This document shows positions 1 to 64,000 of a DNA stretch of 64,000 bases, piece by piece. The notes beneath the pieces are model-generated. The model saw nothing but the letters and a program-made list of their open reading frames with translations, did not search any database and had not been told where the DNA came from. The translations under genes and the position numbers were made by a program. Position 1 is the stretch's first letter. Every line of letters begins with the position of its first letter. This stretch comes from Citreicoccus inhibens (GTDB taxonomy: Bacteria > Myxococcota > Myxococcia > Myxococcales > Myxococcaceae), in NCBI RefSeq assembly GCF_019039035.1, contig NZ_JAHNZT010000022.1, positions 1 through 64,000 on the forward strand. The letters are read 5' to 3'.

Positions 1-3889
<3,889 letters not shown>

Positions 3890-4207
3890 GGGAAGACAGC
3901 TCCTTCACGCCACGCGAACGCACCTTTCGCCTGGAAAACGGCTCTGGATGGCTCGATGGGGAAATGTTCAGTATCCAGCGATCCCAGAATAGGACACCTT
4001 CCCCCGCCGGTTCGTGGGGTGAGTCCCCACCTCTGGGCCTTGACGCCGTCGATTCCCGACCTCCGACCCCACTCTCTGACATCTGGTAAATTCAAGTGAG
4101 TCTGGAATAATGTGCAAATAGCTCAAGATTCGGGTATGGTGCCTCGCCAGTGACCGGGGGCATTCCCGAGGTCGCGAAGAAGGGGGGATTGCCGGAGGTC
4201 TCAGCCC
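3890..4207. other. Divergent intergenic region between NRPS and PhnD-type kinase
   Basis: This 318-bp gap holds no credible gene. It should carry the promoters of two divergent genes. A perfect stem GTGGGG/CCCCAC with a five-base loop lies at 4014-4030. An AT-richer island at about 4085-4135 contrasts with the surrounding high GC and is the likeliest promoter zone. No convincing sigma-70 or sigma-54 hexamers could be assigned. GGAGG at 4194-4198 serves the downstream TTG start. Confidence 0.5.
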
Positions 4208-6412
4208 TTGAAGGTGTCAGCCACTCCCATCCGCTTCGTGCTGTTTCCCTCGCTGGGCGAGGTGCGTGAGCACGTTCGGGTCGACCTGTTTGGCCGCGCC
4301 CTGTCGGAGCGGCTGGGGCGCAAGGTGGTGGTGGAGTTCGCCCCCACCTACGAGTTGCTGGAGTCCGAGCTGGTGGCGGGCCGCGTGGACATGGCGTGGG
4401 CCACCGCCGAGCAGTGCACCGCGTTCGAGTCCCGTGGCCGCGCCGTGCTGCGCGCGGTGCGCTCGGGGAGCTGGAGCTACCACTCGTCGCTGGTGTGCCG
4501 AGCGGACGAGCCGCTCACCCTGGCGTCGCTGAAGGGCAAGCGCGCCGCGTGGGTGGCGCCTCGGTCCACGGGAGGCCACCTCCTGGCGGTCGCGCATCTG
4601 CGCGCGCAGGGGCTGGAGCCGGACACGCTCTTCGCCGAGCAGCGCTTCGTGGGGACGTACCGACGCGCGCTCAACGCCGTGCTCGACGGCGAGGCGGATG
4701 TGGCCGCCACGTTCAGCAATCACCCGGACGAGCATGCGATGCGGGCCACGCTGGCCACCTACGTGGGGCGCGACGAGCGGCGGCTGCTGCCGTTCTCCTT
4801 CACGGGCGCCACGCTGTCGGACGGCATCATCCTGACGCGGCGCCTGTCCGCCACGGACGCGGCCGCGCTGGAGTCCATCCTCACGCGGATGAACACGGAT
4901 GGGGCGGGTCTGGAGATGTTGATGGGGCCCTTCCGTGTCGAGGGCTTCGTGCGCTCCGAGGACGGGCGCGTGGTGGCGCCGCCGCGCAGCACGACCCGGA
5001 GTGGCGAGTACCTGGTGGCCGAGCTGGATGCGGACACGCGCTGTCGGAGGCTCTGGTCTCCCACGGGGCACGCGTTCGGCCGTGCGCTGAGTGGCGCCGA
5101 GGGTTCGTTGCTCGTGGACGCGCTGGGGGATGAGGCGGCCGGGCCCTTGTTGCCGCTCATCCACGCGGTGCTGCGCGGGAGCGCGGGCGGCCGTCAGGAC
5201 TATCGGCTGGAGGTGGCGGGCGAGACGCGCTCATACGTCGCGGAGGTCACTCCGCATGAGGCCGCGGCCGATGAAGGGCAGGGCCCGCGCCTGGGGCTGC
5301 TCGTGCGGGACGTCTCGGGCCTCCGCTCGCTGGAGGATCCGCTGTATCGCCTGGCGTCCTTTCCGTTGCTGCACCCCGAGCCCCTGCTGGAGCTGGGAAC
5401 GGATGGGGAGCTGCGCTACGCCAACCCCGCCGCCTTCACGGCCTTCCCGGACCTGGTGGCGCGCGGTGACAAGCACCCGCTCGTCTACGCGGCGCTGATG
5501 TGGATCTGGCGCGGCGCGCCCGCGGGAGAGCCCGCCCCCACGGTGCATCTGGACGGGCGGTACTGGGAGCTGTCGGTGGCGCAGCTGTGGGATCCACCGG
5601 GCCTGCGCGTGTTCTCACGCGATGTGACGCTGCGCAAGCAACTGGAGGCGCGGCTCATCCAGTCGGACCGCCTGTCCGCGCTGGGGTCGCTGGCCGCGGC
5701 GGTGGGCCATGAGATGAACAACCCGCTGGCCTTCGTGCTGGCGAACCTCTCATACATGCGCGAGGAGTTGGACCGCCTGAAGGGCTCGCTGCGCGACGGG
5801 GGCGGCGCGCGGGCGACGGAGCTGGATGGCGTGATGGAGGCCCTGTCGGACACGCTGGAGGGCGCCACGCGGCTCAAGCACATCGTGCAGGACCTGCGGA
5901 CGCTCTCGCGCAAGCCGCCCGAGCATCAGGCGCGCGTGGAGGTTCAGCCCGTGCTGGAGCACGCGCTCAAGCTCATCCGGGGTGAGCTCCAGCACCGCGC
6001 GCGCTTGGAGCGCGACTTCCACGAGCTGTCCGCCGTGGACGCGGACGAGGCCCGCCTGAGCCAGCTCTTCCTCAACCTGCTGCTCAACGCCATCCACGCG
6101 ATGGACCCCGCCGACGCGGCGACCAACGTGCTGCGCGTCGCCGCCTATACCGGCCCGGACGGCGAGGTGGTGGTGGAGGTGCAGGACTCCGGCAAGGGCC
6201 TGTCGCCCGAGCTGCTCTCGCGCATCTTCGAGCCCTTCGCCACGGCGCGGCCCAACAGCACGGGACTGGGACTGTCGGTGAGCCACGCCATCGCCACGGG
6301 GCTGGGTGGCACGCTGCGCGCGGAGAGCCGCGAGGGTCGCGGCACTTTGCTCACCGTGACGCTGCCCGCCGCGGCGCAGCTCGCGGATCCCCGCACCTTG
6401 CTCGTGGGGTAG
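4208..6412 (+). CDS. Soluble sensor histidine kinase with N-terminal PhnD-like binding domain
   Basis: Residues 1 to about 255 resemble the phosphate/phosphonate periplasmic binding protein family (PhnD/SBP_bac), with the typical run GRVDMAWATAEQ, a LKGKRAAWVAP segment and a TGGHLLAV segment. There is no signal peptide or membrane segment, so this sensor appears cytoplasmic. PAS-like sequence occupies roughly 370-480. A HisKA domain carries His501 in GHEMNNPLAF, and a GHKL ATPase follows with N-box LFLNLLLNAIHAM, G1 DSGKGLS and G2 TGLGLSVSHA. The TTG start is chosen because GGAGG lies nine bases upstream; a GTG six bases further in is the alternative. No response regulator is adjacent, so the partner is unknown. 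The ligand is unknown; an oxyanion or small organic acid is an inference from the fold. Confidence 0.87.
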   Translation: MKVSATPIRFVLFPSLGEVREHVRVDLFGRALSERLGRKVVVEFAPTYELLESELVAGRVDMAWATAEQCTAFESRGRAVLRAVRSGSWSYHSSLVCRADEPLTLASLKGKRAAWVAPRSTGGHLLAVAHLRAQGLEPDTLFAEQRFVGTYRRALNAVLDGEADVAATFSNHPDEHAMRATLATYVGRDERRLLPFSFTGATLSDGIILTRRLSATDAAALESILTRMNTDGAGLEMLMGPFRVEGFVRSEDGRVVAPPRSTTRSGEYLVAELDADTRCRRLWSPTGHAFGRALSGAEGSLLVDALGDEAAGPLLPLIHAVLRGSAGGRQDYRLEVAGETRSYVAEVTPHEAAADEGQGPRLGLLVRDVSGLRSLEDPLYRLASFPLLHPEPLLELGTDGELRYANPAAFTAFPDLVARGDKHPLVYAALMWIWRGAPAGEPAPTVHLDGRYWELSVAQLWDPPGLRVFSRDVTLRKQLEARLIQSDRLSALGSLAAAVGHEMNNPLAFVLANLSYMREELDRLKGSLRDGGGARATELDGVMEALSDTLEGATRLKHIVQDLRTLSRKPPEHQARVEVQPVLEHALKLIRGELQHRARLERDFHELSAVDADEARLSQLFLNLLLNAIHAMDPADAATNVLRVAAYTGPDGEVVVEVQDSGKGLSPELLSRIFEPFATARPNSTGLGLSVSHAIATGLGGTLRAESREGRGTLLTVTLPAAAQLADPRTLLVG

Positions 6413-6485
6413 GCGTCCCGCGCGGGACGGGCCTGCTGGCCTGAGCCCGAGTCGCTAGACTGCCGGCATGGCGAGAGGACGGGTC

Positions 6486-8312
6486 ATGCTTCGAGCAGTG
6501 CGAGGGTGGATGTTGGGCGTCATCGCGTCGCTGCCGTTGGGCACCGCGGTCGCGGCGCCCACGGTGAAGGCGAAGTCCAGCGCGGGGGCGACCCTGAACG
6601 CGCTCATCCAGAGCGAGTGGCAGTACCAGTTGGAGCGCAGCCCCACGTATGCCTCGGTGCTGGGTGACCGTCGCTGGAATGATCGCTGGGACGACCGCAG
6701 CCTCGGCGGAATCGAGGCCGACCATCAGCACAGCCTCAAGGTGTTGGCGAAGCTCGACGCGGTGGACCGCAAGCAGCTGAGCGCGCGCGAGCTGCTCGAC
6801 TATGAGCTGTTCCGCCGCGACTACGAGACGTGGGTGGAGGAGCACCGCTTCAAGTGGTACCTGCTGCCCACGAATCAAATGGGAGGGCTTCCCGAGGGCA
6901 TCCGCCAGCCGCCGGGCATCCAGACCGCGTACCAGTTCGCGGACACGCTGCGCTTCGACACGGTGAAGGACTACGAGGACTGGATCGCCCGGCTCGGCTC
7001 CTTCGGGACCTACGCGGAGCAGGTGACGGCGCTGATGCGCGAGGGCATGCGCGAGCACCGCGTGCATCCGAAGGTCGCGCTCCAGCGCATCCCTCCGCAG
7101 CTGGAGAAGCAGCTCGTGGACGAGCCGACGCGCAGCGGCTTCTACGGCCCCTTCACGCGCTTCCCGGCCAGCATCTCCGCCTCGGAGCAGGCGCGGCTCG
7201 CCACCGCGGGGAAGGCCGCCATCGCGACCACGGTCCTGCCCGCGCTCCGCCGCTTCCACGCGTTCCTCACGCAAGAGTACATCGCCGCCGCGCCCGAGCA
7301 GGTGGGGGCGTGGCAACTCCCCGAGGGCGCGCAGCTCTATGCGTTCATGGCGCGCACGTTCACCACCACGCGCCTGACACCCGAGGAGATCCACGCGCTG
7401 GGGCTCTCGGAGGTGCAGCGGCTGCGCGCGGAGATGGAGGTGGTGAAGGTGAAGGCCGGCTTCCAGGGCACGCTGCCGGAGTTCTTCCGCTTCCTGCGCG
7501 ATGATCCGCGCTTCTACTCGACGACGGGCGAGGACCTGCTGATGCGCTACCGGGCGCTCTCCAAGCGAATCGACCCGCTGCTCGTGAAGCTGTTCAAGAC
7601 ATTTCCGCGCCTGCCCTACGGCGTCGAGGCCACGCCGGACGAGATGGCCCCCGATACGACGACGGGCTTCTACTATCCCGCCGCGTCGGATGGCTCGCGC
7701 CCCGGCACGTACCTGGTGAACCTCTACCGCCCGGAGACGCGCCCGCGCTGGGAGATGGTCCCCCTCACGCTGCACGAGGCCGTGCCCGGCCACCACTTCC
7801 AGACCTCGCTGGCCGCGGAGCAGGCGTCGCTGCCCGAGTTCCGCCGCTTCGGCTACTACGTCGCGTACGGCGAGGGCTGGGCGCTGTACTGCGAGACGCT
7901 CGGTGATGAGCTGGGGTTGTACGAGGACCCGTACGACAAGTTCGGGCAGCTGGCCTACGACATGTGGCGCGCGGTCCGGCTGGTGGTGGACACGGGCATG
8001 CACGCCAAGCGGTGGACCCGCCAGCAGGCCATCGACTACTTCCTGGAGAACTCACCGCGCCCGATGCTCGACATCACCAACGAGATTGATCGGTACATCG
8101 TCTGGCCGGGCCAGGCGCTGGCCTACAAGGTGGGGCAGCTCAAGATTCGTGAGCTGCGCACGCGCGCGGAGAAGGCGCTGGGCCCCGCGTTCGACGTGCG
8201 CGCGTTTCACGACGTGGTGTTGCTCGATGGCTCGCTGCCGCTCGACGTGCTGGAGCGCAAGGTGGAGGCGTGGATCGCCGCGTCCGCCGGTGGCCGCCAC
8301 ATGAACCACTGA
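6486..8312 (+). CDS. DUF885 family secreted metallopeptidase-like protein
   Basis: The 608-residue protein belongs to the DUF885 family, which shares features with zinc carboxypeptidase-like enzymes. The signature LHEAVPGHHFQ (His430 and following) gives the expected HExxPGHH metal site, and EGWALYCE downstream is the second conserved family motif. An N-terminal signal peptide is visible, with basic residues, a hydrophobic stretch and a GTAVAA cleavage zone, so the protein is exported. The start at 6486 is preferred over the in-frame ATG at 6468 because GAGAGG lies seven bases upstream and the signal peptide then begins normally. Its 3' end overlaps the convergent GNAT gene by 106 bp. The substrate is not known; degradation of oligopeptides outside the cytoplasm is inferred. 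Confidence 0.88.
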   Translation: MLRAVRGWMLGVIASLPLGTAVAAPTVKAKSSAGATLNALIQSEWQYQLERSPTYASVLGDRRWNDRWDDRSLGGIEADHQHSLKVLAKLDAVDRKQLSARELLDYELFRRDYETWVEEHRFKWYLLPTNQMGGLPEGIRQPPGIQTAYQFADTLRFDTVKDYEDWIARLGSFGTYAEQVTALMREGMREHRVHPKVALQRIPPQLEKQLVDEPTRSGFYGPFTRFPASISASEQARLATAGKAAIATTVLPALRRFHAFLTQEYIAAAPEQVGAWQLPEGAQLYAFMARTFTTTRLTPEEIHALGLSEVQRLRAEMEVVKVKAGFQGTLPEFFRFLRDDPRFYSTTGEDLLMRYRALSKRIDPLLVKLFKTFPRLPYGVEATPDEMAPDTTTGFYYPAASDGSRPGTYLVNLYRPETRPRWEMVPLTLHEAVPGHHFQTSLAAEQASLPEFRRFGYYVAYGEGWALYCETLGDELGLYEDPYDKFGQLAYDMWRAVRLVVDTGMHAKRWTRQQAIDYFLENSPRPMLDITNEIDRYIVWPGQALAYKVGQLKIRELRTRAEKALGPAFDVRAFHDVVLLDGSLPLDVLERKVEAWIAASAGGRHMNH

Positions 8313-8899
8313 GGCGGACCTCCGTCGAAGCAGGGCTCGCTGCGCTGCACCTCGAAACCGAAGCCCTCGTACCAGCTCCGATTCGTGGGCCGAGCCGTTT
8401 CGAGGAAGCAGGGCTCGCCTTGCGCATCCACCATCTGGAGGCCCCGGTTCATCAGCCGGGCCCCCAGGCCCTTGCCCTGCGCGCCCGAGTCGATGGCGAT
8501 GGTGGCCAGGTACCAGTGCTTGGGCGTGTGCGGATGGTAGCGGTCGAGCCGGATGAGCGCCTGGAGCCCCAGCCCCGCGCGCCGCGGGAAGTAGCGCAGC
8601 GCCGCGGTGGCGGTGGAGAACATTCCCGCTTGCCGACGGAGGGACTGGGGATAGGCGCCCGGGCGCAGCCATGCGGCGAGTCCCAACAGGCGCTCGCCCT
8701 CGACGAGCGCGTGAACCACGCCGTGCTCGAGGCAATCCACGATGGTGGAGTGATAGACGCGCGAGGTCACCACCGCGCGCTTCTGGGCGTCGCTGGGGAA
8801 CAGCTCGGCGAGCAGCGGATAATCACCGAAGGCCCGTGCGCACAGGGGGCCGACCTGGTCGATGAACTCCGGTGCGAGCTCCTGGAGCATCACGTTCAT
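8207..8899 (-). CDS. GNAT family N-acetyltransferase
   Basis: A 230-residue GNAT-fold acetyltransferase. The acetyl-CoA pyrophosphate loop is visible as AQGKGLGARLMNRG in the middle of the protein, preceded by the beta-strand WYLATIAID and followed by CFLETARPTNRSWYEGFGF, the usual last motif of the fold. The ATG at 8899 is the natural start. The last 35 codons run antiparallel into the end of the DUF885 gene, an unusually long convergent overlap; the Ser/Thr-rich tail beyond the GNAT core may be a read-on extension without function. The substrate cannot be predicted. The domain call is firm and the role unknown. Confidence 0.85.
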   Translation of the reverse strand: MNVMLQELAPEFIDQVGPLCARAFGDYPLLAELFPSDAQKRAVVTSRVYHSTIVDCLEHGVVHALVEGERLLGLAAWLRPGAYPQSLRRQAGMFSTATAALRYFPRRAGLGLQALIRLDRYHPHTPKHWYLATIAIDSGAQGKGLGARLMNRGLQMVDAQGEPCFLETARPTNRSWYEGFGFEVQRSEPCFDGGPPQWFMWRPPADAAIHASTLRSSTSSGSEPSSNTTS

Positions 8900-9057
8900 G
8901 ATGCCTCATTAAATACGCATGAGGGCTCGCGCCGGCCGCTGGCTTGCCCGCTTCGAGATGTGCCCCGGAGCGCCGGCGAATGTTCACCGGCGGGCTCGGG
9001 CCTCTGGCGTCATCGCAGTGCGCTGGGGGTTGGCGCGCTCCCGGCGAGGGCGGCCCC

Positions 9058-10320
9058 TCAGGCGACGGTTCCACCCGCGTAGAGGCGGCGGTGCTCGCGG
9101 ATCTCCGCGAGGCGGAACGTGCCGGGCTCGGGCGTCAGGGCCTCGGGCGCGTCGGGCGCCAACCCCATGAGTCGCTCGTACTCCTCCACGCTGACGCGCT
9201 CGCGTCGGGCGAGCACGTCCTCCACGCCGGCGCGCGCCATGCGCTCCGCGGCCTTCTCGCCCACGACGCCGGAGTAGAACTCCGCACAGCAGCCGCTGCC
9301 GTAGGACAGCAGGCCGATCCGCTGGCCCGCGAGCGTGGCCGCCTCGGCGTCCAGCAGACCCGTCAGGGCGAGGTACAGCGAGGCGGTGTAGACGTTGCCC
9401 ACGCGCGCGTTGACGTTCAGCGAGCGCGCCACCTGGGCGTCGAAGCTGGCGGCGGACTTGGCCACCGCCTCGCGTGCCTCGGGCGTGTTCGGCCCGGGGC
9501 CGACCGCGTCCTCCAAGTCGCACAGCCGCACCTGGGTGTGGGCCTTGCGGGCCATCTTGCAGAAGGGCACGTGGTACGCGATGCGCGCGAGCTGCTCGCT
9601 CGGCATCGTGCCGCCCCACCGCACCAGCCCCTGCGCCAGCGCGCGCTCGCGCCAGCCCCGGTACGCGCCCGAGAGCGCGTCCAGGTAGCAGTTGATGGAG
9701 TAGTGCCCGTCCACCAGGGCCTCGCGCCGACCCACCGGGCGCCAGAAGTCATACACGTCCACGGTGCACGCGCCGTTGAGCCCCACGTCCATCGCGAGCA
9801 GGTCCGGCTGCTCGGAGACGAGCAGCGCCACCGCGCCGCCGCCCTGGGTGGGCTCGCCCGCGGTCTTGATGCCGTAGCGCGCGATGTCCGTGCACACCAC
9901 CAGCGCCGAGCGGCCCGCGCCCGCGCCCGAGGCGATCCACTCCACCGCGGCCATCAGGCCCGCCGTGCCGCCGTAGCAGGCGTGCTGCGCGTCGAAGCTG
10001 CGCATGGCGCGCGGCAGCTTGAGCAGGCCGTGCACGTGCGAGGCGATGGGCTTCGAGTGGTCCACGCCCGTCTCGGTGCCCACCACGAGCATGCCCAGCT
10101 TCGCGGGGTCCACGTCCTGCTGCTTGAGCAGCCGGGCCGCCGCCGTGGCGGCCAGCGCCACCGCGTCCTCGCCCGGATCGTTCACGGCCATCTCACGTGC
10201 GCCAAGGCCCGCGGTGTACTTGGCGGGATCCACGCCGCGCGCTCGCGCCAGGTCCTCGATGTCCACGTACCGGCGCGGGACCGCGATGGCCAGCGCCTCG
10301 ATTCCAACCCGCTTCTTCAT
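9058..10320 (-). CDS. mvaS: Hydroxymethylglutaryl-CoA synthase MvaS
   Basis: The 420-residue protein condenses acetyl-CoA with acetoacetyl-CoA to HMG-CoA. The catalytic cysteine is Cys115 in DAQHACYGGTAG, and Glu83 lies in VGTETGVDHSK, matching the general acid/base position of bacterial MvaS. The start MKKRVGIEAL at 10320 fits the family N terminus; the frame stays open upstream into aibC but without homology. This is the last gene of the aib operon, 31 bp after aibC. In M. xanthus the same gene group supplies HMG-CoA both to the mevalonate pathway and to alternative isovaleryl-CoA formation. No other mevalonate gene is in the window, which supports the isovaleryl-CoA role. Confidence 0.95.
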   Translation of the reverse strand: MKKRVGIEALAIAVPRRYVDIEDLARARGVDPAKYTAGLGAREMAVNDPGEDAVALAATAAARLLKQQDVDPAKLGMLVVGTETGVDHSKPIASHVHGLLKLPRAMRSFDAQHACYGGTAGLMAAVEWIASGAGAGRSALVVCTDIARYGIKTAGEPTQGGGAVALLVSEQPDLLAMDVGLNGACTVDVYDFWRPVGRREALVDGHYSINCYLDALSGAYRGWRERALAQGLVRWGGTMPSEQLARIAYHVPFCKMARKAHTQVRLCDLEDAVGPGPNTPEAREAVAKSAASFDAQVARSLNVNARVGNVYTASLYLALTGLLDAEAATLAGQRIGLLSYGSGCCAEFYSGVVGEKAAERMARAGVEDVLARRERVSVEEYERLMGLAPDAPEALTPEPGTFRLAEIREHRRLYAGGTVA

Positions 10321-10351
10321 AGGTGAACTCCGTAGAAAGTCCTGTGTTGCT

Positions 10352-11389
10352 TCACGCCTGGGGCGGCACCAGCACCAGCCGGCCCGCGACCTCGCGGTTC
10401 TCCAACCGGAAGTGCGCGCGAGAGGCATCCGCCAGCGGCACCGTCTCCGACACGAACGGACGAATCTTCCCCGCCGCCGTCAGCCGCAGCGCCTCGTCCA
10501 ACTCGTCGCGCGTGGTCGCGTAGGCGCCGAGGATCTCCAGCTCCTTCACGATGACGAGTCCGGGGTTGAGGTTCACCACGCCCGACTCCAGGTTTCCCAC
10601 CACCGCCACGCGACCGCCCGGCGCCATGGCCTTCATCGTCTGGTCGAAGGTGGCGCTGCCCACGATTTCAATCGCCACGTCCACGCCGTTGCCCTGCGTG
10701 CGCTTGCGGACCTCGGACGCGAAGTCCAGCCCGCGCGAGACGATGACCTCGTCGGCGCCCGCTTCGCGCAGCGCCTGCACCTTGGCCTCGCCAGAGGTGA
10801 TGGCGATGACGCGCGCGCCGTCCACCTTGGCGAGTTGCACCGAGGACAGGCCCACGCCGCCGCTGGCGCCGGTGATGAGCACCGTCTCGCCTGCCTGGAT
10901 GCGCGCGCGCGTGCGCAGCGTGTGCACCGCCGTGCCGGTGGTGCAGCACACCGTGGCGGCCTCGGCCCAGGGCAGGCCTTCCGGCACGCGGCCCAGGCCC
11001 GCCACCGGCGCGACCATGAACTGCGCGTAGCCACCCTGAAGCTCTTCGCCGAAGAAGCGGTTGTCGCGCTTGCAGAGGCTGTTGCGGCCGGCGCGGCAGA
11101 GCGCGCACTCGCCACAGGACAGGCGCTGGAGCGTGGCGGCGCGATCGCCCACCTTCCATCCCGGCGTGTCGGGGCCGACGTCCACGACCTCGCCCGCGGC
11201 CTCGTGGCCGAGGATGGCGGGGACGTGCGTGCGCGGCAGGTTGCCTCGGCGGTTGATGACGTCGTGGTAGCAGACGCCGCACGCGTGCACCCGCAGCAGC
11301 ACTTCACCGCGTCCCGGGCTGGGGACCGGGACGTTCTCAAGGCGCAGGTTTCCTGCATCGCCGAACTGGCGAAGGACAACGGCTTCCAT
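10352..11389 (-). CDS. aibC: AibC, medium-chain dehydrogenase/reductase making isovaleryl-CoA
   Basis: A 345-residue zinc-type MDR protein. It has Cys40 and His62 (GHEAAGEV) as catalytic-zinc ligand candidates, the structural-zinc quartet Cys92, Cys95, Cys98 and Cys106, and the dinucleotide motif GASGGVGLSSVQLAK. Position in the operon between aibB and mvaS identifies it as AibC, which in M. xanthus reduces 3,3-dimethylacrylyl-CoA to isovaleryl-CoA. The assignment combines the sequence family (seen) with locus synteny (known for M. xanthus); by sequence alone it could be any quinone-reductase-like or alcohol-dehydrogenase-like MDR. A 39-bp gap separates it from aibB. Confidence 0.9.
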   Translation of the reverse strand: MEAVVLRQFGDAGNLRLENVPVPSPGRGEVLLRVHACGVCYHDVINRRGNLPRTHVPAILGHEAAGEVVDVGPDTPGWKVGDRAATLQRLSCGECALCRAGRNSLCKRDNRFFGEELQGGYAQFMVAPVAGLGRVPEGLPWAEAATVCCTTGTAVHTLRTRARIQAGETVLITGASGGVGLSSVQLAKVDGARVIAITSGEAKVQALREAGADEVIVSRGLDFASEVRKRTQGNGVDVAIEIVGSATFDQTMKAMAPGGRVAVVGNLESGVVNLNPGLVIVKELEILGAYATTRDELDEALRLTAAGKIRPFVSETVPLADASRAHFRLENREVAGRLVLVPPQA

Positions 11390-11428
11390 CTTCGTGCCTC
11401 TCTGGTGAGTAACGGGTATGCGGGCGCT

Positions 11429-12172
11429 TCAGGCCCCCACGAGCGAGTCGCGGAGGTTGCGCGGATCCAACGCGCGGATGGCCGACAGGGTGCGCGAGTC
11501 GGGGAGCGGGGTGACGGGCAGCGCGTCCGGCACGGTGAACTCGAAGCCGGTGCGCTCGGCGATGGTCTCCACCTGCGCCCACGGGTGGCGGGCCAGCAGC
11601 TTCGCGCCGTCGCCGCCCAGCTCGAACACGCCCAGGTCGGAGATGAGCCGCACGGGCCGGCGCGGATCCCGCGTGGTGGCCACCTGCACCTCGGGCACCA
11701 GGTTGCGTCGCGACTGCCGAGGGATGAGCAGCACCGGCCGGCGCACCCACTGCCGCAGCGTCGCCGCGCCCGCCACGCCCGGGAACTTGCTGCGCGGACG
11801 CTCCAGGCTGCCGGAGGCCGTCATGTTGGTGCGGCCCGCGGCATCCACCTCGGCCGCGCCGAAGAAGACGGTGTCCACGCGCCCGCGCCGCGCATGGTCG
11901 AAGAGGTCCGGAATGGACACCTCCGCCGAGCGGCCATCCAGGTAGCCCAGGTCCTCGGACGAGGGGAACAGCGAGGGCAGGTCGGGATCCAACGAGCCCA
12001 CACAGGCGATGTACGTGAGCCCCGGCGCGTGCGTCGCCTTCGCCACCGCGATGGCGAGGATGGGCAGGGGGGAGGCCACGCCCGTGGCGACCACCGCGTC
12101 CTCTTCAATCTCCCGCGCCAGCAACGAGACGACCGTCTCCGCAGGCGTCGCATCCATCATCAAGGCCGTCAT
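11429..12172 (-). CDS. aibB: AibB, beta subunit of 3-methylglutaconyl-CoA decarboxylase (CoA-transferase fold)
   Basis: 247 residues with the fold of glutaconate CoA-transferase beta subunits: an ATGVASPLPILAIAVAKATH segment near the N terminus, a GSLDPDLPSLFPSSEDLGYL stretch and a conserved FDHARRGRVDTVFFGAAEVD region. In the M. xanthus aib locus the AibA/AibB pair does not transfer CoA but decarboxylates 3-methylglutaconyl-CoA to 3,3-dimethylacrylyl-CoA. The start is the ATG at 12172, whose bases overlap the aibA stop as ATGA; the longer open frame upstream is only the shadow of aibA. A bona fide CoA-transferase role is the alternative, but the neighbours argue for AibB. Confidence 0.9.
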   Translation of the reverse strand: MTALMMDATPAETVVSLLAREIEEDAVVATGVASPLPILAIAVAKATHAPGLTYIACVGSLDPDLPSLFPSSEDLGYLDGRSAEVSIPDLFDHARRGRVDTVFFGAAEVDAAGRTNMTASGSLERPRSKFPGVAGAATLRQWVRRPVLLIPRQSRRNLVPEVQVATTRDPRRPVRLISDLGVFELGGDGAKLLARHPWAQVETIAERTGFEFTVPDALPVTPLPDSRTLSAIRALDPRNLRDSLVGA

Positions 12173-12969
12173 GCCGCGCTCCGGGTGGTCCGCATCGCTT
12201 GGAGGAACTCCTGCTCCTGGCCGTGCTCGGCGAGCGCCAGGTAGCGCGCGAGGGCCTCGTCGTCGTGCGGGTACAGGCCCGTGCACCCGGTGGGCAGCGC
12301 GCCGCCTTGGGCGAGCGCCACGCGCTCCACCTGGAAGCCGGGGATCGTCACGCGGGGCAGGCGCTCCACGCGCTCCTCCGCGGTGGCGATGACTCTCCGA
12401 GCCGCGCCCGCCACCAGCAGGTCCGTGGTGGGGTCCTCGATGAAGAGGTTGCCGCGCTCATCCGCCGCGCGGGCGTGGATGAGCGCCACGTCCGGGTAGT
12501 ACGCGGGCTCCACCGGGACACTCTCGCCGGTGAACGGATCCACCACGCGCAGCGGCGGCTCCGCGTCCGCGAGCGCGGACACATCCGAGTCCGGCGCGGG
12601 CAGGAACGGCACGCCCATGGACGCCGCGCGCAGCCGCTGCACGATGCGGTAACCGTCATGCTCGCGCCACGCGACGGTGCCCTGTTCGATGGCGCGCTTC
12701 AGGCACGGCATGGGGCGCACGCGGCCCGCGAGGCTCAGCGCGCCGAAGGGCAGCTCCACGCGCGCCAGACATCCGCCGGCCATGAGGAACTCGGCGGGCA
12801 GGGGGTTGGGAAGCGAGATGAGGCTCAGGCCGCGCTTGCCCTGGGCGATGAGCTCCATCACCAGCGCCATGGGCGCACGGCCCAACATGAAGCCTCCGGT
12901 GGCGAGCGAAGCGCCGTCCGGGATGGAGGCCACGGCCTCCGTCAGCGAGCACCAGCGAGGCGACTTCAC
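12169..12969 (-). CDS. aibA: AibA, alpha subunit of 3-methylglutaconyl-CoA decarboxylase (CoA-transferase fold)
   Basis: 266 residues, family of glutaconate CoA-transferase alpha subunits. Visible features are the N-terminal SLTEAVASIPDGASLATGGF with the glycine loop of CoA-transferases, LSLISLPNPLPAEFLMAGG, and ALIHARAADERGNLFIED, a segment conserved in alpha subunits. Together with AibB it forms the decarboxylase of the alternative isovaleryl-CoA route. The GTG start at 12969 overlaps the aibR stop as GTGA, and its own stop overlaps aibB as ATGA, so the three genes are probably translationally coupled. Expression should follow AibR control from the upstream operators. Confidence 0.9.
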   Translation of the reverse strand: MKSPRWCSLTEAVASIPDGASLATGGFMLGRAPMALVMELIAQGKRGLSLISLPNPLPAEFLMAGGCLARVELPFGALSLAGRVRPMPCLKRAIEQGTVAWREHDGYRIVQRLRAASMGVPFLPAPDSDVSALADAEPPLRVVDPFTGESVPVEPAYYPDVALIHARAADERGNLFIEDPTTDLLVAGAARRVIATAEERVERLPRVTIPGFQVERVALAQGGALPTGCTGLYPHDDEALARYLALAEHGQEQEFLQAMRTTRSAA

Positions 12970-13640
12970 GACGCGTCCCCCGTGGCGGTGCGCGGCACCA
13001 CGCGAAGCGGCGCGACCCCGGAGTCCGGAGCGGGGGCGGAGGCCTGCGCGAAGAGCCCGGGCAGCAGCAGGTCCACCATCCCGTCGGCGATCTGGTCGTC
13101 CGTCAGCCGGCCGTCCGGCTTGAACCACTTGTAGACCCAGAGAATCATCCCCAGGAACGAGAACGCCGCCACCGTGGGGTCCACCGGGCGGATGAGGCCC
13201 TGGCGCGTGGCCTCGGCGAAGGCCTCCTCCAGGAACCGCACGTAGCGCTTCTTGCGCCGGTCGATGAACTCGCGGGGCTCGCCGGTGAGGGTGGCGTGCT
13301 CGTGGAGGATGATGATGACCTCCTTGCTGCACCCGCGCGTCACCAGGTGGATGTTGTGGCGCATGCACCCGCGCAGGCGCTCCAGCGGGTCCGCCACGTC
13401 CTGCACGTGCGCGAGGACCTGCTCCTCGAACACGTCCATCCCGTAGTTCATGATGGCGAAGAGCAGCTGCTCCTTGTTCTGGATGTGGTGGTAGAGCCCC
13501 GCCTTGGTCATCCGGCACGCGGCGGCGATCTCCTGCATCGACGTGCCCTCGTACCCGCGTTCGCAGATGAGGCGCGCCGCCGTCTCCAGGATGGCCCGGT
13601 ACCGCTCCCCCTCATCTGGCCTGCGCCCCGACTGCGTCAT
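12966..13640 (-). CDS. aibR: AibR, TetR-family regulator of isovaleryl-CoA synthesis
   Basis: 224 residues. The N-terminal helix-turn-helix reads ARLICERGYEGTSMQEIAAA followed by CRMTKAGLYHHIQNKEQLL, typical of TetR regulators. The start at 13640 (MTQSGRRPDE) is preferred because GGAGG sits eight bases upstream; the frame stays open to 13739, but that stretch translates the operator DNA and cannot be protein of the TetR fold. It is the first gene of the aib operon, and two pseudopalindromic sites lie just upstream, so autoregulation is likely. In M. xanthus AibR is released from DNA by isovaleryl-CoA; the same ligand is inferred here from synteny. Confidence 0.92.
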   Translation of the reverse strand: MTQSGRRPDEGERYRAILETAARLICERGYEGTSMQEIAAACRMTKAGLYHHIQNKEQLLFAIMNYGMDVFEEQVLAHVQDVADPLERLRGCMRHNIHLVTRGCSKEVIIILHEHATLTGEPREFIDRRKKRYVRFLEEAFAEATRQGLIRPVDPTVAAFSFLGMILWVYKWFKPDGRLTDDQIADGMVDLLLPGLFAQASAPAPDSGVAPLRVVPRTATGDAS

Positions 13641-13685
13641 GTGCGTGTCCTCCACTCCCACCGGGCGCTTGCCCCGTGGTGACCA

Positions 13686-13714
13686 ACCGACCGGTAGGTT
13701 ACCGACCGGTAGGT
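13686..13714. promoter_or_regulatory. Tandem pseudopalindromic operator upstream of aibR
   Basis: The 14-bp sequence ACCGACCGGTAGGT occurs twice, at 13686-13699 and 13701-13714, 15 bp apart. Each copy matches its reverse complement at 12 of 14 positions, and the junction forms a further palindrome, GGTnGGTnACCnACC. This is the form of a TetR-family operator and lies about 46-74 bp upstream of the aibR start, in the gap shared with a divergent kinase gene. Binding by AibR is inferred. Confidence 0.8.
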
Positions 13715-13816
13715 AGCACTGGCTGACGCGGGCCGTCAACGTCCCAATCCGGTGACCTGTCGCCCTGGAAACGGGAGGGCAGGCGAGCGGGGTGGTGCGG
13801 ATAGGCTGCGCGTTCC

Positions 13817-15931
13817 ATGCGGTCGGCGCTGATTCCCGTGTTGCTGTTGTGCGTGGCGCTCACCAGCGTGGGGGCGGGAGTGTTCACCGTCTTGCAGCGC
13901 AACCGGGCCGCGCTGGTGCACCAGCTCGCGGTGGAGCGGCGCACCCAGCTCGAGGAGGCGACGCGCGGGGTGGCCGAGGCGCTGGAGGACGTGGGCGACA
14001 AGCTGCGCTTCGCTGGGGAGTTGATGTCCCAGCCGGGAAGTGCCGCCGAGCACAAGCGCGAGCTGCGGGCGCTCCTGGAGGCCGTGGGCCAGTACCGGGC
14101 CATCGCGACGTATGACGGGGCCGGCACGGAGAAGCTGCGGCTGGTGGATCGGCGCGCGGATGCGCTGGTGAGCCGGGGGGCCTACTTCGCCGGCATGGCG
14201 GACACGGCGCGGCGCGCCCTCCAGCGGCCTCCGGGCGATGTCACCACGTCCGCGTCGCTGGAAGGGGACGCGGGGCGCCTGCGGGTGCTCGCCACGGCGC
14301 TGCCCGCCCCCGAGGGAAGGCCCCAGGGCGCGGTGGCCGTGCTGGTGGACACCGCGGCGTTCTTCGCGCCGCTGCGCCTCGTCTCGTCGGATCCGGACGC
14401 GCGCCTGCTGCTGGTGGGCACGCATGGCCTGCCCACGTCGTCGAGCGATCCCTCGCTGGCGGATGGGTTCCGCCGGGTGGTGGAGGGAGACGCAGGTGTG
14501 CCTGCCTTCGCGGCGCTGGTGACGCGCCTGCGCGCGGGTGAGCGCGGCACGGTGCAGCTCAGCGAGCGAGAGGCGGAGAAGCTGGGCCTGGGCCGCGCGG
14601 ACGCCGTCGCCGTCTTCACGCCCATCCGCATGCGGGGCGGCACCACCTGGACCGCGGCCATGCTCGTGTCCACCGCGACGTTGCGCACGCATGAGCGAGG
14701 ACTCGTGCTGCGCCTGGCGTTGGCGGCGGCGCTCGTCTCGCTCTTCCTGGTGGCCTTCGCGGTCTACGTGGTGCGCGCGCAGCGCCGCTCCGCCGCCTTG
14801 CGCGAGAGCCGCCGACACGCGGCGCAGCTCGCGCACCTGCACGACAAGACGCAGAAGATCCTCGACAACATCCCCACCGGAGTCCTGGCGCTGTCAGCCG
14901 ATGGCCGCATCAGCACCGTCAATCAGGCGCTGCGCTCGCGCATGCCTCCCATCGCCACGGGCTCTCCGCTGGAGGCGGCATTCCCCCAGGCGCCCGAGCC
15001 CATGCTGGAGCGGCTGCGCGCGCTCGTGCGAGCCGCCACGGGCGAGTCCCGGCCCCGCAGCCTGTTGGGCGAGCCGCTGTCGCTCTTTGGCGAGGAGGCG
15101 CCGTACAACGTGCACGCGGTGCCGCTGGAGGTGAGCGACCCCGAGGTGCGCGTGCTGTTGGTGGTGGAGGACCTGAGCGACGTGCGCGCGCTGGAGACGC
15201 AGCTGCTGCGCGCCGAGAAGCTCGCGACCGTGGGCGTGCTCGCCGCGGGCATCGCGCATGAGATTGGCACCCCGCTGGGCGTGGTGCGCGGCCGGGCCGA
15301 GTACGTGTTGGGCAAGCTGGGCGCGGAGCACCCCCAGTCCCCGGGGGTGGCGGTCATCATCGAGCAGATTGATCGCGTGAGCCGCACGCTGCGCCAGCTC
15401 CTGGACTTCTCGCGGCTGCGGCCCGCGATGCTCCGCCCCGTGGCGCTGGGGCCCATCGCGCGCGATGTCCACGAGCTGCTCCGCGTGGAGGCCGAGCGCC
15501 GCCAGCTGCACCTGGAGCTGGAGGTGCCCGAGGCGCTGCCCGCCCTGGCCGCGGATCCGGATCAACTCCAGCAGGTGCTGGTGAACCTGGCGCTCAACGC
15601 CTGTGACGCCTGCGCGGCGGGCGGGACGGTGCGGGTGTCCGCGTCCGTGCCGGATGGCGCGGATGCGGGGCCGTGGGGGCTGGTGGCGCTGCGCGTGAAT
15701 GACAACGGCTGTGGCATCCCCCGGGAGAGCCTCAACCAGGTGTTCGATCCCTTCTTCACGACGAAGAAGCGCGGACAGGGCACGGGGCTGGGGCTCACCA
15801 TGGTGGCCCACGTCGTGAGAAACCATGGGGGCCGCGTGGAGCTGGAGAGCGAGCCGGGCCGGGGCACGCAGGTCAGCGTCTTCTGGCCCGCCGCGCGGCC
15901 GCCTGATACCGAGGAACGACATGCCGTCTGA
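13817..15931 (+). CDS. Membrane sensor histidine kinase (NtrB-like)
   Basis: 704 residues. An N-terminal hydrophobic segment (about 5-25) and a second one near 297-320 flank a roughly 270-residue extracytoplasmic sensor domain. Then follow a coiled linker, a PAS domain (about 350-465), HisKA with His481 in GIAHEIGTPLGVV, and a GHKL ATPase with LVNLALNACDACAAG, DNGCGIP and GTGLGLTMVAH. It is paired with the sigma-54 regulator immediately downstream, overlapping it by 11 bp, so the two form one signalling pair. The gene is divergent from aibR across a 176-bp gap that contains the operator sites, so AibR might affect it as well; this is untested inference. Confidence 0.92.
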   Translation: MRSALIPVLLLCVALTSVGAGVFTVLQRNRAALVHQLAVERRTQLEEATRGVAEALEDVGDKLRFAGELMSQPGSAAEHKRELRALLEAVGQYRAIATYDGAGTEKLRLVDRRADALVSRGAYFAGMADTARRALQRPPGDVTTSASLEGDAGRLRVLATALPAPEGRPQGAVAVLVDTAAFFAPLRLVSSDPDARLLLVGTHGLPTSSSDPSLADGFRRVVEGDAGVPAFAALVTRLRAGERGTVQLSEREAEKLGLGRADAVAVFTPIRMRGGTTWTAAMLVSTATLRTHERGLVLRLALAAALVSLFLVAFAVYVVRAQRRSAALRESRRHAAQLAHLHDKTQKILDNIPTGVLALSADGRISTVNQALRSRMPPIATGSPLEAAFPQAPEPMLERLRALVRAATGESRPRSLLGEPLSLFGEEAPYNVHAVPLEVSDPEVRVLLVVEDLSDVRALETQLLRAEKLATVGVLAAGIAHEIGTPLGVVRGRAEYVLGKLGAEHPQSPGVAVIIEQIDRVSRTLRQLLDFSRLRPAMLRPVALGPIARDVHELLRVEAERRQLHLELEVPEALPALAADPDQLQQVLVNLALNACDACAAGGTVRVSASVPDGADAGPWGLVALRVNDNGCGIPRESLNQVFDPFFTTKKRGQGTGLGLTMVAHVVRNHGGRVELESEPGRGTQVSVFWPAARPPDTEERHAV

Positions 15932-17297
15932 ACAGCGCATCCTGGTCGTGGACGACCACGTGGAAATGGGTCGCATGCTCCAGGAGCCGCTCCAGGACGC
16001 GGGCTACCGCGTGGAGCTGGCGACCGGCGGCGCCGAGGCGCTCAAGCTGCTGCGCTCGCGTCCCTATGACGCCGTGCTGTCCGACCTGCGCATGGCCCAG
16101 GTGGACGGCCTGGATGTGCTGGATGGCGCGCACGCGGTGGACCCCGAGCTGCCCGTGCTGCTGATGACGGCCTTTGGCGGCGTGGAGAGCGCGGTCGAGG
16201 CCATGCGTCGCGGGGCCTACCACTACTTCACCAAGCCCTTCCGGTTGGACGAGGTGCTGCTGTACCTGCGGCGCGCGCTGGAGGACCGCCAGCTGCGCGC
16301 GGAGCACCGGGCCCTGAAGCAGGCCTCCACCGAGCGCCGGGGCGTGGGCGCGCTGGTGGGCAAGGGGGCCGCGATGCGGGGGCTGTACGCGCTCCTGGAC
16401 CGCGTGGCGCACGCGAGCGCGCCAGTGCTGCTGCGGGGCGAGAGCGGCAGCGGCAAGGAACTGGTCGCCCGGGCGCTCCATTCGGAAGGTGAGCGCGCGG
16501 CGGGCCCCTTCGTGGCAGTCAACTGCACGGCGCTGCCGGCGCAGCTCCTGGAAAGCGAGCTGTTCGGCCACCTCAAGGGCGCCTTCACCGGGGCCACCGC
16601 GGCGCGGCGCGGCCTCTTCGTGGAGGCCGACAGCGGCACGCTGTTCCTGGACGAGATTGGCGACATGCCCACCGAGCTGCAGGCCCGTCTCTTGCGCGTC
16701 CTGGAGAACGGCGAGGTGCGCGCGGTGGGCTCCGACACCAGCCGCACCGTGGACGTGCGCATCGTCGCCGCCACGCACCAGGACCTGGAGACGCGGGTGC
16801 GCGAAGGTCGCTTCCGCGCCGACCTGTTCTACCGGCTCAACGTCGTCACGCTGCGCGTTCCCCCGCTGCGGGAGCGCAAGGAGGACATCCCGCTCCTGGT
16901 GGAGCACTTCATCGCGCGCTCGCGCGCCCGCAACCCGCGCTCTCGCGTGGCGACCTTCTCACCCGAGGTCGTGGCGCTGCTGGGCGCCCAGTCCTGGCCC
17001 GGCAACGTGCGCGAGCTGGAGAACCTGGTGGAGCGGCTGGTGGTGCTCGTGCCTCAGGACACGGTGGACGTGGACACGCTGCGCCTGCACGCCCCCTCGG
17101 CGGGGCCCGAGTCCCATCCCCTCGCTGTCGCCCAGGACGAGCTGTGGCCCCTGCGCCGCCTGGAGGGGGAGTACATCGCTTGGATGGTGGCGCGCTGCGG
17201 CGGGAACAAGACGCGCGCCGCCGAGGTGCTCGGCATCGATGTCTCCACCATCCACCGCCGAGAGCGGGAAAAAGGGGAGGGCGTGGGGGGCCGGTAG
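15921..17297 (+). CDS. NtrC-family sigma-54-dependent response regulator
   Basis: 458 residues. Receiver domain 1-120 with acidic pocket VVDDH, phosphorylatable Asp55 (VLSDLRM) and Lys in YHYFTKPFR. The AAA+ domain has Walker A GESGSGKE, the sigma-54 contact loop GAFTGAT and SGTLFLDEIGDM. The C-terminal Fis-type helix-turn-helix reads NKTRAAEVLGIDVSTIHRRE. The start at 15921 is inside the end of the kinase gene. It activates sigma-54 promoters in response to its partner kinase; targets are unknown. Confidence 0.94.
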   Translation: MPSEQRILVVDDHVEMGRMLQEPLQDAGYRVELATGGAEALKLLRSRPYDAVLSDLRMAQVDGLDVLDGAHAVDPELPVLLMTAFGGVESAVEAMRRGAYHYFTKPFRLDEVLLYLRRALEDRQLRAEHRALKQASTERRGVGALVGKGAAMRGLYALLDRVAHASAPVLLRGESGSGKELVARALHSEGERAAGPFVAVNCTALPAQLLESELFGHLKGAFTGATAARRGLFVEADSGTLFLDEIGDMPTELQARLLRVLENGEVRAVGSDTSRTVDVRIVAATHQDLETRVREGRFRADLFYRLNVVTLRVPPLRERKEDIPLLVEHFIARSRARNPRSRVATFSPEVVALLGAQSWPGNVRELENLVERLVVLVPQDTVDVDTLRLHAPSAGPESHPLAVAQDELWPLRRLEGEYIAWMVARCGGNKTRAAEVLGIDVSTIHRREREKGEGVGGR

Positions 17298-17381
17298 GCG
17301 TGGCCGCCGCTCGTCCGGGCGGGTCGATGAGGGTGCAATCTCATGCAGCCACGTCCCGTCGTGGCGGAAGGCAGACCTGTC

Positions 17382-17951
17382 ATGCGTTTTCGTTCGCTCG
17401 CGGTCCTCGTCGTGGGGGCGGTGTTGGCGGTTGGCTGTGGAAAGGACCCCGTGGGGACGTCCTCCTCGGTGGGCATCAACCTGAAGTCGAAGGCCAGCGA
17501 CATCAACAGCGGCACCATCGAGCAGGACAAGAGCATCACCTCGGAGTCGAGCAATCCCTATGGCGCGTTCGTCAATGACGCGCGCGCGAAGCTGGATGGG
17601 CACGACCCCTCGCGCATCACGGTGTCCTCGCTGACGCTGCTGCTGGGGGCCCAGTCCTCCGGCGTCACGACCCTGGAGCAGGTGTTCTCGGGCAAGGTCG
17701 AGGTCCTCTTCGTGATGAACGACACGAACCACAGCTTCCCGGTGGGCAGCATCCAGGCCCCCACGGGAAGCGGCCCCGTGCCCCTCACCGTTACCTTCGA
17801 CTCGGACAGCATGGGCACCGACGACCGCGCCAAGCTGCTCAACGGAAGCTTCAAGACGGTCATCCGCGGCCCGGCCACCGCGGGCTTCTCGTCCAACAGC
17901 TCGGCGGTCGCGGACCTCCAGCTCACCTTCGTCTTCGAGGCGTTCGAGTAG
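17382..17951 (+). CDS. Putative lipoprotein of unknown function
   Basis: 189 residues. The N terminus is a lipoprotein signal: MRFRSLAVLVVGAVLAVGC, with lipobox AVGC and Cys19 as lipidation site, followed by KDPVG. No Asp lies at position +2, so outer membrane sorting is possible. The mature part is rich in Ser, Asp and Gly, has no recognised domain, and contains VTFDSDSMGTDDRAK near its C-terminal third. The start at 17382 places the signal peptide at the N terminus; an in-frame ATG 39 bp upstream is less likely. It stands alone between the NtrC gene and a degenerate receiver gene. Confidence 0.75.
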   Translation: MRFRSLAVLVVGAVLAVGCGKDPVGTSSSVGINLKSKASDINSGTIEQDKSITSESSNPYGAFVNDARAKLDGHDPSRITVSSLTLLLGAQSSGVTTLEQVFSGKVEVLFVMNDTNHSFPVGSIQAPTGSGPVPLTVTFDSDSMGTDDRAKLLNGSFKTVIRGPATAGFSSNSSAVADLQLTFVFEAFE

Positions 17952-17977
17952 GTCACCCTGGCAAAGCACCACGCCTG

Positions 17978-17996
17978 CCCTGGCGGAATGCCAGGG
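17978..17996. terminator. Stem-loop after the lipoprotein gene
   Basis: A perfect 7-bp stem CCCTGGC/GCCAGGG with a five-base loop lies 27 bp after the lipoprotein stop. There is no T run, so intrinsic termination is uncertain. Confidence 0.4.
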
Positions 17997-18065
17997 TGGG
18001 CGGGGGCCTGAGCCTGTTGGTCCGACGGCGAGGCTCCGGGCACGAGGGTTGCTGTACCCCGGCCC

Positions 18066-18446
18066 GTGGAGCCCGCCCGCAGCGCCCGCGCCCTCTTGCT
18101 GGGCGCGGATGACTCACTTGCAGCCCTGATGTCGGATGTCCTCGCGGACCTGGGCATCGCCCTGGCCCCGAGCGAGGAGCCGGCTGGGGGCGGGTGGGAC
18201 GTGGTGCTCGCGCATGTGGAGAGGGGGGCGGCCATCCTCCCCGTCCTGCAGCGAGCGCGCGCCCAGGCGGCCCAGGCCCCGGTGCTCATCCTCGTGCCCT
18301 TCTCGGATGAGCGGCTCGTGCAGCTCGCGCTCCGGCTCGGGGCGCGAGGGTGCTTCGCGCTGGGGAGCCCCTTGCAGGAGCTGCGCGACATGTTGCGCGC
18401 AGAACTTCCCGTCCTCACTCCGTCCCCATCCGGAGGCGCACCGTGA
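18066..18446 (+). CDS. Degenerate receiver-like protein
   Basis: 126 residues with the length and alternating pattern of a response-regulator receiver: RALLLGADDSLAALMSDVLA at the N terminus keeps the acidic pair, but the strand-3 position that normally holds the phosphorylated Asp is His (WDVVLAHVERG). It therefore probably works without phosphorylation, if it is a receiver at all. The GTG start at 18066 is the only reasonable one. Its stop overlaps the GTG of the next gene as GTGA, so the two are co-translated. Function unknown. Confidence 0.6.
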   Translation: MEPARSARALLLGADDSLAALMSDVLADLGIALAPSEEPAGGGWDVVLAHVERGAAILPVLQRARAQAAQAPVLILVPFSDERLVQLALRLGARGCFALGSPLQELRDMLRAELPVLTPSPSGGAP

Positions 18447-18937
18447 TTGAACACACCGCCGTTCCCGTGTTTCCCGCCCTGCCATCTCCCGAGCGTCGTG
18501 TCGCGCCCGTCGCGGAGCGCGCCGAGGTCCCGCTGTTCCAGGCCCTGGAACTGCGCGTGACCTCGGAGCGGCTCGTGGTGCAGGGCCGTGCCTGGATGCT
18601 GGGGGAGGTCTGCCGGGTGGAGGCCGTGCGCCGCTCGCCGCGCATGTGGCCCCTGCTGGTGGCGATGATCTTCTGCGGCACGGTGGCGCTCCCCCTGGTC
18701 GTGATGCTGGGGCGCTGGGAGTGGGTGGCGGCCAGCACGCTGGACGCCGCGCGAGTCCTCGTCGCGCTGACGTTCTTCTCGTCGCTCGCGCGCCTGTTGC
18801 TCGCGGAGGACACCTATTCGCTGGTGCTCACGCTGCCGGGAGGCGCGCGCTCGGTGTTCAGCAGTCGGGACTCGCAGCTCGTCACGCGCCTGGCCGCCGC
18901 GGTGGACGAGGCCCTGGCGAACCGCGGTCACCACTGA
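18443..18937 (+). CDS. Small two-helix membrane protein (DUF6232-like)
   Basis: 164 residues from a GTG start at 18443, with GGAGG six bases upstream. After a Pro/Val-rich N terminus comes a short beta-type stretch, LELRVTSERLVVQGRAWMLG, then two membrane helices around residues 72-92 and 97-120, and a tail with TYSLVLTLPGGARSVFSSRD. This layout, in which a small domain reports on its own expression and is followed by two helices, resembles the DUF6232 family, but the match is by eye only. It is translationally coupled to the degenerate receiver upstream. Function unknown. Confidence 0.6.
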   Translation: MIEHTAVPVFPALPSPERRVAPVAERAEVPLFQALELRVTSERLVVQGRAWMLGEVCRVEAVRRSPRMWPLLVAMIFCGTVALPLVVMLGRWEWVAASTLDAARVLVALTFFSSLARLLLAEDTYSLVLTLPGGARSVFSSRDSQLVTRLAAAVDEALANRGHH

Positions 18938-18947
18938 GGCGTGAGGC

Positions 18948-19943
18948 TCAGCGGCCCTGGCGCTCGGCTTCCAGTCGCTCGTAGGCGGAGCGCAGGTGGC
19001 GCTCGGTCTGCGCTCGCGCTTCGGGCGTGAGGCCCCGTGCCTTCTCGTCGCGGTTCTCCTCGAAGGGGAGCACGGGGTTCTTCGCGTCCCGTCCCGCGAC
19101 CTCGCGCAGGTGCTGGCGCTCGTCGGCGGTGAGCTTCAAGTCGAACAGCTCCGGCAGGAGGTCCGCCGCGGACGCGTGAAGTTGAGTGAAGTCGACCAGC
19201 CGGGCGGGGGCGTCGCGACGGTGCTGGAAGGCGCGGAGCCCTGCTTCGCAGATGCGGGCCAGCATCCGCGCGCCGTACTCGTCCAGGGACGTCGTGGGCA
19301 TTCCCGCGGCTTCGCGCGGTGCAAGCCCCAGCGCGCCGGGCAGCATGTGCGCGCCTCGATGCCTCGCGTGCGAGGCCATCACCTCCAGCGGCTCCCGATA
19401 GAGGAACACCCAAGGCACGCCGGGGAACGCTCGCTGGAACAGCGGCAGCTCCAGCGCATGCCACGCATCCAGCTTGAGGAACACCGCCTCCTCGTCGGGA
19501 TGGCGCCGCTGCCCGAGCGCCGCGACCACTGCCTGGAGCCAGGTGATTCGCTGCGCGTCCGTGAGGCCGGGCAGCTCGCGGTGCGCGCGCAGCACGGTGT
19601 CCACCGGCCCCGCCTCGGAGAGGACGACATGGCGGGGCAGCGCCGCGAGGAGCTGGGCGAGGAGCGTCGAGCCACATCGGGACATGTGGAACACGAGCCC
19701 GCGCACTGGCAGGCCGGGGCGGATGCGTTGACGCTCGACCAGCGCGTCGATGGACGTCCGGTGTTGGAAGAGCAGGGCGAAGGGATGGCGCAGCCGGTCC
19801 TCGACGGTCTGGTCGAAGAACGGCGCCGTGAAGCGCTCCGGGCCCAGGTGGCACCAGTCCACCTCGAGTCCTCCCGCGTCCCCGTGGACGCGGATGGGGA
19901 CCCAGGACTCGTCGAGCGGTGGCGCGGTGGCCTCCGGGCTCAT
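18948..19943 (-). CDS. Sulfotransferase family protein
   Basis: About 331 residues. The 5'-phosphosulfate loop of PAPS-dependent sulfotransferases is visible as VFHMSRCGSTLLAQLLAAL (about residues 85-104), and the region PWVFLYREPLEVMASHARHR matches the 3'-phosphate-binding strand-helix of the family (YRxPxxVxxS). The start is set at the ATG 19943, which overlaps the Nif11-type gene stop as ATGA; a GTG two codons earlier is possible. It is the last gene of a three-gene operon with an aspartyl beta-hydroxylase and a Nif11-type protein, which suggests sulfation of a hydroxylated product, perhaps peptide-borne. The acceptor is not known. Confidence 0.85.
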   Translation of the reverse strand: MSPEATAPPLDESWVPIRVHGDAGGLEVDWCHLGPERFTAPFFDQTVEDRLRHPFALLFQHRTSIDALVERQRIRPGLPVRGLVFHMSRCGSTLLAQLLAALPRHVVLSEAGPVDTVLRAHRELPGLTDAQRITWLQAVVAALGQRRHPDEEAVFLKLDAWHALELPLFQRAFPGVPWVFLYREPLEVMASHARHRGAHMLPGALGLAPREAAGMPTTSLDEYGARMLARICEAGLRAFQHRRDAPARLVDFTQLHASAADLLPELFDLKLTADERQHLREVAGRDAKNPVLPFEENRDEKARGLTPEARAQTERHLRSAYERLEAERQGR

Positions 19944-20146
19944 ATCCACCGCTCTCGCCAGGTGCGGCGCGCGGCGTCCAGGGCGTCTCTCAGGTCCGAC
20001 TCGGTGAGCGCACAGCCCTGCTCCGCGCTCAGGCGTTGGGCGAGCACGAGGAACGTGGCGAGGTCTGGCGTGGCTTGCAGGGCGCTCTGAAGCGTGGGGT
20101 CTTCCAGGACGCGCGCGCGAAAGCGCTCGAAGGCCTCACGCGACAC
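19940..20146 (-). CDS. Nif11-type small protein between hydroxylase and sulfotransferase
   Basis: A 68-residue protein starting at GTG 20146. It resembles the Nif11 domain of RiPP leader peptides: FRARVLEDPTLQSALQA, then FLVLAQRLSAEQGCALTESD, then LRDALDAARR. It starts 11 bp inside the end of the hydroxylase gene and its stop overlaps the sulfotransferase ATG, so it is coupled on both sides. Unlike classical Nif11 precursors, only about ten residues (RRTWRERWI region) follow the domain, and no Gly-Gly cleavage site is seen. It has no Tyr or Asn; Asp16, 28, 51, 54 and 57 and several Ser/Thr are present. It may be a substrate, a carrier/recognition module or a truncated precursor. Confidence 0.75.
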   Translation of the reverse strand: MSREAFERFRARVLEDPTLQSALQATPDLATFLVLAQRLSAEQGCALTESDLRDALDAARRTWRERWI

Positions 20147-20735
20147 GGAGGCTCTCGGCGCGGGCCTGCTCGAAGATGCCTCGCAGCCAGTCATCCACGA
20201 CGCAGTCGAGCACCAGATGCACGCGGTCCGTGTCGCTCGGGTTGTCCACGCGATGGGGGAGGTTGAGATCCAGGTACCAGCACTCACCGGGGAGCAGGCG
20301 CACGCGCTGCCCCGCGACGAAGAAGGCCACGTCCGGGTGCGTGACGATGGGGACGTGCAGGCGCACCTCGCCATCATCGAAGCCGAGGTTGTAGTCGGTG
20401 TGCTCGCGGATGTGCGCGCCCGCCGCGAGCTTGAGCAGCCGCGCCGAACCAATGGGGCAGGAGAACGCGGCGAGGACGTCCTGGAACGCCGGACAGCTGG
20501 CCAGCAGCGGCGTGTCTTCGTAGCGCTCCAGGCCGGTGGGATCCGGGTAGAGGGCCTGGGCGGAGCCCGCCACCGCGCGCAGGGGCACGCCGCTCCACTC
20601 TCCCTCGTAGTTCATCGTGTTGAAGTGGCGAACCCAGGTCCCCGCGGGGAGGCTCGCGAGGTCCGCCTGGAGCCGAGCCACGTCGAACTGGAACGGCAAG
20701 CGCAAGCGGTCCGGCATCGTGCGCGACGACGACAT
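20136..20735 (-). CDS. Aspartyl/asparaginyl beta-hydroxylase family protein
   Basis: 199 residues of the Asp_Arg_Hydrox (AspH) family, Fe(II)/2-oxoglutarate-dependent oxygenases. The iron-binding pattern is visible: His112 in HIREHTDYN, then RLHVPIVTHP, and His161 in LNLPHRVDN, with Arg171 (TDRVHLVLD) placed to bind 2-oxoglutarate. The ATG at 20735 has AAGGAG nine bases upstream. It is the first gene of a coupled set with a Nif11-type protein and a sulfotransferase and lies 80 bp after the GGDEF-like gene. Hydroxylation of a peptide or amino-acid side chain is the family activity; the actual substrate is inferred to be linked to the two downstream genes. Confidence 0.88.
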   Translation of the reverse strand: MSSSRTMPDRLRLPFQFDVARLQADLASLPAGTWVRHFNTMNYEGEWSGVPLRAVAGSAQALYPDPTGLERYEDTPLLASCPAFQDVLAAFSCPIGSARLLKLAAGAHIREHTDYNLGFDDGEVRLHVPIVTHPDVAFFVAGQRVRLLPGECWYLDLNLPHRVDNPSDTDRVHLVLDCVVDDWLRGIFEQARAESLRVA

Positions 20736-20815
20736 GAGGCGGCGCTCCTTCCCGGGCGTGCCCGGCGTCCTCGCGTTCTACACCGGGCCGGCCCGCGCGG
20801 GCCATGGGCGGGTGC

Positions 20816-22636
20816 TCAGTCCGCCGAGCGCCCGCGCCGCTCCGCCTTCGCCTTGGCCAGCGCCGTCTGCGCGCGCGCCAGCGTGCCTTGCGGATCCTCC
20901 TCGCCGTTGAGGCTCACCGCGGCCGACACGAGCCCAGGCCCTCCGGGCGCATCGTGGAGCTGTTGCCGCACCGCCTCGGTGCCCACCGCGTCCACGCCGG
21001 GCAGGGCGAGCAGCAGCGTGCCTCCCTCCCAGCGCACGCCGAAGGCGGGCGCCTGACACAGCGCCTCCGCGCGCCGCGCGACGTCTCGCAGCGCCGCGTC
21101 TCCCGCATCGAAGCCTCGCGCCGCGTTCAGCCGGCCCAGGCCCGCGAGGTCCACGAGCACCACGCTGATGGGGAGGCCCTCGCGACGGCACCGGCCCATC
21201 TCCTTGAGCAGGCGCTCTTCGCCGGCGCGGCGTTGCGCCAGCCCTGTCAGCGCATCCACCCGGAGCAGGCGCTCGCGCTCCTCGCGCAGCCCGTGAGGCG
21301 CCGCCGCGTCCACCAGCGACAACAGCTGCGCCACGCCGCCCGGGACGAGGAAGGGCCGCGCCACCCAGCGCACCACGCGCGGTTGGGGGCGCTCCAGGGC
21401 CAGCGTCAGGTGCAGGCCGCGCGAGGACTCGGACGCCAGGTCGAGCTGTCGCACCGTCGCGCTGGGATCCGAGGTGAGGTCCGCCACGTGACGGCACAGC
21501 GCCTCGAAGCCCATGCCCACCAGGCGCTCCGCCGGCAGCCCCAGCAGCTCGGCCAGCGCCGAGTTGGCCGCGTAGGGCTTGCGTCCCGGCCCCACGAGGA
21601 GCGCGGGCACGTCCAGCGCCTGCACCGCGCCGCGCACCAGCGCGAGCGCCGTGGCCTGGGTGAGCGGTGGATCCGCGCGCGCGGGGGCCGCGTCGGTGGG
21701 GCGTGAGCGCGTGCTCCGAGACTCCAAGTCCCCCGCCACGCGCGCCGCCAGCTCGCGCAGCGCCGCGAGGTCCTCCGGTCCGAGCGTCAGCGGGCGCGTG
21801 TCCAGGACGCACAGCGTGCCCAGCACCACGCCTTGCGCGGTGACGAGGGGCGCGCCCGCGAAGCTGCCGAGGACCCCCTCGCGCACCAGGGGCTGGTCGC
21901 GGAACACGGGGTGGCGGGGCGCGTCCGAGACCACCATGGCCTCGCGGCCCTGCACCGCTTGATGACAGACGGACCAGTCGCGCGGCGCGCCGCGTTCCCG
22001 CGACAGACTCGCGGGCAGGTCCACGTGCGCCTTGAACCACTGGTGCTTGCCCAGCACGAGCGTCAGCAGCGCCACGGGAACACCGAAGGCGTGGGCCACC
22101 TCGGTGACCAGCTCCTGGAGGTGCTCCTCCGGAGGCAGGTCATCCTCCATCCGCAGGGCCTCGAGGCGGGCGCGCTGTCCGGTGAGGTCCTCGGACGCAC
22201 CTTCGGGTGAGGGCGGCTCGGTGGAGCGGGGCCCTCCCGTCAAGGCGTGGCGCACTGCCTCCCGCACGGAGTCCAGCGGCGCCCGGCGCCCGAGCAGCCC
22301 GTGGATTCCGAGCGAGTCCTTGAGCTGCCACGCACGCACGCGCAGCTCGTCGAAGGCGGTGACGACCACCGCGGCGGTGTCCATCGCGTCCGAGCGCTCC
22401 CGCAGCCACGTCAGCAGCGCGAAGCCATCCAGGCGGGGCAGGGCGAGGTCCGTCACCAACAGGGTCGGGGCGCCGCGCTGCTGGATGGCCTCGCGGGCCT
22501 CCTCGCCGTCGCGCGCCACGTGGCCCTCCAAGCCCTCGGCGGTGACGAGCGAGAGGAGGCTGGCGGCGCGATGAGGATCCGGTTCGGCGATGAGGGCGTA
22601 GCGCGCCATGGGCTCCTGTCCTGCTTCCACGGACAT
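20816..22636 (-). CDS. Receiver-GAF-PAS-(degenerate) GGDEF signalling protein
   Basis: 606 residues. Receiver domain about 10-130 with IAEPD and Asp in LLVTDLALPRLDG. A GAF domain occupies about 165-310 (VFRDQPLVREGVLGSFAGAP, LGTLCVLD). A PAS-like part with YAANSALAELLGLP is next, then a C-terminal GGDEF fold beginning RVDALTGLAQRRAGEERLL. The active-site loop, normally RxGGDEF, reads RWEGGTLLLALPG, so the catalytic Asp/Glu residues are absent and diguanylate cyclase activity is not expected. It may instead bind a nucleotide or serve as an output scaffold. The start could be the ATG at 22636 or the internal ATG at 22609, where the receiver begins (MARYALIAEP). Confidence 0.82.
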   Translation of the reverse strand: MSVEAGQEPMARYALIAEPDPHRAASLLSLVTAEGLEGHVARDGEEAREAIQQRGAPTLLVTDLALPRLDGFALLTWLRERSDAMDTAAVVVTAFDELRVRAWQLKDSLGIHGLLGRRAPLDSVREAVRHALTGGPRSTEPPSPEGASEDLTGQRARLEALRMEDDLPPEEHLQELVTEVAHAFGVPVALLTLVLGKHQWFKAHVDLPASLSRERGAPRDWSVCHQAVQGREAMVVSDAPRHPVFRDQPLVREGVLGSFAGAPLVTAQGVVLGTLCVLDTRPLTLGPEDLAALRELAARVAGDLESRSTRSRPTDAAPARADPPLTQATALALVRGAVQALDVPALLVGPGRKPYAANSALAELLGLPAERLVGMGFEALCRHVADLTSDPSATVRQLDLASESSRGLHLTLALERPQPRVVRWVARPFLVPGGVAQLLSLVDAAAPHGLREERERLLRVDALTGLAQRRAGEERLLKEMGRCRREGLPISVVLVDLAGLGRLNAARGFDAGDAALRDVARRAEALCQAPAFGVRWEGGTLLLALPGVDAVGTEAVRQQLHDAPGGPGLVSAAVSLNGEEDPQGTLARAQTALAKAKAERRGRSAD

Positions 22637-22688
22637 CGGACTGCTTCGCGACTTCCCCGCCGCTCGCGACGAGCGGTGGGGGGCTCGA

Positions 22689-24110
22689 CTAGCGGACGTC
22701 CTCCCGCGCCGGAGGCACGGCCGTCTCCGGTGCCGCTTGCGGGTAGCGGACGAACAGCCGCTTGAGGGCGCCGCGCTGGCGCTTCAGGTCCTCGCCCCGC
22801 GCCACCGCCTCGGTGCACGACACCCACGCCAGCCCCACGCACGCCGGAACGAACGGGAGGACCCAGCCCAGGTCCGCTGCGAGCCACCCCACCAGCGCCG
22901 TGTGCAGCACCAGCCCCAAGCCCGCCCATCCCAGCGCGCCCGCCAGCGTCCTGGCGCGGCGGCCCCGCCACAAGAAGAGCCCCAGCAGCGCCGCTGTCTC
23001 CAGCAATCCCGCCGCGGCGATGGCGCCAGCGGAGCGCATCACCCGGCCCGCGCGCAGGTTGTCCAGGGCGAAGGCATGAATCTCCACGCCCGGCACGGCG
23101 ATCTGCCCCGGCAGCGTGCTCTGTCCGTGCAGGCCCGTGGCGGTGACGCCCAGGAAGAGCGTCTTGCCACGCAGGGCGAGGTCCAACCCCACCGACTTCG
23201 GATCCGCCTGGAGCACGTCGGACAGGCTCACCCGCGGCAGCCAGTCCACCGTGGGCAGCCGCATCAGCGGCGCGCCGGAGTCGATGGAGGCCGCGCGCAG
23301 CAACGCCTCGGTGCGCTCGGGATACAGATGCAACGCGGTGGCGAGTGCCAGCGAGGGCCACGCCCGGTCCTTCGCGCCCTGGAGGTACGGATACCGGCGG
23401 ATGACGCCGTCGGGATCCACCAGCATGTTCAGGGTGCCGCCGCTGGCCGCGGCCATGCGCAACGGCGCGATGCTCGTGGCCATGCCCTGGAACTGAAGCC
23501 GCAACCCCTGCGACGAGAGCGGCAGGGGCGGGCCCGGAGGCGCGTCGCCGGAGGCGGACGGTGGTGAGGGCTCCTGGAGGCCGATGGCGCCGAGGATGAC
23601 GACTCCCGCCTCGGAGAGCGCCTCGCCCAGCCGCGCGTCTCCGTCCTGGGCGCGCAGCCGGGTCTCCAGCTCCGTCACCAGCGCGGCCCCGGCGGGCGTC
23701 TGGTCCAACCCCGTCGCGCGCAGGCGCTCCAGGATGTCGTCGCCCAGCTCCAGCGCATCACGCGGGCCGGGCTGATCGAACAGGATGTCCACCACCACCG
23801 CGGAGGGGTGACGGGCGGCCAGCGCCTGGAACACGCGGGCCCACGTCGAGCGGGACAGCGGCCAGCGCTCGCCCAGGGCCGCGAGCGCCCGGTCATCGAC
23901 CTCCACCAGCACCAGGTCCGCCGTGGGCGGCACCGAGGGCAACAGCCGGCTCGCGGCGAGGTCATACAGCGCGCGCTCTCCCAGCCCCGGCGCGCCCCCG
24001 GTCGCCCACGTCACCGCCGCCAGCCCCACGCCCACCAGCGCGCCCAGCCACCGCAGCAGGGCGGGGGACGGACGCGCGAGGCCGGCGCGAGGGGACGGGG
24101 ACACGCTCAT
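22689..24110 (-). CDS. CHASE2 domain membrane protein without catalytic domain
   Basis: 473 residues. An N-terminal membrane helix (about 20-40) is followed by a CHASE2 extracytoplasmic sensor: LVLVEVDDRALAALGERWP, then AVVVDILFDQPG, GTLNMLVDPDGVIRRYP and GKTLFLGVTATGLHG are typical segments. Three membrane helices end the sensor (about 370-450), and only about 35 cytoplasmic residues remain. CHASE2 is usually fused to adenylate cyclases, GGDEF or kinase domains, so this is a sensor with no output module. It is the last of three genes joined by ATGA overlaps with FecR and OmpA genes. A role in sensing envelope state is inference. Confidence 0.87.
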   Translation of the reverse strand: MSVSPSPRAGLARPSPALLRWLGALVGVGLAAVTWATGGAPGLGERALYDLAASRLLPSVPPTADLVLVEVDDRALAALGERWPLSRSTWARVFQALAARHPSAVVVDILFDQPGPRDALELGDDILERLRATGLDQTPAGAALVTELETRLRAQDGDARLGEALSEAGVVILGAIGLQEPSPPSASGDAPPGPPLPLSSQGLRLQFQGMATSIAPLRMAAASGGTLNMLVDPDGVIRRYPYLQGAKDRAWPSLALATALHLYPERTEALLRAASIDSGAPLMRLPTVDWLPRVSLSDVLQADPKSVGLDLALRGKTLFLGVTATGLHGQSTLPGQIAVPGVEIHAFALDNLRAGRVMRSAGAIAAAGLLETAALLGLFLWRGRRARTLAGALGWAGLGLVLHTALVGWLAADLGWVLPFVPACVGLAWVSCTEAVARGEDLKRQRGALKRLFVRYPQAAPETAVPPAREDVR

Positions 24111-25278
24111 GGATGGACGTCGAAAGTGTAGATCTTCGAGGGGTAGCCGATGAACCCATCCGCGTCCACGGCGAGCACCCGCCAGAACCACTTGCCCATG
24201 AGCGCGGGCGGCACCGCCAACTCCAGGCCCGGGGCCGTCTGGACCTCGGTCCCCGACGCGAAGTCCGCGGCGCGCGCCAGCTCCACGCGGTAGCTGCTCG
24301 CGCCCTCGACGGCCTTCCACGTCAGCTTCGGCGCGGTGGGGAAGGTGCCCCCGCGCGGAGCCCCCAGCAGCGGTGCGGGCAACAGCGCGCGAGGCGCCTC
24401 GGGGGCCTGGTCCGGCTTCGCGCGCGAGCCAAAGCCTCCGTTGACGTCCACCTCGCCACGCTCCGCCGACAGGGCCACCTTGCCCTCCAGCGTCTCCAGG
24501 CGGCTGGTGCCATCCCCCTGCGCCGAGACGCGGAAGCGCGTGCCGCGCACCCCGGCCACCGCGCCGCGCGTGCGCACCTCGAACACAGAGCCCACGCCGC
24601 CCTTGGCGGCCTCTGTCTCCACGGTGCCGTGCAGCAGCTCCAGCTGCACCTTGCGCTGCATCTGCGCCGTCAGCTCCAGCGTGCCCAGGCGCACGAGGCT
24701 CTCCTGCGCCACGCGCACCACGCTGCCGTCCGCGAGCGCCAGCTCCGCCTGCGCGCCCTTCGCGGTGTTCACCAGCTCGCCCGTGTAGAGGGCATCTCCG
24801 GCGACGCGCGGACGCAGCTCGGCGGGATTGGGGCCCACCGATACGTCACCGCTGGCCGCGCGCAGCCGCGCCACGGCCGGCAGCGGCGCCCGCTCGATGT
24901 ACGCGAGCTGGAGCTGCCCCGGCGCATCGGGCGCGGACGGCGGCGCCACCACGGACACGCGCGTGCGCGGCACGCCCGCGCTCACCAACACGTCCGCCGC
25001 CGCTCGGGCCACGGCGAGTCCTTGTCCTTCCAGGCGCTCGGCGTCCGGGAGGCGGGCGGCCACCGTGATGGAGCGGATGGCGGGGCGCGCCTTCACCGCC
25101 TCGGCGATCTCCCGCAGACACGCCTCGGTCTGCGCGCCGCGAGGGGCGAGCACGCTGCCGGTCTCCAGCCGTCCGTTCTCGAAGCGCAGCCCACCGCATG
25201 CGCCCGGGGCTGGCGCGGCCAGCGCGGGCTCGGCGAACAGGCCCAGGGCCAACCCGGCTCCCACCAGGAGCGTCGTCT

Positions 25279-25282
<4 letters not shown>
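24107..25282 (-). CDS. Periplasmic FecR-domain protein
   Basis: 391 residues with a signal peptide (MKTTLLVGAGLALGLFAEPA, then LAAP). Residues about 45-130 hold an OmpA-like or helper segment. A FecR domain is visible at about 145-280: YTGELVNTAKGAQAELALAD, VVRVAQESLVRLG, and VFEVRTRGAVAGVRGTRFRV, which carries the family's GVRGTRF motif. A C-terminal fibronectin-like part includes LTWKAVEGASSYRVELARAA. Its start overlaps the OmpA gene stop, and its stop overlaps the CHASE2 start, both as ATGA. FecR domains of this kind act as periplasmic scaffolds; no FecI-type sigma factor is adjacent. Confidence 0.88.
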
Positions 25283-27060
<1,778 letters not shown>

Positions 27061-27141
27061 GTCCTCGGTCCCATCCAAAAGGCCTGCAACGTCGGCGTTC
27101 CCCACGCGAGGCGTCCGTTCCATGTCACTTCGCCCCCGCGC

Positions 27142-27516
27142 TCATCGCGGCGCGAGCAGCGCCGAGACGTGCTGCGCCAGTGCCGGCAGCGGCTGGGGCT
27201 TGGGCAATACCAGATCCACCCCCGAGGCTCGCGCCCGCACCCCCAACTCCGGCGTGGTGAAGGCGGTCAGGAGCACCACCCGGGTGCGAGGGGCGGACTT
27301 GCGCGCGAACTCCGCGATGGCCAGCCCCTCCTCGGATTGAGTCCCGCTCAGCCGCAAATCACTGATGATGAGGTCGTACTGTCCGCGCGTCATCAGCCCT
27401 AGCGCCTCGTCCAAGCCCTCCGCCGAATCGACTTGATAGCCCGCCCCGGCGAAGAAGCGCCCCAGCACCCATCGCAGTGACGTCTCATCATCGACAATCA
27501 GGAGGTTGAGGGACAC
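27142..27516 (-). CDS. Stand-alone response regulator receiver
   Basis: 124 residues forming a complete CheY-like receiver: LLIVDDETSLRW with the acidic pair, phosphorylatable Asp53 in LIISDLRLSG, switch Thr/Ala in VVLLTAFTTPE, and Lys in DLVLPKPQP. There is no output domain. The GTG start at 27516 is the only one that keeps the first strand. It lies 81 bp upstream of the OmpA gene on the same strand and downstream of an NtrC-type regulator, so it may belong to either signalling unit. Confidence 0.88.
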   Translation of the reverse strand: MSLNLLIVDDETSLRWVLGRFFAGAGYQVDSAEGLDEALGLMTRGQYDLIISDLRLSGTQSEEGLAIAEFARKSAPRTRVVLLTAFTTPELGVRARASGVDLVLPKPQPLPALAQHVSALLAPR

Positions 27517-27584
27517 GGGGCGGGCGCACCAGCAAGGCCAGGGCCAGCGCGGTATCTTCCACGCCCTCCCAGGAGATCCAAATA

Positions 27585-27596
27585 CTTACACGTAAG
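27585..27596. promoter_or_regulatory. Palindrome in gap upstream of the receiver gene
   Basis: CTTACACGTAAG is a 12-bp palindrome (arms CTTAC/GTAAG) in an AT-richer patch 69 bp upstream of the stand-alone receiver gene. It could be a regulator site or belong to its promoter; no partner is known. Confidence 0.3.
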
Positions 27597-27623
27597 GACA
27601 CGCCCCCGTCCTGGGGGCTGTCC
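27596..27623 (-). terminator. Stem-loop after the NtrC-type gene
   Basis: GGACA plus GCCCCC pairs with GGGGGC plus TGTCC, an 11-bp stem with one bulged C and a five-base loop. It begins three bases after the stop codon of the upstream regulator gene. It lacks a long T run on the coding strand, so it is called a probable terminator. Confidence 0.5.
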
Positions 27624-27626
27624 GGA

Positions 27627-28991
27627 TCATGGATCCGATTTCTGGAATCCGGACCGATTGATGCCCAGGCGTTTGAGCCGCTCGTAGAGGGAGGAGCGGG
27701 GGATTCCAAGCCGGGCGGCCGCGCGCTCGACGTGGCCGTTCTCCCGGCGCAGCACGCGCTCGATGTGTCGGCGCTCCAGCTCCTCCAGGGTGAGGTCGTC
27801 CTCGGCGGAGGTGTCGTCCTCGGACTGGGGCTCGAACCTCAGGTCTCCGCGCGACAGGGCCCCGCCGCCGGACAGCAGCACCGCGCGCTCCAGCACGTTG
27901 CGCAGCTCGCGGATGTTGCCCGGCCACGGATAGCGGATGAGGGCGGCCTCGGCGTCCGGCTGGAGCCCCACCTCGCGGCGTCCTCGGGGGGCGCCCATCT
28001 CCGCGAGGAAGTGGCGCGCGAGCACCGCGACGTCCTCGGGGCGCTCGCGCAGGGGCGGCACGTGGAGGATGAGCGTGCTGATGCGGAAGTACAGGTCGCT
28101 GCGGAAGCGCTTCTCGCGCGCGGCGGCGGACAGGTCCTGGTGCGTGGCCGCGATGAGGCGCACGTCCACGCGGCGATCCCTCACGTCCCCCAGCCGGCGG
28201 AAGCGCTTCTCCTCCAGCACCTTGAGCAGCTTGGGTTGGACGGCGACGTCCATGTCGCCAATCTCGTCCAGGAACAGGGTGCCGCGGTCCGCCACCTCCA
28301 GGAGGCCCTGCTTGGCCGCCACGGCGCCCGTGAAGGCGCCCTTCTCGTGACCGAACAGCTCCGAGTCCAGCAGCTCCTTGGAGAGCGCCGCGCAGTTGAG
28401 GTCCACGAAGGGCGCGTCCCCTCGAGGACCGCCTTCGTGCAACCAGCGCGCGAGCACGCTCTTGCCGCTGCCCGTCTCGCCCGTGACGAGCACCGGGCTG
28501 TCGCTGTTCACCACGCGCTCGGCCTGTGTGCGCAGGGCCTGGATGGCGGCGCTCGTTCCCAGGAAGGGCTCCACCGTGGCGCGCTCGCTGCGCGAGCGAT
28601 CCGCGGCCTGCCGCTGGCGCTCCCGGCGCTGCGTCACCAGCCGCTCCAGCACGACGCGCAGCACCGCCAGCTCCACCGGCTTGGTGAGGAACTGCTCAGC
28701 GCCTTCCTTCACGGCCTGCACGGCCAGCTCGATGGAGCCATGGCCGGTGAGGACCACCAGCGGCACCGCCGCGTCGATCTCCTTCAAGCGCGGCAGCAAC
28801 TCCAGCGCGGTGCCATCTGGAAGGCGGTAGTCCACCACCGCGGCATCGGGGCGATGGGTGCGGAAGGCCTCCTGCGCCTCGGCGAGGCTGGTGGCCTCGT
28901 CCACGTCGAAGCCGTGCGCGGTGAGGTAGCCCCGCATGCCCAGCCGGACACCGGGCTCGTCGTCCACGAGAAGGATGCGGGTGCGCGTCAT
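27627..28991 (-). CDS. NtrC-family sigma-54-dependent response regulator
   Basis: 454 residues. Receiver with ILLVDDEPGVRLGM, Asp54 in AVVDYRLPDG and Lys in EQFLTKPVE. AAA+ domain with GETGSGKS, GAFTGAVAAKQG and GTLFLDEIGDMDV. The C-terminal Fis-type helix-turn-helix is VERAAARLGIPRSSLYERLK. The ATG at 28991 overlaps the kinase stop as ATGA, so this is the cognate regulator of that kinase. The longer frame upstream is the shadow of the kinase. Regulated promoters are unknown. Confidence 0.94.
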   Translation of the reverse strand: MTRTRILLVDDEPGVRLGMRGYLTAHGFDVDEATSLAEAQEAFRTHRPDAAVVDYRLPDGTALELLPRLKEIDAAVPLVVLTGHGSIELAVQAVKEGAEQFLTKPVELAVLRVVLERLVTQRRERQRQAADRSRSERATVEPFLGTSAAIQALRTQAERVVNSDSPVLVTGETGSGKSVLARWLHEGGPRGDAPFVDLNCAALSKELLDSELFGHEKGAFTGAVAAKQGLLEVADRGTLFLDEIGDMDVAVQPKLLKVLEEKRFRRLGDVRDRRVDVRLIAATHQDLSAAAREKRFRSDLYFRISTLILHVPPLRERPEDVAVLARHFLAEMGAPRGRREVGLQPDAEAALIRYPWPGNIRELRNVLERAVLLSGGGALSRGDLRFEPQSEDDTSAEDDLTLEELERRHIERVLRRENGHVERAAARLGIPRSSLYERLKRLGINRSGFQKSDP

Positions 28992-31108
28992 GAGGCCAGG
29001 GAGTCTAGGGGCTGCGCCGCGGGATGCGAGGAAACAGCGGGCAGGAGCAGGGTCACCTCCGCGCCGCCCGCCGGATGGTTGCGCAGGCGGATCTGCCCCT
29101 GGTGCTCCTCCAGGATGCGCTGAACGATGGCCAACCCCAGGCCCGTGCCCCCTCGGCGCTTGCTGAAGAATGGCTCGAAGACGTGGGGCAGGTCCTCCTC
29201 GCGGAAGCCCGGCCCGCCGTCGTGCACCGTGCAGCGCACCCACGCCCGCCCGGCCTCCTCCGCGCTCTCCAGGGCCACCCAGACCGTGGCTCCCGAGGGA
29301 GAGTGTTGCACCGCGTTCTCCACGACATTTCGGAACACATGGAAGAGTCGTCGCGAGTCCATGCGCACGGGCGGGAGGTCCGGGGCCAGCTCGCGGGCGA
29401 GCGCGACGCCCGACTTCTCACTGACGAGCGCGCAGGCGGACACGGCCTCGGACACCACGGGCTCCACGGAGCCGTCCATCCACTCGCCCTGGCTGGGGCG
29501 GCCGTACTCGAACAACTCCTGGGTGAGGTGGTTGAGCCGCTTCACCTCGCCCCGGAGCACGTCGAGGTACGGTTGAAGCTCGGCGCGGGTGCCGAAGGTG
29601 GCCTCGATGGCGTCCACCACGGCGGAGATGGAGAAGAGGGGATTGCGCACCTCATGGGCCACGCCGCCGACGATCGCGCCCATGGCGGCCATCGTTTCGT
29701 TGCGCCGCAGGTTCGCTTGCAGCTCCAACACGCGCGTCACCTCCGTGACGACGAAGATGATGCGCGCATCCTCGCTGCCGGCCTCATCCACCCACGCGGC
29801 GGACAGCTCCCACGTGCGTCGCGAGCGAGGATCCTGCACCTGTCGCGCGGTGTTGCCGTGCGTCTGGAGCAGCTCGTCCACCATGGGCAGCGCGCTCGTC
29901 CAGGGCTCCACGTCGGCCACGGTGGACAGCGGTTGGCCGGAAGGATCCAACCCGCCGAAGAGGATGCAGGCCGCGGCGTTGAGGCGCTGGATGCTGCCGT
30001 CCGCGCCCAGCACCACCAGCGGCGAGCTGACCGCGTCGAACGTGCGGCGCCACTCCTGGGCCGAGCGGCGGAAGCTCTCGCTCAGCCGCTGGCGCAGCTC
30101 GTCCGCGAGGCGGCGATCGGTGATGTCGGTGACGACGCAGCCCACGTGCAGCTCGCCGTGGGCGTCCGTGGTGGAGGCCGCCGCGCGGCTGCGCACCCAG
30201 CGCATGCGGCCATCCGCGCAGACCAGCCGGTGTTCAATCTCCACCTCGGCGCCGGGCGCCAAGCCCTCGATGCAGGCGCGGTAGCGGGCTCGGTCGCCGG
30301 GGTGAACCATGTCCGCCCACAGCGGAGGCGGCGAGCCATCCGGTCCGGGCTGGGCGAAGGCGCTCGCGGGGTAGCCGGTGGTGCGCTCGATGACCGGCGT
30401 GCAGTAGAAGTCGCGCAGCAGTCCGCCGCGCAGCTTGCCGCCCCACAGGTAGTCCGGCAGCGAGCGGGTGAGGACGTCCAATCGGCCTTCGTGCTCTTGG
30501 AGGGACTGCTCCGCGCGCATGCGCTCGGTGACCTCGGAGAGCGCGGCGATGACGCCCAGCACCTGGCCCTGGGCGCCGCGCACGCGTGAGAACGTCCCGA
30601 ACCAATAGCGAGACTCCCCGGGGGCCGCGGGGGTCTCCACGCGCAAGCCCGCGTCCTGCACCGGGCCGTCCGACTCCAACGCCCGCAGCAGGCGCATCTC
30701 CAGGACGGTCCCGAGCGCGGGCAGCACCTCGGTCACATGGCGGCCCAGGTGCTCCGTGACGGGCAGGCCGTGCATGGCGGCGAGCGCGGCGTTGACGTGC
30801 ACGTAGCGCAGCTCCCGATCGTAGAAGGCGAAGCCCAGGGAGGCGATGTCCATGAAGCCGTCGCGCAGCGTGCGCGAGTCGCGCAGGTTGCCCAGCGCGG
30901 CGTCCCGCTCCTTGCGTGCCCGCCTCAGCTCGGTCACGGCGACGAAGCAACCCGCGCCCGCCATCATGACGAACCCCGCGAGCCACGCGGCGGAGTCGGG
31001 CACGGACACGAGGCCGATGAGGCATGCACCGCCCACGGCGGTCGCGGCCAGCGACGCGAGCGTGGCGAGGTCCAGCGGCAGGGAGCGGGAGACGTCCAGT
31101 CGTTGCAT
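28988..31108 (-). CDS. Membrane sensor histidine kinase with three PAS domains
   Basis: 706 residues. Two short hydrophobic helices (about 13-35 and 38-58) form a membrane anchor, and three PAS domains follow at about 80-200, 205-335 and 345-470 (ITDRRLADELRQRL links the second to the third). The HisKA domain has His485 in GGVAHEVRNPLFSI, and the ATPase has VVENAVQHSPSG, DGGPGFREEDLP and GGTGLGLAIVQRIL. It is translationally coupled to the NtrC-type regulator downstream, so the pair relays a signal to sigma-54 promoters. The start at 31108 (MQRLDVSRSL) lacks a strong Shine-Dalgarno. The signal is unknown; multiple PAS domains suggest redox or small-ligand input. Confidence 0.92.
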   Translation of the reverse strand: MQRLDVSRSLPLDLATLASLAATAVGGACLIGLVSVPDSAAWLAGFVMMAGAGCFVAVTELRRARKERDAALGNLRDSRTLRDGFMDIASLGFAFYDRELRYVHVNAALAAMHGLPVTEHLGRHVTEVLPALGTVLEMRLLRALESDGPVQDAGLRVETPAAPGESRYWFGTFSRVRGAQGQVLGVIAALSEVTERMRAEQSLQEHEGRLDVLTRSLPDYLWGGKLRGGLLRDFYCTPVIERTTGYPASAFAQPGPDGSPPPLWADMVHPGDRARYRACIEGLAPGAEVEIEHRLVCADGRMRWVRSRAAASTTDAHGELHVGCVVTDITDRRLADELRQRLSESFRRSAQEWRRTFDAVSSPLVVLGADGSIQRLNAAACILFGGLDPSGQPLSTVADVEPWTSALPMVDELLQTHGNTARQVQDPRSRRTWELSAAWVDEAGSEDARIIFVVTEVTRVLELQANLRRNETMAAMGAIVGGVAHEVRNPLFSISAVVDAIEATFGTRAELQPYLDVLRGEVKRLNHLTQELFEYGRPSQGEWMDGSVEPVVSEAVSACALVSEKSGVALARELAPDLPPVRMDSRRLFHVFRNVVENAVQHSPSGATVWVALESAEEAGRAWVRCTVHDGGPGFREEDLPHVFEPFFSKRRGGTGLGLAIVQRILEEHQGQIRLRNHPAGGAEVTLLLPAVSSHPAAQPLDSLAS

Positions 31109-31314
31109 GAGGGCAGCCGGGCAGCGTACCCGGTTTCCGTGCCGCGATGAGCGCGTCCGGCGGGGAGGGCGGGCGCGCGTCCCGGCGCCATCCACCCGAG
31201 CGGCGTGCCGAGCCCCTGTCCTCGCCGCGGCGCGAGGTGGCTGTCCCATGCGAGCTCCGCCGTCACGTTCCCGGGATGGGAGCGCACGCGGATGCCGACA
31301 CAGGAGGCCGAACC

Positions 31315-32490
31315 ATGAGAGCTGGCTGGTGGGGACTTGGGGGCCTGGGGCTGGGACTGGGCCTGATGTACTGGACGGATCCACGCAACGGCCGCTGGCG
31401 CCGCGCGCATCTCCAGGGCCGCGCGGTGCACGCTGGCCATGAGGCGAGCGATGCGGTGGGCATCGTCTCGCGCGACCTGTCCCACCGCACGCGGGGCCTC
31501 CTGCGAGAGGCCCTGGCGCGCCTGCGAACGGGCGAGCCCGTGCCCGACGCGACCCTGGAGCAGCGGTTGCGCGCGGCGCTGGGGCGCGTGTGCTCCCATC
31601 CCGGCGCGGTGCGGGTGACGGCCCTGAATGGCCACGTGGTGCTGGAGGGGGACGTGCTCGCGCCAGAGTCCCGCCGCCTGGTGGCACGCCTGCGCGCCGT
31701 GCGAGGCGTCAAGGACGTGGACGACAAGCTGCTCGTTCACGACGAGCCCGGCCGCCACCCCGCCTTGCAAGGCGGCGCGATGCGTGCGGGGGCGCGGCTG
31801 CGCATCCATTGGTCACCCTCGGCGCGGTTCCTCTGCGCCATGGGCGGGCTGGGGCTCCTGTCGTGGGGCGCGCGACGGGGCGGTGCTCTCGGCGTGGCGG
31901 CGGGCCTCGGGGGCGCGCTGCTGGGCGTGCGTGCGGTGACGAACCAGGACCTGCGGATGCTCACGGGCATTGATGCGCGAGGCCGAGGAATCGTCCTGCA
32001 CAAGGACGTGACGGTGGACGCGCCCGTGGAGGAGGTGTTCGCGTTCTGGGAGGCCATGCACAACTTCCCGCGCTTCATGACCCATGTGGATGACGTGCGG
32101 CTCATCGCGAAGGACCGCTCGCGCTGGAGGGTGAAGGGGCCGGCGGGGACCCACTTCGAGTGGGAGGCGGTGACGGTGCGCAGCGTGCCGAACCGGCTCC
32201 TGGCCTGGCGCAGCGAGCGCAACGCCACGGTGCGCAACGAAGGCGTCGTCCGCTTCGAGTCCATGGCGTCGGGCAAGACGCGCGTGGACATCCGGCTGTC
32301 GTACCTGCCGCCCGCCGGCGCACTGGGGCATGCCTTCGCGAAGCTGCTGGGCGCGGATCCGAAGAAGCAGATGGATGATGATCTGCTGCGCTTCAAGTCG
32401 CTGCTGGAGCGGGGCAAGGCCACCGGCCGCGAGACGGTGACGCGGGAGCAGCTCCTCGGGGGGCGTCGCCCCTCGCGCACCACGCATTGA
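31315..32490 (+). CDS. BON-domain and SRPBCC (cyclase/dehydrase-like) membrane protein
   Basis: 391 residues with AGGAGG about seven bases before the ATG at 31315. A hydrophobic N terminus (GLGGLGLGLGLMYWTDPRNG) is followed by a BON domain at about 80-145 (ALNGHVVLEGDVLAPESRRL, VRGVKDVDDKLLVHD). A Gly-rich hydrophobic hairpin lies at about 165-205. A SRPBCC/START-like domain fills about 220-370 (DVTVDAPVEEVFAFWEAMHN, GPAGTHFEWEAVTVRS). BON domains bind membranes; the SRPBCC fold forms a lipid pocket, so envelope lipid handling is a reasonable but unproven role. It is divergent from the kinase gene. Confidence 0.85.
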   Translation: MRAGWWGLGGLGLGLGLMYWTDPRNGRWRRAHLQGRAVHAGHEASDAVGIVSRDLSHRTRGLLREALARLRTGEPVPDATLEQRLRAALGRVCSHPGAVRVTALNGHVVLEGDVLAPESRRLVARLRAVRGVKDVDDKLLVHDEPGRHPALQGGAMRAGARLRIHWSPSARFLCAMGGLGLLSWGARRGGALGVAAGLGGALLGVRAVTNQDLRMLTGIDARGRGIVLHKDVTVDAPVEEVFAFWEAMHNFPRFMTHVDDVRLIAKDRSRWRVKGPAGTHFEWEAVTVRSVPNRLLAWRSERNATVRNEGVVRFESMASGKTRVDIRLSYLPPAGALGHAFAKLLGADPKKQMDDDLLRFKSLLERGKATGRETVTREQLLGGRRPSRTTH

Positions 32491-32556
32491 AACGCGCTGT
32501 CCGCGCGAGCCCTCACCTTCGGGCCCGCGCAGGCGCTACCCTGCGCCGCGGTGACG

Positions 32557-33645
32557 ATGAGCGACATCCCCCACGACGAGGCGCCGCGCGACCTGGACCT
32601 TGGCCCCGAGGACGCGCGGGCCCTGACCGAGGTGCGCGCCGCGCTCCAGGCCGAGCTGCCGCGGATCGCGCAGACCCTGGCCTCGCGCCTGCGCGCGCAC
32701 GCGGTCCTGGGCGCGTCGGCACGGGAGGTGCCCGCCTTGGAATCGGGGCTCCTCGACGGCTTGGCGGCCCTGCTCGCCTCGCCCTCGCCCGCGCCGTGGT
32801 GGGACGCGGCCTCCGGGCTGTCGCCCACCGTGGTGCTGGGCGCCGCCCGTCAGGTGCGCGAGGCGCTCGAGGCGCACCTGGGCACGGTGCCGGAGTCCGC
32901 GCGCGCGGCGCTGCGCCGCCGGTTGGACGTGGAGGTCGCGAGCATCCTCCAGCTTCGACAGGCGCAGCGCGCGCGTGAGGCGCGGTTGGCATCGGTGGGC
33001 GAGCTGGTCGGCGCCATCGGGCATGAGCTGCGCAATCCGCTGGCCGTGCTGGGGACCTCTGTCACCGTGCTGGAGGCCCGCCCGGAGCTGGCGCGTGACG
33101 AGCGGGTGCGTCGGATTCTTTCGGGGATGGGCGAGCAGTTGAGGCTCGCGGGTCGCATCGTGTCGGGGCTGCTCGGGCTGGTGCGCGACGCGCCCATCGC
33201 ATGGCACGCGGTGGCGCTGACGGACCTCTGGGCGGAGTCCCTGGAGGCCGTGCCGCGTCCCGAGGGCGTGGGCCTCCACGCGCAAGGCCTCGATGGGCTC
33301 GCGCCCGTCGCGGGCGACGCGGTGCTCCTGCGACAGGTGTTCGTGAACCTGCTGGAGAACGCGGTGGCCGCCGTGGGCACGCGCGGCACGGTGGCCCTCT
33401 CCGCGTCCCGCGATGGCGCGATGATCGAGATCGCGCTGGAGGACTCGGGCCCCGGCGTGGACGCGGCGCTGCGGCATCGCCTGTTCGAGCCCCTGGTGAC
33501 GAACAAGGCCCGGGGCACGGGCCTGGGGCTCGCATTGGTCCGACGCCTGGTCGAACGCCACGGCGGACACGTGCGCTACGCCCCGCGCTCGGGAGCAGGC
33601 GCGCGGTTCGTGCTCCGCCTCCCCGTCTGGCGCGGCGCGAGCTAG
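32557..33645 (+). CDS. Soluble sensor histidine kinase
   Basis: About 362 residues. The first 130 residues form a helical, Ala/Leu-rich sensor part that recalls globin-like or RsbR-type helical sensors but has no clear signature. HisKA follows with His156 in GAIGHELRNPLAVLG, then a GHKL ATPase with FVNLLENAVAAVG, EDSGPGVDAAL and GTGLGLALVRRLV. No membrane helix. The start may be ATG 32557 or the GTG two codons before it; neither has a good Shine-Dalgarno. There is no adjacent response regulator. Its 3' end overlaps the convergent small gene by 4 bp. Confidence 0.88.
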   Translation: MSDIPHDEAPRDLDLGPEDARALTEVRAALQAELPRIAQTLASRLRAHAVLGASAREVPALESGLLDGLAALLASPSPAPWWDAASGLSPTVVLGAARQVREALEAHLGTVPESARAALRRRLDVEVASILQLRQAQRAREARLASVGELVGAIGHELRNPLAVLGTSVTVLEARPELARDERVRRILSGMGEQLRLAGRIVSGLLGLVRDAPIAWHAVALTDLWAESLEAVPRPEGVGLHAQGLDGLAPVAGDAVLLRQVFVNLLENAVAAVGTRGTVALSASRDGAMIEIALEDSGPGVDAALRHRLFEPLVTNKARGTGLGLALVRRLVERHGGHVRYAPRSGAGARFVLRLPVWRGAS

Positions 33646-33905
33646 GAACTCTTCGGCAGGGCCTTGGCGACGCGCAGGGCCCACGCCTCGGCTGAGTCGA
33701 GCTCCGCGCGAGCGCTCGCGTAGCGCTCGAGACTCTCCTCGGAGCCATCATTCGAGAAGATGGCGGCGTGGAGATCCGCCTGCGAACGCGTCAGGCGGAT
33801 GCTCGCTTGGAGCCACAGCCGGGCCGCGTCCAACGAAGCCATGTCATCCGCGACGGCATCCCGCGACTCATCCAGGGCGCTTGCATGCTTGTCGTGTCTG
33901 TTCAT
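33642..33905 (-). CDS. Small hypothetical protein
   Basis: About 87 residues if started at the ATG 33905; a TTG at 33956 would add 17. The sequence is helical and charged with repeating Ala/Asp/Glu: DESRDAVADDMASLDAARLW and ERYASARAELDSAEAWALRV. It has no signal peptide, no Cys and no recognised family. A short Ala-rich four-helix or coiled arrangement is likely. It lies alone between a kinase (convergent) and a secreted protein gene, downstream of the latter's terminator. Coding is supported by composition only. Confidence 0.45.
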   Translation of the reverse strand: MNRHDKHASALDESRDAVADDMASLDAARLWLQASIRLTRSQADLHAAIFSNDGSEESLERYASARAELDSAEAWALRVAKALPKSS

Positions 33906-34014
33906 GCCCGGATGGTCGCCATGCACCAAAGGCGTGACACCTGGACTCTCGGGCAATGAGAAGATGAATCCTTGGCATTGCGAACACTCGCCTGTCCTCC
34001 AGGGGAGGGACGGA

Positions 34015-34047
34015 CGAGCCCGGTGCCAGCGTCGCGCACCGGGCTCG
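34015..34047. terminator. Strong 12-bp stem-loop after the DUF4082 gene
   Basis: CGAGCCCGGTGC pairs perfectly with GCACCGGGCTCG around a nine-base loop, 34 bp after the stop of the DUF4082 gene. No T run follows on either strand. It is the strongest perfect stem in this part of the window and is a probable terminator. Confidence 0.6.
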
Positions 34048-34081
34048 GCTGCGGCCCGTTTTCAGAGGGAGCGGGTAGGGC

Positions 34082-37000
34082 TCACTGGTACGTCGCGACG
34101 TAGGTGCCGGCCTGCGCCGCGTTCACGAACGCGTAGGCGACACCCTTGATGGTTTGCTGAGGGGCGCTGACTGCTGAGCCATTGACACTCACCGAGACGA
34201 GTGCGCGCCCATTGAACGAGTGCACCGGCACCATCAGGGACAGGTTGCGCGCCGGGGTGGTGACGGTGAAGGAGAGCGCCGTGCCGGTAAAGGCCAGCGC
34301 GTTCACGTGTGTCCCTTCGCGCGCATCGAGCCACTCGAGCAGCTGCTTGGCGCTGATGACGGGCACGCCCTCGCGCTGCGCGGACGCGATGATGGCGTCC
34401 GAGCCCGACGACGGCTGCGCGTCCACGTGCATGTTGGCGGTGAAGGCGCCGTAGTAGCCCAGCGGGCCCACGGCGTTGGCCAGCAGCGTGTCGATGTGCA
34501 GCGGGAAGGACTGGCCGGACTCGTCGGTCATCTGCGTGGTGGCCTGATAGACGTCAATCGGCGTGCCGTCCTCATCCGCGAAGCGCATGGGAATGCCCGA
34601 GCCCGTGAAGAGGCCCGGACGGTCCTGTACCCACTCGGGCGGCCAGAAGTAGTAGTTGGTGTCCAGCCGGATGCCGTGGCGCAGCGCCACCTTGGGCTGC
34701 GTGGACCAGTCGCTCCACACGATGCAGTGCGTGCGGTTGGTGACGGGCGCGGGCAGGGTCGGGTAGGTGGCCGCGAAGCTCGCGAGCTGCGGCGTGTACG
34801 TGGCCGGATCCAGGTTCGTCGCGGTGAAGTCCGTGCAGCCCGTGTCCAGGTGGATGGCGTACTCGAAGCCCTGCGCCACGTAGGCCGCCGCCGTCGCCGC
34901 GTCGATTCCACCGATGTAGTTGTAGACGGTGGAGCGGACGCACTCCCAATCCGCCACGCTGCACCCGGTGGGGCTCGCCGCGAGGTACTGGTTGAGGCGC
35001 GCCACGGTGGCGTTGCCCGGGTGTCCATCGCCCGTCATCACCACCACCGCCTTCTTCGCGCGCGGGAAGTACCACAGGCGCGGCAGGGGGATGGGGCTCG
35101 TCAGGTGGAGCATGTTCACGAGCAGCCGCTGCTGCTCATCCGCCTGCGGAATCTGGACCTTGCTCAGGTTCACCCAGTCCGGCTGCGGATCGTACAAGGC
35201 GTTGCCGTAGAACATGTCGTCGGAGCGGGCGCGCGGTCCGATGCTGGAGCCGTCTCGGTTCTGGCCCTGCCACGCGGGATTGCCCTGCCGCGTGTAGACC
35301 ACGGACTTCGCCAGGTCGTACGCGAACGCGATGGCGGTGCCGGCTCCTACGGAGCGCAGGCTGATGGCGGCGGCGGTGGAGGGCGTGATCGCATCGCTGT
35401 AGAGCGGGGCGACCACGCGCGTGCCGGACACCACCGTGTGGAGGTCCGCCACGCCGTGGTACTGCACCGTCTCCACGGTGATGCCCTGGCCGGGCGCCTG
35501 CGAGGTGTCCGCGCGCAGATAGCCGTTGGCCAGCGTGCCCGTGGTCGCGTTGAGGCCCATCAGGCTGTCCAGGTTCGCGCCCGGCCGCATGGCGATGAGC
35601 GTGCCGCCCGCGTTCACCCAGGGGGTGAGCAGCGCCACCTGCGCGGCGGAAAGCGCCTGCTCGCCCAGGATCACGACCTTGTAGTCGTTGAGCGACACGG
35701 TCGACCCCAGGTTGCCGGTGTCCGTGGCTGCGAACGTGGTGATGCCCTCGGCCTTGAGGATCTCCTTCATGTAGTCCGTGAACGGATTGCCCGGCGCCGT
35801 GGCGACGAGCACCGGGCCCGAGCCGGTGACACCCGGGCGAGGCGGCGGACCATTGGACTGGAAGAGGACATCCACCCAGTAGTTGGTCGAGCGGTAGCTC
35901 TGCGAGGGGAAGGTGGAGGTGCTCGCATACGCATACACGCCGTTGCCACCGGCCGTGGTCGCGCCGGGCAGCGCGCGCAGGGGCGGGGTGTTCATTCCCG
36001 CCGCGAGGCCATCCGAGTCATACGAATAGCCGCCCATCGGCGCGAAGTACGAGGCGACGTAGGTCGTGCCCGCGGCGATGTCCACGGGCGTGGCGAACTC
36101 CACGAGCTGCCAGCCCGAGGCCGTCTCGGACGTGAACGTGGCGCTGGCCAAGAGCGTGCCTGTGCTGCTCCACAGATTGCCCACGTGGGCGCCGGTGTTG
36201 CCGCCGCCCTTGAAGAAGCGGATGCCCTTCACCTTGCCGTCCAGGTCGGACGTGAACTTCACCCCCAGCTCGATGGCCTGTGTCTCGGGCGCGGTGGCGA
36301 CGGCGGGCGTCGCTGATGCGCTCCAGAGGCTGAGCCCCGGGACGGGAGGCTGCGTGGGCGGAGGCGCGCCCGTGGCCTGGAAGACGACGTCCACCCAGTA
36401 ATTCGAATTGTTGAAGCTCTGCGTGGGGAATCGCGTGCTGGCGCCATAGGCATACACACCGTTGCCGCCGTTGGCATTGCCGGGGAGCGCGTGCAGCGGA
36501 GGCGTGTCCAGGCCCGTGGCGAGCGCGCCGTCGTTGAAGGCATACGCGCCCACGGGCGCGAAGTACGAGGCCACGTATTGCGTGTTCGCGGCGATGGCCA
36601 CCGGCGCGGAGAAGCGCACCTCCTGCCAGCCCGTCGCCGTCTCGGCGCTGAACGTCGCGGTGGCCAGCAGCGTGCCCGAGCTGCTCCACAGGTTGCCCAC
36701 GTGCGTGCCGGTGTTGGCCGTGCCCTTGTAGAACCGCACGCCGAGCACGTTGCCGCTCACGTCCGCCTGGAACTTCACGCCCACCTCCACGGCCTGCGCG
36801 TCGTTCGTCACCGAGGCGACGGAGGGCGTGGCGGTGGAGGGCCAGAGCGTGACGGGCTCGACGGGGCGGAACACCACGTCCACCCAATAGTTCGAGTTGC
36901 GGTAGCTGCTCGTGGGGAACACCGAGCTGGCGCCGTACTGGAACAAGCCGTTGCCGCCCGAGGAGGGACCGGAGGGCGCGTGCAGGGGCGGATTGTCCAG

Positions 37001-37426
37001 CCCCGTCGTCAGCCCCGCGTCGGTGAAGCCATACGCGCCCACGGGTGCGTGGTACGAGGCCACGTACGTCGTCCCCGGGGTGATGCGCACCGGCGTGGCG
37101 AAGTCCACCTGCTGCCAGCCCGTGGCGGTTTCCGCGGTGAACGTCGCGGTGGCGAGTTGCGTGCCCGTGCGGGTCCACAGACTGCCCACGTGGGTGCCGG
37201 TGTTGTTCGCGCCTTTGTAGAAGCGGATGCCGGTGATGTCGCCCGCGACGTCCGACGTGAACTTCACGCCCAGCTCCACGGAGGCGGAGTCATTGGTGAC
37301 AGACGCGACGGTGGGGACGTCCGTCGGAAGGAACAGCGAATAGGTCTGCGCTTGCGCACGGCCTGCACTGAAAGCCAGCCACGCGGCCGCCCAGATCAGG
37401 GCCGCGCGGCACTTCATGCCAGTCAT
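34082..37426 (-). CDS. Large secreted protein with three DUF4082 repeats and a deacetylase-like C-terminal part
   Basis: 1,114 residues. A signal peptide (GMKCRAALIWAAAWLAFSAG, then RAQAQ) shows export. Three tandem DUF4082 repeats of about 165 residues follow, each with GIRFYKG-type, VGxLW and TATFxxETAxGW segments and ending NYWVDVVF. Then comes a Rossmann-like region (VLVATAPGNPFTDYMKEIL, KVVILGEQALSAAQVALL), and a C-terminal half with VVVMTGDGHPGN and GFEYAIHLDTGC that resembles NodB-type polysaccharide deacetylases. The ATG at 37426 has AGGAG nine bases upstream. Hydrolysis of a polysaccharide outside the cell is a reasonable guess. A strong hairpin follows the gene. Confidence 0.85.
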   Translation of the reverse strand: MTGMKCRAALIWAAAWLAFSAGRAQAQTYSLFLPTDVPTVASVTNDSASVELGVKFTSDVAGDITGIRFYKGANNTGTHVGSLWTRTGTQLATATFTAETATGWQQVDFATPVRITPGTTYVASYHAPVGAYGFTDAGLTTGLDNPPLHAPSGPSSGGNGLFQYGASSVFPTSSYRNSNYWVDVVFRPVEPVTLWPSTATPSVASVTNDAQAVEVGVKFQADVSGNVLGVRFYKGTANTGTHVGNLWSSSGTLLATATFSAETATGWQEVRFSAPVAIAANTQYVASYFAPVGAYAFNDGALATGLDTPPLHALPGNANGGNGVYAYGASTRFPTQSFNNSNYWVDVVFQATGAPPPTQPPVPGLSLWSASATPAVATAPETQAIELGVKFTSDLDGKVKGIRFFKGGGNTGAHVGNLWSSTGTLLASATFTSETASGWQLVEFATPVDIAAGTTYVASYFAPMGGYSYDSDGLAAGMNTPPLRALPGATTAGGNGVYAYASTSTFPSQSYRSTNYWVDVLFQSNGPPPRPGVTGSGPVLVATAPGNPFTDYMKEILKAEGITTFAATDTGNLGSTVSLNDYKVVILGEQALSAAQVALLTPWVNAGGTLIAMRPGANLDSLMGLNATTGTLANGYLRADTSQAPGQGITVETVQYHGVADLHTVVSGTRVVAPLYSDAITPSTAAAISLRSVGAGTAIAFAYDLAKSVVYTRQGNPAWQGQNRDGSSIGPRARSDDMFYGNALYDPQPDWVNLSKVQIPQADEQQRLLVNMLHLTSPIPLPRLWYFPRAKKAVVVMTGDGHPGNATVARLNQYLAASPTGCSVADWECVRSTVYNYIGGIDAATAAAYVAQGFEYAIHLDTGCTDFTATNLDPATYTPQLASFAATYPTLPAPVTNRTHCIVWSDWSTQPKVALRHGIRLDTNYYFWPPEWVQDRPGLFTGSGIPMRFADEDGTPIDVYQATTQMTDESGQSFPLHIDTLLANAVGPLGYYGAFTANMHVDAQPSSGSDAIIASAQREGVPVISAKQLLEWLDAREGTHVNALAFTGTALSFTVTTPARNLSLMVPVHSFNGRALVSVSVNGSAVSAPQQTIKGVAYAFVNAAQAGTYVATYQ

Positions 37427-37527
37427 GAGATGTCTCTCCTCGGAGGGATGCGGGCGCATCATCCAGAGGAGGTCCGACGCTCTCAAAGAATCCAGAATGA
37501 AACAGAATTGTTGCTTATGTCGTGAAT

Positions 37528-38064
37528 TCAACGTTCCGGCGTGGGTGCCATGGCGACGCGCAGCGTTTCATCGACGCGGCATCTTTGTGTGGCGCGGCCC
37601 TGCGTGGGGCGCGCGTGACTCCAGGTCTCGACCACCGCCTCGATGCGTGGCGCCAGGTGGAGCACCGAGCCGGGGAAGCAGCAGCCGGGCAGTCGGGTGA
37701 AGATGTCGCGGACGGCCTCGGCTTCGGCGTCGGTGGGCACGGCGACGTGCGGTCGCACGATGAGGTCGGTGAAGTGAGGCATCCGTCCCGGCCCGCCAAT
37801 CACTCGGCCGAGCGCGGAGCTTTGGTAGAAGAGCACGGAGATGTCCGCGGTGCGCACGTGCTCCAGGAAGGCCAGGAGCGTGCGTCCTTCCACGGCGCCC
37901 ACCAGCAGCGCCTCGGGCTCCCAGCGTCCCTCGGAAGGGTCCGCGGTGAACCCAAGCTGCCGGCCAATGGGCACGGGCGGCGCGTGATCACTGGTGAGCA
38001 CCGCGCTGTGGGCCCCCTGCCAGAAGAGGCGCGTTTCGTACTCGGTGATGGAAATCGATGTCAT
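37528..38064 (-). CDS. OsmC-like protein lacking the first catalytic cysteine
   Basis: 178 residues with the OsmC/Ohr layout: SEGRWEPEALLVGAVEGRTL in the first helix, ISVLFYQSSALGRVIGGPGR in the strand pair, RMPHFTDLIVRPHVAV, and LPGCCFPGSVLHLAP at the second cysteine site. In peroxide-reducing OsmC proteins a reactive Cys sits in the first helix; here that place is Glu59/Gly60, while Cys128 and Cys129 occupy the second site. Peroxidase activity of the classical type is therefore doubtful. It lies downstream of a triple universal-stress protein gene and a CBS-pair gene on the same strand. Confidence 0.75.
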   Translation of the reverse strand: MTSISITEYETRLFWQGAHSAVLTSDHAPPVPIGRQLGFTADPSEGRWEPEALLVGAVEGRTLLAFLEHVRTADISVLFYQSSALGRVIGGPGRMPHFTDLIVRPHVAVPTDAEAEAVRDIFTRLPGCCFPGSVLHLAPRIEAVVETWSHARPTQGRATQRCRVDETLRVAMAPTPER

Positions 38065-38175
38065 GAGACGCCTCCCAGGTGGCGCTGAGAGGGCGCCTCT
38101 TCAATGCCCGTGCCGCGCGGATGGCGGCCAGCGGACCTCACGTCGTCCTCGCGGGAGGGACACCCGCACGCGCGC

Positions 38176-39522
38176 TCATTCATCGCGGGGCGGCCGGACG
38201 ACGAAGACAGGGCGAACGCCGTGCATGATGACCTCCTGCGCCACCGAGCCCGCCAGGGCGCGCGACAAGCCCGTGCGGCCATGACTGGCCATGCAGATGA
38301 AGTCGCAGTCGAGCCGCTCCGCCGCCTGTCCAACGGCCTCGGCGACGCGTCGGTTGGCGACGATCTCCACCTCGGTGGTGATGCGTCGGGCCGATGCCTC
38401 CTCGGGAATCAAGGCGCGCAGGGCCACTTCGATGCGCTCACGCTGCGCGCGCGCCTCGGGCGTCATGGGCTCGACGAAGCGGCGCGGATCGAACGTCTCG
38501 CCGGACTCAGGCTCGGCCACGTGCAGCAGACACACCGTGCCGCCCTCGGGGATGAGCGCGTAGGCATACCGCGCGGCGGCCGAGCCCCAGTCGGACAGGT
38601 CCGTGGGCACGAGCACGCGCCGCACCGAGGGGAGGGGCCGCGGCTGGAGCGCGCTGACCGGAACGCACAGCACGTTGGTGCTCGAGTTCTGGAGCACGTG
38701 TTGAGACACCGAGCCGTACCACCACCGCCGCGCGCCGGTGCGCTGATGCGTGCCCACGACGATGAGGTCCACGGACTCGCGCCCCGCCAGCGACACCAGC
38801 GCCTCGGAGGGGCGGCCCAGGCCGGACTGGAGCTGCACCCAGACGGCGCCCGTGCCGGGCATGTCACCCAGGCGCGCGAGCAGATCGCGACGCAGGGCCT
38901 GCTCCGCTTCGGGCGTGGCCTCGGCCCCCGGCGTGAGCGGCAGTCCGTAACGCGCGTGCGCGTCCACGCCCCAGTAGTGGTGCGCCGCGATGACCTCACA
39001 CGGCCCCAGTGAGCGCATCTGCTTCACCCACGCCACCGCGGCGTCCGACGGCGGAGAGAACGACAGCCCCAGCAGCACCCGCAGCGAGCCCACGCCGCTG
39101 GCCCAGGCCTCCAACGCGCGGGCGTTCTGGAGCACGAGCACCGGACAGTGCGCGCTCTCCACCACGCGCTCGGCCACGCTGCCCATGCGCCAGCGCGGTG
39201 CCCGCTGCCCATGCCGCGACAAGACGATGAGGGCGGCATGGCGGCTCGTGGCCAGGTCCACCAACACCTCGTCGGGGACGCCCTCCAGCAAGTGCGCCTC
39301 GACGGCGACCCCGCGCGCGCGCAGCGCATCCGCTTGTTCATCCAGGCGGGCCCGGGCGCCCTGTTGCAGCGCCTCGTCCGAGGACTTGGAGCGCCCACCG
39401 CTGCCGTACTCCGTCACGTGCACCAGATGGAGCGATTCGCCCATCCGGTGCGCGAGCGCCGTCGCGGTCTCCGCCGCCTCCATCGCCTGCGAGGAGAAGT
39501 CGGTTCCGAAGACGATGGCCAT
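38176..39522 (-). CDS. Universal stress protein with three tandem UspA domains
   Basis: 448 residues built of three Usp domains of about 145 residues. Each has the ATP-binding loop pattern G-x9-GS: HGQRAPRWRMGSVAERVV, THQRTGARRWWYGSVSQHVL and SHGRTGLSRALAGSVAQEVI. The N-terminal strands are FGTDFS, LLGLSFS and VLVPTDLSDWG. All three copies keep the loop, so all may bind ATP. Most Usp proteins have one or two domains. The ATG at 39522 lies 46 bp after the CBS-pair gene, which suggests a common transcript. Role: stress or energy-state response, inferred from family. Confidence 0.92.
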   Translation of the reverse strand: MAIVFGTDFSSQAMEAAETATALAHRMGESLHLVHVTEYGSGGRSKSSDEALQQGARARLDEQADALRARGVAVEAHLLEGVPDEVLVDLATSRHAALIVLSRHGQRAPRWRMGSVAERVVESAHCPVLVLQNARALEAWASGVGSLRVLLGLSFSPPSDAAVAWVKQMRSLGPCEVIAAHHYWGVDAHARYGLPLTPGAEATPEAEQALRRDLLARLGDMPGTGAVWVQLQSGLGRPSEALVSLAGRESVDLIVVGTHQRTGARRWWYGSVSQHVLQNSSTNVLCVPVSALQPRPLPSVRRVLVPTDLSDWGSAAARYAYALIPEGGTVCLLHVAEPESGETFDPRRFVEPMTPEARAQRERIEVALRALIPEEASARRITTEVEIVANRRVAEAVGQAAERLDCDFICMASHGRTGLSRALAGSVAQEVIMHGVRPVFVVRPPRDE

Positions 39523-39568
39523 GGTTCCCCCGTTCGTGTCTGCCGCCCGTTCGCGCGCCGTGGAGGGC

Positions 39569-39997
39569 TCACGCGTCGTAGGAGGCCGCCATCTCCCGGC
39601 GATCCTGGATGTCGATGAGGTGCTGCGCGTACTTCACGAGGTCCGCCTCGGTGAGGATGCCGAGCAATGCGTCGTCCTCGTCCACCACGGGGAGGCAGCC
39701 GTACTTCTGCGCGAGCATCAGCCGCACCGCGTCGCGCAGCGGTGTGTCCGGCCGCACCGTGGCCACTTCGCGCGTCATGATGTCCGCGGCCCAGATGGGG
39801 CGCTCGGGGGGCGGCCCGTGGTGCGCCGCGGCGCGCAGCAGGTCGCGGTGCGTGACGAGCCCCACCAGCCGCCCCTGGCGCACCACCGGCAGGTGCCGGA
39901 TGCGGTGCAGGCGCAAGAGCTCGTCCGCCTTGACCAGGTTCTGGGTCTCCGTGAGGGTGACCACGGGCCGTGTCATCAGCTCGCCAACGATCTGCAT
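39569..39997 (-). CDS. CBS-domain pair protein
   Basis: 142 residues made of two CBS domains: MTRPVVTLTETQNLVKADEL with HLPVVRQGRLVGLVTHRDLL, then ADIMTREVATVRPDTPLRDA with CLPVVDEDDALLGILTEADL. Such stand-alone pairs bind adenosine nucleotides and report energy state. The ATG at 39997 has CGGAGG seven bases upstream. It is first in a probable operon with the triple universal-stress protein and, further on, the OsmC-like protein. Confidence 0.9.
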   Translation of the reverse strand: MQIVGELMTRPVVTLTETQNLVKADELLRLHRIRHLPVVRQGRLVGLVTHRDLLRAAAHHGPPPERPIWAADIMTREVATVRPDTPLRDAVRLMLAQKYGCLPVVDEDDALLGILTEADLVKYAQHLIDIQDRREMAASYDA

Positions 39998-40202
39998 GGG
40001 GCCCTCCGCTCGGGCGCGCCGCCGGAGCCATCCCCGGAGGTGCTGCCTGGGACGGTCATTCCCCCATCCGGCACGTGCAAGCCGGCGGGCCGGGCGCACC
40101 GCTCGTACGCCCGCGCCCAGCCGAGTGGTGTCCACCGAACGCGACCTCGCCCGAACGGTGGGTTGAAGGCGGCGATGGCGTGCGCTAGACCGGCGCGCGT
40201 CG

Positions 40203-42219
<2,017 letters not shown>

Positions 42220-42226
42220 GGCCCCA

Positions 42227-42247
42227 AGCAGGTCGTGACGACCTGCT
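42227..42247 (+). terminator. Hairpin after thiC
   Basis: AGCAGGTCG pairs perfectly with CGACCTGCT around TGA, a 9-bp stem eight bases after the thiC stop. No T run follows, so strength is uncertain. Confidence 0.5.
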
Positions 42248-42346
42248 GCATCCTCTGTCCTCCTGGTGACAGTGGACGCGGGCGCGTGCCATGGTGTGGC
42301 CCGTCAAGGGCGTGGTTCGCGCCCGCGGAACGCAGGAGGAAGGACG

Positions 42347-42739
42347 ATGGAGTCTCAGCAGCAGGAGATGATGGGGTCGTTCATCACGGGGACCCCGGTG
42401 CCCACGCAGGATGAGAAGACGATGGCGATGCTGGCGCACATCGGCACCGTGGTCGCCAACCTCTTCATGGGCTTTGGCTTCCTGGTGCCACTGTTCCTGA
42501 TGATGACCAAGGGCAAGGACTCGTCCTACATCCGGGCGCATGCGGTCGAGTCGCTCAACTTCCAGATCACCTGCCTCATCGCCGGTCTGGTGGGCGGCGC
42601 CACGGCGTGTCTGGGCGTGGGGCTGGTGCTGCTGGCCGTGGTGTTCATCGCGGCGGTCGTCTTCGGCATCATCGGCGGCCTGAAGGCCAACGAGGGGCAG
42701 CTCTACAAGTACCCCGTCGCGCTGCGACTGGTGAAGTAA
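42347..42739 (+). CDS. DUF4870 family membrane protein
   Basis: 130 residues starting at 42347 with AGGAGG a few bases upstream. The N-terminal half has TQDEKTMAMLAHIGTVVANL followed by helices at about 40-60, 72-90 and 92-112. The motif YIRAHAVESLNFQITCLIAG is characteristic of DUF4870 (Tic20-like) small membrane proteins. Function unknown. It is convergent with moaA across a strong hairpin. Confidence 0.85.
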   Translation: MESQQQEMMGSFITGTPVPTQDEKTMAMLAHIGTVVANLFMGFGFLVPLFLMMTKGKDSSYIRAHAVESLNFQITCLIAGLVGGATACLGVGLVLLAVVFIAAVVFGIIGGLKANEGQLYKYPVALRLVK

Positions 42740-42753
42740 GCACGCGGCAATCC

Positions 42754-42792
42754 GGGCGGGTCCATCGCACTCCTCAAGGCGATGGCCCGCCC
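42754..42792. terminator. Bidirectional hairpin between DUF4870 gene and moaA
   Basis: GGGCGGG plus CCATCGC (42754-42768, with one bulged T) pairs with GCGATGG plus CCCGCCC (42779-42792), a 14-bp stem between two convergent genes. It probably stops transcription from both sides. There is no T run. Confidence 0.6.
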
Positions 42793-42808
42793 GAGTCGCG
42801 TCTGGAGT

Positions 42809-43807
42809 TCAGCCGCCAATGCCCATCATGGGCAGCAGGGTGGCGCCGTTGCCGGCGTCGGTGAACCGATGGCCCTCGGGCTTGTCGCCCAGCGCGCGCC
42901 GCACGGCCAGCGCCAGCTCCTCGTCGCTGGCTCCGCCGCGGATGAGCTGATGCAGCGGCGCTTGCGCGCGGCCTCCCAGGCAGCTTCGCAGGTCCCCGTT
43001 CGACGCCACCCGCACGCGGTTGCACCCGCCGCAGAAGTTGCGCGTCAGCGGGGAGATGAAGCCCACGCGCCCCGCGTCGGTGCGCCAGTAGCGAGCGGGG
43101 CCGGCGGTGTCGGACGTGCCGGGCTCCTCGGGCTCGGGCGTGAGGGACAGCCCCGCCTCCTGGAGTCGCTCCAACAGCTCGGCGGTGGGCACGGGCGTGC
43201 CCTGGCCAAAGGGCATCAGCTCGATGAAGCGCGGGGTGATGCCGCGCGCGTGCGCATAGGCCACGAGCGCGGGGACCTCGCTGTCGTTCACGCCGCGCAT
43301 CACGACGACGTTGAGCTTGAGCGACGCGAACCCCATGTGCGCCGCCGCGTCGATTCCCCTCAGCACGGCGTCGAGGTCCCCCTGACGGGAGATGCTCCGG
43401 AACGTCGAGGTCTCGAGCGTGTCGAGGCTCAGGTTGAGCTGGCTGACGCCCGCCTCGCGCAAGGGCAGGGCGAGCGTCTCCAATCGGCTGGCGTTGCTCG
43501 TGATCGCCAGGTGCGCCACGCCGGGCAGCGCCGCGAGCCGCTGGGCGATGTCGAGGATGTCGGGGCGGATGAGGGGCTCGCCGCCAGTGAGGCGCACGCG
43601 ACGGATGCCCAGGCGCGCGAAGACGGAGGCGATGCGCGCGAACTCCTCCGCGGTGAGCAGATCCTTGCGTCCGCCCCACGAGGCCGGTGAGCAGTAGGCG
43701 CAGCGGAAGTTGCAGCGGTCCGTGACGCTCAGCCGCAGGTACGTCATGACGCGCCCCTGCGCGTCACGCAGGGGAGGGGCGAGCGGAGTCGTCTGGAGTT
43801 CGGTCAT
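42809..43807 (-). CDS. moaA: GTP 3',8-cyclase MoaA
   Basis: 332 residues. MoaA is a radical SAM enzyme that starts molybdenum cofactor synthesis from GTP. The N-terminal cluster is CNFRCAYC, with the SAM motif TGGEPLIRPDIL; the second cluster near the C terminus is NFCGGCNRVRVASNGDLRSC. The protein ends GIGG, the C-terminal Gly-Gly needed for activity in this family. The start is the ATG at 43807. No other molybdenum cofactor gene is in the window. Confidence 0.96.
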   Translation of the reverse strand: MTELQTTPLAPPLRDAQGRVMTYLRLSVTDRCNFRCAYCSPASWGGRKDLLTAEEFARIASVFARLGIRRVRLTGGEPLIRPDILDIAQRLAALPGVAHLAITSNASRLETLALPLREAGVSQLNLSLDTLETSTFRSISRQGDLDAVLRGIDAAAHMGFASLKLNVVVMRGVNDSEVPALVAYAHARGITPRFIELMPFGQGTPVPTAELLERLQEAGLSLTPEPEEPGTSDTAGPARYWRTDAGRVGFISPLTRNFCGGCNRVRVASNGDLRSCLGGRAQAPLHQLIRGGASDEELALAVRRALGDKPEGHRFTDAGNGATLLPMMGIGG

Positions 43808-43844
43808 CACGGGCGCTCGTCCACCGTGCCAGCCGCTTGAGTGC

Positions 43845-45089
43845 TCAGCCCTTGGTTCCCGTGGCCGAACGCACGGCCACCTGGAGCTGCTCCTCCGCCG
43901 AGGTGCTCGCGGGCGGGCGGTTCCCCGGAGCGGTCGTCTCCGAGTCGTCCTCCGCGTCCGTCAGCCGCGCCAGCTCCGCCTCGGCCTCCAGGGCCTCCGC
44001 CTCCACCTGGAGGGGCTGGAGCTTGCGCTGCGCCATCTCCTCCTTGATGCGGATGAGGCCCTCTTCGCCGATGTCGAGGAACGCGCGCACCACGTCCGGA
44101 TCGAACTGCGTGTTCGCGCAGCGCTTGATCTCCTGGATGGCGTTGGCGAACGACGTCCCCTTGCGATAGGGGCGATCGCTGGTCATCGCGTCCAGGGTGT
44201 CCGCCACGGCGAAGATGCGCGCGCCCACGTGGATCTCCTGACGCTGGAGATTGCGAGGGTAGCCCGCGCCGTCATACCGCTCCTGGTGAGACAGGACGAT
44301 CTGCGCTGGCGTGGAGAGGAAGGGGATGTTCTGGATCATCTGGAAGCCGATCTCCGGATGCTTCCGCATCTCCAGCCACTCATCGGGAGTCAGCTTGCCA
44401 GGCTTGAGCAGCACCGCGTCGGGAACGCCAATCTTCCCGATGTCGTGCAAGAGGGCGCCGCGGCCAATCTCATCCAGCTCCTTGCCGTGGATGCCCATGC
44501 GATGCGCGATGGCGCTCGTGTAGCTCACCACGCGCAGCGAGTGGTCGCTCGTCTCGTGCTCGCGCGCGTCCAGCGCCGCCACCAGGGCCAGCAGGGTGTT
44601 CTGGTACGTGTTCGCGATGTCGCGCAGCGCGGTGCGCAGCTCGGCGGTGCGGTCGCGCACCTTGCGCTCGAGCTTCTTCTGGTAGCGCTTGCGCGCCATC
44701 TCGATGCGCCGCTTGGCCAACGCGCGCTCGATGGCGCGGATGAGGTCGGTCAGCTTGGGTGGCTTGAGCAGGTAGTCCACGGCGCCACGGCGAAGACAGT
44801 CCACCGCGGACTCGGTGTCGCCGTAGCCGGTGAGCATGATGACGGACGTGTCCGGCAGTCGCTCCCGCAGATTCTCCAGCAGCCAGAGGCCATCCCGGCC
44901 CGGCATCTTCATGTCGCTGATGACGAGCGGTGTGTCCTCTTCGCCCGCGACGTCCAGCGCCATCTCGGCGCCGCTGGCCACGACACAGTTGTAGCCCTCC
45001 TCCCGGAGGAGGACGGAGATGACGTCCCGGACGGAGTCGTCATCGTCGACGATCAGGATTCGAGGCGGGGCAGGAGGGATGGCTTCCAC
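43845..45089 (-). CDS. Receiver-HD-GYP response regulator (c-di-GMP phosphodiesterase)
   Basis: About 414 residues. Receiver domain with ILIVDDDDSVRDVISV, Asp in VISDMKMPGRDG and Lys in DYLLKPPKL. A coiled linker (ARKRYQKKLERKVRDRTAEL) joins it to an HD-GYP domain with LLHDIGKIGVP, HPEIGFQMI and HQERYDGAGYP, all needed for c-di-GMP hydrolysis. The C-terminal 60 residues are acidic and probably disordered. The start is uncertain: the GTG at 45089 begins just before the receiver, while the frame is open to an ATG at 45182 that would overlap thiO by 32 bp. Neither has a good ribosome site. Confidence 0.9.
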   Translation of the reverse strand: MEAIPPAPPRILIVDDDDSVRDVISVLLREEGYNCVVASGAEMALDVAGEEDTPLVISDMKMPGRDGLWLLENLRERLPDTSVIMLTGYGDTESAVDCLRRGAVDYLLKPPKLTDLIRAIERALAKRRIEMARKRYQKKLERKVRDRTAELRTALRDIANTYQNTLLALVAALDAREHETSDHSLRVVSYTSAIAHRMGIHGKELDEIGRGALLHDIGKIGVPDAVLLKPGKLTPDEWLEMRKHPEIGFQMIQNIPFLSTPAQIVLSHQERYDGAGYPRNLQRQEIHVGARIFAVADTLDAMTSDRPYRKGTSFANAIQEIKRCANTQFDPDVVRAFLDIGEEGLIRIKEEMAQRKLQPLQVEAEALEAEAELARLTDAEDDSETTAPGNRPPASTSAEEQLQVAVRSATGTKG

Positions 45090-45150
45090 GGGGGGGGATT
45101 CTAGAGGTTTCCCGCTTTCAAAGGCGAACGAGTAAGAGAAATTACCACCT

Positions 45151-46269
45151 TCACGCGGGCAGGCGGGCGGGCGGCCGATCATACCGGAACGGCGCCAGGT
45201 CCACGGAAGGACGTTGTCCGAGCACCGCCTCGGCGACCAGTTTCGCGGTGATGGGGGCCAGGAGGATGCCGTTGCGGAAGTGTCCGGTGGCCAGGAAGAG
45301 GCCGGGGGTGGGCCCCCCTCCCAGGTAGGGCAGGCGGTCCTCGGTCCAGGGGCGGAAGCCCGCCCAGGTCTCGGTGATGGGGGCCTCGGCCAGCTCGGGG
45401 CACAGCTCCAGGGCCATGTCGAGGATGCGGGCCACGCCGGCGGCCGTCACCTGCTTGTCGAAGCCAACCAGCTCCATGGTGCTCCCGGCGATGACACGCC
45501 CATCCACGCGGGGCACCAGGTAACCCTTCTCCGACGTGACGATGCGCTCCAGCAACGGAAGCCGTGTCTGGAACTGCACCATCTGCCCGCGCGCCGGGCG
45601 CACCGCCTGCGCGGCCACGCCCGCCCCGGGGACCAGGGCGGACCACGAGCCGGCCGCGAGCACCACCGCGTCCGCGCGCAACACCTGACCATCCAGGTCC
45701 ACGCCCACCGCGCGCCCGTTCTCGTGCACCACGCCGCGCACGTGGCCGCTCTGGAACCGGGCGCCCACCCGCGCCGCGGCCATGGTGAGCGCGCGCACGA
45801 GCAGCCGGTTGTCCACGTGGTGATCATCCGGGAAGTGCGCGGCGGCCACGGCGCGGGGTGACAGCTGAGGCTCCAGGGCCCGAGCCTCCGCGCCATCGAG
45901 TCGCTCGGCGCGCAAGCCCAGCCCGCGCTGCCAGCTCACGGTGGCCTCCAGGTGGTGCACGCCGGCCTCGTCGAACACCGCCTTGAGCAGGCCGCACGGG
46001 CGATAGCCCACGTCCACGCCAGTCAGCTCGCGCAGCTCCGCGGCGAAGCTCCCATAGAGCGCGCGACTGCGCAGGCACAAATCCATGAAGGGGCCGGGGC
46101 CCTCGGACTCCCACTGCGGCGCGAGGATTCCGGCCGCGGCGCTCGATGCCTCGGCGCCGGGAATGGAGCGCTCGAGCACGGTGACGCGCGCGCCCCCTTG
46201 TCGCAGCCGCAGCGCGATGCCGCAGCCCATGACGCCGCCACCCACCACGATGACTTCCGTGTCTTGCAT
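45151..46269 (-). CDS. thiO: Glycine oxidase ThiO
   Basis: 372 residues of the DAO family. The FAD-binding N terminus is VIVVGGGVMGCGIALRLRQG, with LERSIPGAEASSAAAGILAP giving the glycine-oxidase signature. The C-terminal half has VTSEKGYLVPRVDGRVIAGS, ETWAGFRPWTEDRLPYLG and ATGHFRNGILLAP, typical of ThiO. It makes dehydroglycine for the thiazole half of thiamine. The start at 46269 (MQDTEVIVV) is chosen by homology. An open frame continues upstream across the his leader and hisG region as a shadow. It is divergent from the his operon. Confidence 0.93.
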   Translation of the reverse strand: MQDTEVIVVGGGVMGCGIALRLRQGGARVTVLERSIPGAEASSAAAGILAPQWESEGPGPFMDLCLRSRALYGSFAAELRELTGVDVGYRPCGLLKAVFDEAGVHHLEATVSWQRGLGLRAERLDGAEARALEPQLSPRAVAAAHFPDDHHVDNRLLVRALTMAAARVGARFQSGHVRGVVHENGRAVGVDLDGQVLRADAVVLAAGSWSALVPGAGVAAQAVRPARGQMVQFQTRLPLLERIVTSEKGYLVPRVDGRVIAGSTMELVGFDKQVTAAGVARILDMALELCPELAEAPITETWAGFRPWTEDRLPYLGGGPTPGLFLATGHFRNGILLAPITAKLVAEAVLGQRPSVDLAPFRYDRPPARLPA

Positions 46270-46371
46270 GTGTGCGCTTGTGCTCGCCTCAGCGGGGCTT
46301 TGCAAGCGAGATGGCGAAGGTGCACCGGGGTCCGGTTGACGACGCGAGGCTTTGGCGCTACCCATGAGTCC

Positions 46372-46464
46372 GTGCGTTTCGCTTCCGTGCATCATCCCCA
46401 TGCGCATCATCGGCCGGCCCTCGACGGGACCGTTGGCCACGCGCATGCCGGGGTGATCCGCTAG
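46372..46464 (+). CDS. His-rich leader peptide of the his operon
   Basis: A 30-codon frame from GTG 46372 to TAG 46464. After RFASV come five His codons in seven (HHPHAHH, 46390-46410), then two more near the end (GHAHAG), seven in total. It lies 39 bp before an 11-bp terminator hairpin and 101 bp before hisG. This is the arrangement of an attenuation leader: ribosome stalling at His codons when charged histidyl-tRNA is scarce. The start is uncertain, since no clear Shine-Dalgarno precedes it, and a GTG at 46387 could serve instead. Confidence 0.8.
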   Translation: MRFASVHHPHAHHRPALDGTVGHAHAGVIR

Positions 46465-46502
46465 CTCGCACACCCTCGTTCCGGCACCTGCCGCGATGAC
46501 CG

Positions 46503-46533
46503 AAGGCCCGTCCCCCCAGGACGGGCCTTTTTT
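46503..46533 (+). terminator. Attenuator terminator in front of hisG
   Basis: AAGGCCCGTCC (46503-46513) pairs perfectly with GGACGGGCCTT (46519-46529) around a five-base loop, and a run of six T (46528-46533) follows. This is a classic intrinsic terminator, sitting between the His-rich leader peptide and hisG. GACGGG at 46423-46428, within the leader, is complementary to CCCGTC at 46507-46512 in the ascending arm and could form an antiterminator. Confidence 0.88.
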
Positions 46534-46564
46534 CGTTTTCCCCTCGCAGCCCCAGAGCCCATCG

Positions 46565-47422
46565 ATGCTGAAGATCGCCCTGCCCAACAAAGGCCGCCTG
46601 TCCGAGGAGATCCGCGAGCTGTTCCATGACGCCGGATTGGAGGTACGCGCGAGGGGAGCGCGCGCGCTGTCTGCCTCGCTGGGCGGCCAGTTCGAGGCCC
46701 TCTTCGTGCGAGCCCAGGACATCCCCGAGTTCGTCGCGGATGGCGCGGCGCACGCCGGTGTCACGGGGTGGGACCTCGTGAGTGAGGCGGGACGTCCGGT
46801 GGAGCTGCTGCGCGACCTCGAGTTCGGTCGCTGTCGTCTGGTGGTGGCAGCCCGAGAGGACAGCGGCATCGCGACCGAGGCGGACGTGGCGGACGGCATG
46901 CGGGTGGCGAGCTGCTTTCCCCGACTCACCCAGGCGCACTTCGAGAAGGTCGGGCGCAACGTGACGGTGGTGCCGGTGTCGGGCGCGGCGGAGATCTCGC
47001 CGCGCCTGGGAATCGCGGATCTCGTGGTGGATCTCACGTCCACGGGCTCGACCCTGCGGATGAACGGCCTGCGCGAGGTGTCCACCGTGCTGGAGTCGAG
47101 TGCGCGGCTCGTCGCCTGCCACGGCAACGACGCGGACGCGCGGCTCGCGTTGGACGAGATGTCGCGAGCGCTGGGCTCGGTCATCGCCGCGCGCGGCCGG
47201 CGCTACCTCATGGCGAACGTGCCCAAGCTGGAACTGGGGCGCGTGCGCGAGGTGCTCCCTGGACTCAACGGACCCACGGTGGTGGACGTCCTGGATGGGG
47301 GGCGCTTCGTGGCGGTGCACGCCGTCGTGTTGGCGCGGACGCTCGACGCCACCATCCGCGCGCTGAAGGCACTCGGTTGTGAAGGCATCCTTGTGACCCG
47401 CATCGAGAGGTTGATGGCATGA
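46565..47422 (+). CDS. hisG: ATP phosphoribosyltransferase HisG (long form)
   Basis: 285 residues, catalysing the first step from ATP and PRPP. The catalytic part has LKIALPNKGRLSEEI at the start, AGVTGWDLVSEAG and the PRPP loop VDLTSTGSTLRMNGL. The C-terminal 85 residues include VVDVLDGGRFVAVHAVVLAR, the ACT-like regulatory domain of long-form HisG, consistent with no hisZ nearby and with feedback control by histidine. The ATG at 46565 is chosen by homology. The hisD start overlaps its stop as ATGA. Expression is expected to be governed by the upstream attenuator. Confidence 0.97.
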   Translation: MLKIALPNKGRLSEEIRELFHDAGLEVRARGARALSASLGGQFEALFVRAQDIPEFVADGAAHAGVTGWDLVSEAGRPVELLRDLEFGRCRLVVAAREDSGIATEADVADGMRVASCFPRLTQAHFEKVGRNVTVVPVSGAAEISPRLGIADLVVDLTSTGSTLRMNGLREVSTVLESSARLVACHGNDADARLALDEMSRALGSVIAARGRRYLMANVPKLELGRVREVLPGLNGPTVVDVLDGGRFVAVHAVVLARTLDATIRALKALGCEGILVTRIERLMA

Positions 47423-48720
47423 GCACCTCCCTCCTGAAGTATCGCGGTGCCCTCGCGGAGCTTGACCCCGAGTCGCGCCGGTCCTTGTTGCAGCGCGCCT
47501 CCTCGACGGACACGCACGTGACGGAGCAGGTCCGCACGGTCATCGCCCGAGTGCGCGCGGAGGGCGACGCGGCCCTCTTCGCGCTGGCGCGCCAGTTCGA
47601 CCGGGTGGAGTTGGCGGCCTTGGAAGTTCCTCGCGTGCGGTGGGACGCGGCGCTCGCGAACCTGTCGCAGCCCCTGCGCGCCGCGCTCTCCCGCGCCGCG
47701 GGCAACATCGCCCGAGCCCACGCCGCCCAGCGTCCGCGCACCGTGGAGGTGGAGACCGAGCCGGGCGTGTTGGTGGGCCGCAGACCGGACCCATTGGGGC
47801 GCGTGGGCGTCTACGCGCCCGGCGGTCGCGCCGCGTATCCGAGCAGCGTGCTCATGGGCGTGGTGCCCGCGAAGGTCGCGGGCGTGGGGGAGATCATCGT
47901 CTGCTCGCCGCCCGGACCGAATGGGTTGCCGAGCCCCGGGGTCCTCGCGGCAGCGGCCTTGGCGGGCGCGGATCGCGTCTTCTCCTTGGGCGGCGCGGGC
48001 GCGGTGGCGGCCATGGCCTACGGCACCCCAACGGTGCCCCGCGTGGATCGCATCGTGGGGCCGGGCAATGCCTACGTCGCGGCGGCGAAGCTCCAGGTGG
48101 TGGACGCGGTGGGCATTGATGCCCCCGCCGGGCCGAGTGAGCTGCTGGTGGTCGCCGACGCCACCGCGAGCCCCGAGGCCGTCGCGCGGGAGATGGTGGC
48201 GCAGGCGGAGCACGACCCGGATGCGTGCTGCGTCGCGCTGGCGCTGGGGGAGGAGTTGGCGCGAGCGATCGCCGACGCGGTGGACCGTGTGGCGGGGGAG
48301 GCGAAGCGGGATGCCATCGTCGCCGCCGCGCTGGCCGGGCAGGGCGCGGTGTTGAGCGTGGCCACGCTGGATGAAGTCTGGCCCTTCGTGGCGGACTTCG
48401 CGCCCGAGCACTTGCTCATCGCCACGGCGGCGCCCCAGGCCGACCTCGCGAGGGTGCGCAACGCAGGGACGGTCTTCCTGGGCGAGCGCTCGTCCGTGGC
48501 CTTCGGCGACTACCTCACCGGCGCGAACCATGTACTGCCCACCGCGGGCTTGGCGCGGGTGTACTCGGGCTTGAGCGCGCTCGACTTCTTCCGGTGGACG
48601 ACCTACCAGCGCGTGGAGCGCTCCGCCGCGGTGTCACTGGCCGGAGACGCGGGCGCCATGGCCGATGCCGAGGGGCTCTATGCGCACGGCGACGCGGCGC
48701 GGGCCTGGAGGTTGGGATGA
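47419..48720 (+). CDS. hisD: Histidinol dehydrogenase HisD
   Basis: 433 residues, catalysing the last two oxidations from L-histidinol to histidine with NAD and zinc. Family motifs are GRVGVYAPGGRAAYPSSVLM, VDRIVGPGNAYVAAAK, GPSELLVVADATASPE, and the zinc/catalytic part FAPEHLLIATAAPQ with later LTGANHVLPTAGLARVYSGL. Coupled to hisG in front and to hisC behind by ATGA overlaps. Confidence 0.98.
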   Translation: MSTSLLKYRGALAELDPESRRSLLQRASSTDTHVTEQVRTVIARVRAEGDAALFALARQFDRVELAALEVPRVRWDAALANLSQPLRAALSRAAGNIARAHAAQRPRTVEVETEPGVLVGRRPDPLGRVGVYAPGGRAAYPSSVLMGVVPAKVAGVGEIIVCSPPGPNGLPSPGVLAAAALAGADRVFSLGGAGAVAAMAYGTPTVPRVDRIVGPGNAYVAAAKLQVVDAVGIDAPAGPSELLVVADATASPEAVAREMVAQAEHDPDACCVALALGEELARAIADAVDRVAGEAKRDAIVAAALAGQGAVLSVATLDEVWPFVADFAPEHLLIATAAPQADLARVRNAGTVFLGERSSVAFGDYLTGANHVLPTAGLARVYSGLSALDFFRWTTYQRVERSAAVSLAGDAGAMADAEGLYAHGDAARAWRLG

Positions 48721-49763
48721 CGGCCGCGAAGGCGGAGTGGCGAGACCTGACGCCCTACCGGCCCACGACGCGCATCTGCCGCGTGAACCTGGGAGACAAC
48801 ACCAACCTCTTCGGCATGCCGCCCAGCGCGGAGCGCGTGCTGCGCGAGGCCGGAGTCGACAGCGTGGCGCGCTACCCCGAGAGCTACGCCCCGGGCCTGA
48901 AGCGCGCGGTGGCGACCTACGCGGGCGTGGCGCCGGAGAACGTGACGACGGGCTGTGGCTCTGACGATGTGATCGACTCGGTGCTGCGCGCGTTGAGCGC
49001 CCCAGGTGAGGCGGTCGCGTTCTCGGACCCTACTTTCGTCATGGTGCCTGTGTTCGCGCGAGTGAACGGCTTGCGGCCCGCCCCCGTGCCTCTTCGCGCG
49101 GACTGCTCGCTCGACGTGACGGGCCTGCTCGCGACGGGCGCGCGAGTCATCTACGTGTGCGCGCCGAACAACCCCACGGGTACGGCTGTCTCGCGGGCCT
49201 CCCTGGAGGCGCTCGTGGCGCAGGCCCCGGGCGTCGTGTTGATCGACGAGGCCTACGCGGAGTTCTCGTCGAGCGGTGGCTTCTTGGACCTCGCGCGCTC
49301 CTGCCACAACGTGCTCGTGACGCGGACGATGTCGAAGGCCTTTGGGCTCGCGGGCATGCGAGTTGGATGGGCCGTGGGGAGCGCCGAGTTGGTGGCGGAA
49401 GTGGAGAAGGCGCGCGGCCCCTACAAGCACGCCGCGATGGCCGAGGCGATGAGCATCGCGGCGCTCTCGGAAGACGTGCCATGGATGCGAGCGCAGGCAG
49501 AAACGGCCATCGCGAACCGTGAGCGGTTTCGTGAGGCACTCCAGGGAATGGGGCTGCGCGCACTGGACTCGGACGCCAACTTCCTCCTCGTGCCCCTGCG
49601 CGGTGCCATGAGGGTGGCGGAGCGGATGCGCGACATGGGCGTGAACGTCCGGGCCTTTCAGGGGCTGGCGGGGCTGGGAGACGCGCTGCGCGTGAGCGTG
49701 GGGCCCTGGCCGTTGCTCGAAGAGGCGCTGGCCGCGCTGCGCGAGGCCCTGCCATGCGAGTGA
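48717..49763 (+). CDS. hisC: Histidinol-phosphate aminotransferase HisC
   Basis: 348 residues of PLP fold-type I. The PLP lysine lies in TRTMSKAFGLAGMRVGWAVG; VIYVCAPNNPTGTAVSRASL and VLIDEAYAEFSSSG carry the cofactor-binding Asn and Asp/Tyr. N-terminal NLGDNTNLFGMPPSAERVL gives the substrate loop. It converts imidazole acetol phosphate to histidinol phosphate. The ATG at 48717 overlaps hisD; its end overlaps hisH by 10 bp. Confidence 0.96.
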   Translation: MTAAKAEWRDLTPYRPTTRICRVNLGDNTNLFGMPPSAERVLREAGVDSVARYPESYAPGLKRAVATYAGVAPENVTTGCGSDDVIDSVLRALSAPGEAVAFSDPTFVMVPVFARVNGLRPAPVPLRADCSLDVTGLLATGARVIYVCAPNNPTGTAVSRASLEALVAQAPGVVLIDEAYAEFSSSGGFLDLARSCHNVLVTRTMSKAFGLAGMRVGWAVGSAELVAEVEKARGPYKHAAMAEAMSIAALSEDVPWMRAQAETAIANRERFREALQGMGLRALDSDANFLLVPLRGAMRVAERMRDMGVNVRAFQGLAGLGDALRVSVGPWPLLEEALAALREALPCE

Positions 49764-50347
49764 CGGTCTTCGACTATGGCGCAGGCAATCTTCACTCGCT
49801 CACCAAGGCGCTCGCGCTCGTGGCTGGCGCGCACGTGTGTGTTCAGGAGGATGCTCGGCGTGCCCTCGACACCGACGTGCTCGTGTTGCCAGGGGTGGGC
49901 GCCTTTGGTGCGGCGGCGGCGCGGCTCGAACCGGGCCGCGAACGGATGCGCCGAGCGCTCGATGATGGCTTGCCCTGTCTGGGCATCTGCCTGGGGATGC
50001 AGCTCTTGTTCGAGCAGAGCGAGGAAGGGCCGGGCGCCGGGCTCGGCTACTTCCGAGGCCGAGTGACGCGATTGGCAGCGCGCCAGGTGCCCCAGATGGG
50101 TTGGAACACCGTCCGCGATGCTCCGTCCGTGGAAGCCGCGGGGTTGCGCCACGTGTATTACGCGAACAGCTACGCGTGCCGCGCCAGCGAGCCGAGCGAA
50201 GTCGTGGGATGGACGACGCATGAGGGGGACACGTTCCCCGCCTCGGTGCGCCGAGGTCGGGTGCTGGGCGTCCAGTTCCACCCGGAGAAGTCGTCGCTGG
50301 CGGGCGTGAACTTCTTGAGGACCACCCTCGCGGAGTGGGGGTCATGA
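49754..50347 (+). CDS. hisH: Imidazole glycerol phosphate synthase glutaminase subunit HisH
   Basis: 197 residues, class I glutamine amidotransferase. The nucleophile elbow is GICLGMQLLFEQSEEG, and the His/Glu pair is in VLGVQFHPEKSSLAG. VFDYGAGNLHSL and LVLPGVGAFG give the HisH start and oxyanion loop. It supplies ammonia to HisF. The ATG at 49754 lies inside the end of hisC; the stop overlaps hisA as ATGA. Confidence 0.97.
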   Translation: MRVTVFDYGAGNLHSLTKALALVAGAHVCVQEDARRALDTDVLVLPGVGAFGAAAARLEPGRERMRRALDDGLPCLGICLGMQLLFEQSEEGPGAGLGYFRGRVTRLAARQVPQMGWNTVRDAPSVEAAGLRHVYYANSYACRASEPSEVVGWTTHEGDTFPASVRRGRVLGVQFHPEKSSLAGVNFLRTTLAEWGS

Positions 50348-51060
50348 GGGCCATTCCCGCGATTGATCTGCGCGAGGGCGCCTGTGTCCAACTCGTCGGG
50401 GGTTCGTACGCGGAGGAGCGGGTTCGCGTGAAGGATCCGCTGGAGGCGCTGGCCCGCTGGCGAGCCCACGGCTTCACGTCTTTCCATGTGGTGGACCTCG
50501 ACGCGGCGCTGGGGCGAGGCACGAACGCATCGGTGATCGCCCGGCTCGTGGCGGCAGCGCCGGGGCTCGTGTTCTCGGTGGGCGGAGGCGTGCGGGACAG
50601 CGAGCGCGTGGCGACGCTGATCGAAGGCGGCGCCTCGACGGTCGTGGTCGGCACGCGCGCCGTGGAGGACCTCGCGTGGCTGGAGGACGTCGCGTCGCGA
50701 TTTCCGGGGCGGGTGTTGGTGGCCGCCGACGTGAAGGGCCGCGAGGTGGTGACGCGCGGCTGGACGGAGGGCAGTGGCCAGGACATCGCGCCAGTGCTCG
50801 CGATGTTCGCGCGGCTTCCCCTGGCGGGGTTGCTGGTGACGGCGGTGCACAAGGAAGGCCGGATGGGCGGTGTGGACCTCGCGTTGATGCGAGAGGTCGT
50901 GGACGCGAGTCCTCACCCGGTCGTGGCATCGGGGGGAGTCACCACGCTCGAGGACCTTCGCGCGTTGGACGCAGCGGGCGTGCAGGGCGCGGTCATCGGC
51001 ATGGCGCTGTACACGGGGCGGCTGGATGCGAGCGCGGTGGCTCGGGAGTTCGCGGAATGA
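50344..51060 (+). CDS. hisA: ProFAR isomerase HisA
   Basis: 238 residues of a beta/alpha barrel. The first catalytic Asp lies in AIPAIDLREGACVQLVGGSY, and phosphate loops are GGGVRDSERV and VVASGGVTTLEDL; the second Asp is in TAVHKEGRMGGVDL. It isomerises ProFAR to PRFAR. The start at ATG 50344 overlaps the hisH stop; a GTG three codons earlier is not needed. ATGA overlap with hisB follows. Confidence 0.97.
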   Translation: MRAIPAIDLREGACVQLVGGSYAEERVRVKDPLEALARWRAHGFTSFHVVDLDAALGRGTNASVIARLVAAAPGLVFSVGGGVRDSERVATLIEGGASTVVVGTRAVEDLAWLEDVASRFPGRVLVAADVKGREVVTRGWTEGSGQDIAPVLAMFARLPLAGLLVTAVHKEGRMGGVDLALMREVVDASPHPVVASGGVTTLEDLRALDAAGVQGAVIGMALYTGRLDASAVAREFAE

Positions 51061-51611
51061 GCACGGTGGTCCGAGAGACGCAGGAGACGCGGGTGCGCGT
51101 GGTGCTCGCACGCGGTGACGGCATGGCGCGGGTGGACACGGGGCTGAAGTTCCTGGACCACATGCTGGCCACGCTGGCGCGGTATGCGGGATGGGCGCTG
51201 TCGCTGGAGGCGCGCGGCGACCTCATGCACCACGTGATGGAGGACGTGGCCATCACGCTGGGCGCGGCGGTGCGCCAGGTGATTCCCGCGACAGCCGCGC
51301 GTTACGGCGAGCGCACCGTGCCCATGGACGATGCGCTCGTACAGGCGTGCCTGGATGCAGGGGGGCGGTTCTTCTACCGTGGCCCCTTGAAGAGTCCGCT
51401 CTACGAGCACTGGATGCGCTCGTTCAGCGAGCACGCCGGGCTCACGCTGCACCTGCGCGTGCTGCGAGGAACGGATCGTCACCACGTGACGGAGGCGGCG
51501 TTCAAGGCGCTCGGACTGGCGCTGCGGGACGCGATGGTGGACTCAGGGGCCGTGTTCAGCCTGAAGGGCTCGGTCGTGATGGAGGTGAGCGAGTGCTCGC
51601 GCGGCGACTGA
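51057..51611 (+). CDS. hisB: Imidazoleglycerol-phosphate dehydratase HisB (monofunctional)
   Basis: 184 residues, a little shorter than the usual 195-200. Metal-binding motifs are FLDHMLATLARYAGW, MHHVMEDVAITLGAAV and DRHHVTEAAFKALGLALRDA. There is no N-terminal phosphatase domain, so this is the monofunctional dehydratase; the phosphatase step is left to HisN. The start ATG 51057 overlaps hisA, and hisF begins 19 bp before its end. Confidence 0.96.
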   Translation: MSTVVRETQETRVRVVLARGDGMARVDTGLKFLDHMLATLARYAGWALSLEARGDLMHHVMEDVAITLGAAVRQVIPATAARYGERTVPMDDALVQACLDAGGRFFYRGPLKSPLYEHWMRSFSEHAGLTLHLRVLRGTDRHHVTEAAFKALGLALRDAMVDSGAVFSLKGSVVMEVSECSRGD

Positions 51612-52354
51612 TTGTCTGTCTGGACGTGAAGGACGGGCGGGTCGTGAAGGGCGTCCGCTTCGAGGGCTTGCGCGACATGGGGGACCCGGTGTCGCTCGCC
51701 CGGCGCTACGAGGCGGAGGGGGCCGACGAAGTGACGTTCCTCGACATCTCCGCCACCGAGGAGTCGCGCGCCACGCTGTGGGCCCTGGTCCAACGCACCG
51801 CCGAGCGGCTGTTCATCCCGCTCACCGTGGGGGGCGGCGTGCGCACCGTGGAGGACGCGGGCCGGGCGCTGCGCGCGGGCGCGGACAAGGTGTGCCTCAA
51901 CTCGGCGGCGGTGGCGAACCCCGCGGTGCTCACCGCCTGCGCCGAGCGCTTCGGCTCGCAGGCCGTGGTGGCGAGCATCGACGCGAAGCGCGAGGCGCAC
52001 GGCTGGCGTGTCTACACGCACGGTGGCAGACGGCGGACTGACTGGGACGCAGTGGCCTGGGCGCGCGAGTGCGTGCGTCGCGGCGCGGGCGAAGTCCTGC
52101 TCACCAGCGTGGACCGCGACGGCCTACGGCAGGGCTATGACGTGGCGCTGACGCGCGCGGTCTCCTCCTCGGTCGATGTTCCAGTGATCGCCTCGGGGGG
52201 CGCGGGCTCGGGCGAGCACGTCCGTGACGCACTCCGCGAGGGTGGGGCGGATGCCGCATTGGTCGCGGGCATCCTTCACGAAGGCGTCACCACGGTGAGC
52301 GCGCTCAAGGCGACGTTGCGCGACAACGGCATCGAGATTCGGAGCCAGGGATGA
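51593..52354 (+). CDS. hisF: Imidazole glycerol phosphate synthase cyclase subunit HisF
   Basis: 253 residues, beta/alpha barrel partner of HisH. The N terminus is LARRLIVCLDVKDGRVVKGV with the first catalytic Asp, and phosphate loops are VGGGVRTVEDAGRALRAGA and IASGGAGSGEHV; the second catalytic Asp lies in LLTSVDRDGLRQGYD. The GTG at 51593 is chosen because GGAGG precedes it and the family start aligns there. The stop overlaps hisN as ATGA. Confidence 0.97.
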   Translation: MLARRLIVCLDVKDGRVVKGVRFEGLRDMGDPVSLARRYEAEGADEVTFLDISATEESRATLWALVQRTAERLFIPLTVGGGVRTVEDAGRALRAGADKVCLNSAAVANPAVLTACAERFGSQAVVASIDAKREAHGWRVYTHGGRRRTDWDAVAWARECVRRGAGEVLLTSVDRDGLRQGYDVALTRAVSSSVDVPVIASGGAGSGEHVRDALREGGADAALVAGILHEGVTTVSALKATLRDNGIEIRSQG

Positions 52355-53130
52355 GTGATGGACAGTCGTTGATGCGTGCCGCCGCCGAGGTGGCTCGCAA
52401 GGCCGGGGACGTGGCGCTGGGGTACTTTCGCGGAGGCACCGCGGTGGACACCAAGCGTGATGGAACGCCCGTAACGGCGGCGGATCGCGAGGCGGAGCAG
52501 GTGGCGCGCCAGTGGCTCGAGGCGCGCTTCCCCCAAGATGGAATCCTGGGTGAGGAGTTCGGCGAGACGCGGCCGGGTGCGCCGCGCAGGTGGATCCTCG
52601 ACCCCATCGATGGCACGAAGACCTTCATCCGGGGCGTCCCGTTGTGGGGCACGCTGGTCGCGGTGGCGGAGGGCGAGCGCGTGGTCGCGGGCGCCGCGTA
52701 CTTCCCCGCCGTGGGGGAGTTGATCGTGGCGGCACCGGGGCAGGGCTGCTTCTGGAATGATCAGCGAGCCCGCGTGTCCACGGAGTCCGACGTGTCGAAG
52801 GCCGTGGTGCTCGCCACGGACGAGCGCTTCTTCCGCTACCCCGAGCGAGGCGCGGCGTGGCGTGAGCTGACGCAGCGCGCGGCCCTCTCGCGCACGTGGG
52901 GCGACTGCTACGGCTATCTGCTCGTGGCCACTGGGCGCGCCGAGGTGATGGTGGACGAGATGCTGTCGCCGTGGGACGCGGCCGCGTTGCAGCCCATCAT
53001 CGAGGAGGCGGGGGGCGTGTTCACCGACTGGACGGGTGCGCGCACGTCCTTCGGCGGCAGTGGCATCGCCACCAACGCGGTGCTGGCCCAGGACGTCCGG
53101 GCCCGGCTGGGCGCGATGGGGAGCCCCTGA
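52351..53130 (+). CDS. hisN: Histidinol-phosphatase HisN (inositol monophosphatase family)
   Basis: 259 residues. Metal-binding motifs of the IMPase fold are GILGEEFGE, WILDPIDGTKTFIRG and LSPWDAAALQPIIEEAGG. Position inside the his operon and absence of any other histidinol phosphatase identify it as HisN, the IMPase-type enzyme known from actinobacteria and other lineages. It replaces the phosphatase half of enteric HisB. Overlaps hisF by 4 bp and shares one base with hisIE. Confidence 0.93.
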   Translation: MSDGQSLMRAAAEVARKAGDVALGYFRGGTAVDTKRDGTPVTAADREAEQVARQWLEARFPQDGILGEEFGETRPGAPRRWILDPIDGTKTFIRGVPLWGTLVAVAEGERVVAGAAYFPAVGELIVAAPGQGCFWNDQRARVSTESDVSKAVVLATDERFFRYPERGAAWRELTQRAALSRTWGDCYGYLLVATGRAEVMVDEMLSPWDAAALQPIIEEAGGVFTDWTGARTSFGGSGIATNAVLAQDVRARLGAMGSP

Positions 53131-53735
53131 TGCTCGACCTCGCGACGCTCGACTTCAGCAAGGGACAAGGCGTGGTGACGGTCGTGACCCAGGACGCGCG
53201 CACGGGCGACGTCCTCATGGTCGCGCACGCGGATCGCGAGGCGCTCGAAGCGACGCTGCGCACGGGCGAGATGCACTATCGGTCTCGGACCCGAGGGCTG
53301 TGGCACAAGGGCGCCACGAGTGGGAACACGCAGCGGGTGGTGTCCCTGCGCGCCGACTGTGACGGGGATGCGGTGCTCGCGCGGGTGGAGAAGGCCGGGC
53401 CCGCGTGCCACACCCAGACCGAGACGTGCTTCGGCCCTGGGCTCGATGATCCGCTCGCGCACCTGGACGCCTTGCTCGCATCGCGCGCCACCAGACCCGC
53501 GGAGGAGGGCGCGCCCCCGGGCTACACCCGGCGTCTGCTGGGGGATCGGAACCTTCGCCTGAAGAAGCTGGGAGAAGAAGCCGCGGAACTCGTCACGGCC
53601 TGCGCGGATGGTGATTCGACCCGCGCGGTCGAGGAGGCGGCCGATGTGCTGTACCACGTCCTCGTCGCGCTGCTTCCGCTGGGCCGCACCGCGAACGACG
53701 TGAAGGCAGCCCTTGCCGCCCGCGCTCGGCGCTGA
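53130..53735 (+). CDS. hisI: Bifunctional PR-AMP cyclohydrolase / PR-ATP pyrophosphatase HisIE
   Basis: 201 residues. The HisI part (about 1-115) has MHYRSRTRGLWHKGATSGNT, LRADCDGDAVLARVE and ACHTQTETCF with zinc-ligand cysteines. The HisE part (about 125-201) has LRLKKLGEEAAELVTACADG and AVEEAADVLYHVLVALL with the acidic metal-binding residues. It does steps two and three of the pathway. It is the last gene of the operon; a 7-bp hairpin lies about 45 bp after its stop. The fusion is widespread in bacteria. Confidence 0.97.
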   Translation: MLDLATLDFSKGQGVVTVVTQDARTGDVLMVAHADREALEATLRTGEMHYRSRTRGLWHKGATSGNTQRVVSLRADCDGDAVLARVEKAGPACHTQTETCFGPGLDDPLAHLDALLASRATRPAEEGAPPGYTRRLLGDRNLRLKKLGEEAAELVTACADGDSTRAVEEAADVLYHVLVALLPLGRTANDVKAALAARARR

Positions 53736-53781
53736 TCCATCCTCCCAAGGGCGGATGTGTCATTTGTGACCCCGGCGGGAT

Positions 53782-53806
53782 TGTCCAGTCCCGTTGTACC
53801 TGGACA
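53782..53806 (+). terminator. Possible terminator of the his operon
   Basis: TGTCCAG pairs with CTGGACA around an 11-base loop, 46 bp after the hisIE stop. No T run. It is the only clear inverted repeat in the 224-bp gap, which otherwise shows nothing recognisable. Confidence 0.35.
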
Positions 53807-53959
53807 GTCCAATTGGTTACGCCAACCCTCACTTGGGGGATGTGTGTCTCCTCCTCTTCAACGCTCACAGTGATCCTGCTACAGAGTCCGACCACGGGGG
53901 CACGGGGGCATGCTGATGGAGTGCCCCCAGTCCAACGCGACCGTTTCACCGGAGGCATC

Positions 53960-54403
53960 GTGACTCCCACGTACCAGTCCGAAGTCATCGACCGCATCAT
54001 CTTCTCCCGCTGGCACAACCCGCCGACGAAGGACGATGTGGCGGCGATGATGGCGCAGATGGAAGAGGCGGCTCGGCGGCTCGGGCAGAACCTGCTCTAC
54101 ATCGCGTCCATCAGCCCGAAGGCGAAGGTTCCGGACGCGCAGGAGCGCGCGTACCTCAACCAGATGGTCGCCGAGGGACGCCGCTTCTGTGAGCAGTCCT
54201 GGCTCGTCTACGAAGGCACCGATCTCCAGCACAACCTTCAGCGCGTCATCATCTCGGGCGTGCTCATCCTCACGCGCACCTTCGACAACTACCTGTCCGT
54301 CGCGAAGTCCGCGGACGCCATCGTGAAGGATGTGGGCACCGCGCTGAAGAAGGACGCGAGCCCCATCTTCAAGGTCGCCCGAGAGCGCGGCCTGATCGCC
54401 TGA
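53960..54403 (+). CDS. Hypothetical protein, about 147 residues
   Basis: The protein begins at GTG 53960 (VTPTYQSEVIDRIIFSRWHN), with GGAGG four bases upstream. It is a compact, single-domain protein: NPPTKDDVAAMMAQMEEAAR, then LGQNLLYIASISPKAKVPDA, then an Arg/Phe-rich middle with RRFCEQSWLVYEGTDLQHNL and VIISGVLILTRTFDNYLSVA. Alternating strands and helices recall STAS/SpoIIAA-like or roadblock folds, but no signature can be claimed. The frame is open further upstream to 53813, without likely coding. It stands alone after the his operon. Confidence 0.7.
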   Translation: MTPTYQSEVIDRIIFSRWHNPPTKDDVAAMMAQMEEAARRLGQNLLYIASISPKAKVPDAQERAYLNQMVAEGRRFCEQSWLVYEGTDLQHNLQRVIISGVLILTRTFDNYLSVAKSADAIVKDVGTALKKDASPIFKVARERGLIA

Positions 54404-54413
54404 GCGCCCACAC

Positions 54414-54440
54414 GGCAGGGCCCCGCCCGGGTGCCCTGCC
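54414..54440. terminator. Hairpin between convergent genes
   Basis: GGCAGGGC (54414-54421) pairs with GCCCTGCC (54433-54440) around an 11-base loop, just after the stop of the 147-residue protein gene and before the end of the convergent gene. It may terminate both. There is no T run. Confidence 0.5.
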
Positions 54441-54464
54441 ATGCGAGGCCGGTGGCCCGGCGTC

Positions 54465-55586
54465 CTAGCGGGCACCCACCACTTCGAGTTCGTTGAGCAC
54501 CAGCTCCGAGCTCGCTGGGAACACGCTGAGGCTGTCCACGTCGAGCAGCGGGGCCGCCAGCGGGCAGGCCTCCCATGCGCCTGTGCCCTGGAAACGGCAC
54601 ACTGTCGGGTTGACGAACGCGAAGCCTCGCTCGGGATCCTCCATCATCCCCGCGCTGCGAGGCGTGCGCACGATGGCGCGCACCGACCCGGGTCCCTTCG
54701 CCCGGACCCGCAGCGATGACACCTGCTTCAGCGGCGGGGCGTACTCGGCTCGCAGCGCGCCGTCCGCATCCCAGCGCACCGTGCGCGCGGCGTCCTTGAG
54801 CGGGACCCCCGTGGCCGCGTCACCATCGAAGGCGAGCGCCCCGTTGAGGGCCCCCGTGAGGTGGTCGGGTTTCAGTGGCTGGGTGTCGCCCGTGGGATGG
54901 ACCGCCAAGGTCGCCAGCACGGGCGCCTGTCGTCCCTGTTGGACAGCGGCGGCGTTGAGCACCGCGTCCGGGAGGTGATGGCCCTTCGCGCACAGGGGGG
55001 CGAGGTCCTGGAGGATGTCGAGCACGTCGCGGGAGACCGTCCCGTCCGACACCGCGGCGGCGCCCAGCGTCGAACCGATGACGCGCTCGCACGTGGTCGC
55101 GGTGGCCGGCCCCGCGTGCTCCAGGCTCCAGCGCAGCTCCGCCAGATCCGGGGCCCGTCCGGCGGCGGACTCCAACAGCCCCCGGCCCACCGCGTCCGCG
55201 CAGGTGTTCTGGCCCTCGCCGCAGCGCCCGCACAGGTCCCCCAGCAGTTCACGCAGCGGTGACGCACCGGCGGCGAGGGGCGCGCGAGCGGCCAGGGCCG
55301 TGCCCAACTCGCAGGCCCGTGAGGGTGGGTGCGGGCACGCCTCCAGTTGCCGCCGTGCGTCGGAGACGGCGCGCGCGTCTTCGGGCGCTCGCAGCGCGGA
55401 CTCCAGGGCGCGGTCGAGTGTCCGACACTCGGTGGCCACTGGGGCGCTGGGGACCGGGGCCACGGGGGGGGCGGGCTGCCCGCTGGGCGGGGAAGCGGGG
55501 CTCTGATGGGACACGTACCAGAAGCGCGCGAAGGCAAGCAGCGCTGCGAGCATCAGGGCGATGCGGTGAAGAGGGAAGCGGCGCAC
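54465..55586 (-). CDS. Membrane-anchored hypothetical protein with Cys-rich middle
   Basis: 373 residues from GTG 55586, with AAGGAG seven bases upstream. A membrane anchor (FPLHRIALMLAALLAFARFW) is followed by a Pro-rich spacer, then a helical Cys-rich part (ECRTLDRALESALRAPEDAR; LGDLCGRCGEGQNTCADAVG) and a C-terminal beta-rich part ending FPASSELVLNELEVVGAR. The C-terminal part, with SSLRVRAKGPGSVRAIVRTP, looks like a carbohydrate-binding-type beta-sandwich. No family name can be given. It is exposed outside the inner membrane, and its promoter faces lpdA. Confidence 0.75.
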   Translation of the reverse strand: MRRFPLHRIALMLAALLAFARFWYVSHQSPASPPSGQPAPPVAPVPSAPVATECRTLDRALESALRAPEDARAVSDARRQLEACPHPPSRACELGTALAARAPLAAGASPLRELLGDLCGRCGEGQNTCADAVGRGLLESAAGRAPDLAELRWSLEHAGPATATTCERVIGSTLGAAAVSDGTVSRDVLDILQDLAPLCAKGHHLPDAVLNAAAVQQGRQAPVLATLAVHPTGDTQPLKPDHLTGALNGALAFDGDAATGVPLKDAARTVRWDADGALRAEYAPPLKQVSSLRVRAKGPGSVRAIVRTPRSAGMMEDPERGFAFVNPTVCRFQGTGAWEACPLAAPLLDVDSLSVFPASSELVLNELEVVGAR

Positions 55587-55666
55587 GAGCAAACTCCTTG
55601 ATTCCGACCGGTAGCGGGGGTTATCAGCGCCCGCGAGTTCCATCCGCAAAAATGACGGAGGCGTGT

Positions 55667-57064
55667 GTGGCTGAGACTTTCGACGTGGTGATCATCGGCT
55701 CGGGGCCTGGCGGCTACGTGGGGGCCATCCGCGCGGCGCAGCTCGGGCTGAAGACGGCCATCATCGAGAAGGACAAGCGCCTGGGTGGCACGTGCCTCCA
55801 CCGAGGCTGCATTCCCACCAAGTCCCTCCTGTGGACGGCCGAGCTGTTCCACCACATCAAGGAGTCCTCGGACTTCGGTATCGATGTGGCGAACCCGACC
55901 GTCAACTGGGCCAACGCCCAGAAGCACAAGGACAAGGTCGTCACCAAGGGTGCCAACGGCATCGACTTCCTGATGAAGAAGAACAAGGTCACGGTCATCA
56001 AGGGCCATGGCCGGATCTCCGGGAAGGGCAAGGTCGAGGTCACGGCCGAGGACGGCTCCAAGCAGACGCTGGACGCCAAGAACATCATCATCGCCACGGG
56101 CTCGGTTCCCAAGTCGCTGCCGAACGTGACGGTGGACCACAAGCGCGTGATGAACAGTGACTCCATCCTGGGCATCGACCGCATCCCCAAGAGCATCATC
56201 GTCCTGGGCGCGGGCGCGGTGGGCTGCGAGTTCGCCTCCGTGTTCAACCACGTCGGCAGCAAGACGGCCATCGTGGAGTACCTGCCCAACCTGCTGCCCA
56301 TCGAGGACGTGGACGTCTCCAAGGAGCTGGAGAAGATCTACAAGCGCCGCGGCATCGACGTGCACACGGGCGCCAAGGTGGAGAAGGTCGAGCACACCGC
56401 GGACGGCGTGCGCGTCACCATGTCGGTGGGCTCCGAGACGAAGACGCTCGAGGCCGAGCTGCTCCTGTCGGCCGTGGGCCGCGCGCCGGTGACCGAGGAC
56501 ATCGGGCTCAACAAGACGAACATCCAGACCGACCGCGGCTTCATCAAGGTCGACTCGATGAACCGCACCAGCGAGCCCAACGTCTACGCCATCGGCGACG
56601 TCATCCCCACGCCGATGCTGGCGCACATGGCCAGCGCCGAGTGCGTCCTGGCCGTGGAGCACATCGCGGGCAAGAACCCGGCGCCCATCAACTACGACCT
56701 CACCCCGTCCGCCACGTACTGCTACCCCGAGGTGGCGTCCGTGGGCCTCACGGAGAAGAAGGCCAAGGAGCGCGGCTACGACGTCAAGGCGTCCACCGCC
56801 CCGTTCGGCGCCGTCACCAAGTCGGCCATCTCCAATGAGTCCATCGGCCTCATCAAGATCGTCGCGGACAAGAAGTACGACGAGGTCCTCGGCATCCACA
56901 TCATCGGGCCGCACGCCACGGAGCTGCTCGCCGAGGCCTGCGTGGCGATGAAGCTGGAGATCACCACCGAGGAGCTGGCGCACACCATCCACGCCCACCC
57001 GACGCTCTCCGAGATCATGCACGAGGGCGCCGAGGCCACCCTGGGCCACCCGCTGCACTTCTAG
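55667..57064 (+). CDS. lpdA: Dihydrolipoamide dehydrogenase
   Basis: 465 residues, the E3 flavoprotein of 2-oxoacid dehydrogenases. FAD fingerprint VVIIGSGPGGYVGAIRAAQL, redox disulfide in GGTCLHRGCIPTKS, NAD fingerprint IIVLGAGAVGCEFASVFNHV, FAD loop NVYAIGDVIPTPMLAHMASA, and active-site His-Glu in HTIHAHPTLSEIMHEGAEA. The GTG at 55667 is preferred over the ATG 15 bp upstream because GGAGG lies five bases before it and VAETFDVVIIG matches the usual start. A strong terminator follows. It likely serves the E2 encoded about 2.2 kb downstream, though E3 is often shared. Confidence 0.96.
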   Translation: MAETFDVVIIGSGPGGYVGAIRAAQLGLKTAIIEKDKRLGGTCLHRGCIPTKSLLWTAELFHHIKESSDFGIDVANPTVNWANAQKHKDKVVTKGANGIDFLMKKNKVTVIKGHGRISGKGKVEVTAEDGSKQTLDAKNIIIATGSVPKSLPNVTVDHKRVMNSDSILGIDRIPKSIIVLGAGAVGCEFASVFNHVGSKTAIVEYLPNLLPIEDVDVSKELEKIYKRRGIDVHTGAKVEKVEHTADGVRVTMSVGSETKTLEAELLLSAVGRAPVTEDIGLNKTNIQTDRGFIKVDSMNRTSEPNVYAIGDVIPTPMLAHMASAECVLAVEHIAGKNPAPINYDLTPSATYCYPEVASVGLTEKKAKERGYDVKASTAPFGAVTKSAISNESIGLIKIVADKKYDEVLGIHIIGPHATELLAEACVAMKLEITTEELAHTIHAHPTLSEIMHEGAEATLGHPLHF

Positions 57065-57094
57065 TCGCGCCCCGCGCTCGCGCGGCTTTCGGAC

Positions 57095-57138
57095 AAGCCG
57101 TCCCGACAAGGCCATTCGCCTTGTCGTGGGCGGCTTTT
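57095..57138 (+). terminator. Intrinsic terminator after lpdA
   Basis: CGACAAGGC (57104-57112) pairs with GCCTTGTCG (57118-57126), and an outer stem AAGCCG (57095-57100) pairs with CGGCTT (57131-57136); a short T run follows (57135-57138). It lies 30 bp after the lpdA stop. Confidence 0.72.
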
Positions 57139-57191
57139 CCACGTTTGGAGCAACAGGCGCTATCCTCGCCGGTCTTCACGAGGATGCGCGC

Positions 57192-58151
57192 ATGTCGAGT
57201 GGATACAGGAAAGCGGGAGCATCGAGTCGCCCGGAGGAGACTCGGATGGCGCCACCGGCCCCGGATGAGATTCCGGAGGACGGGCCCGACATGCGGACCG
57301 AGGAGCTCCAGCTCCTGATTCCCACCGAGGTGCGGCCGAAGTCTGGCGCGCCAGCCGCGCCACCGCCGCCCTCGCCGATGCGCGCGCCACCGCCGCCCTC
57401 GCCGATGCGCGCGTCGGCTGCTCCGCCACCACCGCGCGCGCCACCGCCGCCTTCGCCCCTGCGCGCACCGCCTCGTCCTCCGGTGGCGGGGGGCACGCGC
57501 GGGAGCACGCCTGTTCCCGTCACACGCATGGCGCCGCTGGAGGTGGGACTGCCCGGCCCGAGTCGGAACGCGGGCGCGCCCGTGCTGTCGCCGCTGCAAG
57601 GTCCCGGGGGCGCTCCGGGCGAAGACGAGCCCGCGTTCCGGACGATGTTCGCGACCCACTCGGCGCTGCTCGCGGACCGTCTGAAGGGCGAGCTGTCGAC
57701 GAAGATGTACGGCCGCACGCCGCATCGAATCCTGCGCGTGGAGGAGCCCGAGGGGCCGAGCACGGCGGGTGGGTTGCTGGCCCGCCAGGCGCTGTCCTTG
57801 GTGCCGCGCAAGGGGACCGGGCCCGCACTGGTGTGCGGCTGGGTGGACGTGGCCAAGGGGCAGGCGGCGCTGCGCAACTTCGACGCGGTGGCGCGGCGCT
57901 TCGAGGCGCAGCACGGCGAGACGCTGGAGCTGGCGCCCGAGGAGTACGAGCGCTTCCTCCAGGACGTGGAGCACGTGCTCGCCACGGCGGCCATCAAGGT
58001 TCGCGTGCTGGTTCCGGACGAGTCGGTCCCCGCGCGGCCGAGCGTGGCGCAGGCGGTGCCCCCGCCCTCGGGGCTGCCGGCACGTTGGGTGTGGGTGTTC
58101 GTCACGTTCGCGTTTGGCGCGGGGATGTGGGCGGGCCACGTGCTGCGCTGA
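57192..58151 (+). CDS. Pro-rich protein with C-terminal membrane anchor
   Basis: 319 residues. Residues about 55-125 are a Pro/Ala-rich linker with repeated APPPPSPMRA-type units. A folded part lies at about 150-280 (FRTMFATHSALLADRLKGEL, TAAIKVRVLVPDESV) and a single helix near the C terminus (WVWVFVTFAFGAGMWAGHVL) ends the protein as a tail anchor. ALVCGWVDVAKGQAALRNFD is distinctive, but no family is recognised. It lies between lpdA and lipA on the same strand, separated from both by hairpins, so it is probably its own transcript. The ATG at 57192 is chosen because the reading frame upstream lies in the terminator. Confidence 0.7.
   Translation: MSSGYRKAGASSRPEETRMAPPAPDEIPEDGPDMRTEELQLLIPTEVRPKSGAPAAPPPPSPMRAPPPPSPMRASAAPPPPRAPPPPSPLRAPPRPPVAGGTRGSTPVPVTRMAPLEVGLPGPSRNAGAPVLSPLQGPGGAPGEDEPAFRTMFATHSALLADRLKGELSTKMYGRTPHRILRVEEPEGPSTAGGLLARQALSLVPRKGTGPALVCGWVDVAKGQAALRNFDAVARRFEAQHGETLELAPEEYERFLQDVEHVLATAAIKVRVLVPDESVPARPSVAQAVPPPSGLPARWVWVFVTFAFGAGMWAGHVLR
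57361..57413 (+). repeat. 27-bp tandem repeat encoding Pro-rich linker
   Basis: A 26-base sequence beginning CACCGCCGCCCTCGCCGATG occurs at 57361-57386 and again, identical, at 57388-57413, period 27; a third, diverged copy is visible at about 57436-57470. Each encodes a PPPPSPMRA unit. Such in-frame repeats expand or contract by slippage. Confidence 0.8.
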
Positions 58152-58200
58152 GGCTCGGGACGGTTGGCTGACTGCTCGTTCGAGGGGAGCGACATGGCGC

Positions 58201-58221
58201 GCCCTTCGTTATCTGAAGGGC
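58201..58221. terminator. Hairpin between Pro-rich protein gene and lipA
   Basis: GCCCTTC (58201-58207) pairs with GAAGGGC (58215-58221), a 7-bp stem with a seven-base loop, 49 bp after the stop. Probable terminator of the Pro-rich protein gene; no T run. Confidence 0.4.
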
Positions 58222-58245
58222 AGTCCCGAGAGCAGGTGGCGGGAG

Positions 58246-58262
58246 CTAACGCCTCGCGTTAG
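58246..58262. promoter_or_regulatory. Palindrome upstream of lipA
   Basis: CTAACGC pairs with GCGTTAG around CTC, a perfect 17-bp inverted repeat about 53 bp before the lipA ATG. It may be an operator for lipA or a second terminator arm. Nothing else recognisable lies in the gap; no Shine-Dalgarno is visible before lipA. Confidence 0.4.
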
Positions 58263-58314
58263 TGGCTTCGCGCTTGACCCTGCTTTCGCCCAACCCTTAG
58301 AAGGCCCGCGACCC

Positions 58315-59244
58315 ATGGCGACTCCCGACAGGTTTCCCCTCCCACAGGTCTCTGAGTCCACCCGGAAGCCCGAGTGGCTCAAGGTGCGCCTCCCGCACGG
58401 AGAGGGATACGAGCGGGTCAAAGCCATCGTGAAGCGCACGAAGCTGGCCACGGTGTGCGAAGAGGCCCGCTGCCCGAACATCGCGGAGTGCTGGGGCGGC
58501 GGCACCGCCACGGTGATGTTGATGGGCGAGGTCTGCACGCGCGCGTGCCGCTTCTGCCACGTCAAGGTGGGCGCGCCCCCTCCGTTGGACCCGATGGAGC
58601 CCATCCATCTGGCCCAGGCCGTCAAGGAGATGAACCTCGAGTACATCGTGGTCACCTCGGTGAACCGCGATGATCGCCCGGACGGAGGCGCCAGCCACTT
58701 CGCGTCGGCCATTCGCGAGCTGCGCCGCGAGAGCCCGCGCACCCTCGTCGAGGTGCTCATCCCCGACTTCAAGGGCGTGGAGAAGGACCTCACGACGGTG
58801 GCCGAGGCGCGACCGCACGTGGTGGCGCACAACGTGGAGACGGTGGAGCGGCTCACGCCCACGGTGCGCGATCGCCGCGCGACGTACCGTCAGTCCCTGC
58901 GCGTGCTGGAGTTCCTGAAGCACCGCCCCGAGGGCCTGTACACCAAGACGTCCGTCATGGTGGGCCTGGGCGAGACCGACGCCGAGCTGGAGCAGACCTT
59001 CAAGGACCTGCGCAGCGTGGGCGTGGACGTGCTCACGCTGGGGCAGTACCTGCAGCCGTCGCAGTACCACCTGCGGGTGGAGCGCTTCGTGTCACCGGCT
59101 CAGTTCGCGGAGTACAAGGCGCTGGCCGAGTCCATGGGCTTCCTCTACGTCGCGTCGGGGCCGCTGGTTCGCTCCAGCTACCGGGCGGCCGAGTTCTTCA
59201 TGAAGGGCCTCATGGAGCGCGAGCGCATCGAGCGCCTGGGCTGA
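58315..59244 (+). CDS. lipA: Lipoyl synthase LipA
   Basis: 309 residues. LipA is a radical SAM enzyme that inserts two sulfurs into octanoyl groups on lipoyl domains. The auxiliary cluster ligands are Cys48, Cys53 and Cys59 (CEEARCPNIAEC); the radical SAM cluster is Cys74, Cys78 and Cys81 (CTRACRFC). VTSVNRDDRPDGGASHFA and YTKTSVMVGLGETDAELEQT are family motifs, and RSSYRAAEFF holds the C-terminal conserved Ser. The ATG at 58315 fits the family. It acts on E2 (59293) after octanoyl transfer by LipB (62247), so these form a functional group. Confidence 0.97.
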   Translation: MATPDRFPLPQVSESTRKPEWLKVRLPHGEGYERVKAIVKRTKLATVCEEARCPNIAECWGGGTATVMLMGEVCTRACRFCHVKVGAPPPLDPMEPIHLAQAVKEMNLEYIVVTSVNRDDRPDGGASHFASAIRELRRESPRTLVEVLIPDFKGVEKDLTTVAEARPHVVAHNVETVERLTPTVRDRRATYRQSLRVLEFLKHRPEGLYTKTSVMVGLGETDAELEQTFKDLRSVGVDVLTLGQYLQPSQYHLRVERFVSPAQFAEYKALAESMGFLYVASGPLVRSSYRAAEFFMKGLMERERIERLG

Positions 59245-59292
59245 GCCCCGCCGCATTCCTTTTCTCTCGTCACGGAAAGACACACCCCACAC

Positions 59293-60552
59293 ATGGCGAC
59301 TTTCGAATTCAAGCTCCCGGACCTTGGTGAAGGCGTGATGGAGGGGGAGCTGGTGAAGTGGCACGTGAAGGAGGGCGATCTGGTCAAGGAGGACCAGGTG
59401 CTCGCCGAGGTGATGACCGACAAGGCCACCGTCACGGTCCCCAGCCCCAAGGCCGGCCGCGTCATGAAGACGTTCGGCAAGGAAGGGGAGATGGCGAAGG
59501 TGCACCAGCTCCTGGCCATCCTGGAGATCGAGGGCGCGGCCCCGGCTCAGGCCGCGACTTCGCACGGCGCGGCGCCCGTGGCGGTGACTCCAGCGGCTGC
59601 ACCGGCCGCGGTGGCGAGTGCTCCTGCGGCGGCGTCGAAGGTGCTCGCCACGCCGGTGACTCGGCGCATGGCGCGTGAGCATGGCCTCAATCTGGCGGAG
59701 ATCCCCGGTACGGGGCCACAGGGGCGGGTGACGAAGGCGGATGTCGTCGCGGCCCTCGAGGGCGGCACGCAGCAGAAGAACGAGGTCTCGGCTCCCGCCG
59801 CGCAGCAGACTCGTCCCGCGGCTGCGCCGGTGGCTTCGGGCCGTACCGACGAGCGCATCCCGCTCCGGGGCCTGCGCAAGAAGATCGCGGAGAAGATGGT
59901 CCGCTCGAAGTTCACCATGCCGCACTTCGCCTTCGTGGAGGAGGTGGACGCGACGGACCTGGTGACGCTGCGCACGCGGCTCAACGCACAGCTCGCGTCG
60001 TCGGGTGACGGCACGAAGCTGACGTACCTGCCGTTCATCGTGAAGGCGACCATCGCCGCGCTGAAGAAGTTCCCGCACCTGAACGCCAACTTCGACGAGT
60101 CCACGCAGGAACTCGTGGTGCGCGGCGACTTCAACATCGGCATCGCGGTGGCGACGCCGGACGGGCTCACGGTGGCGGTGGTGCGGCACGCGGACCGGTT
60201 GCCGCTGGGCGAGCTGGCGAAGGAGATCTCCCGCCTGAGCAACGCCGCGCGTGATCGGAAGCTCAAGATGGAGGAGCTGACGGGTGGCACGTTCACCATC
60301 ACCTCGCTCGGCCAGAGTGGTGGCCTCTTCGCCACGCCCATCATCAACCACCCCGAGGTGGGCATCATGGGCGTGCACAAGCTGAAGAAGCGCCCGGCGG
60401 TGAAGGATGATCAGATCGTCATCCGCGACATGATGAATCTGTCGCTGTCGTGCGATCACCGGGTCATCGATGGGGACGTGGCCGCGAGCTTCGTCTACGA
60501 GGTCATCAAGTATCTGGAGAAGCCGGACCTGCTCTTCCTCGCGATGTCGTGA
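59293..60552 (+). CDS. 2-Oxoacid dehydrogenase E2 (dihydrolipoyl acyltransferase)
   Basis: 419 residues with three domains. A lipoyl domain at 1-80 has Lys44 in EVMTDKATVTVPSP, the site of lipoylation. A Pro/Ala linker (about 85-115) precedes a peripheral-subunit-binding domain (VTRRMAREHGLNLAEIPGTG, PQGRVTKADVVAALEGG). The catalytic domain begins IPLRGLRKKIAEKMVRSKFT and ends with the active-site motif SCDHRVIDGD. The lipoyl motif and size fit a branched-chain or pyruvate type E2; no E1 genes lie near, so the substrate is open. It is 48 bp after lipA. If branched-chain, it would link to isovaleryl-CoA supply, the product also made by the aib genes. Confidence 0.92.
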   Translation: MATFEFKLPDLGEGVMEGELVKWHVKEGDLVKEDQVLAEVMTDKATVTVPSPKAGRVMKTFGKEGEMAKVHQLLAILEIEGAAPAQAATSHGAAPVAVTPAAAPAAVASAPAAASKVLATPVTRRMAREHGLNLAEIPGTGPQGRVTKADVVAALEGGTQQKNEVSAPAAQQTRPAAAPVASGRTDERIPLRGLRKKIAEKMVRSKFTMPHFAFVEEVDATDLVTLRTRLNAQLASSGDGTKLTYLPFIVKATIAALKKFPHLNANFDESTQELVVRGDFNIGIAVATPDGLTVAVVRHADRLPLGELAKEISRLSNAARDRKLKMEELTGGTFTITSLGQSGGLFATPIINHPEVGIMGVHKLKKRPAVKDDQIVIRDMMNLSLSCDHRVIDGDVAASFVYEVIKYLEKPDLLFLAMS

Positions 60553-60570
60553 GGTGACGTGAGTCGTTCC

Positions 60571-60597
60571 CGCGCGCCCGGCCTTGACGGGCGCGCG
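60571..60597 (+). terminator. Hairpin after the E2 gene
   Basis: CGCGCGCCCG (60571-60580) pairs with CGGGCGCGCG (60588-60597) around a seven-base loop, 18 bp after the E2 stop, a 10-bp GC stem. No T run follows. Confidence 0.5.
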
Positions 60598-60690
60598 CAA
60601 GCCCGCCTGTCGGGAGGCCGGGAGGCGAGGCCCCTGTTCCGCGTCGGAGAGCGCGCGTCGGCGAGCCGGGACGGTTAGTCTTTCTCTTGT

Positions 60691-62250
60691 ATGTCCGAGA
60701 ACCCTCGCGACCTCCTTCGCGCCGCGCAGTCCGCCGAGAGCCAGGGCAACACGGCTCACGCTGTCGATTGCCTCCAGCGGGCGGCCGCGCTCTATCAGCG
60801 GGCGGGCATGGCCGCGCGCGCCGCACAGTTGCTCCGGCACGCGGAGCGGCTGGACGCGCCGCGAAGCGCAGGCTCGGACGCCGCGAATCGACTGATGGCG
60901 ACGCGCCTCAGTCTGGACGTCGTGCATGCGGCGCACTCGCGGGAGTCCATCCGCGTCGAGGAGACCTCTGCACTGGATGCGCGTGAGCTGAACTCGCTGG
61001 AGTCCATCCGCACGGCACTGGATGCGGAGCCGTCGCACGCGGCGGATTCGGAGCGTTCGGAGTGGCGGCCTGAATCGGAGCCGGTGCGCTCCCTCGGGGG
61101 CGACGCGGAGTTCCTTGTGGGGACTCCTCAGTTCGATTCGGTACCGGAGTCCGAGGTGGAGGCTTCGCTGCGCCAGCGCCTCATTGACGAAGCGCTGCTC
61201 GCGGTGTCCGCTACCGATGCACGGAACGACGAGCCGACTGAGCAGGAGCGCTGGGTGCTCGATGCTCCAATCGAAGCGGATCTTCAGCGGTTGGAGGAGG
61301 TGCTGAAGGAGGCGCCCCCCCGGCGCGAAGGTCGCGGGCGTCGAGGCACTCCTCGTCTCATCGAGCGCGGTCCCGTTCGCGCGCCGGAGGAGGTCGAGGC
61401 GTGGTGCTCCTTCTGCTGCCGTCCGCGAGGAGAAGTGGGGGCGCTCGTCGCGAGCCCCGCGGGCGCGTTCATCTGTCGCGCTTGCTTGGATGAGTCCACG
61501 CGGCTTCTGTCCGAGGTGACCGCGGTTCCTCGGGCCGGGACCGCGCATGTCGCCTCTCCGCCCGTGGCGGTGGCGCCTGTGCGCGCGGGACAGGAGCGGC
61601 CGTTCGCGATGATCGCGGACGCCCTCCGCGCAGGGGCCCGCTGTGTCCTGCTCGTCGGGCTCGAAGGGAGCGGTAAGAGCACGTTGCTGGAGGCCTTCTC
61701 GAAGTCAGGCCAGGGGATCATGGCCACAGTGGGCTCGCTGGAGGAGGGGACTTCCGCGGAATGTCTCCTGGTGGAGGACGTGGATCGCCTGGGCCCTGCT
61801 TCGCAGCGCGCGTTGGCGGCGTTCCTGTCGAAGCCGTCGCGGTCTCCAGTTGTCCTCAGCGCGCGTGGGATACCCAAGTCAGCGGGGTGGACCTTGCGCG
61901 GCGATGCGGGCCGACTGTTCGTGCCCAGCACCGCGGGACTATCGGAAGCTGTCGAGGGCCGGATGCACCTTGCCGTGCTGGAGCACGTTCAGGGATTCGT
62001 TCCGTTGCCCATGCCCTCGCGGGCGGATTTCGTGGAGATGGCGAAGACGTGGCTGTCACAGCGCTCGCCCGCGATCTCCTTGTCCGAGGACGTGCTGGCC
62101 GCCTTCGCGGCCGAGGCTCTGCGTTCGCCGCGTGCGGGCCATGAGCTGCGCGCCCTCTTGTCTCGTGTCATCGCGGGCTCCTGGCGACTGGAGCCCCGCG
62201 CAAAGCCAGCCCGTGCCCGTGGCAGAGGGCGGCGGAAGGGCTCGTCGTGA
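60691..62250 (+). CDS. ClpX-type zinc finger plus P-loop ATPase, helical N terminus
   Basis: 519 residues. The N terminus (about 1-60) is a TPR-like helical hairpin (AQSAESQGNTAHAVDCLQRA). A low-complexity acidic linker follows. Cys239, Cys242, Cys262 and Cys265 form CX2C-X19-CX2C in WCSFCCRPRGEVGALV and FICRACLDE, closely like the zinc finger of ClpX. The P-loop is GLEGSGKST (Lys329) with Walker B CLLVEDVDRL, but the rest of the ClpX ATPase is absent and the P-loop part is only about 200 residues, closer to a DnaA/Hda-like small AAA. The function is not known. The start ATG 60691 has no Shine-Dalgarno; its stop overlaps lipB as GTGA. Confidence 0.75.
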   Translation: MSENPRDLLRAAQSAESQGNTAHAVDCLQRAAALYQRAGMAARAAQLLRHAERLDAPRSAGSDAANRLMATRLSLDVVHAAHSRESIRVEETSALDARELNSLESIRTALDAEPSHAADSERSEWRPESEPVRSLGGDAEFLVGTPQFDSVPESEVEASLRQRLIDEALLAVSATDARNDEPTEQERWVLDAPIEADLQRLEEVLKEAPPRREGRGRRGTPRLIERGPVRAPEEVEAWCSFCCRPRGEVGALVASPAGAFICRACLDESTRLLSEVTAVPRAGTAHVASPPVAVAPVRAGQERPFAMIADALRAGARCVLLVGLEGSGKSTLLEAFSKSGQGIMATVGSLEEGTSAECLLVEDVDRLGPASQRALAAFLSKPSRSPVVLSARGIPKSAGWTLRGDAGRLFVPSTAGLSEAVEGRMHLAVLEHVQGFVPLPMPSRADFVEMAKTWLSQRSPAISLSEDVLAAFAAEALRSPRAGHELRALLSRVIAGSWRLEPRAKPARARGRGRRKGSS

Positions 62251-63338
62251 ACACCATCACCGTCTACCGGCTCGGCCGGGTTGAATACGAGGACGGCCTG
62301 CGCCTCATGCAGTTGCTGGGTGAAGCCCGCTTGCAGGGACAGGTGTCGGACTCGCTGTTGCTGCTGGAGCATCCGCCGGTCCTCACGCTCGGGCGCGCCG
62401 CCAGGCGCGAGAACATCACCGCCAGCGACGCGGACCTCGCGGCCGAGGGCGTGACGACCTTCGACACCAATCGCGGTGGGGACGTCACGTACCACGGGCC
62501 TGGGCAGATCGTCGGTTACCCCATCTTCCTCCTGCCCTCCGAACGCCAGGACGTGCGCCGCTACGTGCGCGACGTCGAGCGCTGCATCATCCAGTCGCTC
62601 GCCACCTTCGGCATCACGTCCGGCACCATCCCCAAGTGGCCGGGAGTCTGGGTCGGTGGCGAGGGCTCTCCGGATGCGCGGAAGATCGCCGCCATCGGCG
62701 TGCACCTGTCGCGCTGGCTCACCACGCATGGCTTCGCGCTGAACGTGAACACGCGACTGGAGCACTTCCAGCTCATCGTTCCCTGCGGCATTCGCGAGGC
62801 CGGGGTCACCTCCATGCAGCGCGAGCTGGGGCACGCGCTCGCCATTCCCGATGTGGAGGAGGTGCTCGCGCGCAACGTCTGCGAGGTGTTCGAGAGTCAG
62901 CGCATCGAGGCGCCCGAGCCCACGCGAACCGTGAGCGTGGCGGCCCTGCGCGGCCACGGTCCGGAGCTTCAAGTCCTGCTCCTGCGTCGGCGCCCCGAAC
63001 GCGGAGGCTTCTGGCAGGTCGTCACCGGGAGGATCGAAGCAGGGGAGACGCCAGCGCAGGCCGCGGCCCGCGAGCTCGCGGAGGAGACGGGCCTGGTGCT
63101 CACTCCGATGGATCTCGACTACCGCCACGCCTTCGCGGTGGGGAACGCAGCCCCCCTGCGGCTCGTCCAAGAGCACGGCTTCGGCGCCCAGGGCGTGCCC
63201 GATGCGCGCGTTCGCCTGAGCCCGGAGCACGATGCCTTCGAGTGGGTAGACGTCCCCGCCGCGCTGGAGCGACTGCCCTTCGAGGGCCTGCGCGAGACGG
63301 TGCGGCGCGCGGTGGCGCGCTTCGCCCTCAGAGCTTGA
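62247..63338 (+). CDS. lipB: LipB octanoyltransferase fused to a Nudix hydrolase
   Basis: 363 residues. Residues 1-215 are LipB: NRGGDVTYHGPGQIVGYPIF, catalytic Lys146 in ARKIAAIGVHLSRWLTTHGF, and Cys180 in IVPCGIREAGVTSM. Residues about 228-363 are a Nudix domain with the complete box GRIEAGETPAQAAARELAEE (261-280) followed by TGL. The Nudix part resembles NudB (FWQVVTG before the box, EHDAFEWVDVPAAL after it), the dihydroneopterin triphosphate pyrophosphatase of folate synthesis, but substrate is not proven. The GTG start overlaps the ClpX-zinc-finger gene. LipB moves octanoate to the E2 lipoyl domain for LipA. Confidence 0.92.
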   Translation: MNTITVYRLGRVEYEDGLRLMQLLGEARLQGQVSDSLLLLEHPPVLTLGRAARRENITASDADLAAEGVTTFDTNRGGDVTYHGPGQIVGYPIFLLPSERQDVRRYVRDVERCIIQSLATFGITSGTIPKWPGVWVGGEGSPDARKIAAIGVHLSRWLTTHGFALNVNTRLEHFQLIVPCGIREAGVTSMQRELGHALAIPDVEEVLARNVCEVFESQRIEAPEPTRTVSVAALRGHGPELQVLLLRRRPERGGFWQVVTGRIEAGETPAQAAARELAEETGLVLTPMDLDYRHAFAVGNAAPLRLVQEHGFGAQGVPDARVRLSPEHDAFEWVDVPAALERLPFEGLRETVRRAVARFALRA

Positions 63339-64000
63339 GGACCATCGACTCCTTGGCCGCGATGGCCTCGGGGCGATGCTTGCGCACCTGGCGGACCAAC
63401 TTGTCCATCTTCGCGTCGTCACGCGTGGGATCGTGATGGAAGAGGACGAGCGACTTCACGTCGCTGGCGTTGGCGGCGTGCACCGCCGCCTCCCAGGTGG
63501 AGTGGCCCCAGCCCGTGCGCGCGGGCCCGGTGCGGCCGTGGTACTCGTCCTCGGTGTACATCGAGTCGTAGATGAGCAGGTCGGCGCCGCGCGCGAAGTC
63601 GAAGAGGCGTGAGTCCAACTCGCTGCCGTGCTCGACATCCGTCGCGTACACGAGCGACCGTCCCTGGTAGTCCACGCGATAGCCGAGGTTGCCACCTGGG
63701 TGGTTGAGCTCCAGCGTGCGCACGCGCGCGGGGCCCACCTCGAGGACTTCGCCCGCCACCACGTCGCGGTACTCCACGCGCGCACGGAAGACCGCCTCCG
63801 CCGTCACCGGGAAGTACGGGGGCATCATCTGTCCGGCGAGAATCTGCTTCACCGACTGCCCGTTGCGAGGCGAGCCGAACAGGGTGATGGCGTTGTCCGG
63901 CCCGAACATGGGCGCGAAGAACGGCAGGCCCTGCAAATGGTCGTAGTGGTAGTGCGAGATGAAGATGGAGGCGTTGAGCGGCTTGAGCCCCAGCTCATCG
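63328..64000 (-). CDS. Metallo-beta-lactamase-fold hydrolase (5' part outside window)
   Basis: The C-terminal 223 residues are present; the start lies beyond the right edge. The metal-binding motif HYHYDHLQGLPFF is read at the edge, with LNHPGGNLGYRV, YATDVEHGSELD, LLIYDSMYTEDEY and GWGHSTWEAAVHAANASDVK further on, giving the His and Asp ligands of an MBL fold. It resembles RNase Z/PqsE-type or CpdA-type MBL phosphodiesterases; FHHDPTRDDAKMD is another conserved part. It overlaps the end of lipB by 11 bp convergently. Confidence 0.87.
   Translation of the reverse strand, partial: DELGLKPLNASIFISHYHYDHLQGLPFFAPMFGPDNAITLFGSPRNGQSVKQILAGQMMPPYFPVTAEAVFRARVEYRDVVAGEVLEVGPARVRTLELNHPGGNLGYRVDYQGRSLVYATDVEHGSELDSRLFDFARGADLLIYDSMYTEDEYHGRTGPARTGWGHSTWEAAVHAANASDVKSLVLFHHDPTRDDAKMDKLVRQVRKHRPEAIAAKESMVLKL

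Follow-up and report, generated by a model that had tools for sequence, protein, structure and literature searches.

A conserved hydroxylase, Nif11 and sulfotransferase gene trio predicted to modify the C-terminal asparagine of phage-tail-like collar proteins

Given that a small Nif11-domain protein is encoded between an oxygenase and a sulfotransferase in a myxobacterium, the question arises what these three proteins modify together and whether the small protein is the substrate or a part of the machinery. The genes lie in the window, i.e., the whole stretch of 64,000 nucleotides that was analysed, and are arranged as follows:

20136..20735, minus strand: hydroxylase of the Asp_Arg_Hydrox family (Fe(II)/2OG), 199 aa, ATG at 20735, stop included
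19940..20146, minus strand: small protein with a Nif11 domain, 68 aa, from GTG at 20146 to the stop at 19940
18948..19949, minus strand: PAPS sulfotransferase (PF13469-like), 333 aa

They follow each other head to tail in the order hydroxylase, Nif11, sulfotransferase. The 3' end of the hydroxylase gene and the Nif11 frame share 11 nt, and the Nif11 stop overlaps the start region of the sulfotransferase, which begins either with GTG at 19949 or with ATG at 19943, the latter meeting the Nif11 stop at an ATGA junction. The first-pass annotation of this DNA had described three overlapping genes on one strand and a Nif11 protein of 68 residues without Tyr or Asn; the coordinates, the Pfam search and the conserved gene order bear out the former, and the sequence agrees with the latter.

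Both enzymes are kept in 14 genomes besides that of the window within a family-level sample of 76 genomes (window genome included), with sulfotransferase identities of 54-86%, and the Nif11 frame lies between the two enzyme genes in every locus examined of these 14 genomes. A further family relative (G037) harbors a distant hydroxylase-sulfotransferase pair, in which the sulfotransferase is only 31% identical to that of the window. A wider scan for the sulfotransferase, with one genome per species, yielded 71 loci from myxobacteria, Acidobacteria, one Acidimicrobiales bacterium, Verrucomicrobia, alpha-, beta- and gammaproteobacteria and Eremiobacterota, together with single distant matches in Bacteroidota and Phycisphaerae. 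The profiles built in this analysis recognise a Nif11 domain directly upstream of the sulfotransferase or fused to it in 57 of the 71 loci, and a degenerate helical N-terminus is present in several of the remaining 14; loss of the Nif11 frame from relatives that keep both enzymes, which had been named as an argument against a role for the small protein, was therefore not what we observed. The hydroxylase is found within the locus, in either orientation, in 46/71 cases and is unlinked or located in a second locus in eight further genomes (G091, G097, G098, G100, G103, G104, G105 and G119). The search for conserved co-occurrence of the three families, which the annotation had proposed, hence recovered the trio as syntenic in myxobacteria, among them Myxococcus xanthus (L043), and as recurring in at least seven other lineages, Actinobacteria included. 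Since the same order is found in 14 further family genomes and recurs in other phyla, the arrangement is far beyond chance, in line with the earlier claim of a coupled unit.

A search of plasmids returned one distant sulfotransferase match; the hydroxylase-like plasmid matches that were inspected were set aside, as they stand in other contexts. On a Diaphorobacter plasmid (L224:7980-9872) a hydroxylase-sulfotransferase fusion adjoins an IPTL-CTERM protein, and on an Asticcacaulis plasmid (L225:4817-9767) sulfotransferase and hydroxylase genes adjoin a TonB receptor; both are related but separate systems.

Nif11 domains of the TIGR03798 type are leaders of RiPPs, and a Gly-Gly motif followed by a core defines the precursors of this class (Haft et al., 2010; PMC2887384). 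On these grounds the trio could be a RiPP pathway, as the annotation had considered, in which Nif11, as precursor or leader, would bear the modified peptide or recruit it. The window protein has the helical Nif11 domain in common with such precursors (PF07862, 26.6 bits, cut-off 23.8) and touches the TIGR03798 model itself, albeit with 21.4 bits against a cut-off of 32.3. Unlike TIGR03798 precursors, however, it is a single conserved copy, its relatives are fused to an enzyme in many bacteria, and neither it nor any homologue examined contains a Gly-Gly motif with a core. The proposed search for nearby core peptides, covering the surroundings of the trio and the C-terminal tails of the Nif11 homologues, found none, and no RiPP maturase was seen among the nearest neighbours of the window trio, the range of that scan. 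Separate Nif11 homologues stop 5-7 residues past the HMM match, with the exception of L070 (19 residues) and a degenerate extra frame of L106 (80 residues). A conserved Cys, Ser, Tyr or Asn acceptor is missing from the Nif11 homologues, and their single well-conserved Asp is retained even without the hydroxylase, so that Nif11 was rejected as the substrate.

The way in which the domain is encoded points in the same direction. A free-standing Nif11 protein of about 66-82 aa is encoded in 26 loci (from myxobacteria, beta/gammaproteobacteria, acidobacteria and actinobacteria, among others), and in 30 loci, nearly all of them from Alphaproteobacteria, the domain forms the N-terminus of the sulfotransferase polypeptide in one open frame; a 31st locus with a tandem pair (L056) was left out of this count. 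The fused protein of L064 was modelled as one confident chain (pLDDT 92.4) with the Nif11 helices at residues 12-62. Nif11 also persists in genomes without the hydroxylase, a further point against the RiPP reading. Because it lacks Gly-Gly motif, core and acceptor and shares a polypeptide with the sulfotransferase in about 30 loci, Nif11 is here, on the evidence of sequence, an enzyme-associated domain, and this is the firmest conclusion of our analysis. We contend with high confidence that a protein-modifying module with Nif11 as a sulfotransferase subunit replaces the RiPP reading, which is already contradicted by the 30 N-terminal fusions and which we regard as very improbable. Of the earlier proposal that a peptide is hydroxylated and then sulfated, the order of steps is plausible and the RiPP frame is unsupported; between the two roles that had been left for Nif11, substrate or recognition module, the fusions favour recognition or another accessory function. 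A literature search returned nothing on Nif11 together with an Asp hydroxylase.

The assignment of the sulfotransferase depends on its family rather than on the window protein alone. The latter scores 22.8 bits against PF13469 (Sulfotransfer_3), below the cut-off of 27, and gave no useful match as a single query in a PDB sequence search; the homologue of L053 scores 30 bits against the same model, and the family profile matches mycobacterial STF1 (2zq5) with an E value of 1.4e-4. Both nucleotide-binding motifs of a PAPS-dependent sulfotransferase, assigned here from knowledge of the family, are present along with the fold:

19662..19691, minus strand: FHMSRCGSTL, residues 87-96, presumably the 5'-phosphosulfate-binding loop, (nearly) invariant in 35 homologues
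19371..19397, minus strand: REPLEVMAS, presumably the 3'-phosphate-binding R185...S193, both residues invariant in alignment A3

The C-terminal part of the fused L064 homologue resembles STF9 (Z 14.8), TPST1 (14.6) and TPST1/2 (about 14.5). With TPST1/2 and STF1/STF9 the trio enzyme has the sulfotransferase fold (Z 12-15), the PAPS loop and the R...S motif in common, but it is only 13-18% identical to them and carries a Nif11 domain or partner. Tyrosylprotein sulfotransferases sulfate Tyr in an acidic context, whereas the acceptor proposed below for the trio is a C-terminal residue.

The hydroxylase belongs to PF05118 (E 2.6e-16, 60.3 bits, cut-off 22.6), and 15 columns are invariant among 35 homologues (alignment A1), including the following residues, whose roles we take from family knowledge and from the alignment to 4p7w/1e5r:

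20394..20402, minus strand: H112-x-D114, presumed Fe ligands, invariant in alignment A1
20253-20255, minus strand: H161, presumed third Fe ligand, invariant in alignment A1
20223-20225, minus strand: R171, presumed 2OG Arg, invariant in alignment A1

An AF2 model (pLDDT 94.6) has the DSBH fold and matches 7v4m, AspH and L-proline cis-4-hydroxylase at Z about 17; together with the family score, the HxD...H triad and the 2OG Arg, this identifies an Asp_Arg_Hydrox Fe/2OG oxygenase. By fold the enzyme is also near AspH and a nucleoside-antibiotic beta-hydroxylase. The earlier designation as an aspartyl hydroxylase fits the family name, but the closest solved structures by sequence are free L-proline hydroxylases, namely 4p7w (E 6.6e-23) and 1e5r (E 8.7e-13). 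AspH is an EGF-domain hydroxylase with a TPR domain that acts on EGF-like substrates; the window enzyme has 199 aa and no TPR domain, only the catalytic domain of AspH aligns with it, and an assignment as AspH was rejected. Although L-proline cis-4-hydroxylase (4p7w) and AspH (5jqy) have the DSBH fold, the H-x-D...H motif and the Arg in common with the window enzyme, the latter is compact and without the C-terminal part of the proline hydroxylases (~290 aa), and differs from both relatives in being genetically tied to a sulfotransferase.

Candidate substrates emerge from the neighbourhood of the trio. PF07484 collar (tail-fibre-like) proteins are encoded within about 5 kb in 25/71 loci, often three in a row, and are the substrates that we propose; clustering of neighbour genes also revealed a GNAT enzyme in 22/71 and DUF6916 in 20/71 loci. 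Collars are encoded in 47 of 49 sulfotransferase-bearing genomes versus 15 of 142 alphaproteobacteria without a full-length module (Fisher 7e-29, computed over species that are not independent). The sole collar of the window genome (G000:C79:96681, 177 aa, ending in VYPSRN) is located on a separate contig and is unlinked to the trio, which counts against our preferred explanation. In this literature search no post-translational modification was reported for PF07484 collar proteins, and nothing was found on DUF6916.

A comparison of collars covering about 60 genomes reveals that their last residue follows the enzymes. In the alignment, the myxobacterial collars from module-bearing genomes all end in PSRN, while those of relatives without the module mostly end in PSRG, PARG, PNG or PSRS, and contrasts of this kind, with Gly or Ser ends in relatives without the enzymes, are held by three genera (g23, g8 and g16). 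Asn ends without the standard module are found in G055, G037, G016, G039 and G006. G055 is probably a case of recent module loss; its Myxococcus-type locus (L020) has a truncated hydroxylase remnant and neither Nif11 nor sulfotransferase, and its collar still ends in PSRN. With enzyme presence checked genome-wide, at least one Asn-ended collar, usually with PSRN, occurs in 50/50 genomes with both enzymes versus 9/31 with neither, where Gly or Ser ends prevail (p 5e-13), and in 15/15 versus 4/22 for myxobacteria alone (p 5e-7), the genomes in these comparisons being of shared ancestry and not independent. When every alignment column was scanned across all lineages, the C-terminal Asn proved to be the position most strongly linked to the enzymes (p 7.5e-12; next column 9.7e-5). 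An internal residue, N155, ties with it in myxobacteria alone, and in the smaller comparison outside myxobacteria Pro 151 of the trimmed alignment ranks first and the C-terminal Asn second.

Asn-ended collars were predicted in advance for genomes with both enzymes and were found in all 12 that bear collars, only ten of which are new, as G268 and G269 share collar contig coordinates with G041 and G034; L074, also in the prediction set, has no detectable collar. Asn ends occurred in this set even in genomes whose locus showed no hydroxylase, and the contribution of this enzyme is thus not told apart by the test. An independent-pairs test on the myxobacterial collar tree gave two supported contrasts, in the predicted direction or neutral and without significance. 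Two further observations count against the explanation preferred below: the Sphingopyxis-type genomes G108 and G118 combine sulfotransferase and Asn ends with no clear hydroxylase, and in Azospirillum TSH100 a single PSRN end goes together with a distant sulfotransferase and a 2OG oxygenase of another kind. The collars of G085, G111 and G114, which have the sulfotransferase without a clear hydroxylase, are exclusively Ser-ended. In G150, G204 and G260, where the sulfotransferase is distant and the hydroxylase missing, many collars end in Ser and none in Asn. These Ser ends are suggestive, and only suggestive, of a sulfotransferase acting on the last residue, because Ser brings a hydroxyl of its own and Asn would need the hydroxylase to acquire one.

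Based on these associations, we predict, with a probability of roughly 0.5, that the trio modifies the C-terminal Asn of collars by beta-hydroxylation and then O-sulfation. The hydroxylase would oxidise the C-terminal Asn (...PSRN-COOH) of PF07484 collars, most simply to beta-hydroxyasparagine, and the sulfotransferase would add sulfate from PAPS onto the new hydroxyl of that residue. The 68-aa Nif11 protein, neither RiPP precursor nor substrate in this scheme, would correspond to the N-terminal accessory domain of the fused sulfotransferases, detached here, and act as a small subunit that probably docks the substrate. In the window genome this substrate would be the collar on contig C79. Family knowledge suggests the hydroxylase as a natural candidate for a C-terminal Asn, since its relatives include hydroxylases of free amino acids as well as beta-hydroxylases of Asp/Asn; kinship with free-amino-acid enzymes (4p7w) and with AspH would be expected of an enzyme that reads a free C-terminal carboxylate. 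That the collar C-terminal Asn is the target of the module we hold at even odds, and the wider version, in which phage-tail-like surface proteins are sulfated on a hydroxylated C-terminal Asn with the help of a Nif11 subunit and Ser serves as a shortcut where the hydroxylase is absent, is somewhat more tentative. The literature search returned nothing on sulfated hydroxyasparagine in proteins. If the prediction is right, this would be a new protein modification, a function-bearing one, attached to the very common and unexplained PF07484 'tail fiber' proteins; the Nif11 domain would gain a role outside RiPPs, and substrate and exact residue would be named for two orphan enzyme families in at least eight bacterial lineages. 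It would also explain how proteomics may have missed it, as trypsin cuts between R and N and thereby releases the modified residue alone, as a free amino acid.

A less probable alternative is that the enzymes modify another macromolecule of the collar cluster, such as DUF6916, a GNAT-linked protein or an internal collar residue, with the Asn merely marking a collar subfamily that travels along. Neighbour genes are likewise conserved, N155 of myxobacterial collars equals the C-terminus in its link with the enzymes, and in many loci the DUF6916 protein, too, has a conserved Asn as its last residue (YYQAVFN; the genes in question are those of L062, L068, L075, L076, L079 and L086). In beta- and gammaproteobacterial loci with the two enzymes and with Asn-ended collars, however, DUF6916 ends in Gly or Thr, and the DUF6916 protein of L086 ends in Asn although the genome has no hydroxylase; the C-terminal Asn of DUF6916 does not follow the enzymes and was rejected as the target. 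N155 was rejected likewise, as its conservation is confined to the myxobacteria; with all lineages taken together, the C-terminal Asn stands far above the other collar columns. The GNAT enzyme and a 350-aa neighbour were discarded for want of a conserved terminal residue, and we consider a target elsewhere in the cluster unlikely. It is also conceivable, and in our view less likely still, that the substrate is a small molecule or a lipid, e.g., a free amino acid or an ornithine lipid in an LpxO-like chemistry, with an indirect link to collars. Lipid hydroxylases are known among the other PF05118 members, the closest solved hydroxylases use free L-proline, and the NCBIfam LpxO model touches the window hydroxylase at 17 bits, far below its cut-off. 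The lack of the C-terminal portion of the ~290-aa proline hydroxylases argues against such a substrate, which moreover leaves unexplained why collars accompany the enzymes so closely, both genome-wide and as gene neighbours, and why one particular collar residue is associated with them.

Several further features of the collar clusters were noted. L041, whose record is titled 'Comamonas sp. KCTC 72670', is a typical Myxococcus locus with the collar contig coordinates of G041, and this organism name looks wrong. The 350-aa family (L059:6536-7576) has no Pfam match, adjoins the collar/module cluster in beta- and gammaproteobacteria and has orthologues in L058, L063, L065 and L073. Adjacent to the only collar gene of the window genome and divergent from it is a gene for a 738-aa lipoprotein-like protein (L125:7212-9428, on G000:C79) with Collagen (PF01391) and DUF7151 repeats. 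Lasso-peptide-like genes for PqqD, B2 (Transglut_core3), asparagine synthase and HprK-like proteins are present in some alphaproteobacterial collar clusters (L084, L085, L081, L087, L055, L075 and plasmid NZ_CP039640.1, L227), some of which also carry another 2OG oxygenase; no precursor peptide was seen in these clusters, and the genes may serve collar maturation. The Sphingopyxis-type loci L176 and L190 contain arrays of 6-12 collar paralogues ending in SRN or ARN, with the sulfotransferase unlinked, and several of the paralogues in L176 have apparent Sec signal peptides.
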